Position numbers and translations under genes: made by a program. A stretch of DNA of 64,000 nucleotides from NCBI GenBank assembly GCA_949358305.1, contig OX442321.1, positions 2,691,605 through 2,755,604 on the forward strand, in the 5' to 3' direction. The notes beneath the pieces were generated by a model. The model saw only the letters and a list, made by a program, of their open reading frames with translations. It did no database searches and was not told the DNA's origin. Each line of letters begins with the position of its first letter. Positions within the stretch are counted from its first letter, which is position 1. This stretch comes from Strigamia acuminata. Lineage: Eukaryota; Arthropoda; Chilopoda; Geophilomorpha; Linotaeniidae. Shown here piece after piece: positions 1 through 64,000 of this stretch.

Positions 1-228
1 ACTCGACAGTGAAAAGACTAATTACTTAATTTGAGTGCTTTTCAGGAAATACGGCAACTAATTCATTGCTTTAGTTTGTCTTTTCCTCCAAATGTTGCAA
101 CATCGATCATCCTTTTCACATTTCCTGCTGTGCATTTCAATACTTAATTTGAGCGTTTCCCGACAAATGTTTCAACTACAATAATTATCATGAGTTATGC
201 TAATTGCAGATAATTTTGTCATTTGATC
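1..228 (+). repeat. Upstream flank of GTAP unit 1
   Basis: No gene is seen. The stretch is an AT-rich upstream flank that recurs almost unchanged before the GTAP gene at 18808 (the opening bases recur at about 18399). It is therefore part of the amplified unit rather than unique sequence. Confidence 0.6.
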
Positions 229-260
229 TATATAATGCAGCATAAACTGGTACTCTTCAG
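229..260 (+). promoter_or_regulatory. TATA box and TCAG initiator of the 460 copy
   Basis: TATATAAT at 229-236 is followed 28 bases later by TCAG at 257-260. The same spacing is found before the copies at 18808, 30257, 36283 and 40377, which supports a TATA/Inr core promoter. A non-coding first exon would run from about 257 to 350 and end in a consensus donor (ATCTAG then GTAAGC). Confidence 0.6.
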
Positions 261-459
261 AAGTGTCATTTCCCAGAACAGAGAAACTGTCTCCAAGTAA
301 ACGCTAATTCCACCAGCATATTTGTAGTCAGTATCCAAGTGAGCATCTAGGTAAGCTCTTTTTGATTCAACTTATTGAAAACGAAAAACTTTTTTTTCAA
401 CTTCAAACTACCTAGCTCTTACATTTAAATTTTTTTCTTCTTTTTTATTTCTCAGCATT

Positions 460-674
460 ATGAAGTCGTACCAGTTTCTTGTTGTTTTCTAATCGTTTTG
501 GGGCTGAATCAAGCGGCTGCAATATGTTATTGGGTAGGAACAGCACCTTTTTGCGCTGGGAAGTGCGATAGCGAGTCTTACCAGTGCAAAACTGACAAGA
601 GAGGTGATGGTAAGGTGTGCTATACAGGAACCAAGTCTTACTGTTGTTCCTCACAGAGTGAATGTCCCTCTTAA
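460..674 (+). pseudogene. GTAP cysteine-rich secreted peptide, frameshifted copy
   Basis: This is a member of the secreted eight-cysteine GTAP family. The 5'UTR intron (351-455) and start codon are intact. One T is missing in the signal-peptide region relative to the near-identical copy at 18808, so the frame stops after ten codons. Downstream, in the shifted frame, the whole mature peptide is still readable with all eight cysteines and a TAA at 672-674, so the damage is recent. An AATAAA signal follows at 682. A base-calling error cannot be excluded. The copy would be functional only if the deletion were absent. Confidence 0.75.
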
Positions 675-1087
675 ACGTTTCAATAAAAATGTTTGTCAGT
701 TACAAATACTGGACTACGCTTGTAAATGTTAAAAATTATATAAAAATTATATAAAGTTTAGTATTTGCATTATGTACTGTAGCTCAAAATAAGTGACAAA
801 TAAAAATTCAAAGATTAATTTTGTACCGTATTTTGAAATCACACATATCACACCGTACATAAGTGTACATAACACACTGTACACACAAGCTTATCATGAT
901 TATCGTTTCAACTTCAATTTAAGCTGCGAGTTCCCGTCATGTGATTTGATTTACACCAATGCTATACTCTGGCCATGGATAAGTTGGGCCTATTTTCCAT
1001 AGGATGAGCCTTTTCACTGGTGTAGTGATACCAAAAATAGATCAATAATTGGCCAAAACCAGGCGCCATTTTTTTAGCGATAGATCG
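675..1087. other. 3' flank of the 460 copy
   Basis: This holds the GTAP 3'UTR (AATAAA at 682 and about 797) and an AT-rich tail shared with the 11000 and 19050 regions. A short partly palindromic insert starts near 970 (GCTATACTCTGGCC); the same insert occurs near 19310. No coding sequence is supported. Confidence 0.55.
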
Positions 1088-1363
1088 CCTCGTCAAAGCG
1101 ATGTTTGGACGCATTTGTGCGATTGAATGTGGCCGAACATCGCCCGCATTCGATCGCACAAATGCGGGCGATGTTCAGTCGAATTCGATCGCACAAATGC
1201 GGGCGATGTTCGGCCGCATTCGATCGCTCAAATGCGACTGAACATCGCCCGCATTTGTGCAATCGAATGCGGTCGAATATCGTCCGCATTTGAACGATCG
1301 AATGCGGGCGATGTTCAGCCGCATTCAATCGCACAAATGCGGCTAAACATAGCTTTGACGAGG
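1088..1363. repeat. Inverted-repeat element with expanded GCATTCGATCGC modules
   Basis: The ends are inverted copies of CCTCGTCAAAGC-ATGTTT. Between them are alternating direct and inverted copies of a ~36-base module built on GCATTYGATCGCACAAATGC and GGCGATGTTCGGCC. Unit 3 carries the same element at about 19430-19473 with only one module, so the array has expanded here or collapsed there. Related modules occur at about 39760-39950 and 59755-59830. Open frames on both strands are a by-product of the repeats. Confidence 0.7.
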
Positions 1364-1592
1364 CGTGCGGGGAGGTAGAAAAAACACACAATAATTTTCA
1401 TAAGGAATAAAAATAAATAAAGGAATAAATAAAAGAAAAGAAAATAAATAAAAATTTAAGAACACTTTAACAAATATCACTTTTAGTTTTTATATGTAAA
1501 AGTTACATGTTCCAAAAAAGTTCAATCGCAAAATGAATGAACTTATAACTTAAAAGTCATAAATCTATAAGTTACAAGCGTAGCACGACACC
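1364..1592. other. AT-rich spacer with purine simple repeat
   Basis: AAATAAATAAAAGAAAAG-type simple repeat at about 1405-1455, then AT-rich sequence. No gene or recognisable element is seen. Confidence 0.5.
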
Positions 1593-1696
1593 ACCGCCAA
1601 TGCAAAACCGCCAAGACTTTAACCGCCAAGTCACAACCGCCAAAACAATACCGCCAAACCATTACCGCCAAAACAATACCGCCAATACCGCCAAAA
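1593..1696 (+). repeat. ACCGCCAA minisatellite
   Basis: About ten imperfect tandem copies of a short ACCGCCAA-centred unit (8-17 bases). It is absent from the corresponding place in the other amplified units. Confidence 0.75.
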
Positions 1697-1779
1697 CAAA
1701 GTTTGCATTCACAATCATTGTCAAACAAACGGCTCTGCAAAGAATTACACTTGCGGAAATAGAAACCGTCATCTTGGTT

Positions 1780-2525
1780 AATTCAATTTGAAGAGGAATA
1801 CAATAAACAAATTTTATTTCAAATTATTTTCATCATACACAAAGAATTAATCTATCATTATTTGTTCATGGAAAAACTATTAACTTATCCCACCAAATTC
1901 CTAACAACTTGGTTCAAACGCTGTATTAAAATATACAGCTCTACATCACAACACATTTCTCATTTTGTCTCCTGAGACTCACAGACTAAGTTCAATGGAA
2001 CTCAGGCTAAATTTCCAATTATAAATGAACATTAACATGCCTGACAATTTTTGACTGACACTCTTCATCACAATACGCTTCGGATACAGGGGACAATTTA
2101 GTTTATTATGTTAATTCTGTTGATTGTCAGATTATCGGTCAGCCATTGAAAAACGAATAATGAAAAGAATGAAACGGGTTCTGCTGCACTATTGTCTGCA
2201 AACTAAAAAGGAAATAATTGACTCACGCCTCCACGGGGAGAAACGAGTAATTTTTCGTGTGAATTTTTCAAATTATAGATGGTTGCGTCATCTGGTTGCA
2301 CCCTGAATAAACAAAAAGATAAATTTTACTGAGGTGACTCTCTTCAAGTTTACTCTGATTAACTAAAATTTTATCATAAAATAAACATCCATCTACAAAA
2401 TATTGTATCTGATAAGGAATTTAACGGCAAAAATAATTTTTTAGTTAGATCGATCAATGATAAAAAAATAAGAAATTTTAATTTTAAATAATTACCATCA
2501 ACAATGAGCCCAATTTTTTACAGTT
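1780..2525. repeat. Amplified intergenic block, copy 1
   Basis: This AT-rich block recurs at about 12060-12720, 19610-20290 and 41380-42060. Landmarks are GATGGTTGCGYCATCTGG and ACTGAGGTGACTC. In units 2 and 3 it lies directly upstream of a TIR gene. Here the match stops near 2525 and no TIR gene follows. No coding sequence is supported inside it. Confidence 0.7.
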
Positions 2526-3476
2526 GTAATGAGCCAAGAATAATTCTCTAGCTCACTGATGCTTAGACAAGACTTATCATAAAAAATACTTCTCAATTAA
2601 CTTAACTTACTAATTATTTATTCTGGCTTAGAATAAGAAGAAATTACAGTGATAGAAATTATACAGGTTAAAATAAAGATAGAATGAGTTGGAAAAAATA
2701 ATGAAATGTTTCGGATCACGGCGAAAACGTTGATTCGACGTTCTCGGCGTCCGGGCGACGATAACAACTCGTTCTCGTCGAGTTTCGGCTAACTCTTCGA
2801 CGCTCGTCTCGATTTTTGTCTTGGCGTCGCTCCACGGTGAAAACGGACTTATTCCGTTGCACTAAACCTCTACGAACTCGTCTGGTACGAATCGGCTCAC
2901 GTCGACTCGCTTGATCAACCGGACTCGTTCCGTCACTTCAAACTCGCTACTTCGCAACTCCGTCGTCGTGGCGACGTATTTGCGACTCTTTCGCTCAGCG
3001 TCTAGCCGGATTCCTTTCACGGCAAGGCGAAATCTCAAGCCAACAATGAGCAGGCTCAAGAATAGGAAAAATCCCACCGCACGTGAAATGCGGCAAGACC
3101 GAAATCCCGCTGTTGTCTGTTACAACTCTTTGGGATTTCCTTTGGCTCCCGCCGACACCGTATGCTTATTGGCCATTGACGCAGATCTATGACGAAACGC
3201 TGTGCTCGCTCGAACTGTGCCCGCAGAAGGTTCCGCACATAATGAAGACGTCTGTCAAACACTTCCCTGCCGACCATGTGAGGTCTGACAACCCTCAGAA
3301 CGTACAGATCCTGGAGAATGCACGGAAGGTTACGCTAGAATGCTTTTCCTACAATCCCTTAAAAACTGTTGGAATTCTGTTCGCAAACCGACAAAAAATG
3401 AAGCTTGAGAATTTATTTCTTCTCCATTTCCAATTGGCAGCGTTGACGAATCACTGACCATTTCTGTCGGTGTCAT
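2526..3476. other. GC-richer unidentified sequence, probably retroelement remnant
   Basis: From about 2700 the composition changes to CG-rich, unlike its surroundings. Several short open frames exist on both strands and none matches a domain I can name. On the minus strand it continues the gag-like frame at 3477-3713 through frameshifts, so it is most simply the rest of that decayed LTR element. No confident gene. Confidence 0.35.
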
Positions 3477-3713
3477 TCATGTCGCTGTTGTATTCACTAC
3501 AATTGGCTGCACCATCGTGTTAATTGGACTCGCGACTGTTGTTAATATGTCGGTTGAAAATGTCACTAACGGTGAAGTCGTAACATTCACAACCGTCGTC
3601 GTCCTCCCTTGCCTTTTATTGTCGCGCATTACTTCCATTAATTCCAACTCGTTTATATCAAAAGGATTCATGGGTAGATATAAAATACCATTGCCTTCTA
3701 ACGGCGACGCCAT
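3477..3713 (-). pseudogene. Possible gag start of a decayed LTR element
   Basis: A 78-codon minus-strand frame opens with Met-Ala-Ser-Pro-Leu. It lies just inside a candidate LTR (3821-4373) and a primer-binding-like TTGGCGAGCTAG next to it, which is where gag should begin. After the stop, related frames continue with shifts and stops. No Gag motif is recognisable, so the call rests on position. Alternative: a chance frame. Confidence 0.3.
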
Positions 3714-3820
3714 GATGAAATAACGTGAAATAAAATTACAATAATTAATGTAATGAGGAAAACACTAACTATCTCGCTGGTTCCCTCGATAAAGCGGAAT
3801 CCTGTCTAGCTCGCCAAGTT

Positions 3821-4373
3821 TGTAACAATTCCGGGTTTTAATTTGAAACTATTAACTAATCTACGCGCCGTCAAAGCTCGTGTGTGCTGGTTCGTGGAAT
3901 CTCACTTAAAAATGACCTTCAGCGTGGGTGTCGGTCATTCGGAAAATCCCAATTCGCGCGCAATTATATCGTTTGTATCGATTCCTAAATATCGTGTGGT
4001 TTAAAGTAAATAAATCCCGTTTGTTTCCAAGACGCTGAGGGCGTTGGTCATCACCGGGTGAATAAAAGATTGGAAAGTAAGCGAGCGCGGTTAGAAATTA
4101 TAGATAGGAAAATAATAAGACTTGTGGTCCGGTTTGGCATCGGTCGCGAAGTGTCGGAGAATCGACACAGCGCGATATTTATAACAATCGGTCAGCTGAT
4201 CGATTGTCACAAGACCGAAATGGAATAATAAGGTCGAAAATGAAATCGCGACAAGGTCGCGTGCATAAATTAAAAATACAGGAAAATGGGGAATAGAATG
4301 AAAATTATAAACTGAAAAGCTCACCGTGACAAATTTAAAAAATAAAATGTTCACGAAATTCCTTTGTTAACAC
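3821..4373 (-). mobile_element. Candidate single LTR of a degenerate retrotransposon
   Basis: Read on the minus strand, the segment starts TGTGTTAAC and ends GTTACA, the TGT..ACA form of an LTR. Its inner edge abuts TTGGCGAGC, resembling the TTGGCGACGAGG primer site of the two gypsy elements in this window. No partner LTR was found. The boundaries are tentative. Confidence 0.3.
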
Positions 4374-4491
4374 ACCACTTCTAACTTCAGACATAATTAT
4401 ATTTGTCATACTCTTTTGACAAATAACAAATTGTTTAAATTTCAACATAAACATAAATAGTAAAAGAGTGGAGAGTCTGTTGCATACCAAC

Positions 4492-7400
4492 CTAGGGTGG
4501 TCCGAAAGCTGCTGTAATCTGGGTTCCCCCCACTTCTGTCACTACCAACGGCTCAGGGTCAACCGGTGTTGAGAATTTATTTATTTTGGGTTGTTTTACA
4601 AGCACACGATCCCCTATCTCCAAGCCATGATCTTTGGCGTTACGCCGTTCGTCCGCATCTTCCTTCATCTTACTCTTTCCTTGTAGATCCTTATCTCGCA
4701 AGTCTACATCATCCACTGCACTCCAAATTGAAGGTAAATGCGTGTGCATTTCTCGACTGTATAATAACTCCGCTGGCGGCCTCCCAGTTGTGCAATGCGG
4801 GGTTGCTCGATAATTTAGAAGAAACTCCTGCATTTCCCGGACCCAATCACGCCCCTCCACCACCGCTGCTCGAATCGACTTATTCAGCATACGCATAAAG
4901 CGTTCCGCTTCACCACTTCGGGCCACAGGGGCGTAACCTATCGATGCACAACACCAAACTCCCGCAAAAATTCCGCAAACTCACGAGACGTGAAGGGTGG
5001 ACCATTATCTGACTTTTACATCTGCGGGAGACCCAACTCCCAAAATCGTCTCTCCAAATTCGCGCACACAGGGCCCGCCGCTGTCGATGAAATCTTGTCG
5101 ACAAATGGGAATCTAGAATATTCGTCGATCAAGACAAATAATAAGGCCCCGTCCGGAAATGGGCCCAAAAATCCACCGCCAAATGCTGCCACGGCTGAGC
5201 CGGCAGTACAGTCATTCTCAACGGGTCTCTCACTGTCCTCGAAATATTTGCTTGACACGACAAGCACCCTGCGATCTTTATTTCCACTCGCCTATCTATA
5301 CCTGGAAACCAGACTTTCTGCCGAAGCAGTCTTGGTCTTAACGACACCTTGGTGGCCTCGATGAGCCAGGTCCACCACTCTGGATTGCAGGCTCCTCAGG
5401 ATCACAATACGATCGCCCCGCAAAACAATCCGCCCTCTTCTGCCACCGCCAACTCGTCCTTAACCATTGCAAAAGGGCGCAACGCCTCCTCCTTCCACAT
5501 TTTCTGTGCTTCACCACCCACGCAACCCAGCGCCTGTCGCACTTTACACAATCCCGCATCTTGATCGGTCTCCGGTTGTACCTCTTCTTTCGTCATTGTA
5601 GTCGGCATCCTAGTCTGTACAACAAAATTTACATGTTCCTCCAACGTACCAACTCCTACTGTTTTCACGTTTGCTGACGGGTGACGTGACATGTAGTCAC
5701 TCGGATTGGTAGACCCCTTTGTGTGTATCACTTCAAAGTCAAACTGTTGGACACGTACGCACAATCGTTCCAATCTGACCGATGGTCTAGCTCGTCTGTT
5801 ATTCAGTATGCTAATTAAAGGCTGGTGATCTGTAAACAACACAAAATGAGTCCCGAACAAATACATATAAAATGCCTCCATGGCCCAGACCACAGCCAAC
5901 ATTTCCCGCTCTATCTGGGAATATCGTCCTTCTACAACCGTCAACGATCGACTTGCGTACGAAACGACCTCCACCACCGCTTGACCTTTTTGCAGCTGGG
6001 CCAAAATCGCTCCCAATCCTCCTGGGCTCGCGTCCACCTCAAGATGCAACTCTGCTTTGAAATCAAAATACGCTAATGTCCCTGCATCGCCAACTCCTTC
6101 TTAATCCTTCCCCATGCTTCCTGATGCAAAGACATCCACATAAAATCGGCGTTAGCTTTCTTGGTCAACTCACGCAAAGGTCCCGTTAATCCCGCCAAAT
6201 TCGGTATAAACCGACCGCAATAAATCACCATACCCAGCAAACTTTTAACTTCGGACACGCTGGCCGGCTACTTCATCTCTCTTATGGCCTCCACTCTCTT
6301 GGGATCGATTGAAATTCCCAACGCCGAGAACACATGACCGAAAAACACCACACTCCTCTTCCTAAACTCACACTTCCTTCCATTCACGGTAAGTCCCTTC
6401 TCCTGCAAACGGTCCAACACTTGATACATAACCACATCATGGCTCTGAGTCTGTTTGCCAACTAAAAATATATCGTCAGTTATATTGATTGTGCTCAAAA
6501 TACCTTCCAACGCTTGACGAATCTCATCCCGGAAACTCTCTGGCGCCGAACACAGGCCGAAAAACAACCGCTTAAAGCGGAACAAAACAACATGCGTAGC
6601 GAACGTCGTAATTTTCCTCGACTCTTCGTCTAGCTCTACCTGATGGAAACCGTTGTTTAAGTCCAGCTTCGAGAACCAAACTGCCCCCTCCGCCAGAGCG
6701 ACCACATCATCCAGCCTCGGCGAGGCATGTCGAAGGCGCTCGATGGCGAAATTCACTTCCCGCGCATCTATGCAAATTCTAATTGCCTCCAGATCCGGAT
6801 CCTTTAATTTTCGCACGCAATGGATGGGGGAAACCCATGGCGTGGGCCCCATGCTATCAACAACTCGTTCAATAATGTCCTCAGCCACCATCCTTTCCAA
6901 TTCGGCCTACACCTTTTTTCGTAAACTAAAAGGAATGGGCCGATAACGTTGCGCCACCGGAACGACTTCCTTCTTCATGTGAATATGCACTTGCCGCCCC
7001 TTCAGCTTGCCCACCCCATTAAATAACCTCGGGTATTTCGCTTTAATTTCACTATCCAAACTCTCCCCACCAACCGTACGCACCACCTGCACAAGACCCA
7101 ATCTCACCGACGCCTCATAACTAAGAAGTGACTCACCATCCACATCCGCCACGTATAATTCCACTTCCTCGCGCCGGCCTTCGTATTCTAACACTGTCCT
7201 CATTATTCCCAACAAAGGTAACGGTTCCCGATGACCATATGGCATTAAACGAGCCTGGCTCGGGCGCAAAAACGGTGGGGGTCGGATGGACCTATAAATC
7301 TCCCTACTTAACAAACTAACTTGGGCCCCTGAATCAATTCCGAACAAAACTGGCATTTTACACCGTCCCATAACGACCTTCACTCTCGGCATTTTTCGAG

Positions 7401-8343
7401 TCTCTTCTACCGATCCCACAGTTAATCCAAAAATATACTCATCTTCCTCACTTCCACCGGCCATTTCCACCTTAACCGCTCGCACCCTTTGTCCTCCCGC
7501 CATCGGATGTCCTCCACTCGACTTCGAGCAGCAAAATTTCACAAAATGTCCTCCTTTTCCGCAATTATGGCACTTTATATTCTTTGCCGGGCAAGGAGTT
7601 CCTTCTAGATGCGGCCACGCCCTCCCGCAATTAAAACATGAACGTGTACCTTCGCCTCTACTTGGTGACCTTGAAGAATCCTCACTCCTACCACTCCTTC
7701 GCACGGCATTCACCTCCAAACCACGCGATTCCACCACTGTAACCTTCTCCATGCGTTTTGCTTGCCATTCTGATGCCTCGTGACTTCTTCCAAAATCCAA
7801 CACGTCCTTCAGCACCCACGAACTCTCCCGCAGCGCTTGACGACGCAGCTTAGCCATGGCTGTACCGAAAATAATTTGTGACTTTAATTCTCGGTCCCGA
7901 TCCGCAAAATCACACCCGACTGCCAAATTTCGGAGTCGTGCACAAAACTGATCCGTTGTTTCCTCTGCTTCCGGCCTACTTGACCGGAACGAATACACGC
8001 AAAAATCCAAGCTCTTCTTTGGAGCAAAATATCCCGTTAAAGCAGTCTTTGCTGCTTCATATCCCGCCATAACTCCGGTCAACGTCGCAAAAATATCGTA
8101 AGCACTTTCTCCCACATAGTGCAATAACATGGCCCGCTTACGCTCGTCCTCACTAATCGCCGCCGCGGTCAAGAATACTTCAAATCTAACTAACCATTTA
8201 GTCAATCTCTGGTTCTGGGTGGCTGGTTCTTCATAAACATCAAATGGGATGACTCCCGATGCATGAATGGCTCCCGACGATAACGCTGCCATCGGAAATT
8301 GCCCTTCCTCCAACTTAGGCTTAGAAACTATGGGAAGCGCCAT
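4492..8343 (-). pseudogene. Broken gypsy gag-pol polyprotein
   Basis: The first frame (8343-6907) holds Gag, a zinc knuckle of the form C-x2-C-x4-H-x4-C, and the retropepsin motif Asp-Ser-Gly. It ends at an in-frame TAG just before reverse transcriptase. RT continues at 6900-6268 with the active-site motif altered (Thr-Asp-Asp in place of the Val-Asp-Asp of the intact relative) and a second stop follows. RNase H is at about 6049-5402 in a shifted frame. Integrase is spread over several frames between about 5560 and 4492. The intact relative at 23444-27652 has none of these breaks. The product cannot be active. Confidence 0.85.
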
Positions 8344-8476
8344 CTTGAATTCTCAAGCAAACGACCTTGCCAAGCAAACGACCTTGCCAGCTCAATCCAA
8401 TAAAACGACAAATTCCACAAAACTCACAGCATTAATGTCCATTCTGCATACTAAAATCCGCGATCCTCGTCGCCAA

Positions 8477-8656
8477 TGTAATAGTCAAATAAAGACCTTC
8501 ACCTTTAAATCGCACTCTGGCTAAAAGAGGCTTTGTTTTATTCATTCACTCGTGGACAAGTGCCTTCTCATCATTACGCATCGCTATAAGTAACCTTTCG
8601 ACAAGTAACGCCATCTGGCGACTAATTAGTACATTAGCAATAATAACAACACTACA
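8477..8656 (-). repeat. 5' LTR of the degenerate gypsy element
   Basis: It starts TGTAATAG and ends ACTACA. It differs from the 133-base LTR of the intact gypsy element, but both are followed inward by the same CTCGTCGCCAA primer-site complement. Confidence 0.6.
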
Positions 8657-8804
8657 CCTTGTATAAGAATATGTGTTATTTCTGTGTAACTTGCCCAATC
8701 AATTCAAATGTATTCACATCCATTGCATTTATGGAATGTTGGCCTACTTTTATGTAGCCCTACACCAGTGAACAGGCTCGAAGAGGTCATACTCTTGTAG
8801 TGAG

Positions 8805-9584
8805 TCAGAGTATAGAAGTAGTATTCCTCACTGTCACCACACAGCGAAGTAAGTATAGTTTTTTTTAATACTTTTATTCAGTAAAATTATTTTATATGTT
8901 AAAAAGTCTAGTTTTAGTTACTTGTTTCATTACAAGAGGGCTTTTCTCACTGCTTTTGTGGCACCCATAATTTGAAAATGTAACCAAAAGAAATAATTAT
9001 TTCTTAAAGTTCAAATATGTTTTTTATATACATATATTTGATAATTGATATTTTTCAAAACATTTTTTTTGTTGAAAAATAATCAGCTTGATTTATAAAA
9101 AGTTTAATTAGAAGACATTATAAAAAACTTGCCAAAACTATTATAATAATACATCAACTTCAAGTGTACTTTGAAAGCAACTTTTTCGCACCAAGCCTCG
9201 TAAGAATTTATGTATACTTTCAGGGTGCGTAAGAAGCAGCGAGCAAAGTGGCAAAAATAACTACTGAATGCCTTTAAATAACAAATGTTTTTTATTTTTT
9301 TCTATTACCAGTATTATTATTAAGAATCCTGACTTCTTTATCGCACAAGTTCATAAAGTTGTCACAACAGTTAATTAAAATAACTTGATTTAATGTGCTT
9401 TTGTTATGAACGTCAGGTAATTTTAATTTGAATATCAATTTCAGGTAAAATTAAAATGTTTAAATCTGTAATAATAAACTTGAATACTAGTATTGTAATA
9501 GCTGATCATTAATAAGACAATGCCCATTTAAATTTTTTCTTGATATCCTGAATGAAATTACATTAGGAATTGATAGTTAAATAA
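8805..9584 (+). promoter_or_regulatory. Leader exon and donor, copy 1, plus AT-rich intron-like sequence
   Basis: The segment up to 8848 matches the short leader exon found at 48030, 53605, 56549 and 60450. It ends in the strong donor GTAAGTATAG at 8849. The following ~200 bases are also shared. Here the upstream promoter part is truncated near the gypsy LTR. The rest to 9584 is AT-rich with no gene seen. It may be a relic first exon of the GTAP gene at 10767. Confidence 0.4.
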
Positions 9585-9586
9585 TA

Positions 9587-9755
9587 CCGTACTGCCTCGA
9601 TTTAACCCCGGGGCGTTTATTAATTTTTCCGAGCCGACCCCCTCCCGGGCGGGTCAGCTTTCGGAAACATTTAGTGCACGACACGCCGCCTAGCCCCGGC
9701 GTTTAATCGAGGCCTGGCGTTTAGATACATCCGGCGTTAAATCGAGGCAGTACGG
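9587..9755. mobile_element. MITE with CCGTACTGCCTCGATTTAAC ends
   Basis: Perfect 20-base terminal inverted repeats flanked by TA on both sides, as in Tc1/mariner-type elements. The interior is GC-rich with no coding capacity. A second family member lies at 9900-10361. Confidence 0.8.
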
Positions 9756-9899
9756 TAATAATAATCACATTATAATAACATTAGTTTCATTCGTTATGAA
9801 CAAAATAGACTGCAGATCTTGAATAAAGTATTAAATTGAACGACATAACTGAATAACAACTTGCTCAATTTTATCGTTTTTCCCCTAATGTTGCAACTA

Positions 9900-10361
9900 C
9901 CGTACTGCCTCATTTAAACGCCCGGATTCATTCGGACGCCGGGCCCGTTTTAACGCCGGGCAGGCGTACACACAAAAGTTTATAGACGCCGGCCCCGTAT
10001 TAACGCCGGGTTTCAATTTGGCGCCGGGCAAACGGGGAATGGCCAATTACGTCTACAAAACGTTTCTGAAGTGCCGCACAAAAATTGACTCTGCTGCAAT
10101 TGTTGGCACTTTCCGGATGCCTTTGCTGTTTCTGATCACTTATTAACTAAATGGGATGTGTAGAGGATTGCAAAATATAAAATTATAAATTTATTTCCAA
10201 AAAAAATTTTTTTTTTGCTACTTTGTTTTCCCAAAAATTTATTTTGGACTATTTTTCTGGTTAAACGCCTGGTTCAAATAAACGCCTGGTTTCAAATTAC
10301 CGCCTGGCGGGTCGGCTCAAAAAAAATTTAAACGCCTGGGCGTTTAAATGAGGCAGTACGG
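9900..10361. mobile_element. MITE with CCGTACTGCCTCATTTAAACG ends
   Basis: About 460 bases with inverted ends matching the 9587 element and TA flanks. It splits the upstream flank of the GTAP gene at 10767: the flank reads on from about 9898 to about 10513 when this element and the adjoining palindrome are removed. Confidence 0.8.
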
Positions 10362-10512
10362 TATACTCTTTCCGAACTCAAGAAGAGCCCTGGAAGCTGG
10401 GCTCCCATTGGCCTACTTGGAACTGCAATGCAACTACTGCTACACTAGTGAGATAGCTCGGCCAATGGGAGCCCAGCTTCCAGGGCTCTTCTTGAGTTCG
10501 GAAAGAGTATAC
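10361..10512. mobile_element. Near-perfect palindromic MITE
   Basis: Inverted repeats of 53 bases with no mismatch (10361-10413 and 10460-10512) around a short loop. It abuts the previous MITE, so one inserted next to or into the other. The perfect arms point to recent arrival. Any open frame here is incidental. Confidence 0.85.
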
Positions 10513-10560
10513 AATCATTATAGTGGTTGAGTCATGCTAATTGCAGTTATTGTTACTCGC

Positions 10561-10676
10561 TCTATACAGAGCAGCAAAAAACTGAAACTGTTCACACGGT
10601 ATAGTACCCAACAACTGACCACCAACAACCAACTAAGCGGCATATTCGTATATCCAGTATCCAAGTGTGCATCTAG
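10561..10676 (+). promoter_or_regulatory. Weakened core promoter and leader exon of the 10767 copy
   Basis: At the place of the family TATA box the sequence reads TATACAGA, and the initiator is TCACAC rather than TCAGAC. The leader exon and its donor (ATCTAG then GTAAGC at 10677) are intact. Transcription from this site may be reduced compared with the other copies. Confidence 0.45.
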
Positions 10677-10766
10677 GTAAGCTCTTTTGGAAAACGAAAA
10701 CTTTTCGTTTTGCCGTTTCTAGCCGACATAGCTTTTAATTTATCTTCTTCTGTTTTTGTCAGCAGT

Positions 10767-10982
10767 ATGAAGCCGTACCACATCCTTTTTGTTTTTGTCA
10801 TTGTTTTGGGGCTGAATGAAGCGGCTGCAAAATGTTCTTGGTATGGAACACCACCAATTTGCGCTGGTAAGTGCGATGGCAAGTCCTACCAGTGCAAAAC
10901 TAACAAAAAAAGTGATGGTGCCAGTTGCATGACAGGAACCAAGGTTTACTGTTGTTCCTCAAAAGATGAATGTCCCTCTTAA
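10767..10982 (+). CDS. GTAP cysteine-rich secreted peptide (71 aa)
   Basis: A small secreted protein of unknown function. Residues 1 to about 20 form a hydrophobic signal peptide ending in Ala-Ala-Ala. The mature ~50 residues carry eight cysteines with spacing C-x8-C-x3-C-x6-C-x10-C-x7-CC-x5-C, implying four disulfides. The core reads C-S-W-Y-G-T-P-P-I-C. The start was chosen at 10767, not the in-frame ATG at 10710, because 10710 lies inside the 5'UTR intron (from 10677) and all paralogues start at this Met. The coding exon is uninterrupted. AATAAA follows the stop. Downstream is the broken TIR gene at 13023. The sequence fits a defensin-like or toxin-like fold, but no named family is claimed. 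Confidence 0.82.
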   Translation: MKPYHILFVFVIVLGLNEAAAKCSWYGTPPICAGKCDGKSYQCKTNKKSDGASCMTGTKVYCCSSKDECPS

Positions 10983-11215
10983 ACGTTTTAATAAAAATGT
11001 TTGTCAATTACAAATACTGGACTACGCTTGTAAATTTTTAAAAATTACATAAAGTTTAGTATTTGCATTATGTAGCTCAAAATAAGTGACAAATAAAAAT
11101 TCAAAGCTTAATTTAGTGCCGTATTTTGAAATCACACACATCACACAGTACGTAAATGTACATACACACATAAGCTTATCATGGTTATGGTTTCAAAATA
11201 AATCATTTTGCTGCT

Positions 11216-11644
11216 ATACTCTAGTTGCAGTCAAAAAGGCAAATTACAAGGTATACTCCCATTGGTCGAGCCAGTTTACTGGTGTAGTGATCCGGAAAAG
11301 TAGAGCCAAACACCAGAATAACAAGCAATGTACAGACATTGTGATCGATTGCTTAGGCAACAGCCAAAAATTCAAAATTCCAGACAAAGTAACCAATAAA
11401 CATAACAAACATGAGTTTGACATTTTTATATGTGTAAAACTTCATTTCAATGATGGAAATAGCATTTTATAATAAGAAAAATCAAAATTAAATTAACTAA
11501 ACTAATCATAACAATCACAACAATAAATAAAAATCAAAACTACTTCTCCTAGTAGTAGTATACAGTCTGGAGTTAGTAGTAAACTGGCTCGACCAATGGG
11601 AGTACAGCTTGTAATTTGCCTTTTTGACTGCAACTAGAGTATAC
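11216..11644. mobile_element. Foldback element with TATACTCTAGTTGCAG ends
   Basis: Inverted arms of about 65 bases (from 11216 and ending 11644) with a TA target flank. It lies in the 3' flank of the GTAP copy at 10767. Its arms share a motif (GGTATACTCCCATTGG) with the palindrome at 10361. The interior has no recognisable transposase. Confidence 0.75.
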
Positions 11645-12059
11645 AGTACACAGATTGGAAATCCCACAGATCACTTAGTGCAATGGTTGAATGTTAATTT
11701 CAATAGGATACAATGTGAAAATATGACTAAAAACTAGACTTTTGTTTACGCATCAGCCGATCTCGTACACAAAAGCGCCGCCACAGTATTGGGTTCCCTG
11801 TATAAAAGAAGTAACGAAGTAAAAACAAACTAAATAGTGCTCATGTATTAAATTAATTTTCATTACTTAAATAGTGTTATTTTAGTGTGATAGATATTTT
11901 GTTAGATCATTTTATGTTTAAAATAGAATTTGTTTATATCTTTTACCATGTTGTGTTGATTGTAATTTAAAAATGATGGGGTGTAAACCTCATAAATGAT
12001 TTATTGATGCTTAAGAGATCAGTGTTTGTGGGGGTTTGTTGTGTTTAGGCTGAGGTGAC
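11645..12059. other. AT-rich spacer
   Basis: Nothing recognisable is seen: no domain, no repeat with partners elsewhere in the window. Confidence 0.4.
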
Positions 12060-12960
12060 TCCCTTCAGAAACAAGAAATTAATCTATCATTATTTGTTCA
12101 TGGAAAAACTATTAACTTGTCCCACCAAAGGCCTAACTACTTGGTTCAAACTCTGTATTAAAATATACTCCTGAGACTCACAGGCTGAGTTCAATAGAAC
12201 TCAGGCTAAATTTCCAAGTATAAATGAACATAAACATGCCTGACTATTTGACTCACACTCTTCGTCACAATACGCTTCGGATACAAGGGACCAATTAGTT
12301 TATTATGTTAATTCTGTTGATTGTCATATTATCAGTCAGCCATTGAAAAACGAATAATGAAAAGAATGAAACGGGTTCTGCAAACTAAAAATGAAATAAC
12401 TGATGAAAAATCAAGACTCGCGCCTCCACGGGGAGAAACAGAGTTATTTTTCGTGTGAATTTTTCAAATTACAGATGGTTGCGCCATCTGGTTGCACCCT
12501 AAATAAACAAAAAGATAAATTTTACTGAGGTGACTCCCTTCAAGTTTACTCTAATTAAATGAATTTTATCATAAAATAAACAACAACCTACAAAATATTG
12601 TATCTGAATTTAACAGCAAAAATAATTTTTTAGTTAGATTGATCCGAGAGAAAAAAAAATAAAAATTTTTAATTTAAAATAATTACCATCAGGCAATAAG
12701 CCCAATTTTTTACGGTGCACAAACTGACTGTCGATTCAAAATTCAATTCGCAGTTTTTTTTAAAGATTTACAATGGTTCAAAAGAGAAATTCAGAAAAAA
12801 AAAAATTAAAAAAACCTACCATGAACCAGTATTTGATAAACCAATTTTAGCGCCACTTTGTGCATGGAAAAGAAATTAAATTAATACATATTTAATAATT
12901 TCTTTTTTATCAATAACCGACGTAACGTCCGTTTTAACCGATAAGGAAACTCGCCATTTT
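12060..12960. repeat. Amplified intergenic block, copy 2
   Basis: Homologous to 1780-2525, 19610-20600 and 41380-42060. It runs into the 5' flank of the TIR gene at 13023 and so probably includes that gene's promoter. No clear TATA box was found. Confidence 0.65.
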
Positions 12961-13022
12961 CTCACCATTCCCAATAACTTGACAACGCTTAGTTTACATT
13001 ACTTGTACAACGACTCAAGCAG

Positions 13023-14045
13023 ATGGCGGTGCGTATATTACTTACTAGAAATACAACCACCGAGTTAATAACACAAAATATTTTCACAGGATCATATATT
13101 CATAAGTTACCGTCGATCCACTGGAAGTACCTTGGCCCGGTAGAATTAGGATTTCTACACACCACACTCCATCTTATACCAACTTTTCACTTTACATTTC
13201 AGTTTGCTCGAGGAAAAGTTGAAAGGCCGAAACTATACAGTTTTTATCGATCTTGAGGGACTCACGTCGGGTCGGTGGGACGAACAACTCTTGACGAAAA
13301 TTAAAGAAGCTAAAATTTTTCTTCTCGTTCTCACACCCAATGCGCTTGACAGATGCTTCAATGATAAAACCTGCCAAGATTGGTTACACAGAGTAAGAAA
13401 ATTCTCTTTTTCCATACACAGTACATATCTTGACTGTGGTTTTGCAACCGACAGGAAATAGCAGCCGCAATCACCAACAAGTGCAATATTATTCCAATTA
13501 CACACCCAGATTTCAGATTCCTGCTGGAGCTCAATACGACTCGTTACCTCAGACGGTTAAAGAAGCTTGTGGACAGCAAGGAATCCCGTAAGAATTATTT
13601 TAAATTTCTCCTTTTGCGTGGTACATCGGTAAGGGCTTTCAAGTGAATGTGAATACTCCGCCGAAAGCAGAAAATCCAACTCCAGGTATACATTTTAGCT
13701 TATGTTAATCACACATTTCACTAATAATTTTTCTTCAGCGAGAATTGCAGTTAAAGTCTATGTTATTGGTCGTGAGAGACCAATAAGGGTGCCATTGCTT
13801 GCCGGTCAATCCACAATCAAGGATTCAAAAAAGCAAATCAAGATCGACAAATGCTTCAAGAACGCAAACAACGCAATTTATCACGTAAATTACTTTCGTA
13901 TTGATTACTATCTAATGAATAGTAAATACCGGTAATTCCAATTTCTTTCCAGCAAAAAGATGAGGATGACCAATTAGAGCAATTAATTGATATTCACCAA
14001 TTAAGCAACGGGGATCAAATTCATGTTACCTTTGAAGCAGAATAA
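13023..14045 (+). pseudogene. TIR plus beta-grasp gene, broken copy
   Basis: This is a close paralogue of the intact gene at 20613. Exons 1 to 3 are preserved (13023-13028, 13090-13139, 13203-13392) and encode a SARM1-like TIR N-terminus up to Asp-Trp-Leu-His-Arg. Exon 4 (13455-13587) still opens with the glutamate that is catalytic in SARM1, but lacks one G near 13519 relative to the other copy and shifts frame. A deletion of about 430 bases then removes exons 5 and 6, the acceptor and the start of exon 7, joining the exon-4 intron to the middle of exon 7 near 13617. The beta-grasp exons (13739-13884 and 13953-14045) remain intact, with a TAA at 14043. A truncated TIR fragment could still be made; a full protein could not. 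Confidence 0.8.
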
Positions 14046-14215
14046 TTAACAACATTCATCACACGATAAAATAATTGGAAAAAATTAAATTTTTTGAAAC
14101 TTTTGAAATATTGTTTTCAAACTATTATTAGTTTTAATGTTTTCTTGTATTTTATTTAATGATGATAGACAATATACAGGGCGTTTCAATAAAGTGTTTG
14201 CAGTCACATATATCA
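14046..14215. other. 3' flank of the broken TIR gene
   Basis: AT-rich 3' flank. Includes GGGCGTTTCAATAAAG near 14180, which resembles an end of a mariner-type MITE. No gene is seen. Confidence 0.35.
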
Positions 14216-14432
14216 GCAACTAATACTATGTTTACATGCACGGAATATTTCGAGTGAGACGAAATATTTCGTTTCCACGTAATTTACATTATCATTTCAG
14301 TGATGTAAATTACATCATTTCCTGTGGCTGGTAAAACATTTCAGTCACATCAGCCAATGACTTGCATGAATTGTTGATAATTCAGATTATAATAAGTCAA
14401 ATAATTCATTTGACTTTGAATGCACCTAATGT
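14216..14432. mobile_element. Fragment of the AGGTGCATTC-type transposon
   Basis: It contains the GATGTAAATTACATCATTTCC segment and ends in GACTTTGAATGCACCT, matching the right end of the large element at 51753-53604. The left end is not recognisable, so this is a truncated or diverged copy. Confidence 0.55.
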
Positions 14433-14569
14433 TTATCAAACAAAGAATTATACTCCTGCAAATAGAAACCGTCATCTTGGTTAATTCAATTTGAAGAGGA
14501 ATACAATAAACAATTTTTATTTAAAATTATTTTCATCATAAACAAGAAATTTATCTATCATTATTTGTT

Positions 14570-14725
14570 CGTGGTTGAGTTGTGCTAATTACAGTTATTA
14601 TTACTTGTTCTATACAGTATAAAGCAGCAAAAACTGAAACTGTTCAGACGGTATAGTTCCCAAAACTGACCAACTACAACCAAATAGACGCCTTATTTCT
14701 ATATCCAGTATCCAACATTTTTGTT
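14570..14725 (+). promoter_or_regulatory. Orphan GTAP promoter and leader exon
   Basis: This matches the promoter and leader exon of the GTAP copies at 30257 and 40377 (TATA-like TATAAAG, then TTCAGACGG), ending at the place of TATCCAGTATCCAA. The splice donor and GTAP coding exon are missing. It is a truncated gene copy left with only its promoter. Confidence 0.55.
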
Positions 14726-14781
14726 ACTAATGAAACAACCAGTTGATGAGAAATGTGACTATTGTGTGCATTAATAACAAT

Positions 14782-14845
14782 ATGTACAGATCAAAACAAT
14801 TGGTGGCTGTGGTCATGGTTTATTTCACATTCTGCTGCGATCCAG
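14782..14845 (+). other. Possible orphan signal-peptide exon
   Basis: Downstream of the orphan GTAP promoter, an ATG opens a hydrophobic stretch (MYRSKQLVAVVMVYFTFCC) followed by a possible donor (CCAG then GTTATT at 14846). It reads like a signal peptide. No following exon could be identified. It may be chance or the first exon of an unrelated secreted protein now driven by the GTAP promoter. Confidence 0.2.
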
Positions 14846-14929
14846 GTTATTTCAAACAAATTACTACTTAATATGCTTGAATACCGCAGTTGAATGCCAC
14901 GAAGGACTTATATCAGCGGCCTAAAATTA

Positions 14930-16400
14930 TCTAGGGTTAATTTGTAGGAAAATAAAAAGACACAGTTTTATCAATAAAAAGCACACTTTATATTTATTCG
15001 TTTAATTACAAAGACTAGGTTGTGAAAATCGGGTGATTTTACGTGTTAAATAAACTATTATTTAAATTACTATTTGTATTTCTATTTTTCTACTTTGATT
15101 TGTTATTGCTTTTATATTGATGATTTAGCGTTTTGTGAATTATTGTTGAGTAATTATATTGTTGCTTTGATGTTTCCATTTGATTTGTGAATTTGATATT
15201 GATATTATATTTTCATATTTGTACTTCAATATGTTTTATTTTCTACTTGAGTGTATTGACCTGTTCTTCTTTCAACTAGAGTCTTGACCTATTAATCCGA
15301 AAATTGGTATGGTTTTCCCCTACCTTGTGAGCGCTGTCTCATTGGCTCTCTGAACATGTTACTTACATCCCTTTACCCCCTTTTTCCTTTGTGATTAAAA
15401 TAGAATAAATCACTGTACTTTTTTACCTCAAAACGTGTGGTCGTGCCTTTTCTTTGCTCCGAAGCCATCTTAGATTTTCAACATATTTCAACAAAATATC
15501 TCAACTTTACCCATCATTTGTAACCAAGGACTTTGGAATTTGTTTGATAGATTCGTATTATTTTATTTTATGCAAATTTAACATAGGTAAAAATAATACG
15601 ATTGATATACGAGAATGAAAGCGACAAGTCGCGAAATAATGTGTGAAAGAACAATGGAAATTCTCGCAACGACTGTTGCGAGACAAAAGCGTCGTAATGG
15701 CGCTTTACAACTCAAAGTTGTTAGGAAGACGGTTGCCTTCCTCTAACTCACGAACGATGGTCCTACGACGATGGTTCTCGTGAGCTCTTCTGCTCGGCGT
15801 ACGACGGCGGTGGTTCACGGCGGGCAGGCGTCCGTTCGGCGTACGATGGCGATGGCAAGTGTTCGCGCACTTGCGATGGCGATGGTTCACGTCGATCGGG
15901 AACTTCTCAATACGATACGTAAATCAACGACGGTTGATCCAGGCGGATAAGCTGGCCTTGTACGGTGCTGCACAAGGAAAGCTTGGTAAAACTTAAATTA
16001 CTCATGGTCCTCTGTCAATACTTTTCGCGGAGAATAAGCAGTGATGTTGAGGGTTGTGATGTTTGTTTAAGAGTCCCGATTGAAGCTAAGGCGTGAGCCC
16101 GGCACGCTTCAATATTGCTCAGATAATCTGCACAATTAGCTAAAACTGGTGCAACAAAGAATTATTGCACCATAAATATATTTAACTGTACATTTCTATT
16201 ATGCTGTTACATTTAAATACAAAGTATGAAGATTTTTGTACCACGTGCAAGCTGGTATGAGGATATATGAATCAAATGTTATTTTTAAATACGCTTCTAT
16301 TTTTATTATTTCGAGCCAGGTTGGCATAAGATTTTGTTTATACTTTCTTCAGATATATCTATTTATCTTCTTGAAATTTCAAGATGATCAAAAATGAGAC
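14930..16400. other. Spacer, partly LTR-like
   Basis: About 14935-15460 is AT-rich and LTR-like in texture, without definable ends. About 15600-15960 is GC-richer with repeated GGCGTACGAYGGCG motifs and looks like a fragment of a retroelement. From 15960 to 16400 the sequence is AT-rich. No domain was recognised on either strand. Confidence 0.35.
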
Positions 16401-16499
16401 TCAACTACATTGCGACGCATTCTTAATACAAAATTTCTAACACGAGGCATGACTACTGCTTCTAACAGAATTGTGAACGCATGGTGGTACCTTATACCA

Positions 16500-17136
16500 A
16501 AACGAGCACATTTTGCCCTTATACATCAAATGGTTCAAAGATTGATTTACTGTCTTTTGTATTCACACATGATATTTGAACTCATTTCAGCATCAGAGTT
16601 TAGCATTTTACACTTGCTGGTGTGCATTTAATTGCATAATTTGAGCGTTTTTCCTCCAAATCCTGCAACTGATCATTCTTAACAAACTTACGGGTGTGCT
16701 TTAAATTCCTTAGTTTGAGTGCTTTTCCACCAAAAAGGAAAAATATAACCATTGTTACAATAGTTGATAGTGTAACATTCAAACTAATTTCAGCACCTCT
16801 CAGTTCAGCATTTCAGTCACGCCCTCTGCTGGTGAGCATATCTGAACTTGAGTAGTTGTCCATCAAATCTCGCACCTACAATAATTGCTGCATTACCTCA
16901 CTTTCTGGTGTGCATTTAATTGTCTCGGTTTTCTCGTATTTCAATCTAAATATCGCTGAATATTTCAAATATTGCAAAACTCTCTTTGCTGCAGTGCAAT
17001 TTGTCGCGGTAAAACATGTCAACACATGTTTTATGCTCACAGCGTACGCAATATCCGGTCGAGTACAGACGGCGAGTTACATTAACGATCCAATTAAATT
17101 CTGATAAGGATACTCATTTGGGTCCAGCTTTTCTTT
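16500..17136. repeat. Direct repeats flanking the copia fragment
   Basis: The segment around 16510-16605 (TTTTGCCCTTATACATCAA, GTCTTTTGTATTCACACAT, AGCATCAGAGTT) recurs at about 17394-17475 on the other side of the copia fragment. This suggests the fragment was inserted into or duplicated with a local repeat. No gene is seen. Confidence 0.45.
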
Positions 17137-17409
17137 CTACGTTCCGCCCTCGTTTTTCTTATTCTTATTCTTTTGTAGCTTCTTGTTTGTGTCAAGTGGC
17201 GTCGTGTTCATGGAACAGTCTGGCATCCCAAATCGGTCCAAAACATCTTTTACGTACTTCTTCTGCATCATTTCGATCGATTTCGATTTTTCTTTCATCT
17301 TGAATTCGTTTTTCAAGTTTGATTTTAACTGGTTCATGTTTTTCATACAGTTTGTCGCAATAATGATGTCATCCACGTAAATTGCGATCATTTTGCCCTT
17401 ATGCATCAA
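17137..17409 (-). pseudogene. Ty1/copia reverse transcriptase fragment
   Basis: A 90-codon minus-strand frame starts Met-Met-His-Lys and contains IYVDDIIIA, the copia-type RT active site with Tyr-Val-Asp-Asp. A connecting segment and a MPDCSMNTTPLD motif typical of the copia RT C-terminus follow. Only about one fifth of a normal pol is present, with no LTR, integrase or RNase H nearby. It cannot be active. Confidence 0.75.
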
Positions 17410-18400
17410 AAAAGTTCAAAGATTGATTTAGTGTCTTTTGTATTCACACATTTCAGCATCAGAGTTCAGCATTTATTGAAGAAATTCAGTACTTTAGCAG
17501 TAGAAATTTAAGTTTGGCCACAATCGCTGACTTTAATTCATCTGATTTGTTTACTTTTTAAAAAGAAAACATTTAACTTAAGGTGACTAAGATAATTTGG
17601 ATAGTACTTGTACTAATTTGATGGTGCTCTAAAACTTTTTAATTGGAAATTTTTCTGTATCTTAAACGGTTTCAAAGTTAGCAAGTGAATGACCTTGAAG
17701 ATGGCTTTCAAGGTCAAATTTGATGACATCATTGGATTGCTCTCACCAAACTTCCTATACGATCACTTCATCAAGTTGGCCGAGATGCAATTGCTCAGGA
17801 AATATTGGGAAGAGACCAGACTTTTAGAACATCCTGAACATTAAAACACAAAAACTGATTTTTCATGTATTTACAGTAATAAATGGATGCGTCATCTGCC
17901 TGCAATCTCCGAATATTTGTCTTTGCTCTCTAGTGCAGAGACAAACATAATCACAAATTTTATCGAGTTGATGATTGAAAACGAGAACCAACTTCATTGC
18001 GATGCAGTTATAATAAAAAGTAAAACATTTGTTGCTACACTAATTTAAAAAAAAAATTATTCATCTGTCAATGTATTTCCGTTATTTTACAAAATTGTAA
18101 AGTTAGCTGAAGGCAGGATTAATTTAGACCTACATTATTTTCAACTTATGGACAAACGGCTTTCCTTTCGACCAGGATTTCAGTCAATCCGGATTTTTTT
18201 ATTCCTTTTTTTCGACCAAGAATATTTTTGACCTCAACCAGATAATTTTCGACCATTTGCTGGTGCATATTTAATTGCTTCGTTTGTGTTCTTTAAAGGA
18301 AATCCTGCAACTACAATCATTATTGCTACACTCTGTGCATTTAGTCCTAGCGCTGTCAAACCGGTTTGTTTATGACTTTCCACCTAAGCAAATAAATACT
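17410..18400. other. Spacer with mariner-type and GGTCGAAA fragments
   Basis: Around 17640-17720 there is similarity to the interior of the foldback element at 57672 (GACCTTGAAG and AAGGTCAAATTT motifs). Around 18165-18255 are degenerate TTTCGACCAGGATT modules like those at 44940-45520. From about 18399 the GTAP unit flank begins. No gene is seen. Confidence 0.4.
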
Positions 18401-18577
18401 CGACAGTGAAAAGACTAATTACTTAATTAGAGTGCTTTTCAGGAAATTTTGCAACTGTGATCATTAATACCAGACTTCCTGGTGTGCATTTAATTGCCTA
18501 GTTTGTCATTTTCCTCCAAATGTTGCACTTCAACATCATTTTCACATTTCCTGTTGTGCCGCTATTGTCTTTTGATC

Positions 18578-18699
18578 TATATAATGCAGCATAAACTAGA
18601 ACTCTTCAGAAGTGTCATTTCCCAGAACTAACAAACTGTCTCCAAGTAAACGCTAATTCCACCAGCATATTTGTAGCCAGCATCCAAGTGAGCATCTAG
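18578..18699 (+). promoter_or_regulatory. Core promoter and leader exon of the 18808 copy
   Basis: TATATAAT at 18578-18585, then TCAG at 18606-18609. A leader exon of about 93 bases ends at 18699 before GTAAGC. The 5'UTR intron runs from 18700 to 18803 and ends in a pyrimidine tract plus CAG. Confidence 0.6.
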
Positions 18700-18807
18700 G
18701 TAAGCTCTTTTTTATTCAACTTATTGAAAACGAAAAACTTTTTTTTCAACTTCAAACTACCTAGCTCTTACATTTAATTTCTTTCTTCTTTTTTATTTCT
18801 CAGCATT

Positions 18808-19026
18808 ATGAAGTCGTACCAGTTTCTTGTTGTTTTTCTAATCGTTTTGGGGCTGAATCAAGCGGCTGCAAAATGTTATTGGCTAGGAACAGCACCTCTT
18901 TGCGCTAAGGAAAAGTGCAATTACGGGTCTTACCAGTGCAAAACTGACAAGTCCGGTGATGGTAATACGTGCGTTACAGGAACCAAGGCTTACTGTTGTT
19001 CCTCACAGAGGGAATGTCCCTCTTAA
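18808..19026 (+). CDS. GTAP cysteine-rich secreted peptide (72 aa)
   Basis: An intact member of the family, and the reference copy here. The signal peptide spans residues 1-21 (hydrophobic FLVVFLIVLGL, ending AAA). The mature part has eight cysteines, with C-x8-C-x4-C-x6-C-x10-C-x7-CC-x5-C; the third gap is one longer than usual (AKEK). The core motif is CYWLGTAPLC. The start is fixed by the acceptor CAG five bases upstream and by paralogy. Polyadenylation signals follow at about 19036 and 19152. It lies 1.6 kb upstream of the intact TIR gene in the same orientation. It is presumably secreted. Function is unknown; antimicrobial, inhibitor or toxin-like roles all fit a small disulfide-rich peptide. 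Confidence 0.87.
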   Translation: MKSYQFLVVFLIVLGLNQAAAKCYWLGTAPLCAKEKCNYGSYQCKTDKSGDGNTCVTGTKAYCCSSQRECPS

Positions 19027-19609
19027 ACGTTTCAATAAAAATGTTTGTCAATTACAAATACTGGACTACGCTTGTAAATGTTAAAAATTATATAAAAATT
19101 ATATAAAGTTTAGTATTTGCATTATGTACTGTAGCTCAAAATAAGTGACAAATAAAAATTCAAAGATTAATTTTGTGCCGTATTTTGAAATCACACATAT
19201 CACACCGTACATAAGTGTACATGCACACTGTACACACAAGCTTATCATGATTATCGTTTCAACTTCAATTTAAACTGCGGGTTCCCGTCATGTGATTTGA
19301 TTTACACCAATGCTATACTCTGGCCATGGATAAGTTGGGCCAATTTTCCATGTGATGAGCCTTTACACTGGTGTAGTGACACCAAAAATAGATCAATAAT
19401 TGGCCAAAACAAGGCGCCAATGGTTTAGCCGCACAAATGCGGCTAAACATAGCTTTGACGAGGTGTGCAGGGAGGTAGAAAAACACACACAAACACACAC
19501 ACACAATAATTTTCATAAGAAATAAAAATAAATAAATGAATAAATAAAAGAAAAGAAAAGAAAAGAAAAGAAATAAAAATTTAAGAACACTTTAACAAAT
19601 ATCACTTTT
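19027..19609. other. 3' flank of the 18808 copy
   Basis: Near-duplicate of 675-1540 but with the GCATTCGATCGC array reduced to one module (19430-19473). CA and AAAAG simple repeats lie at about 19480-19575. No gene is seen. Confidence 0.55.
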
Positions 19610-20612
19610 AGTTTAAAATTATTTTCATCATACACAAAGAATTAATCTATCATTATTTGTTCATGGAAAAACTATTAACTTATCCCGCCAAATTCCTAAC
19701 AACTTGGTTCAACACATTTCTGATTTTGTCTCCTGAGACTCACAGACTGAGTTCAATGGAACTCAGGCTAAATTTCCAAGTATAAATGAACATTAACATG
19801 CCTGACAATTTTTGACTCACACTCTTCATCACAATACGCTTCGGATACAGGGGACAATTTAGTTTATTATGTTAATTCTGTTGATTGTCACATTATCAGT
19901 CAACCATTGCAAAACGAATAATGAAAAGAATGAAACTAGGTTCTGCAAACTATTGTCTGCAAACTAAAAATGAAATAATTGATGAAAAATCAAGACTCAC
20001 GCCTCCACGGGGAGAAACGAGTAATTTGTCGTGTGAATTTTTCAAATTATAGATGGTTGCGCCATCTGGTTGCACCCTGAATAAACAAAAAGATAAATTT
20101 TAATGAGGTGACTCCCTTCAAGTTTACTCTGATTAAGTGAAAAATATATCATAAAATAAACAACAACCTACAAAATATTGTATCTGATAAGGAATTTAAC
20201 GGCAAAAATAATTTTTTAGTTAGATTGATCTACGATAAAAAAAATAAAAAAATTTAATTTTAAATAATTACCATCAGCAATGGGTCCAATTTTTTACAGT
20301 GCATAAACTGACTGTCAATTCAAAATTCAATTCGCAGTTTTTTTAAAGATTCACAATGGTACAAAAAAAATTTAGAAAAAAAAATAAAAAATAAAAATAA
20401 AAATAAAAAAACCTACCACGACCAGTATTTGCTAAACCAATTTTAGCGCCACCTTGTGTATGGAAAACAAATTAAATTAATACATATTTAATAATTTCTT
20501 TTTTATCAAGAACCGACGTAACGTCCGTTTTAACCGATAAGAAAACTCGCCATTTCCTCACCATTCCCAATAACTTGACAACGCTTATTTTACATTACAA
20601 TCACTCAAGCAG
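19610..20612. repeat. Amplified intergenic block, copy 3
   Basis: Homologous to 1780-2525, 12060-12960 and 41380-42060. It leads directly into the intact TIR gene and likely contains its promoter. The 200 bases before the start (CGCCATTTCCTCACC, CACTCAAGCAG before the ATG) are conserved with the 13023 copy. Confidence 0.65.
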
Positions 20613-22062
20613 ATGTCGGTCCGTATATTACTTACTAGTAATACAACCACCGATTTAATAACAAAAAATATTTTTCACAGGATCATATATTCATAAGTTA
20701 CCGTCGATCCACTGGAAGTGAATTGGCCCGGTAGAATTACAATTTCTACACACCACACTCCATCTTATACCAACTTTTAACTTTACGTTTCAGTTTGCTC
20801 GAGGAAAAGTTGAAAGGCCGAAACTATACAGTTTTTATCGATGTTGAGGGACTCACATCGGGTCGGTGGGACGAACAACTCTTGACGAAAATCAAAGAAG
20901 CCAAAATTTTTCTTCTCGTTCTCACACCCAACGCGCTTGACAGATGCTTCAATGATAAAACCTGCCAAGATTGGTTACACAGAGTAAGAAAATTCTCTTT
21001 TTCCATATACAGTACACATCTTGACTGTCGTTTTGCAACCGACAGGAGATAGCAGCCGCAATCACCAGCAAATGCACTATTATTCCAATTATACACCCAG
21101 ATTTCATATTGCCTGCTGGAGCTCAATACAACTCGTTGCCTGAGACGGTTAAAGCAGCTTGTCTACAGCAAGGAATCACGTAAGAATTATTTTAAATTTC
21201 TCCTTTTGCAAGATTAATGTCGTCACTCTTCCCTCAAGATGGAGTCATGAATATCAAACCGCATGCATGGAGCAGTTGGTAGAGTACATGGGTGAAAGAG
21301 CCCAGCAAAAGAAAGAAACCGCAAAAAATAGTGCGTATACTATTTACTCCAACAGTCCAACATGTGAAAATTTTCCAATCATCTTTTTCCTAATCAGGTG
21401 ACAATGGAGGCGTTTATGTCCAAAACAGCGAGTTGAAAGCTGGAGGTGCGTATACAAAGAAAATTCAATTCAATTCACGGACCTGGACCCATCACGCAAC
21501 CACCCAATGCGCGATAAATTGTTATATTAATTCACCACCATTAGAGTTAATCGTGACAATACGGTAGCTAAGACAAAATTCCCCAAACCGCTTTTGATAT
21601 ATTTGCTTGCATTTTAATCGTAATTATATCCATTCAAAGGAGATATGTACATCGGTAAGGGCTTTCAAGTGACTGTGAATACTCCGCCGAAAGCAGAAAA
21701 CCCAACTCCAGGTATACATTTTAGTTTATGTTCATCACACATTTCACTAATAATTTTTCTTCAGTGGGAATTGCAGTTAAAGTCTATGTTATTGGTCGTA
21801 AGATACCAATAAGTGTGCCTTTGCTTGCCGGTCAAGACACAATCAAGGATTTAAAAAGGCAAATAAAGATCAACAAGATCAAGATTGCAGACAACGCAAT
21901 TTATCACGTAAATTACTAACGTATTGATTACTATCTAAAGAATAATAAATAATTCCAATTTCTTTCCAGCAAAAAGATGAGGATGACGAATTAGAGCAAA
22001 TACTTGATGCTCACCAATTAAGAAATGGGGATCACGTTCATGTTACTTTTGAAACAGAATAA
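20613..22062 (+). CDS. SARM1-like TIR, Gly/Asn-rich modules, beta-grasp protein (275 aa)
   Basis: Nine exons reconstructed by hand: 20613-20618, 20681-20730, 20794-20983, 21046-21179, 21239-21330, 21398-21445, 21640-21711, 21765-21907, 21970-22062. Every junction is GT-AG and in phase, giving 828 coding bases. The TIR covers about residues 3-150: IFISYRRSTGS at 5-15, VFIDVEGL, LVLTPNALDRC, DWLHR then Glu83, and WSHEYQ at 128-133. In SARM1 the glutamate at this position is the NAD-cleaving residue. Residues 158-197 are two Gly/Asn-rich modules (YVQNSELKAG; GGDMYIGKGFQVTV). Residues 198-275 form a ubiquitin-like beta-grasp domain without a C-terminal Gly-Gly. No ARM repeats, SAM domain, signal peptide or membrane segment is seen. 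By family knowledge it could hydrolyse NAD in the cytoplasm; activity and partners are inference. Exon 1 (six bases) is the least certain part. Confidence 0.83.
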
Positions 22063-22807
22063 TTAACAACATTCATCACATGATTAAATCAATTCAAATT
22101 CGTAATAAATCTTACTAAAGCTGCTGAATCACCATGCATCCTCTTTTCATCGCACCTGTCCACATTATGAGGTCTTAAATCTTTAAAATTTGAAGTTTTG
22201 CTTGTGATGCTCTGATGAGTTTCAGAAATATTTAAACACTTTATTAAAACACCCTGTATATATTTTTATCTGGCCTTTGGTAGATTATTCAACTTGACAT
22301 CGTTATCTGAACAAATATTTTCTTTTCAACGTCCGTAAAAAAATTATTCTTTCATCATTTGTTCATGGATAAACTGTCACTATAGCTGCATTCAAAAATT
22401 AAAACATTTTGTGTTTCACTTCAATTTTAAAGAATCACAAAAATGTAAAAGATTTCTTAGTTTGGAGGGGGGAGGTGTGCCCCTCCAAGCCGTAAAAATT
22501 GATACCAAAAGCATCTTTTTTGTGTGCAAAGGTTTCTGTATTGCCAATATTCCAGCATTTTATATATTTTTATATAGTTTATTAAGAAAACCGACTTGTT
22601 TACAATTGATATTACGTAATTATAAATTATGAATTCAATTCAATTCAATTTTGAATTTATTACAAGTCTAAATATTGAAAATGATGTCTCTACAAATATT
22701 CAAGCTAAAAAAATGAATTACAATTCTATTAATTTTACTGGGTTAACTTTAACGTGAGGTATTTAGATAATTGAAGAAAAAAAAACTACCAGGAACAACG
22801 GTAACGT
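22063..22807. other. Spacer between the TIR gene and the next paralogue
   Basis: AT-rich. No promoter-like or coding element is clear until the TATA box at about 22808. A short frame at 22411-22632 has no recognisable features and is not supported. Confidence 0.4.
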
Positions 22808-22910
22808 CTATAAATAGAAGTGATAAGGCACCGCCATTTCCTCACTCAAATCAATCCGCCATTCCATAAAAAACCAGACAAATTTACATTTAAAATAACG
22901 ACCATTCACA
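22808..22910 (+). promoter_or_regulatory. Promoter and 5'UTR of the 22911 gene
   Basis: TATAAATAG at about 22809-22817, followed by a leader containing CCGCCATT, a short motif also found before the starts at 13023, 20613 and 34489. The start codon lies about 100 bases downstream. Confidence 0.45.
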
Positions 22911-25900
22911 ATGAATGCACGTAAGAACTTTTTCTCCTTTTCTTTTCCTATTCACAAATGATTTGACATTTAGACAACAAAGATGTCGGAAGGGTCGACC
23001 AAAAGGTGGAAATTCACGGATCTAGCTACATGGGTACGTAACATAATTAATAAAAACAATAATAATCGCAATATACACTCATACTTTACTAATCGGTTAG
23101 GTCCTGTTACCACCGAACACATTGCTCGCGACTCTAATAAAGCCGGAGGTATATGTATATTAATTTTCCTATTTCATAGAAATTTGTAATCTAAACACAC
23201 AAAAAATGAGAAAAGGCTAAGAAACAGAAAAACTAAGACCTTCGTAGGTCCTAAGTGTAGAATAGTGAATAAAAGACACATCCACACCGGTTCAATGCTA
23301 GCTAGCAAGTAAACTTTATTACACTTAACGACCTTCAACTCGGCCTTGAACTCCGCGCCATCTAACGGCGCATTTACACAATACTACATCCCTCCCTTAT
23401 CCCAAAATGAAAAACATCAACAATTAGCAAAAACAAAAACAAATCACTTCCTCTTCCTAGCACACATGTCATAGTCCTGCTGCCACGACGGCTTCTTTTT
23501 GTCTCTTTTTGATCTTCGCGGTGTAAAGGGAATATCCACGGGGCCCGGTGCAACCGGAGCTATCACCGGCTCCACCAGCGCTGGGGCCGTCACCGGCTCC
23601 ATCCTCTCCTCCTCCGACGACTCGGACATCTCACTCTCATCACCTTCCTCCGTTCGGCTCTCCCCCAGTCTCTCATCCTCCTCCTCATCCTCACCACAAC
23701 GATCCATCCTCACCTCCTCCTTTAAACGCATCTTTTTAAAGAAGGACGAATTTCGTATCACACTCTGTCCTCTCCTATCTGCTGTCACCCGTGATCCCAC
23801 CACCGACGTCACCACGAATGGTTCCGGGTCGTATGGCGTGGTTAGTTTGTTGATTTTCCTTCTTTTCAACAATACCACGTCACCCACCGCCAACCCGTGT
23901 CCTCGCGTGTGTCTCCTTCCGTCAGCCAATCTTTTCATTTCCGCTTTCTTATTCCTGTCCCGTTGTCTCATTACTTCATCATCTAATTTTGCAAACTGCT
24001 GTGGCAGTCTCGTTTTGATTGGCCGACCATATAACGCATCGGCCGGCGGGACCCCCGTCGTCGAATGAGGAGTTGCCCTGTAATTCATCAAAAATTCATA
24101 TATTTCATCATACCACTTGCGCTCCTCTGTGACTGCTGTCAAAATGGCCTTATTAAGTGTCTTCATCAGGCGCTCAACTTCTCCGTTTGCCTCGGGCCAC
24201 AGCGGCGTGACCCGGTGATGTCGCACGCCCATCTCGCCCAAAAAATCCGCGAACTCGTTAGACGAAAACGGCGGCCCGTTGTCGGACTTCAGGACCTCCG
24301 GGACGCCCAGCTCCGAAAAACGCTTCCTGAGTATCGCCACTACGTTCCGCGCCCCCGTCGACGACACGCCGTCAACGAAGGGGAACCGCGAATACTCGTC
24401 AACCACGACGAACAGCATTTTTCCGTCGGGAAACGGTCCCAAGAAATCGACTGCTATCTTTTGCCATGGGCGATCTGGCAGATCAGACATCTCGAGCGGG
24501 GTCCTCGCCTTTACCGGCACACTTGCCTGGCAAGGAATGCAACCCGCGATGAGTCTTTCCACTTGAGTGTCCAAGCCCGGATACCAGACTTTCTGGCGCA
24601 ATAGCATCTTGGTTTTCACCACGCCCTGGTGCCCACGATGCGCGATTTTCACTACTTCGTCCCTCAAAGACGTTGGCACCACAATTCGGTCGCCTCGGAG
24701 AATAATCCCGTCCTCAGCAATCGTGAATTCGTCGCGCAGCATCCTGAAAGATTTTAAACAGTCATCCTTCCATAATTTTTCTGACTCACCATCGTTCTGT
24801 CTTAAAGCTCGCTGTAGCATTTTCAAACTGGGGTCCTCTTTCGTGCACTCTGCTATTCTCGCCCGTGTTAACGACTTAGGTACTCGTGTCCTCACCACAA
24901 AATTAATATAGTTTTCCAAAGTCCTCGACATCACGCCGTCACTCTTCCCTTCACTGCCCGCATGGCGCGACATGTAGTCGCTAGGATTAGAGCTGCCCTT
25001 TGTAAATTTTACCTCGAACACGTACTGTTGTATCCGTAAGCAGAGTCTCTCTATCCTAGCTGAAGGCCGTGCTTTCCTGTTACCAAATATGCTTATCAAC
25101 GGCTTGTGATCTGTAAATAGAAGGAAATTCACTCCGTACAAGTACAAGTAGAAGTGTTCAATGGCCCACACGGCCGCTAAAGTTTCGCGCTCGATTTGCG
25201 AGTATCTGCTCTCCACATCGGTTAATGCTCGGCTGGCGTATGCCACAACTCGCGGCTCGACCTCGCCGCTCCTAACTTGAGCCAAAATGGCCCCCAGTCC
25301 ATTCGGCCCCGCATCCACCGTCACGTGTGTCACCGCTGCCGGGTCATGGTACGCCAGAATGTTCTTATTTCCCAGCTGTTTTTTAATGCTGGTCCACGCC
25401 TTTTGGTGCTTCTCCTCCCATTGGAACCTCCCATTCGAACGCCTAGTCAAGTCTCTCAGCGGCTTCAAGGTCTCCGCCATATTCTCAATGAAACGTGCGC
25501 AATACACTACCATGCCTAACAAGCTCTTTACCTCCGTCACCGATTTTGGAATCTCCATCCTTTCTATCGCTTCTACCTTTCGCGGGTCGATTGCCACCCC
25601 GGCCGCCGAAAACACGTGGCCAAAAAACACGATCTCGTCCCGGCGCACCTCACATTTGTCCTCATTTAGGGTCAAACCCCTTTCTTCTAGCCGCCGCAAA
25701 ACAGCGTGTATCGCTGCATCGTGTGTTTCCACCGTCTTGCCTACAATAAATATATCGTCGACAATATTAATACAGTTTGACAGCCCCTCAATTACTTGTC
25801 GAACGGTGTCCTGAAATAATTCAGAAGCCGAATTAATACCAAATAACAGTCTTTTAAACCGGAATAGTCCCACATGAGTCGCGAAAACCGTATATTTCCG

Positions 25901-28900
25901 CGACTCCTCGTCCAGTTCGACCTGGTTGAAACCATGGTTCAAATCCAATTTGGAAAAATATCTTGCCCCTTCTGCAAGCGCCACTACGTCTTCTAATCGA
26001 GGCGAGGTATGGCGCACTCTTTTAATGGCCTTATTACCCTCTCTAGCGTCGACGCACATACCTATGGCGTTGGGGTCCGGGTCTTTTGGTTTATCGACGC
26101 AGTGGATCGGTGAGACCCAGGGCGTCGGGCCCATCCCCTCGTCAATCCGTTCGATCACGTCCATGCGTAAAAGTCTTTCAAGTTCGTTTTCAACCTTCTT
26201 CCTTAATCGAAACGGCAGCGGGCGGTAGCGCTGGGCGACTGGAGCCACTTCCTCATCTACATGCAAATGAATCTGATAGTCTATTAGCTTACCGACCCCT
26301 CGAAACAGCTTTGGATACTGCCGTTTAATTTCCTCCTCGATCGTTGACTTTTTCACGTTGTTCACCATCTTCACGATCCCCATCTGCTCCGCCGTGTCAT
26401 AATTCATCAACGATGCGCCCGGGCGATCCACCACGTACGCTGTTATGCACGTTTGCTGTCCCTCGTAATGGAGCACCAGCTCCGTACGCCCGAGAAGTGG
26501 CAATGGCTCATCCGACCCGTATGTCAGCAATTTCGCACGACTTTCCATCAATGTCGGTTTCCGCTGCATGGCTCGGTAGTCCTCCCTGCCCAAAATATTC
26601 ACCGACGTCCCGGAATCCACGACGAATCTTGTGCACTTACTCTCCCCTCCTATCGTTAGACGTACTTCCGGCATCTGTGACCTTCCTCTCTCTCTCTCCG
26701 CACACATTCCGATCATGAACAGTTCCTCATTATCGCTCTCCTCGTTGTAAATACGCCCCACGATGTTTGCTTTCTTATCGGCGCCTCCCCCGTCGCTCCT
26801 CTTCCCTCGACAAAAACGCACGAAATGTCCCACCTTTCCACATCCTCGACACGTCACGCTCCTCGCCGGGCATTCCTGTGGGGGCGCGTGAGGCCACGCG
26901 CGCCCGCAATTAAAACATTTCCTATTTCCGAAATTTCTGAGCCCACCTGATCCGCTCTGAGCCGCTGCCACCATTGGCTCATTCCGTCGAGTTTCCGCGT
27001 TGCTGTTAGCTCTCTTCCTCGCTTCAATCGGCGCTCGGACCCAATTAACGTCACCTGTTGTTTCCTTCTCGCCTCCCTCCATTTGCTTAGCCTGGTACTC
27101 TGACGCCTCGTAACCTCGGCCTAAATCCAACAATTGTTTTAAAGTCAACGTATCATCCCGTAATCCCTGCCGTCGCAATCGATTCATGTTCGTGCCCAAA
27201 ATCAGCTGGGACTTTATCTCCCGGTCATCATCATGAAACTCGCAACCCACAGCCAGCTGTCGGAGTCGCATTTGGTATTTGTCCAGGGATTCTGTCACTT
27301 CCTGGCGAGATACACGAAAAGTATAAATACAGAACTGCATGTTCTTACCCGGAACGAAATATTTCGTCAGCGCCTCCTTAACCGAATCAAAGTTCCTATC
27401 CTCCTCCTCTATCGCGAGCGTCTCGTAAATGGAGAAAACCTCTTCACCTGCTTGATGAAGGAGCGTCGCCATTTTCCTCCCGTCATCCTTAATTCCAGCC
27501 GCGACTAAAAACATTTCAAGTCTACTTAACCATCTCTTCCACCTTTGGGATTGTGTGGTTGCTTCACCATGTACGTCAAACGGCGGGATCCCCGCCGTGC
27601 GTAGAAAACCTGCCACGCCTCCCGTTTCGTCCGCCATGACACCGCCACTCACAACACACGATGCAAAGTCACAAAATCCAGAATGAACCGTCCATTCACC
27701 ATAAAATGTTCACTCGCACCCGCATATCACATACAAAGTCCAATAAAATAAAATTTCCCTCGTCGCCAATGTAGAATAGTGAATAAAAGACACATCCACA
27801 CCGGTTCAATGCTAGCTAGCAAGTAAACTTTATTACACTTAACGACCTTCAACTCGGCCTTGAACTCCGCGCCATCTAACGGCGCATTTACACAATACTA
27901 CACTAAGCACTCTGCCTGGTTGGCCTTATGGATGCAGTGGCCCATATACTTACGCTTACAAGGAAAGAGACGTTACCAAACACACAAAAGAAATAACTAA
28001 TATTTTAACCGTAATAGTTCACACTTAATGAAAAATAGAATGGTGTAAATAAAAAACATTAAACCATGCAAAAAATTATTAAAATTAGAACGTAACCGAG
28101 AATTTACACCGATATCGCATAAAGATAAAACCAACAAAGATCAATGAATGATAAGGGGTTTCATTAAATGAGCGATTAGTTGATTACTTTGATTAGTCGA
28201 TTACTTGAAATTTGGACTAACATTATATTTTGTTGGTTGGTTAGGCGATGTCAAGACCAAACATATTACAGGCAACGTTATTAAAGCCGGAGGTGCGTAT
28301 ATTAGTTTTCCTACTCCACGTCAATTTTCAATCAAAATATGCGAAAAACCTCAAACTAGTAAAGTAAATACTGGAGGTTTAGATAAAATGATGCAAAAAC
28401 AGCTTTCAACCACCAAATTAATCAAAATTTCATTTAATTTTATTTGATTATTGTACAGTAATCATATGTTTTATGTATAGGAGATGTCATGACAGGTACT
28501 GGATTTCAATCAACCAAAACATACCACGCGCCAGCAATTCCAACTGAAGGTGTGAATGTGTGTCTACATTGTATGTGTTTTCACATTTGGTCTGTTGTCT
28601 CTTTTCAGGTGGAATTAAAGTTAAACTCATTGTAAAGGGTCGTATAAAAAGTCCTTTCCTGCCAGCAGGTAAACATACGCTCAAGGATTTGAAAAAACAA
28701 ATCGCAGTCGACAAATGCATCGATAACGTGGAAAATGCAATTTTTCAAGTAAAGAAATTCACATTTCTCATTATAATCAACTGAAATAAAAAATATTTGC
28801 AACAAATTTTTTCTTAACAGTTTGAAGACGATGAAGGTGAATTGTGCGACAGTCAACCGTTAAAAAATGAAGACAGAATTCTCGTCACCTATGACCCATA

Positions 28901-28901
28901 A
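22911..28901 (+). CDS. TIR-less Gly/Asn-rich module plus beta-grasp protein (151 aa), intron-split by gypsy element
   Basis: Seven exons: 22911-22920, 22974-23033, 23101-23148, 28245-28292, 28481-28549, 28609-28748, 28821-28901. All internal junctions are phase 1 except the last (phase 0); total 456 bases. The protein begins Met-Asn-Ala. It has module 1 (VDQKVEIHGSSYMG), two tandem type-2 modules (ending SNKAG and NVIKAG), a type-3 module (GDVMTGTGF) and the beta-grasp domain (from IKVKLIVKG; LKDLKKQI helix; final strand ILVTY). The duplicated type-2 exon is unique to this copy. The third intron is 5.1 kb because a 4.65-kb antisense gypsy element sits in it; without it the intron would be about 450 bases. 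Exon sequences are intact, so splicing may still work. Function is unknown; it could modulate the TIR paralogue upstream, but that is inference. Confidence 0.75.
23256..23388 (-). repeat. 3' LTR of the complete gypsy element
   Basis: 133 bases, TGTAGAAT to ACTACA on the plus strand, identical to the 27770-27902 copy. Confidence 0.92.
23444..27652 (-). CDS. Ty3/gypsy Gag-Pol polyprotein (1402 aa)
   Basis: A single uninterrupted frame. Gag spans about residues 20-195. Zinc knuckles lie around 246-281 (CFNCGRAW and CRGCGKVGHFVRFC). Retropepsin carries Asp-Ser-Gly at 346-348. Reverse transcriptase (about 475-690) has the active site Val-Asp-Asp at 631-633. RNase H starts near VDAGPNGLGAIL (779). 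Integrase has the His-His-Cys-Cys zinc site around 1005-1041 and the catalytic triad Asp1069, Asp1124 and Glu1160 with the usual 35-residue gap. The C-terminus is acidic and Glu-rich with a basic end. No env is present. No frameshift separates gag from pol. It lies antisense inside an intron of the 22911 gene and is probably autonomous. Confidence 0.95.
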   Translation of the reverse strand: MSGGVMADETGGVAGFLRTAGIPPFDVHGEATTQSQRWKRWLSRLEMFLVAAGIKDDGRKMATLLHQAGEEVFSIYETLAIEEEDRNFDSVKEALTKYFVPGKNMQFCIYTFRVSRQEVTESLDKYQMRLRQLAVGCEFHDDDREIKSQLILGTNMNRLRRQGLRDDTLTLKQLLDLGRGYEASEYQAKQMEGGEKETTGDVNWVRAPIEARKRANSNAETRRNEPMVAAAQSGSGGLRNFGNRKCFNCGRAWPHAPPQECPARSVTCRGCGKVGHFVRFCRGKRSDGGGADKKANIVGRIYNEESDNEELFMIGMCAERERGRSQMPEVRLTIGGESKCTRFVVDSGTSVNILGREDYRAMQRKPTLMESRAKLLTYGSDEPLPLLGRTELVLHYEGQQTCITAYVVDRPGASLMNYDTAEQMGIVKMVNNVKKSTIEEEIKRQYPKLFRGVGKLIDYQIHLHVDEEVAPVAQRYRPLPFRLRKKVENELERLLRMDVIERIDEGMGPTPWVSPIHCVDKPKDPDPNAIGMCVDAREGNKAIKRVRHTSPRLEDVVALAEGARYFSKLDLNHGFNQVELDEESRKYTVFATHVGLFRFKRLLFGINSASELFQDTVRQVIEGLSNCINIVDDIFIVGKTVETHDAAIHAVLRRLEERGLTLNEDKCEVRRDEIVFFGHVFSAAGVAIDPRKVEAIERMEIPKSVTEVKSLLGMVVYCARFIENMAETLKPLRDLTRRSNGRFQWEEKHQKAWTSIKKQLGNKNILAYHDPAAVTHVTVDAGPNGLGAILAQVRSGEVEPRVVAYASRALTDVESRYSQIERETLAAVWAIEHFYLYLYGVNFLLFTDHKPLISIFGNRKARPSARIERLCLRIQQYVFEVKFTKGSSNPSDYMSRHAGSEGKSDGVMSRTLENYINFVVRTRVPKSLTRARIAECTKEDPSLKMLQRALRQNDGESEKLWKDDCLKSFRMLRDEFTIAEDGIILRGDRIVVPTSLRDEVVKIAHRGHQGVVKTKMLLRQKVWYPGLDTQVERLIAGCIPCQASVPVKARTPLEMSDLPDRPWQKIAVDFLGPFPDGKMLFVVVDEYSRFPFVDGVSSTGARNVVAILRKRFSELGVPEVLKSDNGPPFSSNEFADFLGEMGVRHHRVTPLWPEANGEVERLMKTLNKAILTAVTEERKWYDEIYEFLMNYRATPHSTTGVPPADALYGRPIKTRLPQQFAKLDDEVMRQRDRNKKAEMKRLADGRRHTRGHGLAVGDVVLLKRRKINKLTTPYDPEPFVVTSVVGSRVTADRRGQSVIRNSSFFKKMRLKEEVRMDRCGEDEEEDERLGESRTEEGDESEMSESSEEERMEPVTAPALVEPVIAPVAPGPVDIPFTPRRSKRDKKKPSWQQDYDMCARKRK
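27770..27902 (-). repeat. 5' LTR of the complete gypsy element
   Basis: 133 bases, identical to 23256-23388, adjoining the primer-binding site on its inner side. Confidence 0.92.
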
Positions 28902-29970
28902 TGATTACCACATAACCAAAAAAGCATCAAAAGATTAAGCCAATGACAACAAGACAAGGAGATGGTATGGTATCCAATTGAAATTTTCCCAAAATCCAAC
29001 TGTTGCACATGCGCAATTTGAACCATTGGATCAACTTTGTTTTGAAATTTAAAATGTTGTATCAACTTCTGTTTTGAAATTTAAAATGTTGGATCAACTT
29101 CGTTTTGAAATCAGCGCGAAATCAAAGAAATCTATTTAAAATTAAACGCACCTAATGCCCGCCATTTTTTTCCCTTAATCTTTTCATTGCTGTTGAATAT
29201 CTAGTTGTACATGATTATATGCAAATAATAAAAACATTAGTTGCCTTCAAATTACTATAAAACTTTACAGGAATAAAAATAAGTGAAATAAGTGTAATGT
29301 TATTATTATCGTATTTCTTCGATTCTAAGATGCACTTTTTTTCCCGTACAAACACTTCTAAAAAAAAAAAGAGGTGCGTCTTAAAAACGAAGAAATAAGA
29401 TATTACTAACGCGCATGCGTGTGGGCACCCAATCACACAATTTTTAGTTAGTAGTCAAGATTGATGTCGATGAAACTCAATGGATTTTTATGCCACCTGG
29501 TAGATAAACTTAAAACAGCTAAACTGAAGGAAAGTTTTTTTGTTTGTTGGTTTTCATCTGTCAATTTGCAATATACAATAACATTTAATCAGGAACTGCA
29601 AAACTGAAATAATCCTTTAATTTTGCAGTTTCTAAACAAAAATAATTGTAGAGCAAATTTCCATTTGAATTTATTTATATTTTAGGATTGCAAAGTGGCA
29701 AAAATAAAAACTGAAGTCTTTTAAATAACTAAACTCTTTTGTTTTTTTGTGTTATTATTTGGAATCCTGACTTCTCTATCGCAGAAGTTCATAAAGTTGT
29801 CACAACGGTTATTATTACCACTTGCTGGTGAGCGTATAATAGTTTAATTTGATTTCTTTACTACCAAAAGGTGCAACAAAGACTATTAGAAACCACTTGT
29901 TAATGTGCATTTAATTGCTCAATTCCATCGTTTTCCACCAAATGTTGCAACTACAATCATTATAGTGGTT
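28902..29970. other. 3' flank and upstream region of unit 4
   Basis: A three-copy tandem repeat of about 35 bases lies at 29024-29113 (GGATCAACTT and TTTTGAAATTTAAAATG). A small MITE is at 29309-29401. From about 29550 the GTAP upstream flank begins, shared with 38930-39490 and, inverted, with 35900-36840. No gene is seen. Confidence 0.5.
29309..29401. mobile_element. Short MITE with TTCTTCGATTCTAAGATGCAC ends
   Basis: Inverted ends (about 27 bases, a few mismatches) around a T- and A-rich centre. A half copy ending AATCGAAGAAATAAGGTATT lies at about 30655-30720. Both are followed by the same GCGCATGCGTGTGGGC sequence. Confidence 0.6.
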
Positions 29971-30004
29971 GAGTGGTGCTAATTGCAGTTATTATTACTT
30001 GTTC

Positions 30005-30122
30005 TATATAAAGCAGCAAAAACTGAAACTGTTCAGACGGTATAGTTCCAAAAACTGACCAACTACAACCAAATAGACGCCATATTTCTATATCCAGTAT
30101 CCAAGTGTGCATCTACGAAAGG
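30005..30122 (+). promoter_or_regulatory. Core promoter and leader exon of the 30257 copy
   Basis: TATATAAA at 30005-30012, TCAGAC initiator at 30033-30038, and a leader exon ending before the GTAAGC donor at about 30122. The promoter is intact although the gene is not. Confidence 0.55.
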
Positions 30123-30256
30123 TAAGCTCTTTTGGATTCCAACACAACTTAGAAAACGAAAAGCTTTTTTTCAATGTCAAACTATGAGTGTTTTGCCGTT
30201 TCTAGTCGACATAGCTTTTACATTATAATATTTCTTCTTCTGTTTTTATCAGCAGT

Positions 30257-30478
30257 ATGAAGCCGTACCAGATCCTGTTTGTTTTTCTGATTGTTGTGGG
30301 CCTGAATGAAGTGATGGCTGGATGTCATTAGGACGGAACTGCCCCGGTATGTGAAGGCAGTTGCGATTATCCTTTAAAACTTTGCAAATATGACAAATAC
30401 GGCGATGGTAAAAAGTGTAAATGGTCGGGATACAAGGCGTACTGTTGTGACGCTCACACAGACTGTCCTCCTGATTGA
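30257..30478 (+). pseudogene. GTAP peptide copy with TGG to TAG nonsense codon
   Basis: The frame is complete from ATG at 30257 to TGA at 30478 and keeps the signal peptide and all eight cysteines. Codon 25 is TAG (30329-30331) where every other copy has a Trp codon or, in one case, a related aromatic context. One base change explains it. A one-residue insertion (Lys) before the Trp-Ser-Gly motif is also seen. Promoter and splice sites remain. It is most likely a recent pseudogene; readthrough is possible but unsupported. Confidence 0.75.
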
Positions 30479-31035
30479 GTAAATAATTTACTTATATTTG
30501 TCGATGATAAATACTGAACCACTCGGCTATGAATGTACTCCAAACTATATAATTGAATATTTGAATTATGTAACTCAAACCAATCGACAAATAAAATTTA
30601 AAAGATTAATTTTGTGTATTTTCAACTCTTTTGTCTCTACATTTTACAACTGTTTTTTCCCCCATACAAACACTTATAAAAAAAAAGGTGCATCTTACAA
30701 TCGAAGAAATAAGGTATTACTAACGCGCATGCGTGTGGGCAGCTGAGACCTGAATGATTGTCCAAAGGAGCATGCGCAATTGACGTTATTGTAAAAAAAA
30801 ACTAACTTCTGCAAAATACAACGCAGAAAACATCACATCCTGAAGTGAAAACAAGGTTATCAACTGAATACATTTAAGCAGATTTGTCTTAACCAATTTG
30901 AACGCACCAAATGAAACGAATTTAAAGCGACTTATTTTTCTGCAAATTTCATCGTTCATCCGGAAGAATAAAATTACTGAAAAAATAACTGATAAGACTG
31001 TTAACCGTTTCCTTCGTGTGACGTTATTACACAAA

Positions 31036-31639
31036 CAAGTTGAGTCAGAATCAACAAACCAACGAAATGGGCGACAGTATTTACTTTTTGATTACTTTAA
31101 GCCAAAAAACCAACAGTATGTCCTCCCAAATTATTTTACATTCATATTTCAGAGGCTAAAGGGTGACATTTGGAAGTGACACCATCAAAGCTAAAGGTTT
31201 CCCATCCAATCACACAATTTTTAGTTAGTAGTACACACGTTTCATCTTTTTTAGGTTCCAATTGCAGGAAAAAGACCATGGATTTATTGCAGAAGAAAAA
31301 AGACCAACTGATGTTATATTTTGTAATGTATAAACTATATAGTACACTTCAATTGATTGATTTTCTTCCTTTTTTCAGTTGCAATTACTGTTTTTATCGT
31401 TTTTGAGGAGCGTACAATCAAAGTGCACCTTCCTGCAGGTAAAAACACGCTCAGGGATTTGAAACAACAAAATAAATCCGATAAATGCATCGATAGGGAT
31501 ATGGATTACGCGATTTTCGAAGTAAAATATAATAAATTAGTTATCAGTAAGCAAAAAAAAATAATTAATAAATCAAAATTGTATCTTCTAGGATGCTGAA
31601 TCGATTCATTTCTCTCCCAGTTACCCACTAAGCGAGTAG
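31036..31639 (+). pseudogene. Decayed Gly/Asn-rich plus beta-grasp gene
   Basis: Recognisable parts, in order: a relic of the type-1 module near 31038-31085 (VESESTNQ); a relic of the type-3 module near 31160-31190 (GDIWK then a stop); an intact-looking beta-grasp exon at 31379-31521 (LPAGKNTLRDLKQQ; 143 bases like the others); and a last exon at 31592-31639 that keeps its splice acceptor but has diverged and stops after 15 codons, losing the final strand. No start exon was found. The gene is dead, but its order matches the intact paralogues. Confidence 0.6.
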
Positions 31640-32854
31640 GAAAAGGTTTTTCTAGGTTTTCCTACAAAGTAGTCAGCGAAGACTTCAATACGCTAAATAA
31701 TTTAATCAATTCGAAACTGTAACCAAAAACAAAATACCGGTACCAAATTTCCAGTCACGGGACTAGAAAATTAAGTATTTCGATTTTGTAAATTACCTCA
31801 CAAAAAATTTATATTTTTCACATTAAAAAGCATTAATTTTTATTTCTAGGTAATTTAATTCGACCATTTACACTCAAAACTCATTTAAAATTTGAGTGAT
31901 ATAAATTCGGTATAAATTTCCTGATTGAAATTGTAATTAAACTTGTACCTAGCTTCGTAGAACTTGATCAGTTGCTCCAAAATTGCGAGTTGATTTCATT
32001 TCATTATTCAAATAAATGTCGAGCTGAGCCGAGACGATTCGGTGTCATTTCTAATATTGTCTCGCATCGTGGAATGTCGAATCCTTGCACTTGGTAGCTA
32101 TAGAAATAAACAATTAGCAATTTTGAATGAATTTATACGATCGGTTAACTTACAAATTTCCAAAGGTTGAGAGATATTTTGATCTCGGACAACTGGACCA
32201 AGCCCCCTCGCCGCTGTTGTTGTTCGCTATTTGGAAATGGCGGCTACGAGCGCAGCAGCCCGATGTTATTATTCGTGCATTCGTAAAATCAAAATTTAGA
32301 CTTATATTTGTCGCCGGATCTACTCGAAGAAAATCTTATTGCCATTTATAAAATATTATAATAAATTCATGACTTGATTTAAACTAACTTTCAAAAATAT
32401 TAGTTCAAAATTTATTTTAAGCAAATCACGAGCCTCCGCCGATGCACCGGGACCATTTTTTCAACTGCGCGCCAAACTGCTCACGTTTGGGTTTTGAAAA
32501 TTGGAACCGAATGACTTTAACATAAACGTTGCCATCGCTACCCTGCCTAAAAAAAATAATAATTTAATAAAATAGTTATTTTAATTTATTAAATGGTTTC
32601 GCCATCTGCTTACACTTTAAAATATTTGAGTGTACTGCAGTTTTTAAAATGAATTTTTCTCAGTTTATAATCAAAAACGAAACTTAACTTTCTGACGACG
32701 ATTTTAATAAAATATAATTCTATCAGGAAATAACAACAACTTCCATAATTTTATCTGATAAGGAGTTTAGCATTTGACAAATCCATCCGCGCCATTGGTG
32801 AAACAGGCACGACAAAACGAGAGAAATTGCAATCTGAAATAATTCAATTCAGCA
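31640..32854. other. Spacer upstream of the 32855 gene
   Basis: AT-rich with a short CG-richer stretch at about 32200-32300 and a repeat (GCCAAACTGCTCACGTTTGG) shared with about 41127-41150. An open frame at 32127-32351 has no recognisable features. No gene is supported. Confidence 0.4.
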
Positions 32855-33476
32855 ATGGCTGCAAGTATGTGAATTTTTTCAATTTCTAACCCAAATTACA
32901 AGCGTTTTTTCATTAATGGTTTGTTATAGAAACGACATACGTTGATGGAGATTACCTAGACGCTGGAGGTACGTTCCAATTCTATTAAATTAGTTTTTCC
33001 GTCTGTATAATTTACAATAGTTTCAATTTCTTCAATTATTTGATTCTATTTAAAGAGAACATCTATAAGGGCGATGAGTTTAAGGTGGAAGAAACACATC
33101 ACGGATCACCAACGAAGCCTGTTCCAGGTGCGTTTTAACACAAACTCGATTTCTGTAGTTATTTAATATTATTTTCTTCCAGTTTCAATCAAAGTTAAAA
33201 TCTTTTTCGGGCATCGTATAGCACTAGTGCGGTTACCTGTAGGTAAATACACGCTGGTCGATTTGAAACGGCAAATTATAGAGGACAAACTGATTTTGAA
33301 TTTAGATAATGCAATTTTCCAAGTAAAAAATAAACTTGTTATATCAATTATTATAACGTTTAAAATGAGGTATAAATGATTTTTAACAGCAAAAAGATGG
33401 GGACGATATGGTCGATCTCACTAACAGTGTCATCCTACACGATGAAGACAAAGTTTACATTCAATTTTCATCATGA
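32855..33476 (+). CDS. Short Gly/Asn-rich module plus beta-grasp protein (115 aa)
   Basis: Five exons: 32855-32864, 32930-32968, 33056-33127, 33183-33322, 33390-33476; all GT-AG, phase 1 except the last junction, total 348 bases. It starts Met-Ala-Ala-Lys. It has one type-2 module (TYVDGDYLDAG), one type-3 module (ENIYKGDEFKVEETHHG) and the beta-grasp domain (SIKVKIFFGH, LVDLKRQI, then DKVYIQFSS at the end). This is the smallest intact member: type-1 module and TIR are both absent. The type-3 exon acceptor is TAAAG, a weak site without a long pyrimidine tract, so that junction is the least certain. Cytoplasmic by lack of a signal peptide; function unknown. Confidence 0.72.
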
Positions 33477-34488
33477 AATAATATCGAAGACATACACCAA
33501 CGCTGTGCAATTTTACGTTTAATTTTCGAATTTTTACACAAAGATAAAATTATTTCGTTTCTTTTTATTTAGATATTGTATCCGGATTTAATTAGAATAA
33601 AACAAAGTTTGCATTCACAATAATTGTCAAACAAACGGCTCTGCGAAGAATTACACTCGTAGAAATATGAAGCCGTCATCTTGGTTAATTCAATTTGAAG
33701 AAGAATACAACAAACAATTTTTATTTCAAATTGTGTTTTAGTTTAATTTTAAAACAAAAATGACATTATTTCCTGCAAAAAAACTAAAATTGGTAGAGAT
33801 ACAAACTGACATACAATTTTACTAAACTCCATTTTCCTTCACTTTAAGTGTAGTTATGCATTACATTTGTATGCAAAGTTTTGTAAAAATTGTAGCAAAA
33901 TTAAATTAAAATTCAAGCACTCAGAAACTAAAATTTTATCTGTATTTATATGATATCACTAAACAGCATACGACATCACTTCCTGTTTCATTTTAAATTT
34001 TTGCACTACACATAAACATAAAAACATAAAAACATAAAACATAAATGCAAAAATTTTGAATTTCAATTTCTGAAGAATTTTCATGAACCGAGCGATGTGT
34101 ACGGGGTTGAAGATTGTATTCATCTGCTTTGAACGTCCGATAATGTTGACAGAAAATGAAAAAGGATTTAGTGTTGCCACTAACTGTAATCATACGCTTC
34201 TTACCCACAATCCCTCGCTTTGCAGTTTAGTGTGTTTAGGTCTGTGGCAGAACAAATCATTTTTTTTAAAAACCCTTTATTAATTTAAAAAAAAATTGTT
34301 TAAGTGATTGGATTAACATTTTTTAAAATGTGGAAATTTCTCTAAATTACAGTGAACTTACATATGACGCATTTTATAATTTAAAAAAAAAAAAAATTAT
34401 TAGAAACATAAGTGATTTGTCATCCGCCATTACTTCACGTTAGATCAGCCAGCCGAATTTTACGTTCAAAAATCCGACCATTTATACA
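33477..34488. other. Spacer with amplified-block fragments
   Basis: About 33595-33730 matches parts of the amplified intergenic block (also near 1690-1800, 14430-14520 and 41380-41420). About 34130-34260 shares a segment with 41680-41790. The rest is AT-rich. No gene is seen. Confidence 0.45.
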
Positions 34489-35620
34489 ATGAATGCAAGT
34501 AAGAATTATTTTTTCTCTTTCTCTCTCTTTTCCTAACCACAAAAATAATATGACATTTATAGACAACAAAAATGTCGAAAGTGTCAACCAAACCGTTAAA
34601 ATTAAAGGAAACAACTACATGGGTACGTAACAAGAGCAAAATATTTGTAAAAAAAAATTACTAATTATAATAATACACATTTACATTTCGTTGGTTTGGT
34701 TGGTTAGGCACTACAAACCCCACCACAAACATTAGTGGAGATTTAAACCAGGCCGGAGGTGCGTATACTTGTATATCTCTTACTTTCCCCTTCTATTTTT
34801 AATGAAAATATGAAAAAACATATTTAATCTTGCAAAATTTATGCACATTTATCATGACTATTATGCGTAGGAAATATCTACAAAGGTGACGGATTCACTG
34901 TGACTGAAAACATCGGAGTGCCAGCAAACGCAGCTCAAGGTGTGTTTCAGGGGGGTGCAATGTGGGTCCTTTGCCGTCATTGGTCGAAAAGCGTGACGTC
35001 GTCAACGGGACTAGCAATGTATGTAAAAGTCCTAAAATATATACTGGTATGTGATATCAGATTGCTAGGGATATTTAAATACAGAGAGTTAATACTCGAA
35101 TTTTATGTTCACATAAATTAAATTTAATTTGACGCCATGGCCGATGATACAACAATACAGAAAATAATCTGTGACAGCGAGGTCCCAGCAGTGACATTGT
35201 GTTATTTTTTCGCCAGATGGCGCAACCTTATAGTATTCAAGTAGCCTTGGGTGTGTTTTTACATAGTTTGTTTATCTTCACACATTTCGTATAATTTTTT
35301 TTTCTTTCAGAAGAAATTTCCGTCAAAGTCGTTGTAAACAACAGTATAAAAAAGGTGTGCTTGCGTGCCGGTAAACACACGCTGAAAAATTTGAAGGAAC
35401 AAATCGCAATCGACAAAACCTTCGAAAACTTGGCAAACGCCATTTTTCAAGTAAATTGAATTCACATTAATAAATTCACATAAATAAATTCAAATAAATT
35501 GTTCTTCAACAGCAAAAAGATGACGACGGTGACGTAGTCGACTTAAGCGACAGTCAGCCATTGAAGAACGGAGATAAACTTCAAGTCATCTTCAAACCAG
35601 ACGCAAGTTCGAGAAATTAA
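34489..35620 (+). CDS. TIR-less Gly/Asn-rich module plus beta-grasp protein (145 aa)
   Basis: Six exons: 34489-34498, 34563-34622, 34708-34758, 34871-34939, 35311-35450, 35513-35620. All junctions are GT-AG and in phase, 438 bases. The protein starts Met-Asn-Ala-Asn. The type-1 module reads NQTVKIKGNNYMG, type-2 TTNISGDLNQAG and type-3 GNIYKGDGFTVTENIG. The beta-grasp domain follows from EISVKVVVNN to the last strand LQVIF, with an Asp-rich loop (KDDDGDVVD) and a short tail. It is the clearest example of the TIR-less layout. The fourth intron is enlarged by about 250 bases of unrelated sequence. Downstream, the GTAP gene at 36283 faces it on the opposite strand. Confidence 0.8.
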
Positions 35621-36067
35621 ATCCAAATTTACAATAAACCAATCACTATAACCTCGAATCTTTAAAGGAAATACAGGTGGACAGCGACAAACAGCTAATA
35701 CAGGTGGTAACACACAAGGGGTCTTGGACGGGGAATTATAAAATAACGATAATGTAACGTGAATGTTATATCCGTTTCGCACAGGTTATCATAACAACAA
35801 TGCGGTAATAGACGGAAATGTGACATCTAAAAGTTTTATTCAGAGAAATGGCTGTTCAATAGTTTGAATGTACAAACTATTGCATACTCATCACTGCACA
35901 AAATTGTAAAAAAAAAAGAGTTCAACAGTCACTAAATTAATCTTTTAAATTTTATTTGTCAATTGTTTTGAGCTACATAATTCAAATATTCAACTATATA
36001 GTTTGGAGTACATTTATAGCCGAGTGGTCCAGCATTTATCATCGACAAATATAATTATATTATTTAC

Positions 36068-36283
36068 TCAATGATTACACTCAACTGACTCGTCGCAACA
36101 GTACGCCTTAACTCCCGTCCAACACTTTGAACCATCGCCGTATTTGGAATATTTGCAATGGACTAAAGGATAATCGCATCTGCCTTCACATGCCGGGGAA
36201 GTTCCAATCCATTTACAACTTCCAGCCACTTCATTCAGGCCCACAACAATCAGAAAAACAAAAAGGATCTGGTACGGCTTCAT
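36068..36283 (-). CDS. GTAP cysteine-rich secreted peptide (71 aa), inverted copy
   Basis: Intact and on the minus strand, unlike the other eight copies. The signal peptide is residues 1-21 (MKPYQILFVFLIVVGLNEVA). The mature peptide has eight cysteines at the family spacing and the core CKWIGTSPACEGRC. The 5'UTR intron lies at about 36291-36418 with the usual donor. It belongs with the 30257 and 40377 copies (MKPYQ type, VVGLNEV). The whole unit from about 35900 to 36840 is an inverted duplicate of about 29600-30640. It converges on the beta-grasp gene ending at 35620. Confidence 0.86.
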   Translation of the reverse strand: MKPYQILFVFLIVVGLNEVAGSCKWIGTSPACEGRCDYPLVHCKYSKYGDGSKCWTGVKAYCCDESVECNH

Positions 36284-36419
36284 GCTGCTGACAAAAACAG
36301 AAAAAGAAAAATTATAATGTAACAGCTATGTCGGCTAGAAACGGCAAAACACTCATAGTTTGAAATTGAAAACAAGGTTTTCGTTTTCTAAGTTGTGTTC
36401 GAATCCAAAAGAGCTTACC

Positions 36420-36530
36420 TAGTTGCACACTTGGATACTGGATATAGAAATATGGCGTCTATTTGGTTGTAGTTGGTTAGTTTTGGAAACTATACTGTCT
36501 GAACAGTTTCAGTTTTTGCTGCTTTATATA
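36420..36530 (-). promoter_or_regulatory. Core promoter and leader exon of the 36283 copy
   Basis: On the minus strand TATATAAA (36530-36523) is followed 28 bases later by TCAGAC (36502-36497). The leader exon ends at about 36419 before GTAAGC. Confidence 0.58.
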
Positions 36531-37050
36531 GAACAAGTAATAATAACTGCAATTAGCACAACTCAACCATTATAATGTGCGTCAATAATGATTGTAGTTG
36601 CAACATTTGGTGAAAAACGATGAAATTGAGCAATTAAACGCACACTAACAAGTGGTTCCTAATAATCTTTGTTGCAATTTTTAGTCGTAAAGAAATCAAA
36701 TTAAACTATAATACGCACACCAGCAAGTGGTAATAATAACCGTTGTGGCAACTTTATGAACTTCTGCGATAAAGAAGTGAGGATACCAAATAATGATACA
36801 AAAAAAACAAAAAACTTTAGTTATTTAAAGGACTTCAGTTTTTATTGAACTGTTCTTCTACCGAATTTATTGGTATTTTGACCATGTGTGTCGTGTCAAC
36901 CGTGTACACATAAGCGACGGACGAATCGTCGATAAAAACAAACATGTGTTGCGACAAACTATCGTAAAAGCTTCACGAGTGCTCGAAGAATTTCGAGGTT
37001 GAGTTCAAGTTGTCGCGTCCTACTTCGTATAGGTTTAAATACTACTTAAG
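36531..37050. other. Upstream flank of the inverted GTAP copy
   Basis: To about 36840 this is the inverted GTAP unit flank. Beyond that is unique AT-rich sequence. No gene is seen. Confidence 0.45.
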
Positions 37051-37825
37051 GTGTGCTAGCGTGGTTTACTTTACCTGTGATTAATTAATTATACCCAAAA
37101 GAATACTCAAAGTATGTAAATGAACAACGGTTTTATTCAAGTGGCTTTACGCCTTGTAATACAATGAATATTAATTTCTAGAGGCCACTTGGCTGAGTCG
37201 AACAATGGTTTCTTCAAGATGGTGTTCTGAGTTCCGCGTGATCGCTGGAACAATGGTGTCGTCTTGAATACTCGGTTATTCGTCACGGATTCGTCTACAG
37301 CTCAATGAGCCTTATATCAGTGCCTGTTGTCTATCTTAGGGGGGTATTAGGGGGATATGCTTTAGCATCACAGAGGCGTCGAGTCGGAATGCGGGATTCC
37401 GTACGATACACTCGGACACTTAGGTGTGGTGAAATAATAGTTGGGATTTACAAGGGCTATTCGCTCGCTTTTGCAGAAATAGCTCTCTTGCAAATACGTG
37501 AGAGTTACAAATGCAATTTTACTCAGCGGTCCTCGATCACTCCTAACTGTTGTTTCAAGTTGGCCTGACGGTGAGGTGGTTGCTGTGTTTCTTGGTGTGT
37601 GGTTCTGTAAGTTCTGACTTTTGGCGGGAAACTCCACCTTTTATGCAGTGGGGCGAGGGGACAGTGTCAACCAATGGGGGCTGTCCACATGCCATCCCAC
37701 TCCCCTCGGGGCATGCACCTGCTCAGGGGGAGGCGGAGCCAACAGAGGGAAACAACCCGCTTACTCTAGTGACTCAGAGGAGAAATATCCACTCGGGGAA
37801 CGTTTACCCATCTGGGTCACCACAA
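37051..37825 (-). mobile_element. Candidate solo LTR
   Basis: GC-richer than its surroundings. Read on the minus strand it starts TGTGGTGACCC and ends near GCTAGCACA. Length about 775 bases. No primer site, purine tract or internal region lies beside it, so a solo LTR is the simplest reading. The flanking 5 bases (AGGTG and AAGTG) match at four positions if the left end is moved by two. No coding region is supported. Confidence 0.35.
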
Positions 37826-38045
37826 AGTGTAAGGAACGTTATATTGTGCAAAATAAGCACTTATATTATTTTGCCGAAGTATTTTGTTGAGCATTTTGTT
37901 GAGCGGCAGCAATTTTTTGCCATTTTTCGTTATTAATTTCATCGCGCACAGCAGTGAAATCAACGTGCGTACAAATACACGTACGTACGCGACGAAACAA
38001 CTTCTTGAAGAGCCACAAATTAGCACTCCGAGTGCGTTTGTTATA

Positions 38046-38396
38046 CCTTGTTCGCACCAGAAAGTTTGGGCTAGCCCAAAGTTTAAATCTAGTTCTGGTT
38101 GTTGGTGCAAACGCATCTAGCCCAAAATTATCTAGTTTAAAAATGTTTAAACTAGATAATTCTAATCCAGTTGTGTGAACTAGATAATTGCTAAAGAACT
38201 AGATAACTGCCAAGGTCACTTCCCACAATTCTGTGCGTAACATGGTCAGTTGATTGCCTATTGGCTGCATGCTAGCCTAGACATGTGGCTTTTCACTTTT
38301 TGGTGCGAACACTCTAGCCTGAACTTTTTAAGCTAATATCAGGCCAGAACTAGATTTAAACTTTAGGCTAGCCCAAACTTTCTGGTGCGAACAAGG
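38046..38396. mobile_element. MITE with CCTTGTTCGCACCAGAAAG ends
   Basis: Inverted repeats of at least 32 bases at both ends, flanked by TA. The interior is rich in AACTAGATAA motifs and has no coding capacity. Confidence 0.78.
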
Positions 38397-38930
38397 TATT
38401 ACGGTGCGGACAAGCGCGGAATGTTACATTTTTGACAATTTTTGGTTTTTCGAATACGAGTTAGTACTCCAAGTGCGCTCTTAATTATTTCGCCGACATG
38501 GGAGCAACGTTTGATCACCGTTGGAAATATTGCGACGATAGATCCCGGAATTGTAACGTTCAACTTGCCAACAAAGTGTATTTCTTAGACATAAGCCTGT
38601 GGTGAAACTTCGTTTAAGTTAAGTTTTAGTTTGCTTTTCATTTAGCATATTCGGTCATACAGCACATCCAGAACTGTTTAATTTCGTTGTGTTTGGGCGA
38701 ATCACCGTCGAATCCGCATTTTTTGGATTCGAATGTGAAAACAAAAAACAAATGGCCAAGTAAACAAAACAGGTCAGCCATTTTGAGATCCAGGTTTAGT
38801 TCTGTGATGTCACACAAACTCAGTGGATTTTCATGCCTCTGGTGGGAAAATTTAAAACTGCAGTAACCAAGGAAAGTTTTTTTATTTCCACGGGTGTACA
38901 TGTAAAGATGGTACATGTTTGTTGGTTTTC
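38397..38930. other. Spacer
   Basis: Unremarkable sequence. The minus-strand frame at 38638-38916 has no recognisable features. Nothing is called here. Confidence 0.4.
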
Positions 38931-39396
38931 ATCTGTCAATTCGCGATATACAATAACATTTAATCAGCAACTGCAAAACTGAAATAATCCTTTAATTTTG
39001 CAGTTTCTAAACAAAAATAATTCTAGAGCAAATTTCCATTTGAATTTATTTATATTTTAAGGGTGCGTAAGAAGCAGCGAGCAAAGTGGCAAAAATAAAA
39101 ACAGAATTCCTTTAAATAACTAAACTTTTTTGTTTTTTTTGTATTATTATTTGGAATCCTCACTTCTTTATCGCAGCAGTTCATAAAGTTGCCACAACGG
39201 TTATTATTACCACTTGCTGGTGTGCGTATGATAGTTTAATTTGATTTCTTTACGACTAAAAATTGCAACAAAGATTATTAGAAACCACTTTTTAGTGTGC
39301 GTTTAATTGCTCAATTCCATCGTTTTCCAACAAATGTTGCAACTACAATCATTATAGTGGTTGAGTGGTGCTAATTGCAGTTATTATTACTCGTTC

Positions 39397-40239
39397 TATA
39401 TAAAGCAGCAAAAACTGAAACTGATCAGACGGTATAGTTCCAAAAACTGACCAACTACAACCAAATAAACGCCATATTCGTATATCCAGTATCAAAAGGC
39501 GCATTCGAAAAGTCATTAAAACGAGTGTAAACGTGTTTACACTCGTTTTCACACGACATTTACACGAATTAATTCGTGTAAATGTCGTGTAAACTGGTTA
39601 AACGGAAACGGCCTGTACGCCACGTTTCCGTTTAAAATCTCCGTGCAACGAGTTTTCTCGTTGAAATCGGGTCTTGCTGGCAGCCATCTTGGATTTTCGT
39701 TAGATCGGTTGGAACGATGTCGATCGCAAGAACAATTTTTTAGCAGGTATTAGCCGCATTCTTGCGATCGAATGCGACCGATGTTCGACCGCATTTGTAC
39801 GATCGAATACGGCCGACGTTCGACCGACGTTCAGCCGCATTTGTACAATCGAATGCGGCCGACGTTCGGCCGACGTTCGGCCGCGTTTGTGCGATCTAAT
39901 GCGGCCGGTGTTCGGCCGCATTTGTGCGATTGAGGCGGATGTTCAGCCGATTCCCGTTCGGAAATAAATATTAATAATACAAATAATTAAAATAAATTTA
40001 CATTTTATAATCATGTTTTTATAATTTCCTGTTTTTTTTTAGAGTAAAAAACAACAATAATGACTATGGTTATTATTTGGACTAATTTAATATTTACACT
40101 TGAATTTACACTACTGAATTTTACACAGATATTTATTTTGAAACTCGAAAATTGGGTCGTTTAACTTGAAATTTACACTACCAGTTGCACTGGTCGTTTA
40201 GTGCAAATTACTTTTCGAATGCGCCTAAAGTGTGCATCT
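39397..40239 (+). promoter_or_regulatory. Promoter and transposon-split leader exon of the 40377 copy
   Basis: TATATAAA at 39397-39404 and TCAGAC at 39425-39430. The leader exon is cut in two by the 730-base element at 39497-40226 and resumes as AAGTGTGCATCTAG, ending at the GTAAGC donor near 40240. A transcript from this start would carry the element in its 5'UTR unless it is spliced out. Confidence 0.6.
39497..40226. mobile_element. Non-autonomous transposon with AGGCGCATTCGAAAAGT ends
   Basis: Perfect 17-base inverted ends (39497-39513 and 40210-40226) with AAA on both sides (39494-39496 and 40227-40229), consistent with a 3-base target duplication. The interior has a GTGTAAAC palindrome near 39525-39600 and GCATTCGATCGC-type modules at about 39760-39950. 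No transposase. Related ends occur on the element at 51753-53604. Confidence 0.82.
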
Positions 40240-40376
40240 AGGTAAGCTCTTTTGGATTCGAACACAACTTAGAAAACGAAAACCTTGTTTTCAATTTCAA
40301 ACTATGAGTATTTTGCCGTTTCTAGCCGACATAGCTGTTACATTATAATTTTTCTTCTTCTGTTTTTGTCAGCAGT

Positions 40377-40595
40377 ATGAAGCCGTACCAGATCCTGTTT
40401 GTTTTTATAATTGTTGTGGGCCTGAATGAAGTGGCTGGAAGTTGTCATTGGGATGGAACTGCCCCGATATGTGAAGGCAGTTGCGATTACCCTTTAAATC
40501 ATTGCACATATGACAAATCCGGTGATGGTTCAAAGTGTTGGTCGGGAGTTAAGGCGTACTGTTGTACCGAGCTACATGAATGTAATAGTGGGTAA
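40377..40595 (+). CDS. GTAP cysteine-rich secreted peptide (72 aa)
   Basis: Intact coding exon. Signal peptide residues 1-21; mature peptide with the core CHWDGTAPICEGSC and eight cysteines at the family spacing, ending CCTELHECNSG. The start is fixed by the acceptor just upstream and by alignment with the 36283 copy, its closest relative. Unlike its relatives the leader exon carries a 730-base transposon, so expression may be altered even though the protein is intact. The chimeric beta-grasp locus begins 1.85 kb downstream in the same orientation. Confidence 0.86.
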   Translation: MKPYQILFVFIIVVGLNEVAGSCHWDGTAPICEGSCDYPLNHCTYDKSGDGSKCWSGVKAYCCTELHECNSG

Positions 40596-42447
40596 ATAAT
40601 ATAATTATATTTGTCGATGATAAATACTGGACCACTCGGCTATAAATGTACTCCAAACTATACATTTGATTATTTGAATTATGTAGCTCAAACCAATTGA
40701 AAAATAAAATTTAAAAGATTAATTTAGTGTCTTTTGAACTCTTTTCTCTTTACATTTTACGACTGATTTTGGTACCAAGAGACAAATAGAAACACTCATT
40801 TTATTGGGTGGATGATTGAAATCTGTAGAAGCATTTTTTAAAATATTAACAAGCAAAAATCATCATCAACTAAATTAAAATTGTATCAACAATTTTCTGA
40901 GATTCCACTCTGAGTACTGTTGTCATAAATAAAAAAAATACCATCGTTAGTGTAAGTGTATTTTAAGTGTGGCCAAAAACAATTCTTATGTGTTTGTAGC
41001 TCGGATTGGATGGATGTATTCTGATTGTGGTGGATTCAGTTGGATGTAGTAGGCTGTAGTGGATTGGAGTTAAGAAGCATGACCCGTGCGCCGCCGATGC
41101 CTTAGGATTATTTTTTAGTCTGCTCGCCAAACTGCTCACGTTTGGGTTTTGAAAATGGGAACCGAATAACTTTCAGCTAAACGTTGCCATCGCTATTCTG
41201 CAGGAAAAAAAAGAATTTAATAAAATAGTTATTTTAGGTTTATTTTAGGCTTTGATCCATGAAAGAAAACCTAAATTACACAACAACGCTGTTCAACTTC
41301 TCATTTAATTTACGAATATTTATAGAAAAATTAAAATTATTTCCTTTTCTTTATTATTTAGATATTGCATCCGGATTTAATTAGAATAAAACCAAGTTTG
41401 CATCCACAATCTTTGTCAAACAAACGGCTCTGCAAAGAATTATACTCATTCTTTGTTCGTGGAAAAACTATGAACTGATCCCACCAAATGCCAAACAACT
41501 TGGTTCAAACTCTGTATTACAATATACTACTCTACATCACAACACATTTCTGATTTTGTCTCCTGAGACTACAGGCTGAGTTCAATGGAACTGAATTTCC
41601 AAGTATAAATGAACATAAACATGCCTGACTATTTGACTCAAACTCGTCATCACAGGACGCTGATTTCAGGCAGCCATAATATTGACAGCAAGTGAAAAAT
41701 AATTTAGTGTTGCCTCTAACTGTAAGCATACTATTCTTACCCACAATCCCTCAGTTTGCAGTTTAATGTGTTTAGGTCTGTGGCAGAATAAATCGAGTTA
41801 TTTTTCGTGTGAATTTTTCAAATAATAGATGGTTGCGCCATCTGGTTGCACTCTGAATAAACAAAAAGATAAATTTTACTGAGGTGACTCCCTTCAAGTT
41901 TACTCTGATTAAATGAAAAATTTATCATAAAATAAACAACCACCTACAAAATATTGTATCTGATAAGGAATTTACTCGCTTGATTTTTTAGTTAGATTGA
42001 TCTCCGAAAAAATAAAAGAGAAATTTTAATTTTAAATAAGTACCATCAACAATGGACACAATTTTCCAATAGAAATTCATCGCTTTTTCATTTATAAAAA
42101 AATAATAACAATAATAATAATAATAATAATTCAAACCATTTTAGTGGAAAATGTATTTTTATCAAAAAAATACCTCAATTTTATTTAAATTAATTTTTTT
42201 TAAATGTTTAAAACTGAAATTTATGTAAAAAAATGTTTTATTTATATGAATTTTACTGGATTGCATCAGATGTGATACAATAAAAAAAAAATTAAAAATA
42301 AAATAAACATTTTTAAAAATACCAGAACTACTGCAATGGTAACTTCCAGAAACATACGTAAATGATAAGATAAGACATCCGCTGTTACCCCAATCTGCCC
42401 TAACCTGAATGCAGTGAAATCTACATTGAAATTAACGATCACTTACA
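40596..42447. repeat. 3' flank and amplified intergenic block, copy 4
   Basis: 40596-40750 is the GTAP 3' flank. About 41380-42060 is the amplified block that precedes the TIR genes in units 2 and 3. An AAT simple repeat lies near 42105-42130. No gene is seen. Confidence 0.55.
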
Positions 42448-43749
42448 ATGAGCGGAGGTAAGAATTTTTTCTCATTTTCTTTTGACATTTGATATTTAGA
42501 CATCAAAAATGTCGAAAAAGTTTACTCATCAAAGTAAATAGCTATGTGGGTATGTGACGTGAGCGTCTTTTCTTTTTAAAACAAAATAAACAGATATTTA
42601 AAAGTAGGCCTAAACGTATTCTTAAAATTACATTTACATTTTTTGGTTGATTAGACACTACTAACACCACCACAAACATTAGTGGCGATTTAAACGAGGC
42701 TGGAACACTTTTACTTTCCTCTCCTATTTTTAATATATAAATATTAAGAGATATATTTAATACACCAATTACTGAATCCTGCACAATTTATATGCATTTA
42801 TCATGACTTATTATGCGTAGGAAAAATCAAGACAGAAGGCGGATCCACAGTGACTAATAAAAACATCGGTGAGACAGCAAACGCAGCTCAAGGTGTGTTT
42901 TCAGTTTTCACATAGTTTGTTTATCTTCACACATTTCGTACAACTATTTTTTCTTTCAGAAGAAATTTCGTTATAATAATAGTATTTTTATTATAATTTA
43001 TATTTTTTGCGTTTGGTTAGGCCATGGAAACGGTTCCCTACACGTTCAAAACAGCAATGTTGAAGCCGGAAGTGCGTATATTACTTTTCCTATTCCATCC
43101 CAATTTTTATTCAGAATAAGAGAAAAAGCTCAAAGAAGTAAACCAAATACTGGATGTTTCGATCAAAGCGTGGAAAAACAGTATTTAGCCACTATAAAAT
43201 CGATCAAAGTTTCATTTAATTCAATTTAAATTCTAGATTTTTAAAAAGTTATCAATTCTGCCCTTTAATTGTACAATAACCTATTATACTGTATACAGGA
43301 CATGTCTTTATGGGTCCAGGATTTGTAGCAACCTTGACAGAAGGAGCAGCGGCAACCCCAACTGAAAGTTTGTGTTTTTTTTTGTTATACTGCTCTTTGT
43401 GTTTACTTATTACGCATTTTGCGTAAAATTTTTTTTCAGCTAAGATTTCCGTTAAACTCGTTTTAATGGAAGGTGAAATATTACAAATGGATCTGCCAGC
43501 AAACAAAAACACGCTCAAGGATTTAATTGAGCAGATCAAAATCGATAAATGCTTGGATAATGTGGAAAATGCAATTTTTCAAGTAAATTAAATTCATATA
43601 TTTCTTATTATCGAGTGAAAAATTAATAAGTTTGAATAAATTCTTTTTGTTTACAGCAAAAAGATGATGATGATGATGTGGTGACATTAACTGCCAGCCA
43701 CCGATTGCAAGACAAAGAGAAAATTCAAGTCACCTTTAAAACAGAGTAA
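42448..43749 (+). pseudogene. Chimeric Gly/Asn-rich plus beta-grasp locus
   Basis: The 5' half resembles the 34489 gene: exon 1 at 42448-42457, a shortened and frameshifted type-1 exon at 42501-42550, a type-2 exon from 42655 that has lost its donor, and a type-3 exon at 42821-42892 (72 bases, in frame). A beta-grasp exon then begins at 42960 but breaks off after about ten bases of homology. The 3' half is intact and of another subtype: type-2 exon 43021-43071 (LHVQNSNVEAG), type-3 exon 43299-43367 (GHVFMGPGF), beta-grasp exons 43440-43582 and 43657-43749 with TAA. All usable exons are phase 1, so exon 1 spliced to 42821 and on to 43021 would restore a frame. Whether this happens is unknown. 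Treated as a pseudogene or rearranged gene. Confidence 0.65.
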
Positions 43750-44308
43750 TTATCAAACACTTAACACGAATCAAAAGGTTAAATCAATTTACCCCTTTGA
43801 TTTAATGGAGATTTAGGTTTAGATATTTAGACTATCACGGCAGACGTTTTAGAAGTTAGACACATGTAGAATTTTTTCATCATTTGCATGTTACTTATTA
43901 GAGCTTATGGAAACTCTACAAACTCTCTACTGAATATAAGCTTATTAGCTTACATTTAACTGTAGTTTAATCTGTCACCCAAACTATTTTAATTGCTGTA
44001 AATAATTAGAAAAATGATGAAACGAGTTCTGTACTGTTGTCTAGAGAATTAATAAAACCATAGATGCATTTATTCTTCCAAAGACAAATTGACAGATTAC
44101 TTTTAACTCTTTGTTTTCAATTTTTGCATTTTAGATATGCCAGCAGGCCAGAATCTGCGTGTTCATCCTTAATGGACTTGAAATAGCGATTGGATTGGGG
44201 AAAAACAACGAGTGAAAACAATTTAGAAAAGTATTTACATAAACTTGTGAATAGAATTGGAAATATTTAATCTTCAGAGAGGCATAATGGTAAAATGTAC
44301 GATTTGTA
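43750..44308. other. Spacer with a beta-grasp exon relic
   Basis: Around 44130-44200 a short stretch (GATATGCCAGCAGGCCAGAA) resembles the second strand of the beta-grasp exon, then stops. It suggests a further dead copy. Otherwise AT-rich with nothing to call. Confidence 0.3.
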
Positions 44309-44646
44309 CCTGTTTCGCCGAATCCCGTTTCGCCGAAATATTTCCCCGAAAATTAAATTCCCGTTTCGCCGAAAATGAAATAAGTGATTAATCGATCAAT
44401 TTTTCAAATTATTTGTTTTTCCACATTTCCACACATTTCCACACAATTTCGACACAACACCCTAGAAGGGCTGCGCCCCCCCTTGACCCCCCGCGAACCT
44501 AACCTTACTGGTTTTTTTGTGGAAAACCTTTTTTTCGATTACTCACTTTTTTCATTTTCGGCGAAACGGAAATTCAATTTTCGGCGAAACGGGAATTTTC
44601 TTTTCGGCGAAACGGGATTCGGCGAAACGGGATTCGGCGAAACAGG
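44309..44646. mobile_element. Foldback element of TTTCGCCGAA modules
   Basis: The ends are perfect inverted repeats of 29 bases (CCTGTTTCGCCGAATCCCG onward). Sub-terminal copies of TTTCGGCGAAACGGGAATT add further pairing. The interior has no transposase. A plus-strand open frame across it is a by-product of the repeat. Confidence 0.78.
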
Positions 44647-44935
44647 ACATTACCAAATGTACCCGTTGTAACCATCTGATGGTGGTTTTATGATAAACAC
44701 TACTGGTGAAACCCTAAAGCTGTTTGCTGAAGCGCCTTTCACTAATGCCGCAAAACCATGCTGAAGCTTTAAGAGACAGAAAATTTCAATTTGGAATAAT
44801 TAATTAAAGGTCAAATGCACTGGAATGGGTTTTATTTTTTCTCTGATAGAGCCGAATGAAAAAATATTTTTCACGTTAAAAAAATTAAAATTTGGGCCTT
44901 TATCATTGTTTAATAACAATCGCAATGGCAGGGTA
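44647..44935. other. Short spacer
   Basis: AT-rich; nothing recognised. Confidence 0.35.
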
Positions 44936-44939
44936 GAAT

Positions 44940-45530
44940 TTTTTTCGACTTGATTCCTTTCGACCAGTACTATTTTCGACTGGATAATTTTCGACTGGAT
45001 TATTTTCGACTTGATATTTTTCGACATCTTTTCGATCAGGAATTTTGTCGATCAGGAATTCTGACGACTAGAAATCCTTTCGGCCAGGAATTCTGTTGAC
45101 CAGGAATCCTTTCAACCAGGATTCTTTTCGACTTGGATGAAAAGAATCCTGGTCGAACCAGGATTCTTTTCGACTTGGATGAAAAGAATCCTGGTCGAAA
45201 ATAAGAAAATAAACATCAAAAATGAAAAAAATTGTTGATAAAACACAAAAAATGATAAAGTCGACAACAAAGAAAGAGAAAAATAAACAAAAATGATGAA
45301 AATCACAAAATAAAAATGCAGGATTCCTTTCAACCAAATCGAAAATTTTCCCGGTCGAAAGGAATCCCGGTCGAGAGGAATTCGAGTCGAAAAAAATCCT
45401 GGTCGAAAATATTCCTGGTCGAAAAAAAATCAGGTCAAACCTGGTCGACTACAATCCTGGTCGAGAAGAGTCCGGTTTTGTCAAAAGTCGAAAATATTCA
45501 TGGTTGAAAGGGATCCAGGTCGAAAATAAT
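44940..45530. repeat. Array of TTTCGACCAGGATT modules in both orientations
   Basis: At least twenty degenerate ~14-17-base modules of the form TTTCGACCAGGAATT, first in one orientation (to about 45180), then inverted (from about 45305). A 41-base palindromic pair sits in tandem at 45113-45200. The array can fold on itself. A few modules also occur at 18165-18255. The frames across it are repeat translations, not genes. Confidence 0.7.
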
Positions 45531-45661
45531 CAGAAAATAATCACAAATTGACAGCAAAAGAAAATGAACAGGAAAAAAAATTTCCTATTCAAGAAACTGC
45601 TTGTCCCTAAATGCGAATATCTTTATGTCTCCGAGGATTAAACTGAACATTCTTAAATGTG

Positions 45662-46300
45662 TTAAAGGTCATGGGAAGAGAAAAATAAAAATTGAGGAGA
45701 AGATTATTTGTGTCATTATTAGACCAAATCCATTGTTTATGTGTGTTCAATTGTTTCGAGATTGTTATATCGTGCGTTTAAACGTTGGAAAATTCTCAAA
45801 TGTCCTCCATTTTTAGTTTTCGAAAGTTTCCAAAAGTTGCCTTTGGTGGCGCTTTATATGACGTCATCGACGACAAACAAGCAGCTTTTTAGCATGGGCT
45901 TGGCTTCATTTAAGAGCTACGAAATTTTTTTTCCAAATTTGACAATGCTGTTAGGTTATTGGGATTTTAATATTCAGTAAATATTCCAATTTGCTATTTG
46001 GTGCATGTGTATAGGTTCAAAAGAACTAATAATAAATTTTCGTAGCTCTTAAATGAAGCCAAGCCCATGCTAAAAAGCTGCTTGTTTGTCGTCAATGACG
46101 TCATATAAAGCGCCACCAACGGCAACTTTTGGAAACTTTCAAAAACTAAAAATGAAGGACATTTGAGAATTTTCCAACGTTTAAACGAACGATATAACAA
46201 TCTCGAAACAATTGAACACGTATAAACAATGGATTTGGTCTAATAATGACACAAATAATCTTCTCCTCAATTTTTATTTTTCTCTTTCCATGACCTTTAA
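45662..46300. mobile_element. Large foldback element
   Basis: Two inverted arms of about 290 bases (45662 to about 45955 and about 46010 to 46300), some 95 percent alike by eye, with a short unpaired centre. The same open frame (KRWKILKCP and VALYMTSSTT) appears in both arms on opposite strands, which is expected of an inverted repeat and is not evidence of a gene. Confidence 0.75.
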
Positions 46301-47541
46301 ATTTCTACAAGAATCAACTTAATTTTACTGAATGACACAGTTTAATAATTAAATTTAAAATAAAAAATAAATAAATAAATAAAATTGAATTAGTAGAAAA
46401 TTGGATTTGCACCCATTTGTCAACACCTTATATACACTTTCAGGTCCCTCCTTTTTCTCAGATAGGCACCCTATTTTCTTTTCCCACGTTTTCAGACGTA
46501 TTCTATCTTCCATAATTTTATCTGTTAAACAATTTACTCGCTTGACATTTTAGTTGGATTAATCCGTAAGAAAACAAGAAGAATTTAAATTTAAAATAAC
46601 TAACTTCAGCAATGGGCCTAATACTTTACAGTGGAATTTCATTGGCTTTTTTATGTAAAGTATTTTTCTGTATATCATTATCATGATTCATAATAATAAT
46701 AATTAGAGTTTATTGAGCATACCAAAGTAAATCCTGTCCCTCCCAACAGCACAAGCCTACAACAGCAGAAACATATCCAAGATTTATTAAAGTTAATTTA
46801 AACAATATTTATTAACAATTTTATTTTCAATTTCATTTTCTTTTTTTTTAGAAAATTTTATAATAATTTCTCCAAATTATACTAGATGACGCATTAAAAC
46901 CATTGAATTTAATTTATAAAAAGCAAATAATTATATGAATGCAAATTAATTAATTCCATGACGATACAAACACTTAAATTGGGGCAACTTTTAATTAGAC
47001 TTTTTATTACACAAACCGCAAAAAAAAGTTTAGCTATTTTTATTCAGTGTAGAATTGCTGCTCAAGTTTTCCTCAAAACTACTGTTATGTGTCTTAGCCA
47101 CCATTTTATCTATTGTTACTAAATAATCTGAGATCTAAACAGGGCACTCTATTTATGCACATTGTTGGTTTACCTAGCACATTGCCTAGGCATCCTTTAA
47201 TTCATTTGTTAACTCTAAATATTTCTTGGTTTTTGCATTCAAGAACCAAATACTTAAGTGGCGCAGTCTAAGTGCAACAATCTGTACGCTTCTGTCCTCC
47301 ATCAGTTCAGTTTTGAAAAGTTGTCGCTAAGGTGGCGCTTTAGATGACGTCGCAGGTGCCAAACTAACAGTTTCGTAGCTGGGATACGACAAACATTCCT
47401 GATTCACAAAGTTTTCCACAGATTCACACTGATTCTCATCCATGCGAATTGAAATAGATTAGAATAGGACGCATTTTTTAAACATTGAAATAGAATAATA
47501 GATTATGATTATCTAAATTGAAATTCATAATATATGATATA
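46301..47541. other. AT-rich spacer
   Basis: About 46500-46620 is a weak fragment of the amplified block (AATTTACTCGCTTGACATTT, then CAGCAATGGGCC). Around 46880-46960 it resembles sequence upstream of the 54402 gene. No gene is seen. Confidence 0.4.
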
Positions 47542-47725
47542 CAGTCGAAACTCTTTATAACGAATCGCAAGGAACCCAAAAAATCGATTCGTTATAACGA
47601 GAATTCGTTATATCGAAATTTTTTAACATGGTGTTCTACGACCAGCGAACCAAACCGGCCATTTTTAGGTATTCGTTATATCGATAATTCGTTATATCGC
47701 GATTCGTTATAAAGAGTTTCGACTG
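47542..47725. mobile_element. pogo/Tigger-like MITE
   Basis: Perfect 26-base inverted ends (CAGTCGAAACTCTTTATAAC onward) with TA flanks; 184 bases. CAGT-type ends with TATAACGA motifs are typical of pogo-related elements. No coding. Confidence 0.82.
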
Positions 47726-47749
47726 TAATACTTCAACAAAATGCCAAAA

Positions 47750-48071
47750 TTCCCTCTTGTCACATTAAAATTGAGTTTTATAAATATAATCATTATAAAA
47801 TCTTTATAATAATTATTATAATTCTACATTGAGTTGAGGGTAATAATATTTTTTGTATAAAACAAACAATTCACGCGAATAATCATAATAATTAGGAAGT
47901 TGAATATAGCTTAATTATTTGATTGTACAGCTAATTTTGATTTTGATTTTGATTTTAATAACTTTTTAACTCAACAAAATAAACAGTGAAAAAGATATAC
48001 AATATAAAGCAAACAGTTTTCAGAAAATATCAGGGAAGAACTAGCATTCCTCATTATCATCGCACACAGAA
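47750..48071 (+). promoter_or_regulatory. Distal promoter and leader exon, copy 2
   Basis: An AT-rich promoter block shared with 51470-51750, 56285-56590 and 60190-60491. It ends in a TATAAAG, a TCAG near 48030 and a ~42-base leader (CTAGCATTCC, CACACAGAA) with donor GTAAGTATAG at 48072. No GTAP coding exon follows within range, so this copy is an orphan. Confidence 0.45.
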
Positions 48072-48715
48072 GTAAGTATAGTTTTTTTTAATACTTTTAT
48101 TCAGTAAAATTATTTTCTATGTTAAAAAGTTTAGGTTTAGTTACTTGTTTCATTAAAAGAGGGCCCATCTCACTGCTATTGTCGCACCCATAATTTGAAT
48201 ATGTAACCAAGCAAAATAATTATTTTTTAAAAACAAATTGAAGTTCAAATATGTTTTTTATACAGTGTCTCGCCGAACACCTACCAGGTGAATTATTTCA
48301 GAATCATGTTAATTCAAAAAAACTTTTGATTATGAATTAAAGTAAATGACATGTGACGAATTCAATGAAACATGTTAAATTCATGTGACATTGTTGCATC
48401 ACTATTTTGCAACTCGTAACTTTTAAACCAACAATGTTACGCAAACAATGTCAATTGCAAAGTTGGAGAGCACCATCTAATTAGTCTAGAGCTGTTCTTA
48501 AAAAAATTATCTCTTCCTGAAAAGTTTTGAGAAAAAAAGGTTTGAAACGTTGGTCTACTCAGCTTTGTAACCTAAAACTATTGAGGCGGATCTCCATCAT
48601 TTTAAGGCAGGACACTTTATTGGGTCATACTTGTAAGTTGAAAAGAGGAAACACAAAAAAAAGAAAATAATTTATTTTGGGAATACATTCCACATGATAG
48701 TTTTAGGTTACAGAG
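48072..48715. other. Intron-like flank interrupted by a transposon end
   Basis: Shared leader-intron sequence to about 48265, then CAGTGTCTCGCCGAACACC begins at the site where other copies carry different mariner-type elements. No matching right end was found. No gene. Confidence 0.4.
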
Positions 48716-49411
48716 CTGACAAGGAGACCGCAGGAGTGTGTCCCTCACAATTGTTTAACTTTTGTCAAAATAAAGTATTGTTATTATCTAAACAGTCAAT
48801 ATTTTCATTATTTAAATGCAACGCTCTTTCACATTGTTAGAAACAGTCAAAACACATAGGATTCTTTACTGTGTGTAGAATCATCCTTTTTTCACTTTTT
48901 TGAGTAAAAAGGTCAAGTGTAGCACTACACTTGGTAATTAGCCTGTTCAAACCTTACTCTGGAACCCAGGTAATTTGATATCTCATGACATATGACATCA
49001 CAGCTTTGTTCACCAACATGACTGACTACATGAAGGCAAGAATAGTGTGTAGTGGTGGTCCAGTGGTTAAGGCAATAAACCAGGAATCTTTCCATGCAGG
49101 TTCAAATCTTGTTGTCTCTGAAAATTTTTACTTTTATTTTTTATTTATTTTTAGCAGTAAAGTTAATGTTTGTTATTTTATATTTGTTAAAAAATTAAAA
49201 TTAATGAAATTAAAATGTTTTAAAAACAAATATAAAATAACAAACATTAACTTTACTGCTAAAAATAAATAAAAAATAAAACTGTTTGTAACAATGTGAG
49301 AGAGAGGTGCATTTTAATATGAGAAAAATAGATTGTTTAGGTCATGTGAATGTTTTATTTCTAAACAATTTTAACAATTGTGGATTACACACTCTTGCGG
49401 TCTCCTTGTCA
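48716..49411. mobile_element. Foldback element containing tRNA-like promoter boxes
   Basis: Inverted ends of about 45 bases (CTGACAAGGAGACCGCA at 48716 and its complement ending at 49411). A second internal palindrome spans about 49130-49283. Between them lies a tRNA-like segment (49046-49115). Confidence 0.55.
49046..49115 (+). ncRNA. tRNA-like A and B boxes (SINE-type head)
   Basis: TGGTCCAGTGG at 49056-49066 resembles an A box and GGTTCAAATCT at 49099-49109 fits a B box, with 32 bases between them. The sequence resembles a tRNA-derived SINE head. I could not fold a complete cloverleaf, so a functional tRNA is not claimed. Confidence 0.4.
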
Positions 49412-49483
49412 GTCGCTCAGGCCGAACGACGAGCAGCGATCCGTCAGTTCCGGACCGAATCTATTTTAATCGGAAAACACCAG

Positions 49484-50573
49484 AATAGCGACACTGAAAA
49501 GAGCGACGTCGCTCTTTTGAGTCGCAATTTCGCTTGGTTTAAGCGTCGCTGTAATCAGCGACGCCTCATAAGAGCGACGCCGTGGAAGTGCGTCGCAGGT
49601 AAGAGCGACGCCGCGGAAGTGCGTCGCACGTATAAGCGACGTCACGAAATAGCGACGCTATATTTGTACCGTCGCAATTGGAGCAATGAATGCAGCTAAA
49701 GAGGTGTTTCCCAACATCTTAGTTCATGGATGTTACTTCCACTTGGCCCAGACAGTAACCAAACGAGTAATCAGTTCTGGCCTGAAAGTGAAGTACTCCA
49801 AAAACAAAGAGTTTAATACACTCGTACGCCAGCTGCCAGCACTGTCCTTTTTGCCGGCAAACGACATTGTTGATGCATACAACTTACTTAAGCCTCAGTT
49901 TGGAACAGAAGCTAATGCCCTTCTGCTCTGGTGGGAAAATAATTATGTCCTCGGCAGAAAACACCGAACTGGCATTCGTAATCCACCATTGTTCCCTCCT
50001 ACAGTGTGGAGCAATCACCATGTGTACAACACACAACAGCGACGGACAACAAACAATGTAGAGTCCTGGCACTAACGGTTTAACCGAGTTGTTGGTGCAA
50101 GCCATGTGGGGTTGTACACAATGTTTGTGGCACTGCAGAGGGAGCAAGCAGACACAGAGGACACGTATGCAGCCATCGCACGTGGGGTCAAAAACCCCAC
50201 AGCGAGTCGTATAAACCGCTTGCGTGAGGACCAGATCCGGCGGCTGATGGAGGATAGGGGCAACCAGGATGTGTTGGATTTCTTATGCTCCATGGCTCTG
50301 AACCACTGACTGTCTTAATCAATTATTTCATTTTTCATTTCATTATTTCATTAATTTTTCATTATATTCCATTATATTTTAAGCAATCTTTCCTGCGTCG
50401 CTCTTTTCAGTGAGCGCTCTTTCCTGCGTCGCTCTTTTCAGTGAGCGCTCTTTCCAGTGTCGCTCTGTTCAGTGAGCGCTCTTTACAGTGTCGCTCTTTT
50501 AAGCGACGCTATTTACAAACGACGCTATTCCAAGGTCGCTCTTTTCAGCGTCGCTCTTATCAGCGTCGCTATT
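49484..50573 (+). mobile_element. Mutator-like (MULE) element relic
   Basis: About 1.09 kb. The ends are inverted (AATAGCGACACTGAAAAGAG at left; its near-complement at right). Both sub-terminal regions are arrays of GCGTCGCTCTTTTCAG-type modules (about 49490-49680 and 50395-50570). The middle holds a MULE transposase remnant. No clear 9-base target duplication was found. Confidence 0.65.
49686..50309 (+). pseudogene. MULE transposase fragment
   Basis: The frame starts inside the domain (INAAKEVFPN-type region) and contains GCYFHLAQTV, LVRQLPALSFLPANDIVDA and TTNNVESWH, the order seen in MULE transposases of FLYWCH-linked animal elements. A TAA at 50073-50075 follows Trp-His. The same domain continues in another frame (VVGASHVGLYTMFVALQREQ) to 50309. 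The N-terminal catalytic part is missing, replaced by the module array. Confidence 0.7.
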
Positions 50574-51469
50574 TAAGGCCTTCTTCATTTTAATTATTAC
50601 TTCAGTATTCATTCTAATTTCGTTATTCATTCTAATAACATATTTTATCTTCAAAGTCTATATTTAATTACTAACCTTGAAACTGTTATTAAAGACGAGT
50701 GAAACTCGCACTGATTTCTATTTAATCTGAATTTGTTTCTGCAGCAATTCCGGGTCGGAATTGCTCCGTTTTTGTTCCTGAGTGTTCTATTAAAATTTGA
50801 GAGTTTAATTGAGAACTTGGTATTATTATTTTTTAACTATATAAGACTTTATAAAAGCATCCAACAATCTTATATGCAACTTTTGAGATTGTTACATTCT
50901 GAGGTTGTTACAACGGTACCGGTAACTCGTTCGATGAGGTTTACATTAACTGCAAGCAGCCATGTCTGCTGATTTGACACTCATTTCCTTTGCATCAAGA
51001 CACTGGCAGCCACAACAACTCCAAATAACATTTTAAACAAATGTTGAAGGACTCCCCTAGCTTTGACCTGATAAGTGTCCCGGTAACAAAACTTGTTACC
51101 ATGCGGGACTGAAAACATAATGGAATTCGACACAGTGTATTGAACTAAACAGAATAACATGGCCCACATGTTTACAGCATCACATGGTGACAAGTTTCGT
51201 TACTAGAGCCGCTGCAACACGTGTTCTCTTACACTCATACAACTCCTTGCTTACACTGTGACCGTGGCCCACTTGTTCCCAGCACCGCGTGGTGGCAAAT
51301 TACGGAACTGGGACACTTAAGGGAACACATGTTCTTGGCTATTTTGGATAGTTGCTTCAACAGTTTACAAACTGCAGATGCTTCATGCGTCTTAATTGGG
51401 ATGAATAATTATGTGAAAATTTGGACCTGAAATTTGACTTTTCTTGATTATTCACCTGTTTATCATTAA
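50574..51469. repeat. Spacer with a block duplicated at 55870-56280
   Basis: About 51020-51440 (GACTCCCCTAGCTTTGACC, TGGCCCACATGTT and CTTGGCTATTTTGGATAG landmarks) recurs at 55870-56275 with high identity. Open frames in it are shared by both copies but lack domain features. No gene is called. Confidence 0.5.
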
Positions 51470-51752
51470 AATTGAGTTTTATGAATATAATCATTATAAA
51501 ATCTTTATAATAATTATTAGAATTCTAAATGAAAGTAATAATATTTTTTATATAAACAAACAATTCACAAGAATAATCATACTACAAGTAATTAGGAAGT
51601 TGAATATAGCTTAATTAATTGATTACACAGCTTAATTCTTACGTTTATTTTTATTTTAATGATTTTTTAACTCAACAAAATAAACAGTGAAAAAGATATA
51701 TAAAGTGTACAGTTTTTCTCAAAATATCAGAGAAGAACTAGTATTCCTCACT
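51470..51752 (+). promoter_or_regulatory. Distal promoter of the 54402 unit, leader exon split by a transposon
   Basis: TATATAAA at 51697-51704 and TCAG at 51727-51730, a 30-base spacing. The leader exon begins TCAGAGAAGAACTAG and is interrupted at 51753; it resumes at 53605 and ends with donor GTAAGTATAG at 53624. Confidence 0.5.
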
Positions 51753-53604
51753 AGGTGCATTCAAAGTTAAAATCCAAATTTGACTTATCATAATCTGAAT
51801 TATCAATAATTCATGTAAGTCATTTGGTTAAACTCCATACAAAGTGAACAATTATTTGGCTGATGTGGCTGAAATATCTTACCAGCCACAGGAAATGATG
51901 TAATTTACATCACTGAAAAGATAATTCAATTGCAATAAGTGGCCTATTGATAAGTCACTCCAATCATGACTTATCAATAAGTGGCTGATGGAAAAATTCC
52001 TCCAATCATGGCTGAGCACATGAATTATTTGGCCACTGGAATAAGTCATTCAAGATGGATGCCCCCAGTCAGTCTATCATGAAAAGAGGAATCCAGCAAG
52101 AAACTGGTCAAGGACTCAAGAAATGAGCAGTGCTCATTACCTAGCTGAACAGCCATACTTAGGCAAAAGCAAGGTTAGTCATTGCTGACATTTTTAAACA
52201 CAAATTTATGGTTTCGAGCGCACGCCGATCGTACGATTGCCAGGGCCGCACATTTCCGACACGTTCGCGGCGTCGACGGCTAATCGACGAGGAACGTCGC
52301 ACGGACGTTCGCGGACAACGAGGAACGTCGCACGGACGTTCGCGAACAACGAGGAACGTCGCCGAAACGTTCGCGAAGGACGTGCCGTGCTGCACAGAAT
52401 GCGCCCAGACGACGGTTTGTACCATTTGAACTCGTGCGAGGCATTTTTGAACGTTTTGCATGTTTTGCGACGTTTTTGGACCCAAATTTTGAGAGGAAAA
52501 CACACGTGAAGTGTGGGAATCGATTTGGACACCATAGACCAGCGAAAATTGTGAATTTCGGACATTTTGACCAGAAAAATACACGTGAAGTGTGTGGATT
52601 GTTTCGGATATTTCAACCAGTAGAATTATGGATATTTTGGACCAGATTTTCAAGGAAAAGCATGTGAAGTGCACCAGATGACTTCACAAACCTTTCAACT
52701 TCTTGAAAACATCATTTTTGAAGATTTTCTTGATTTATTTGAATTTTTGAATTTTTTTTTGAATTATTCATTGAATATTATTGTAAACTAACTTAGTGTT
52801 GTGTTAGCATTTTACTAACCTAATTATAAAAGCGCTACTAACCTGCAAACATTGAACCTCGTTTGCATGTAATTTATGTTTTGAGCATTTCCACTGGGCA
52901 GTGGATTTTTTTTTAGTGAAAATAGTACTTTTTCAACATTAATAATTTTATTTTTATAAAGAGTTAATTTTTTAGTAAATATATTGGATTAAATTAAATT
53001 AAATTAAATAAATTAAATAAAATACGTTTTTTTTTGTGAATATATTAAAGTAAGTTAATTTTTTTGTGAACATATTAAATTAATATTTTTTAAATAAATG
53101 AATGTTTTTCTGTAAATATTAGTAAATATTTTTTTAAAAAAATGCATGCTTTTTAACAGATTTTAAAACATATTTTTTATATATGTAAAAATGGATAAAA
53201 TAAATCATTAAAAACTAGGTAAAAATCATGAAAAACTGGGTCAAAATCGTAAAATATCGTGAAAAACAAGATAAAAATTGTGAAAAACTCGGTAAATATC
53301 GTGTAAAATCGTGAAAAACGATAAAAATCATGTAAAATCGTGACAAACTGGGTAAAAATCGTAAAAGCCTCGGTAAAAATCGTCAAAAACTGTGTAAAAA
53401 TCGTCAAAAATCGTCAAAAACTGGGTGAAAAGTCTTGAAAAGCTTGTAAAAAATCATGAAAATAAGCAGATTATGATTTTTCAAATTTCGATTATCATCT
53501 GATGATGTAAATTGCATCATTTCCTGTGACTGTTAAGTCAAATCAGTCAAATCAGTCAAATCAGTCATTTCAGTCAAATAATTCATTTGACTTTGAATGC
53601 ACCT
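51753..53604. mobile_element. 1.85-kb non-autonomous transposon with AGGTGCATTCAAAGT ends
   Basis: Inverted ends (AGGTGCATTCAAAGT and ACTTTGAATGCACCT) and a 3-base duplication ACT at 51750-51752 and 53605-53607. The interior has GGAACGTCGCACGGACGTTCGCG repeats (52270-52380), three loose copies of a CACGTGAAGTGTG motif (52500-52680), a ~20-base minisatellite (53215-53450) and CAGTCAAAT repeats (53536-53575). No transposase was recognised. The ends are related to those at 39497-40226 and 14432. Confidence 0.8.
53215..53450. repeat. GTAAAAATCGTGAAAAACTG minisatellite
   Basis: About eleven degenerate tandem copies of a ~20-base unit inside the 51753 transposon. The minus-strand frame rich in Thr-Ile-Phe is a repeat artefact. 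Confidence 0.75.
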
Positions 53605-53623
53605 ACTGTCACCACACAGCGAA

Positions 53624-54295
53624 GTAAGTATAGTTTTTTTTATTACTTTTATTCAGTAAAATTATTTTCTATGTTAAAAAGTTTAGTTTTAGTAACTTGT
53701 TTCATTACAAGAGGGCCCCTCTCACTGCTTTTGAAAATGTAATCAAAAGAAATAATTATTTTTTCAAATATGTTTTTATATATACTGTATATTTGATATT
53801 TAATATTTTTCAAAACTTATTTTGTTGTTGAAAAAAAAATCAGTTTGATTTATAAAAACTATAATTAGAAAACAGGCATAATGCTATCCCTGTTTAGAGA
53901 CAATCACTTTCTCGAATAGGAAATTTTTTTCCTATTATTTTTTTGCTAAACCTTTTTGACTTTGTTCATGTGATAATCAACTTCATCGTAAGTGAAATTT
54001 CTAGTCATTGGTTACTTATTTAATTAATTATTCTACATTGAAATTTTCTGCCCCTTAAAAACTCCAGCATAACAATAAAGCTGGCTTCACTGCATTATAT
54101 AAAAGCACGTCAACTAATAAAGTGAAATTAAACCATTGAATTTAATTCATAAAAAGCGAATAATTATATGAATCCGAATTAATTAATTCCAGGACGATCC
54201 GAACACTTGTTTCAACTTCTAATTAGACTTCTAATTACAAACTGTAACCAATTCCACCAGCATATTTGTATCCAGTATCCAAGTGAGCATCTAGG
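53624..54295 (+). promoter_or_regulatory. Intron-like flank and proximal promoter of the 54402 gene
   Basis: It starts at the leader donor (53624). The segment 53766-53810 is an uninterrupted version of the site where other copies carry transposons. A second TATA box, TATATAAAAG at 54096-54105, precedes the proximal leader exon that ends at 54295 before GTAAAC. Confidence 0.45.
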
Positions 54296-54401
54296 TAAAC
54301 TCTTTTTGCTACAACGTATTGAAAACAAAAACCTTTTTTTCAACTTCAAACTACATAACTTTTACATTTAAATTTTTTCTTCTTCTTTTTTTATCAGCCT
54401 T

Positions 54402-54827
54402 ATGAAGTCGTACCAGTTTCTTGTTGTTTTTCTAATAATTATGGGGCTGAATGAAGTGGCTGCAGAATGTTATTGGCATGGAACAGCACCATTTTGTCGT
54501 GGCACTTGCCCCAGCGAGTACACCATTTGCGAATGGAACAAAGTTGGTGATGATGGTTTAAAATGCGTTGTCAATGACAAGTACTACTGTTGTCTCCCAG
54601 CCGATAAATGTGGTGCAGCCTTGCCCAAAAAAGTGGAAACAGGATGTTATTGGGATGGAACAGCTTTTCTTTGTAATGGCAAGTGCCCTCCCGAGTACGT
54701 CACTTGCACATCTGACATTCGTGGTGATGGTAGATTATGCTACTCCGGTACAAAGAAATACTGTTGTCTCTCAGAAGATAATTGTAGTACAGTCGTGCTC
54801 CAAACAGACATCAAGGCTGGCAATTGA
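54402..54827 (+). CDS. Two-domain GTAP cysteine-rich secreted protein (141 aa)
   Basis: The only copy with two tandem GTAP domains. The signal peptide is residues 1-21 (MKSYQFLVVFLIIMGLNEVA). Domain 1 starts CYWHGTAPFCRGTC and has one extra residue before the fifth cysteine. A short linker (AALPKKVETG) leads to domain 2, starting CYWDGTAFLCNGKC, and a ~16-residue tail. Each domain has eight cysteines in the family order. No intron separates the domains, so the duplication was within the exon. Domain 1 replaces the usual Thr-Gly with Asn-Asp before the double cysteine, so the domains have diverged. The 5'UTR intron is 54296-54397. It is presumably secreted; two domains would suit cross-linking or bivalent binding (inference). 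Confidence 0.85.
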   Translation: MKSYQFLVVFLIIMGLNEVAAECYWHGTAPFCRGTCPSEYTICEWNKVGDDGLKCVVNDKYYCCLPADKCGAALPKKVETGCYWDGTAFLCNGKCPPEYVTCTSDIRGDGRLCYSGTKKYCCLSEDNCSTVVLQTDIKAGN

Positions 54828-55869
54828 AGTTATGTTCGCTTCACAGTGGAGCTTCTTATATTCAAATCATCTTGTTATTTTGTGACGCTGTTGCTACAGC
54901 GTCCCCTGTACTTTATGGTGTGAATAAAATCACTGTATAATTCAAATTATTCAAATGAGGTCGTTTTTCATGTTGTTTAGGAATAAAGACGAATGGTTGC
55001 AGCAACATAAACGTGTTGTTTATTCGTTTCGATCACAGAACTGCGTGTCTTTGAATTTGACCGTGAAGGTCATTTTACAGAAAAATGATAATAACATGAC
55101 GTATAAAGATCGTACGTATTGATACGACCTCTAGTGTTCAAAATCGGAAAAAACAACCAGATGAATATGTATTGCAAATCTTATAACAGTTTTTCTACGC
55201 TTACGCTGAATTTACGACTTAGTAACTAAACATACTAAAAATTTTGAGTAATTTCGTGTTTTGCCACTAGGTGAAACACCGGACATCAACAGGTGATAAT
55301 ATAGCCTCGTCTGCAGTGATCCTTTCATACTTAAGTGGACAGTTTTAAAATTCAAAATGTAAATTATTCTCATAGAAAAAGTAAGTAGATGTTAAATATT
55401 CAGAAATAAAAAGTAAATTTGTTTAATATTCTCTAATGCTAAAAGTAAAGAATATTTTCAAAACACAATATGAATTTGTATATTGTTAAACAATTGTAAT
55501 AAATAATTTTTTATTTAATCGACAACTTGGATTGTGAGTCTCAATTCAGAATGCATCCTGGAGGAATGAAAAATCAAATTATTGAAATACACAAAGCTGA
55601 AGCAAGTTGTTAAATTTAAATACAGATTCACCTTTCAAAAATTCTTTCAATTATTTTCATTAAATTTTTTTTTCGTTTTTTTTTTACTTTTCCAATAATA
55701 AACAAACTGATTTTTGCTTTGGAGTTCATTTGTCTTTAGCTAGTGGTCAGACGTACAGTATTATAAAGGTAAAATAAACAACCCAGATTTTTCAGTTTAT
55801 TGTTTATTTCCTGCCCGTTTATTCAGAAAAATTTATTGAGATAAACCGTGATGAAAAACGACAAATACA
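54828..55869. other. 3' flank of the two-domain gene
   Basis: AATAAA at about 54923. The 3' flank differs from other GTAP copies. The rest is AT-rich with no element or gene recognised. Confidence 0.45.
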
Positions 55870-56280
55870 ATAACATTTTAAACAAATGTTGAATCGACTC
55901 CCCTAGCTTTGACCCGATAAGTGTCCCAGTACCAAAACTTGTTACCATGTGGTACTGAAAACATAATGGAATTCCACACAGTGTATTGAACTAAACAGAA
56001 TAACATGGCCCACATGTTCACAGTGTCACATGGTAACAAGTTTCGTTACTAGAGTCGCTTCAACACGTGTTTTCTTACACAGTGACCGTGGCCCACTTGT
56101 TCCCAGCACCGCGTGGTGGCAAAGTACGGAACTGGGACACTTAAGGGAACATATGTTCTTGGCTATTTTGGATAGTTGCTTCAACAGTTTACAAACTGCA
56201 GGTGCTTCAGGCGTCTTAATTGGGATGAACAATTATGTGAAAATTTGGGCCAGAAATTTGACTTTTCTTGATTATTCACT
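55870..56280. repeat. Duplicate of the 51020-51440 block
   Basis: High-identity copy lying directly upstream of the same promoter block, so both belong to one amplified unit. No gene is called. Confidence 0.55.
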
Positions 56281-56284
56281 CTTG

Positions 56285-56590
56285 TGACATTAAAATTGAG
56301 TTTTATAAATATAATCATTATGAAATCTTTATAATAATTATTATGATTCTAAATGAGAGTTATAATATTTTTTATATAAAAAAATAATTCATACGAATAA
56401 TCAAAGTCATTAGGAAGTTGAATATAGCTTAATTAATTGATTACACAGCTTAATTTTTATATTTATTTTTATTTTAATAATTTTTAACTCAACAAAATAA
56501 ACCGTGAAAAAGATAAGTTATATCAAGCGGACAGTTTTTCTGAAAATATCAGAGAAGAACTAGCATTCCTAATCATCACCACACAGAGAA
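56285..56590 (+). promoter_or_regulatory. Distal promoter and leader exon of the 58989 unit
   Basis: Shared promoter block, TCAGAG near 56549, a 42-base leader and donor GTAAGTATAG at 56591. The TATA box is weaker here (TTATATCAAG). Confidence 0.4.
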
Positions 56591-56782
56591 GTAAGTATAG
56601 TTTTTTTAATACTTTTATTCAGTAATGTTATTTTCTATGTTAAAAAGTTTAGTTTTAGTTACTTGTTTCATTACAAGAGGGCCCCTCTCACTGCTTTTGT
56701 CGCACCCATAATTTGAAAATGTAACCAAGCAAAATAATTATTTTTTAAAAACAAATTGAAGTTCAAATATGTTTTTTATATA

Positions 56783-57665
56783 CAGTGTGTATCAGAATTT
56801 ATGTTACACAGAAATAGGGGGTATAGAAAGGGACCAGCAGATCACGTTTCCACTAATCAAAAATTCCAAAAAAAATTCCCACTTAGTCATAGCCCCGAAA
56901 ACCATGGAAGATTTCAAATATCGCGCGTCACGCATAGCGCCCACATTTGCCAGGTTAAAGCGTAATTCTCAAATAAAAAAACACAATCGGTAGCCAACAG
57001 CAGAAGTTTATTACTAGAAATGCTCTACATGTTCAAATGCACAACTTGGTAAATAATCTAAGAAAATTAATCTTTTACATAAATGATTTATTTTAGTTTT
57101 CCCAGATTTTTGGGTTTTTTTTGTGATTCTTTAACATTAAAATGATAGGTTTGCATCTTTTTATTTGAGAATTGCGCTTTCACCTGGAAAATGTGGGCGA
57201 TATGCGTGATGCAATATTTGAAATCTTCCGTTGTGTGGAAACTAGAGTTTCTAAGGAACACGCCATCTAGAGGGGAATTGAAGGTGACGCCATGTTTAAT
57301 CACGAGAGGGTCACCTCGGTGACCCACACTGTAATGGGTCATTCTATTTCATGTATAAAGGGGAGACGATTGATATATTTGCATATCCTGTTAAAAATAA
57401 AAATTCACTGTTCAATGTAACTTTGTTGCGTACGCGTGTTTCTTCTCGAATCCAAAGAAATCAGTTTAAATCCATTTGCATCCAACTTTAAAAATCGTAC
57501 TAATTGTTTCCAAATACAGAATCGAATTGCTAGTCGCAATACATTGTTTTTGGGGTTGTAACAAAGTGGGAAATTTTTTTGGAATTTTTGATGGGTGGAA
57601 ATGTGATCTCCTGGTCCCCCTCTATACCCCTTATTTCTGTGTAACATGAATTCTGATACACCCAG
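56783..57665. mobile_element. Foldback element A in the shared target site
   Basis: Inverted arms of at least 110 bases starting CAGTGTGTATCAGAATT and ending in the matching complement near 57665, with TA flanks. No transposase is recognisable. Open frames in the arms are repeat by-products. Confidence 0.7.
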
Positions 57666-57671
57666 TATATA

Positions 57672-58427
57672 CAGGTTGAACAAAAAGTCTATCACTATAG
57701 TAAATATTTCTGAAAGTGCTGACAATTCATCTGATCTAATGATGGTAAAGTATTGAAGTTGGGTGGGGCAATCTTTTGGTGACCCCAAATTTGACCTTAA
57801 GATGTGCCTTCAAGGTCATTGGAAATTTATTTCGGAAACTGTTAGAGATAGACAGAAATTTCCGATTGTAAACTTGTAGAGCAACATTTGTTTAGTCTAA
57901 AAATGACTAATTCTCAAATCTTTTGTACTAAAATTTTTTAAGAAAATTGCAATTGAAAAAGTAGTTTTCAAAAGAAAAAATCATAAAAAAATTCAGTTTT
58001 CAGCCGATATCTCTGCAACGGTGCCAAATATGCAAATTCCGACCAGGGGAATCAATTTTTTGGATCATTTTACGTCTAATCAGCACGTTTTTGGCACTTT
58101 TTCAATTTTGGCCATGTTATTCTTTGACCTGTGTCTACTTTTTCAATTGCGATTTTCTTAAAATTTTTTAGTACAAAAGATTTGAAAATTAGTCATTTTT
58201 AGACTAAACAAATCTTGCTCTACAAGTTTACAATTGGAAATTTCTGTCCATCTCTAACGGTTTCCGAAATAAATTTCCAATGACCTTGAAGGCACATCTT
58301 AAGGTCAAATTTCGGGTGACCAAAAGATTGCCCCACCCAACTTTAATACTTTACCATCATTAGATCAGATGAATTGTCAGCACTTTCAGAAATATTTACT
58401 ATAGTGATAGACTTTTTGTTCACCCTG
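57672..58427. mobile_element. Foldback element B in the shared target site
   Basis: Arms of more than 250 bases starting CAGGTTGAACAAAAAGTC and ending CTTTTTGTTCACCCTG, with TA flanks. It sits seven bases after element A. CAGGGTG-type ends and TA flanks suggest a mariner/IS630-type origin. Confidence 0.78.
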
Positions 58428-58988
58428 TATATTTGATATTTGATATTTTTCAAAACTTTTTTTGTTGAAAACTAAGATTAGAAAACAGGCATAATGCTAT
58501 CCCTGTTTAGAGAAAACCACTTTCTCGAATAGTAAATTTTTCTCATATTAATTTTCTGCTAAAACTTTTTGACTTTGTTTATGTGATACTCAATTTCAAC
58601 TTAGGTGAAATTTGTAGTCATTGGTTACTTATTTAATTAATTAACCTACATTGAAATTTTCTGCCCCTTAAAAACTCAAGCATAACTATAAAGTTGGCTT
58701 CACTGCATTACAGCAACTAATAAAGTTAACTTAAAGCATTGAATTTACTTCATAAAAGCAAATAATTATATGAATCAGAATTAATTAGTTGTGGCAACTT
58801 CTAATTATACTTTTAATTACAAACTGTAACCAAGCAAACGCTAATTCCACCAGCAAATTTCTATCCACCATCCAAACACAACTTAAAAAACGAAAACCTA
58901 TTTTTCAGCTTCAAACTATGAGTATTTTGCCGTTTCTAGCCTACATAACTTTAAAATTTAAATTTTCTTCTTCTTTTTTGTCAGCATT
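58428..58988. other. 5' region of the 58989 copy, with the leader donor lost
   Basis: Homologous to 53805-54401 and 61440-61977. Near 58865-58885 the stretch that contains the leader splice donor (GTGAGCATCTAG and GTAAGC) is deleted. No TATA box remains at the proximal position. Confidence 0.5.
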
Positions 58989-59216
58989 ATGAAGTCGTAC
59001 CAGTTTCTGGTTGTTTTTCTAATCGTTTTGGGGCTGAATCAAGTGGCTGCAGAATGTCATTGGTATGGACTAGCACCGAATTGCATTGGTGTCTGCGATG
59101 ACGGGACGTACCGTTGCTTTACTAACAACAGCGGTGGCGGTACCACTTGCGAGACAGGAACCAGGGCTTACTGTTGTTATTCACGAGATGAATGTCCCTC
59201 TGAGACGTTTCAATAA
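58989..59216 (+). CDS. GTAP cysteine-rich secreted peptide (75 aa), altered 5'UTR
   Basis: Signal peptide residues 1-21; core CHWYGLAPNCIGVC; eight cysteines at the family spacing. The usual stop has become Glu, so the protein runs four residues further (ETFQ) and ends at a TAA that overlaps the AATAAA signal. In this copy the usual Gly-Asp-Gly in the fourth gap is Gly-Gly-Gly. The leader splice donor is deleted, so the former intron would stay in the mRNA unless the distal donor at 56591 is used. That retained stretch has an ATG whose short frame ends at TGA overlapping this start codon, which should lower translation. Coding is intact; expression is doubtful. Confidence 0.72.
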   Translation: MKSYQFLVVFLIVLGLNQVAAECHWYGLAPNCIGVCDDGTYRCFTNNSGGGTTCETGTRAYCCYSRDECPSETFQ

Positions 59217-60189
59217 AAATGTTTGTCAATTACAAATACTGGACTACGCTTATAAATGTTAACAATTATATAAAGTTTAGTATTTGCATTATGTAGCTCA
59301 AAAAAAGTGACAAATAAAAATTCAAAGATTAATTAAGTGCCTAAACCTAACCTAAGCTGACCTAACACAACCTAACCTAACCACATAGCCAGGTGAATAA
59401 CATCCCCGATAACAGCCCAAAAATGCGATGAAACATACCGAGCGGAATTTAAAATTTGATGAAACGATGGTCGTTTTCCCACATTTCAAAAAATAAGAAT
59501 TTGATGAAGTGATCCGACCGGACGTAAATGATGTGTGCATGGTGTGTGTTTACCTCGGTGTTTACAAATGACGTCATCGATAACATGAAATCCCAGAATG
59601 CATTGCACAAAATGGTTCCCTTTTTCAAATGACAAAAACAATATTTGATCATGTAAAACCACTAATACTTAATTATTGCTTAAGTTTTGCAGAAAAAAGT
59701 CACAACCTTTTTTAAGGTTATTTTAAAGAGATTTAAAGATTTAAAGATTTAAAGAGAACATCGGCCACATTCGATCGCACAGATCCGGCCGAACATCGGC
59801 CTCATTCGATCGCACAAATCCGGCCAGTATTTGGCCGATTCCCCGTTCTTAAATAAATAATAATAGTAATAATAATTTAAATGAACTTACATTTTTGCAA
59901 AGTGCTTCCACGGCCAATCTATTTTATTTTAAAATGGCCGCCAGAACAAAGAGTTGAAATCGAGTCAAAATCCAAAGAATCCACCCCACACGTAGATTAT
60001 GAGAATCGGTTTTTCGAAAATCCGATTCTCAAAAATATGCGTTTTGCATTATTTCCGGTAGTAAAAATCCAGATAATCGAGAGAATTGGTTTTTAAATTT
60101 GAAATTGAACGCAGCTAATGATGTGCTCACAAAAAGTTGGATTATTCCAAACTTTCTGAACTGACTTTTCTTGATTATTCACTCTTGTA
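59217..60189. other. 3' flank, TTAGG-like repeats and GCATTCGATCGC modules
   Basis: GTAP 3' flank to about 59335; CCTAA-type repeats at 59340-59385; two GCATTCGATCGC-type modules at 59755-59830 followed by AT-rich sequence. The frame at 59881-60096 has no recognisable features. Confidence 0.45.
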
Positions 60190-60491
60190 ACATTAAAATT
60201 AAGTTTTATAAATATAATCATTATAAAATCCTTATAATAATTATTATAATTCTAAATGAAAGTAATAATATTCTTTATATAAAACAAACAATTCACACGA
60301 ATAATCATAGTTACTTAAGAAGTTGAATGTAGCTTAATTGATTGATTACACAGCTTAATTTTTATATTTATTTTTATTTTAATGATTTTTTAACCTAACA
60401 AAAAAAATAGTGAAAAAGGTACATAAAGCAGACAGTTTTTATGAAAATATCAGAGAAGAACAAGCATTCCTAATTATCACCATACAGAGAA
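60190..60491 (+). promoter_or_regulatory. Distal promoter and leader exon of the 61978 unit
   Basis: Shared promoter block, CATAAAGCAGACAG near 60422, TCAGAG at 60450 and a 42-base leader with donor GTAAGTACAG at 60492. Confidence 0.42.
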
Positions 60492-60692
60492 GTAAGTACA
60501 GTTTTTTTTAATACTTTTATTAAATTATTTTCTATGTTAAAAAGTTTAGTTTTAGTTACTTGTTTCATTACAAAAGGGCCCTTCTCATTGCTTTTGTCGC
60601 ACACTCGCACCCATAATTTGAAAATGTAACCAAGAGAAATAATTATTTTTTCAAAACAAATTGAAGTTCAAATGTTTTTTATATACAGTATA

Positions 60693-61442
60693 CAGGGTGT
60701 CCCAAATGAACAAAGCCAGTCAAATAACGAAAAGACCATTTGAGTGAGATGAATGAAACGAATGTAGTACTAGTAAACTAAGTGAGGGCATTTCAAAAAT
60801 GTGAAAAAATTTGACCTCTGACCTTATCTTCAAAGTCATTCCATTTCTAACTTTTAAACTAAGACTGATAGAGAAAAATTCTCGATTGAAAAAAGAAAGA
60901 GCACCTTCTGTTTAGTAGAAAACTGCTCATCAAATTTACTCAGACACAATAACAGATAATATTATGAAAAAAATAAATCGTGAAAAAGTCAAAACATTCC
61001 AAGAAAAGTGCTTTATTTTGCTGACATTCTAAGTACTACTATGCAGTCATAAATTGTTATTAATTTAACTGATATTTTAAATGATATTTCACAAATAAAA
61101 TTATGAAAAAGGTCAAAAAATACAAAAACTAAAACCAAGATCAAGACTTTTTCAGCATTTATTTTTTTCGTAATTTTAGCTGTTATTGTGTCGGAGTAAA
61201 TTTGATGAGCGGTTTTCTACTAAACAGAAGGTGCTCTTTCTTTTTTCAATTGAGAATTTTGCTTTAACAGTCTTAGTTTAGAAGTTAGAGTTGGAATGAC
61301 CTTGAAGAAAAGGTCAGAGGTAAAATTTTTTCACATTTTTGAAATGCCCTCACTTAGTTTACTAGTACTACATTCGTTTCATTCATCTCACTCAAATGAT
61401 CTTTTCGTTATTTGACTGGCTTCGTTCATTTGGGACACCCTG
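60693..61442. mobile_element. Foldback element C in the shared target site
   Basis: Arms of about 270 bases starting CAGGGTGTCCCAAATGAAC and ending GTTCATTTGGGACACCCTG, with TA flanks. It lies at the same position in this unit as elements A and B in the previous one, but is a different family. Confidence 0.82.
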
Positions 61443-61977
61443 TATATTTGATATTTGATATTTTTCAAACTTTTTTTTTGTTGAAAAATAATCAGTTTGA
61501 TTTAGAAATGCTATCCCTGTTTAGAGACAATCACTTTGTCTAATAGAAAATTTTTTTCGTATTATTTTTTTGCTAAACCTTTTTGCGATAATCAACTTCA
61601 TCGTAAGTGAAATTTGTAGTCATTGGTTACTTATTTAATTAATTATTCTACATTGAAATTTTCTGCTCCTTAAAAACTCCAGCATAACAATAAAGCTGGC
61701 TTCACTGCATTAGCTCAAAGCGCATCAGCTAATAAAGTGAAATTAAACCATTGAATTTAATTCATAAAAAAGCAAATAATTATATGAATCCAAATTAACT
61801 AATTCCAGGACGATACGAACACTTGTGGCAACTTCTAATTATTTGTATCCAGTATCCAAGTGAGCATCTCGGTAAGCTCTTCTTGCTACAACGTATTGAA
61901 AACGAAAACCTTTTATCAACTTCAAACTACATAGCGTTTACATTTAAATTTTTTCTTCTTCTTTTTTTTTCAGCATT
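61443..61977. other. 5' region of the 61978 copy
   Basis: Homologous to 53805-54401. The leader exon ends CATCTCG before GTAAGC at about 61872 (one change from CTAG); the 5'UTR intron ends at 61973. The proximal TATA box seen at 54096 is not conserved. Confidence 0.5.
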
Positions 61978-62199
61978 ATGAAGACCTACCAGTTTCTTCT
62001 TGTTTTTCTAATCGTTTTGGGGCTGAACGAAGTGGCTGCAGAATGTACTTGGTATGGTCTAGCACCGTTTTGCCATGGTCTCTGCGATGACTTCTCCCAC
62101 AAGTGCTCAACTGACTATAGAGGTGATGGTGCCACGTGCGTGACAGGAACCAAGGCTCACTGTTGTTCCTTCAAAAGCGAATGTTCTAAAAAGTTTTAA
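61978..62199 (+). CDS. GTAP cysteine-rich secreted peptide (73 aa)
   Basis: Intact. Signal peptide residues 1-21 (MKTYQFLLVFLIVLGLNEVA); core CTWYGLAPFCHGLC; eight cysteines at C-x8-C-x3-C-x6-C-x10-C-x7-CC-x5-C; C-terminus SKKF. It shares the YGLAP variant with the 58989 copy, so these two form a subfamily with the two-domain gene. The stop TAA overlaps the AATAAA signal. The start is fixed by the acceptor CAG five bases upstream. Function is unknown. Confidence 0.86.
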   Translation: MKTYQFLLVFLIVLGLNEVAAECTWYGLAPFCHGLCDDFSHKCSTDYRGDGATCVTGTKAHCCSFKSECSKKF

Positions 62200-62271
62200 T
62201 AAAAATGTTTGTCAATTACAAATACTGGACTACGCTTTTTGTTAGCAGGATGAAGCAGTTCATATTTATAT

Positions 62272-62885
62272 AGGGTGTCCCAAAAATAACGCAAGATTTG
62301 AATTAGCCGCCATTTGTGCAGTAAATTTTTGGCGACCCTGAAACAACAACAAATTGACAGCTAAGAGTTTAGGGTTAGGTTTAGGGTTAGTGAAAATGGA
62401 GTGTTACACGATACAACAACGTGTTTAGGGTTGGTAAACATGGAGCATTACTCGATACAACAACGTGTAACAATACAATTACTGCAAGAGACATTTCCTG
62501 GTCGTGTACTCTCTCGTTTCGGTGATCAGAATTGGCTCCCTAGATCGTGTTATTTAACACCATTAGATTTCTTTTTATGAGGTTATTTGAATTCAAAGGT
62601 CTATGTCAACAAGCCCACAACCACCCGTGCGTTACAATTCTGATCACCGAAACGAGAGAGTACACGACCAGGAAATGTCTCTTGCAGCAATTGTATTGTT
62701 ACACGTTGTTGTATCGAGTAATGCTCCATGTTTATCAACCCTAAACACGTTGTTGTATCGTGTAACACTCCATTTTCACTAACCCTAAACTCTTAGCTGT
62801 CAATTTGTTGTTGTTTCAGGGTCGCCAAAAATTTACTGCACAAATGGCGGCAAATTCAAATCTTGCGTTATTTTTGAGACACCCT
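62272..62885. mobile_element. Foldback element carrying a transposase tail
   Basis: Arms of about 250 bases starting AGGGTGTCCCAAAAATAACG and ending in the complement at 62885. The arms include TTAGGG-like stretches. The unpaired centre encodes the end of a DDE transposase (62490-62640). Confidence 0.78.
62490..62640 (+). pseudogene. C-terminal fragment of a Tc1/IS630-type transposase
   Basis: The plus-strand reading gives FPGRVLSRFGDQNW, then LTPLDFFL, a TGA in place of Trp, then GYLNSKVYVNKPTTTRAL. The order matches the final catalytic region (DLTPLDFFLWGYL type) of arthropod DDE transposases, with Tyr-Leu-Thr-Pro where Asp-Leu-Thr-Pro is usual. Only about 50 residues remain, so it is not functional. 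Confidence 0.65.
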
Positions 62886-62989
62886 TTATTTGTCTTCAAT
62901 AAAGTCTTTGTTACGAATGAGGTGCAGTCCAAAGAGAGATTGTTCGTCTAATCTCGTTTATTCTCTTTCTCTATTTGGTTCAGCATAAT

Positions 62990-63412
62990 TCTCGTTTCTT
63001 GCGTCGTCAACTTCTTATTCGCCTTTATCGCCTGCTTCGTGGAGTGGAACTCTTTTCGCAGTCCTTTCTACGCGTAAAATCTCGCCACGTCATCTTCGAT
63101 AATTCTTCCTACTAGTGCACTTTTGCTCTGCAGAGCTTCGATTCGATTAAAGTACTGATTTACAGTTTCGTCCTTAATCATTTTGAGTTGAGTCAATTCC
63201 GTTGTCCATTCGTACTGCAGTTCCATCGTGTTAGCTGCCATTTTCTTCCAAAGTGATTTCGCATTTTTATCGCTTCGGTATCCCAGCACTTGTTCATTCG
63301 TAAGTGTACTAATGTTCACCACTTGTGCCGCATTGTTGTTCTTCCGCCATTCGTTTCAGGCATTCTCAACTTACTTTTTGCCAGGTATTCCAGACATGTT
63401 GAGGCGAAATCT
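62990..63412 (-). pseudogene. Ty1/copia gag fragment
   Basis: The minus-strand frame at 63322-63068 reads SLWKKMAANTMELQYEWTTE, then LTQLKMIKDETVNQYFNRIE, the helical pattern of copia-type Gag (UBN2-like). Upstream, an ATG near 63398 (Met-Ser-Gly-Ile-Pro) is separated from it by stop codons. Downstream the frame is lost. No zinc knuckle, pol or LTR could be tied to it. Confidence 0.6.
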
Positions 63413-63458
63413 CTGGCTATTCAGGAACCGTGCGATCAATTTTCGTTTTTTTTTTTAA

Positions 63459-64000
63459 TTTGTTGATTACGGTCCAAGGAACATAATTCTGTTGTAATTT
63501 CTTGATTTATTGACAGCTAAGCTTATGTAACCAAATTCAAATAAAATTGGCTTTAACTGTGCGTGTTAACTTACTTTTTGTCCTCACTGTATAGTTGATG
63601 TATTTTTATTAATTAACTACACATTAAAGTTTATTGAACCACTGAATTTGATTCAGACAGCAAATAACAACTTAACTTCCTGATAATGTACTTGTAATAT
63701 TTCTAATTCCCAACTAAAAATTTTCAAACTTTGCAATAAAATTGTACAATATGTGAATTAAAAATCATAAAAAGCAACTTCAGCATCATTTTTTATGTCT
63801 TGAGGTCACCATAAATGTATCAAATTTCTCTAAACAATTATACTATACTGTAGGTGACGCATTTAAATTACAATCAACTACTAATCCACTGCATTTAATT
63901 CAGAAACAGCAAATATTTGACTGCATGGCCACCCAAGAGTACCCAGCATCACTGACACACACTGCCCCATGGCCCGGAGGTCAGCCCTACCCTTGTGGAG
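63459..64000. other. AT-rich end of window
   Basis: Nothing recognisable. The composition becomes more GC-rich in the last 70 bases, where a new element or gene may begin. Confidence 0.35.

Follow-up and report, generated by a model that had tools for sequence, protein, structure and literature searches.

What can a SARM1-type TIR domain do when both the ARM repeats that hold it off and the SAM domains that assemble it are gone? The question is raised by a predicted gene in a 64,000-nucleotide stretch of the Strigamia acuminata genome (contig OX442321.1, positions 2,691,605 to 2,755,604, forward strand), here called the window. In this gene the TIR is followed by short Gly/Asn-rich modules and an orphan carboxyl-terminal tail. 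SARM1 activity goes up with TIR multimerisation, according to PMC8266388, so that a TIR lacking SAM needs some other assembler; the modules and tail are candidates.

The gene model is confirmed as a prediction. Nine exons join into an open frame of 275 codons, with a TAA stop at 22060-22062; all eight introns are GT-AG, and the exon phases fit (Table 1). The donor of the six-nucleotide start exon is unusual and weak. Comparable ATG mini-exons are present in the related copies at 13023 and at 2548k. Presumably, the gene is expressed.

Table 1. Features of the TIR-tail gene and its relatives (window positions)
Feature	Position	Strand	Content or basis
Start mini-exon (ATG TCG)	20613-20618	+	6 nt, donor GTCCGT
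TIR domain exons	20681-20730, 20794-20983, 21046-21179, 21239-21330	+	Pfam, phmmer, residue comparison
Gly/Asn module m2	21398-21445	+	Exon, phase 1 at both ends; profile match
Gly/Asn module m3	21640-21711	+	Exon, phase 1 at both ends; profile match
Tail domain, probable beta-grasp	21765-21907, 21970-22062 (including stop)	+	TIR-less profiles; exon 8 model
Polyadenylation-signal-like ATTAAA (22083) and AATAAA (22104)	22083-22109	+	3' of stop
Broken TIR-tail copy 2705k	13023-14045	+	Frameshift in exon 4 equivalent; lacks exons 5 and 6 and the beginning of exon 7
g22, TIR-less sibling, 151 aa	22911-28901	+	Start exon, m1, m2, m2, m3, tail
Tail fragment	31378-31530	+	Exon 8 only
g32, TIR-less sibling, 115 aa	32855-33476	+	Start exon, m2, m3, tail
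g34, TIR-less sibling, 145 aa	34489-35620	+	Start exon, m1, m2, m3, tail
g42, TIR-less sibling	42448-43749	+	First modules decayed; later m2, an m3 and tail readable

Residues 4-151 form a SARM1-type TIR. A phmmer search of solved structures returned 19 tir-1/SARM1 sequences (E 3.2e-35 to 6.4e-32), tir-1/SARM1 being the best match. Pfam finds TIR_2 alone in the 275-residue protein (residues 5-105, 50.2 bits); the model begins at the TIR, and ARM and SAM are absent from it. The preliminary description had made the same statement about ARM and SAM. It had also matched the TIR to SARM1 motif by motif, naming a placement outside the SARM1 group as evidence against itself. All of the motifs that it named are present, and profile search and trees both place the domain with SARM1.

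The same genome encodes two SARM1 genes in tandem on C9 (C9:6205001-6215000, minus strand): a conserved canonical SARM1; and SARM1b, a diverged ARM-SAM-TIR copy for which an Arm match and a SAM match were found. The TIR of canonical SARM1 shares 87% identity with an unnamed protein, 86% with a protein from the mite Medioppia, and 83% with one from the plant bug Apolygus. In a tree of 47 rows, SARM1b is joined by the TIRs of four C10 loci (support 99/95); four Toll-type TIRs from the same genome lie far away, and a Toll-type identity was rejected accordingly. A corrected repeat with 43 rows, made without those four Toll-type rows, again groups the four C10 TIRs with SARM1b (100/99); its sister side consists of 18 canonical SARM1 rows and one further row (97/86), and 19 rows, mostly unnamed and bacterial-looking, fall outside. 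The four C10 TIRs form a group excluding SARM1b in the larger tree (96/64), with branching inside the SARM1b group not resolved in the smaller one. By BLAST, the TIR is equally near to SARM1b (52.1% identity) and to canonical SARM1 (52.9%), each of these sequences carrying one wrong residue at a split codon. Compared by eye, three TIR introns have the same sites and phases in the TIR-tail gene, SARM1, and SARM1b. The group of C10 TIRs and SARM1b is thus SARM1-type, and is an old duplicate, or else a fast branch pulled towards the base of the tree; the likely ancestor of the C10 TIRs is SARM1b itself.

A genome search with the predicted protein returned a tandem family on C10, along with the two SARM1 genes on C9. 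About eight C10 loci bear a TIR: the TIR-tail gene, T2548, T2537, T2532, 2636k, 2678k, 2705k, and the pair 2590k and 2604k, which we infer to be a single locus. Two are clearly intact fusions, four are broken, and two are ambiguous. The second intact fusion, T2537 (C10:2537178-2538873), lies 175 kb from the TIR-tail gene and has nine exons, all in phase, encoding 355 residues: a TIR 65% identical to that of the TIR-tail gene (the compared T2537 sequence having one residue wrong at a split codon), followed by three module exons and the tail. In T2532 a TIR is possibly joined to a divergent tail, with no modules between them. It is not counted as an intact fusion, because no start exon was found and because its tail exons score below or near decoys in the profile test described below (2.3 bits against a best decoy of 13.8, and 8.0 against 6.7). 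The preliminary description, which treated a single gene, lacked this tandem family with its TIR-less siblings, and with other TIR copies that are mostly broken or doubtful.

Several TIR sequences lie apart from this family. A 34-residue TIR-like stretch on the minus strand of C8 (C8:3527583-3527681; 58% identical to the TIR-tail gene, E 4.7e-5) was left out of the locus count. The 237.5 Mb genome yields 59 TIR_2 matches, and open frames bearing a TIR, many of them 900-1100 residues long, form tandem arrays at C9 3.98-4.03 Mb, C4 14.1-14.2 Mb, and C1 around 36 Mb; these probably encode Toll-type receptors.

A family with so many broken members invites an alternative reading, in which the TIR-tail gene is the still-readable member of a short-lived tandem array with dying TIR copies, and encodes no working protein. 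An exon 4 frameshift and a deletion are common to copies 2604k, 2636k, 2678k, and 2705k, and 2604k is split from its likely front part at 2590k by about 13 kb. T2548, the nearest copy, has lost its exon 5 donor. The weak start donor of the TIR-tail gene itself, and its Leu104 (discussed below), point the same way. So do the point estimates of pairwise omega against T2548 (0.85 for the TIR and 0.76 for the tail, at dS near 0.15), which show little, and provide no evidence of constraint. Against decay, all nine exons of the gene are open and its introns are GT-AG; the more diverged T2537 is likewise intact; and TIR exon 3 has few amino-acid changes, with omega of 0.26 to T2548 and 0.06 to 2705k on three and one replacement changes, respectively. 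(The whole-TIR value for 2705k was left out, as it contains the frameshifted exon.) Between the two intact fusions, omega is 0.46 over TIR exons 3-4 and 0.50 over the tail, at dS 1.35; between the tails of T2537 and its TIR-less neighbour A2530 it is 0.28. Decay of this kind is unlikely, if the strongest of the alternatives. A separate observation concerns T2548 TIR exon 4, in which replacement changes exceed silent ones relative to the TIR-tail gene (dN 0.35, dS 0.24), next to a nearly fixed exon 3.

If the protein is made, is its TIR an enzyme? Primers for the E642A mutation of SARM1 printed in PMC8266388 read WVHKE, and also WSHEYQ. By this shared W-V-H-K-E motif, Glu83 of the TIR-tail gene corresponds to the residue mutated as E642A in that paper. 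The catalytic glutamate had been claimed as conserved, and it stands at residue 83 within the motif W-V/L-H-K/R-E. Also kept are Tyr9, Asp35, Gly42, Trp79, His81, His130, and Gln133. Across all six TIRs compared, the catalytic glutamate is retained, as are the residues matching W638, H640, H685, and the BB-loop G601. Position 104, which the preliminary description passed over, is leucine in the TIR-tail gene and tryptophan in each of the five other TIRs compared from this genome; tir-1 has phenylalanine there in the phmmer alignment. That tryptophan is, we assume, SARM1 W662, a residue presumably important in SARM1.

The TIR might instead act as a scaffold or inhibitor, dampening SARM1 by co-assembly or signalling through TIR-TIR contact only. 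Leu104 would suit such a role, as would the serine and glycine that T2537 has at the positions of SARM1 R569 and K628, respectively. Retention of the catalytic glutamate and its companions in six of six TIRs argues the other way, making this alternative rather unlikely.

The TIR-less members of the family are more numerous. Within 104,494 bases of C10, tail exon 8 occurs 18 times, always on one strand, between 2.50 and 2.735 Mb (two weak minus-strand matches were dropped from this count); further copies are one at 2495k, a candidate in T2532 on C10, and two on C1. Thirteen tail genes (11 on C10 and two on C1), plus a fragment, have no TIR in the DNA examined around them, flanks that often span only 1.5 kb. 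Four of these genes and a fragment lie within the window. The two C1 genes (C1:54046001-54055000, near 3442-3585 and 5134-5250) have a diverged tail, and one has a clear G-N-V-Y-K-G-D-G-F-V module.

Other elements are interspersed. An intron of g22 holds a Gypsy-type LTR element (window 23447-27709, minus strand) with one long gag-pol-like frame and repeats near 23.24-23.37 and 27.77-27.90 kb; a second Gypsy-like element at 4495-8352 (minus strand) appears by eye to be decayed, in several frames. Small genes for secreted cysteine-rich peptides lie among the tail genes: window 525; 18808-19026; 30258-30480; 36217 (minus strand); 40443; and 54372-54824. They share a signal-like start and the pattern CYWxGTAPxC ... 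GDGxxC ... YCC; the copy at 30 kb is interrupted by a stop, that at 54 kb has two domains, and neither of the two tested has a Pfam match. Such genes would fit an immune locus, and prove nothing.

The modules and tail constitute the shared part. In TIR and TIR-less genes alike, module exons are short, separate, and in phase 1 at both ends. Module 3 has a core of approximately G-D/N-h-Y/F-x-G-D/N-G-F/Y, and module 2 mostly terminates in A-G-G. Profiles built from TIR-less genes only were run on the exons of the TIR genes among 1974 decoy peptides. The tail exons of the TIR-tail gene scored 32.9 and 25.4 bits (best decoys 13.8 and 6.7), its m3 13.8 bits (best decoy 6.4), and its m2 13.6 bits (best decoy 7.4). 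The tail exons of T2537 scored 64.6 and 30.8 bits against the same tail decoys, values that are not independent, because A2530 sits in the profile. The 2548k m3 (7.3 bits) and the third m3 of T2537 (7.2 bits) barely exceed the best m3 decoy (6.4), and the 2548k m2 (4.0 bits) falls under the best m2 decoy (7.4). In alignments A1, A2, and A5, the exon joints of rows 2501k, 2557k, 2530k, T2537, 2535k, and g42 contain errors of one or two residues (wrong, missing, or extra).

Outside this genome the tail is an orphan: it has no convincing match in Pfam, NCBIfam, the PDB, or a search of 5.8 billion proteins limited to lengths of 0.55-1.75 times the query and to proteins sharing five-residue words with it. 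That search, made with the full protein, considered 1003 candidates and gave 97 matches at E up to 0.001. Most cover about half of the query, namely the TIR. The two whose coverage exceeds 90% end in different carboxyl-terminal parts, and for none of the 97 is the similarity to the tail better than chance. One, the bacterial-looking P0045, resembles the TIR-tail protein in combining a SARM1-like TIR with a small carboxyl-terminal domain, SH3_3 (E 8.4e-21, 92% coverage). A shared tail was considered for it and rejected: the tail alone gave E 0.34 among the 97 proteins, and the A5 profile at most 5.1 bits on them. Among the proteins so searched, none has the order TIR, modules, tail, in keeping with the earlier claim of novelty, nor does any title or abstract opening returned by literature searches describe it, that of the TIR atlas preprint PMC13142454 included. 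Two marginal matches were EAD11, to one of 14 tail sequences (E 0.02), and the FapA solenoid, to one TIR-less protein (E 0.045).

The preliminary description had called the tail a beta-grasp domain. What stands is the unit of modules and tail, now shared with other genes; the fold is probable: exon 8, the first half of the tail, has a predicted beta-beta-alpha-beta structure (mean pLDDT 79), part of the full beta-beta-alpha-beta-beta order of a beta-grasp domain, with no significant structural match. A model of the whole g22 tail, in which the intron was read as residues, was uninformative (pLDDT 51; no Foldseek match at E 0.001). Could the tail be a ubiquitin-like tag, setting the level or place of the TIR protein, with the modules as linkers? 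Exon 8 is modelled in beta-grasp order, and ISG15 and RAF Ras-binding domains are among its weak half-domain matches. To the ubiquitin-like and beta-grasp domains with which it might be compared (ISG15, DIX, Ras-binding domains), however, the tail has no sequence link; its profile gave nothing against one ubiquitin sequence, a weak test. The module pattern common to TIR and TIR-less genes also goes beyond what linkers need. A tag is a doubtful reading, less favoured than a scaffold or inhibitor TIR.

How the two halves came together is suggested by their exon ends. In SARM1b the last TIR exon extends to the stop; in the TIR-tail gene a phase-1 donor stands there, making splicing to the phase-1 modules possible. 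The last TIR exon of T2537 runs on into sequence resembling the first exon of A2530, which has the same module array as T2537 (the arrays are 57% identical). Such a junction suggests that a tail gene acquired TIR exons. (Within T2537, the 66-nucleotide intron that separates the last module from tail exon 8 is open in frame, and its retention would keep the protein readable.) It is highly improbable that the TIR exons come from one gene and the tail exons from its neighbour: although the joins are predictions from DNA, and the TIR frame of T2548 would stop soon after its lost donor unless an upstream GTGAAA, which could preserve the frame, were used, the TIR-tail gene and T2537 both join in phase, and the T2537 TIR exon itself continues into A2530-like sequence.

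These observations suggest a model, favoured here but held tentatively, at somewhat less than an even chance. SARM1-type TIR exons would occupy the place where the TIR-less family has a ten-nucleotide start exon, spliced through the phase-1 donor to the modules and tail of that small family. The TIR would be an NAD-cleaving effector that works when TIRs pack together. With the ARM off switch and the SAM assembler gone, the short modules, the tail, or both may take over packing, by binding their own copies and those of the TIR-less siblings. The siblings could then be nucleators, adaptors, or decoys, which seed, sense, or damp assembly. Self-association of modules or tail is the presumed step on which the model turns, and a role in defence or cell death may follow from it.

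This arrangement departs from SARM1 and tir-1, the ARM-SAM-SAM-TIR NAD hydrolases, which it resembles in TIR sequence, catalytic glutamate, and the intron sites of the genome's own SARM1 genes. It has neither ARM nor SAM, but Gly/Asn modules and an orphan tail instead, in a tandem array with TIR-less siblings. In logic only, it resembles the amyloid signalling pairs (HELLP/PNT1, BASS, RHIM), in which a short motif is shared by an effector and neighbouring effector-less genes. Accounts of the fungal HELLP/PNT1 type and bacterial BASS describe an amyloid motif recurring in adjacent effector and receptor genes, and BASS motifs with bacterial TIR domains too (PMC7889193; PMC9815663). Here, modules are present in the TIR-tail gene, T2537, and TIR-less genes alike. 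Unlike the motifs of those pairs, these modules precede a probable folded tail, and the likeness is known from genes alone; membership is not claimed. The modules are not curated RHIM motifs: Pfam gave no RHIM or prion-domain match in four TIR-less proteins (E up to 10) or in the TIR-tail protein (E up to 1). Nor did Pfam scans of four siblings find an NLR or other nucleotide-binding oligomerisation partner.

A bolder version of the model, unlikely as it stands, is a signalosome invented in animals: an NADase without ARM or SAM, fired when orphan Gly/Asn beta-arch modules and a beta-grasp tail assemble homotypically; with diversified TIR-less siblings that nucleate, sense, or act as decoys; and convergent with the fungal and bacterial amyloid-motif effector pairs. 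The preliminary description is partly supported as a whole. Its new class of animal TIR effector holds for one genome so far, and the activity and control that it describes are presumed.

If expressed and active, the protein would show that exon shuffling can rewire the domain of a conserved nerve-death enzyme, placing it in a tandem family that keeps changing and leaving its assembly to a part of the protein unmatched in the searches made. It would be a natural SARM1-type TIR free of ARM and SAM, in which one could ask how little assembly is enough to switch the enzyme on. Moreover, the TIR-less siblings make the question of assembly testable.
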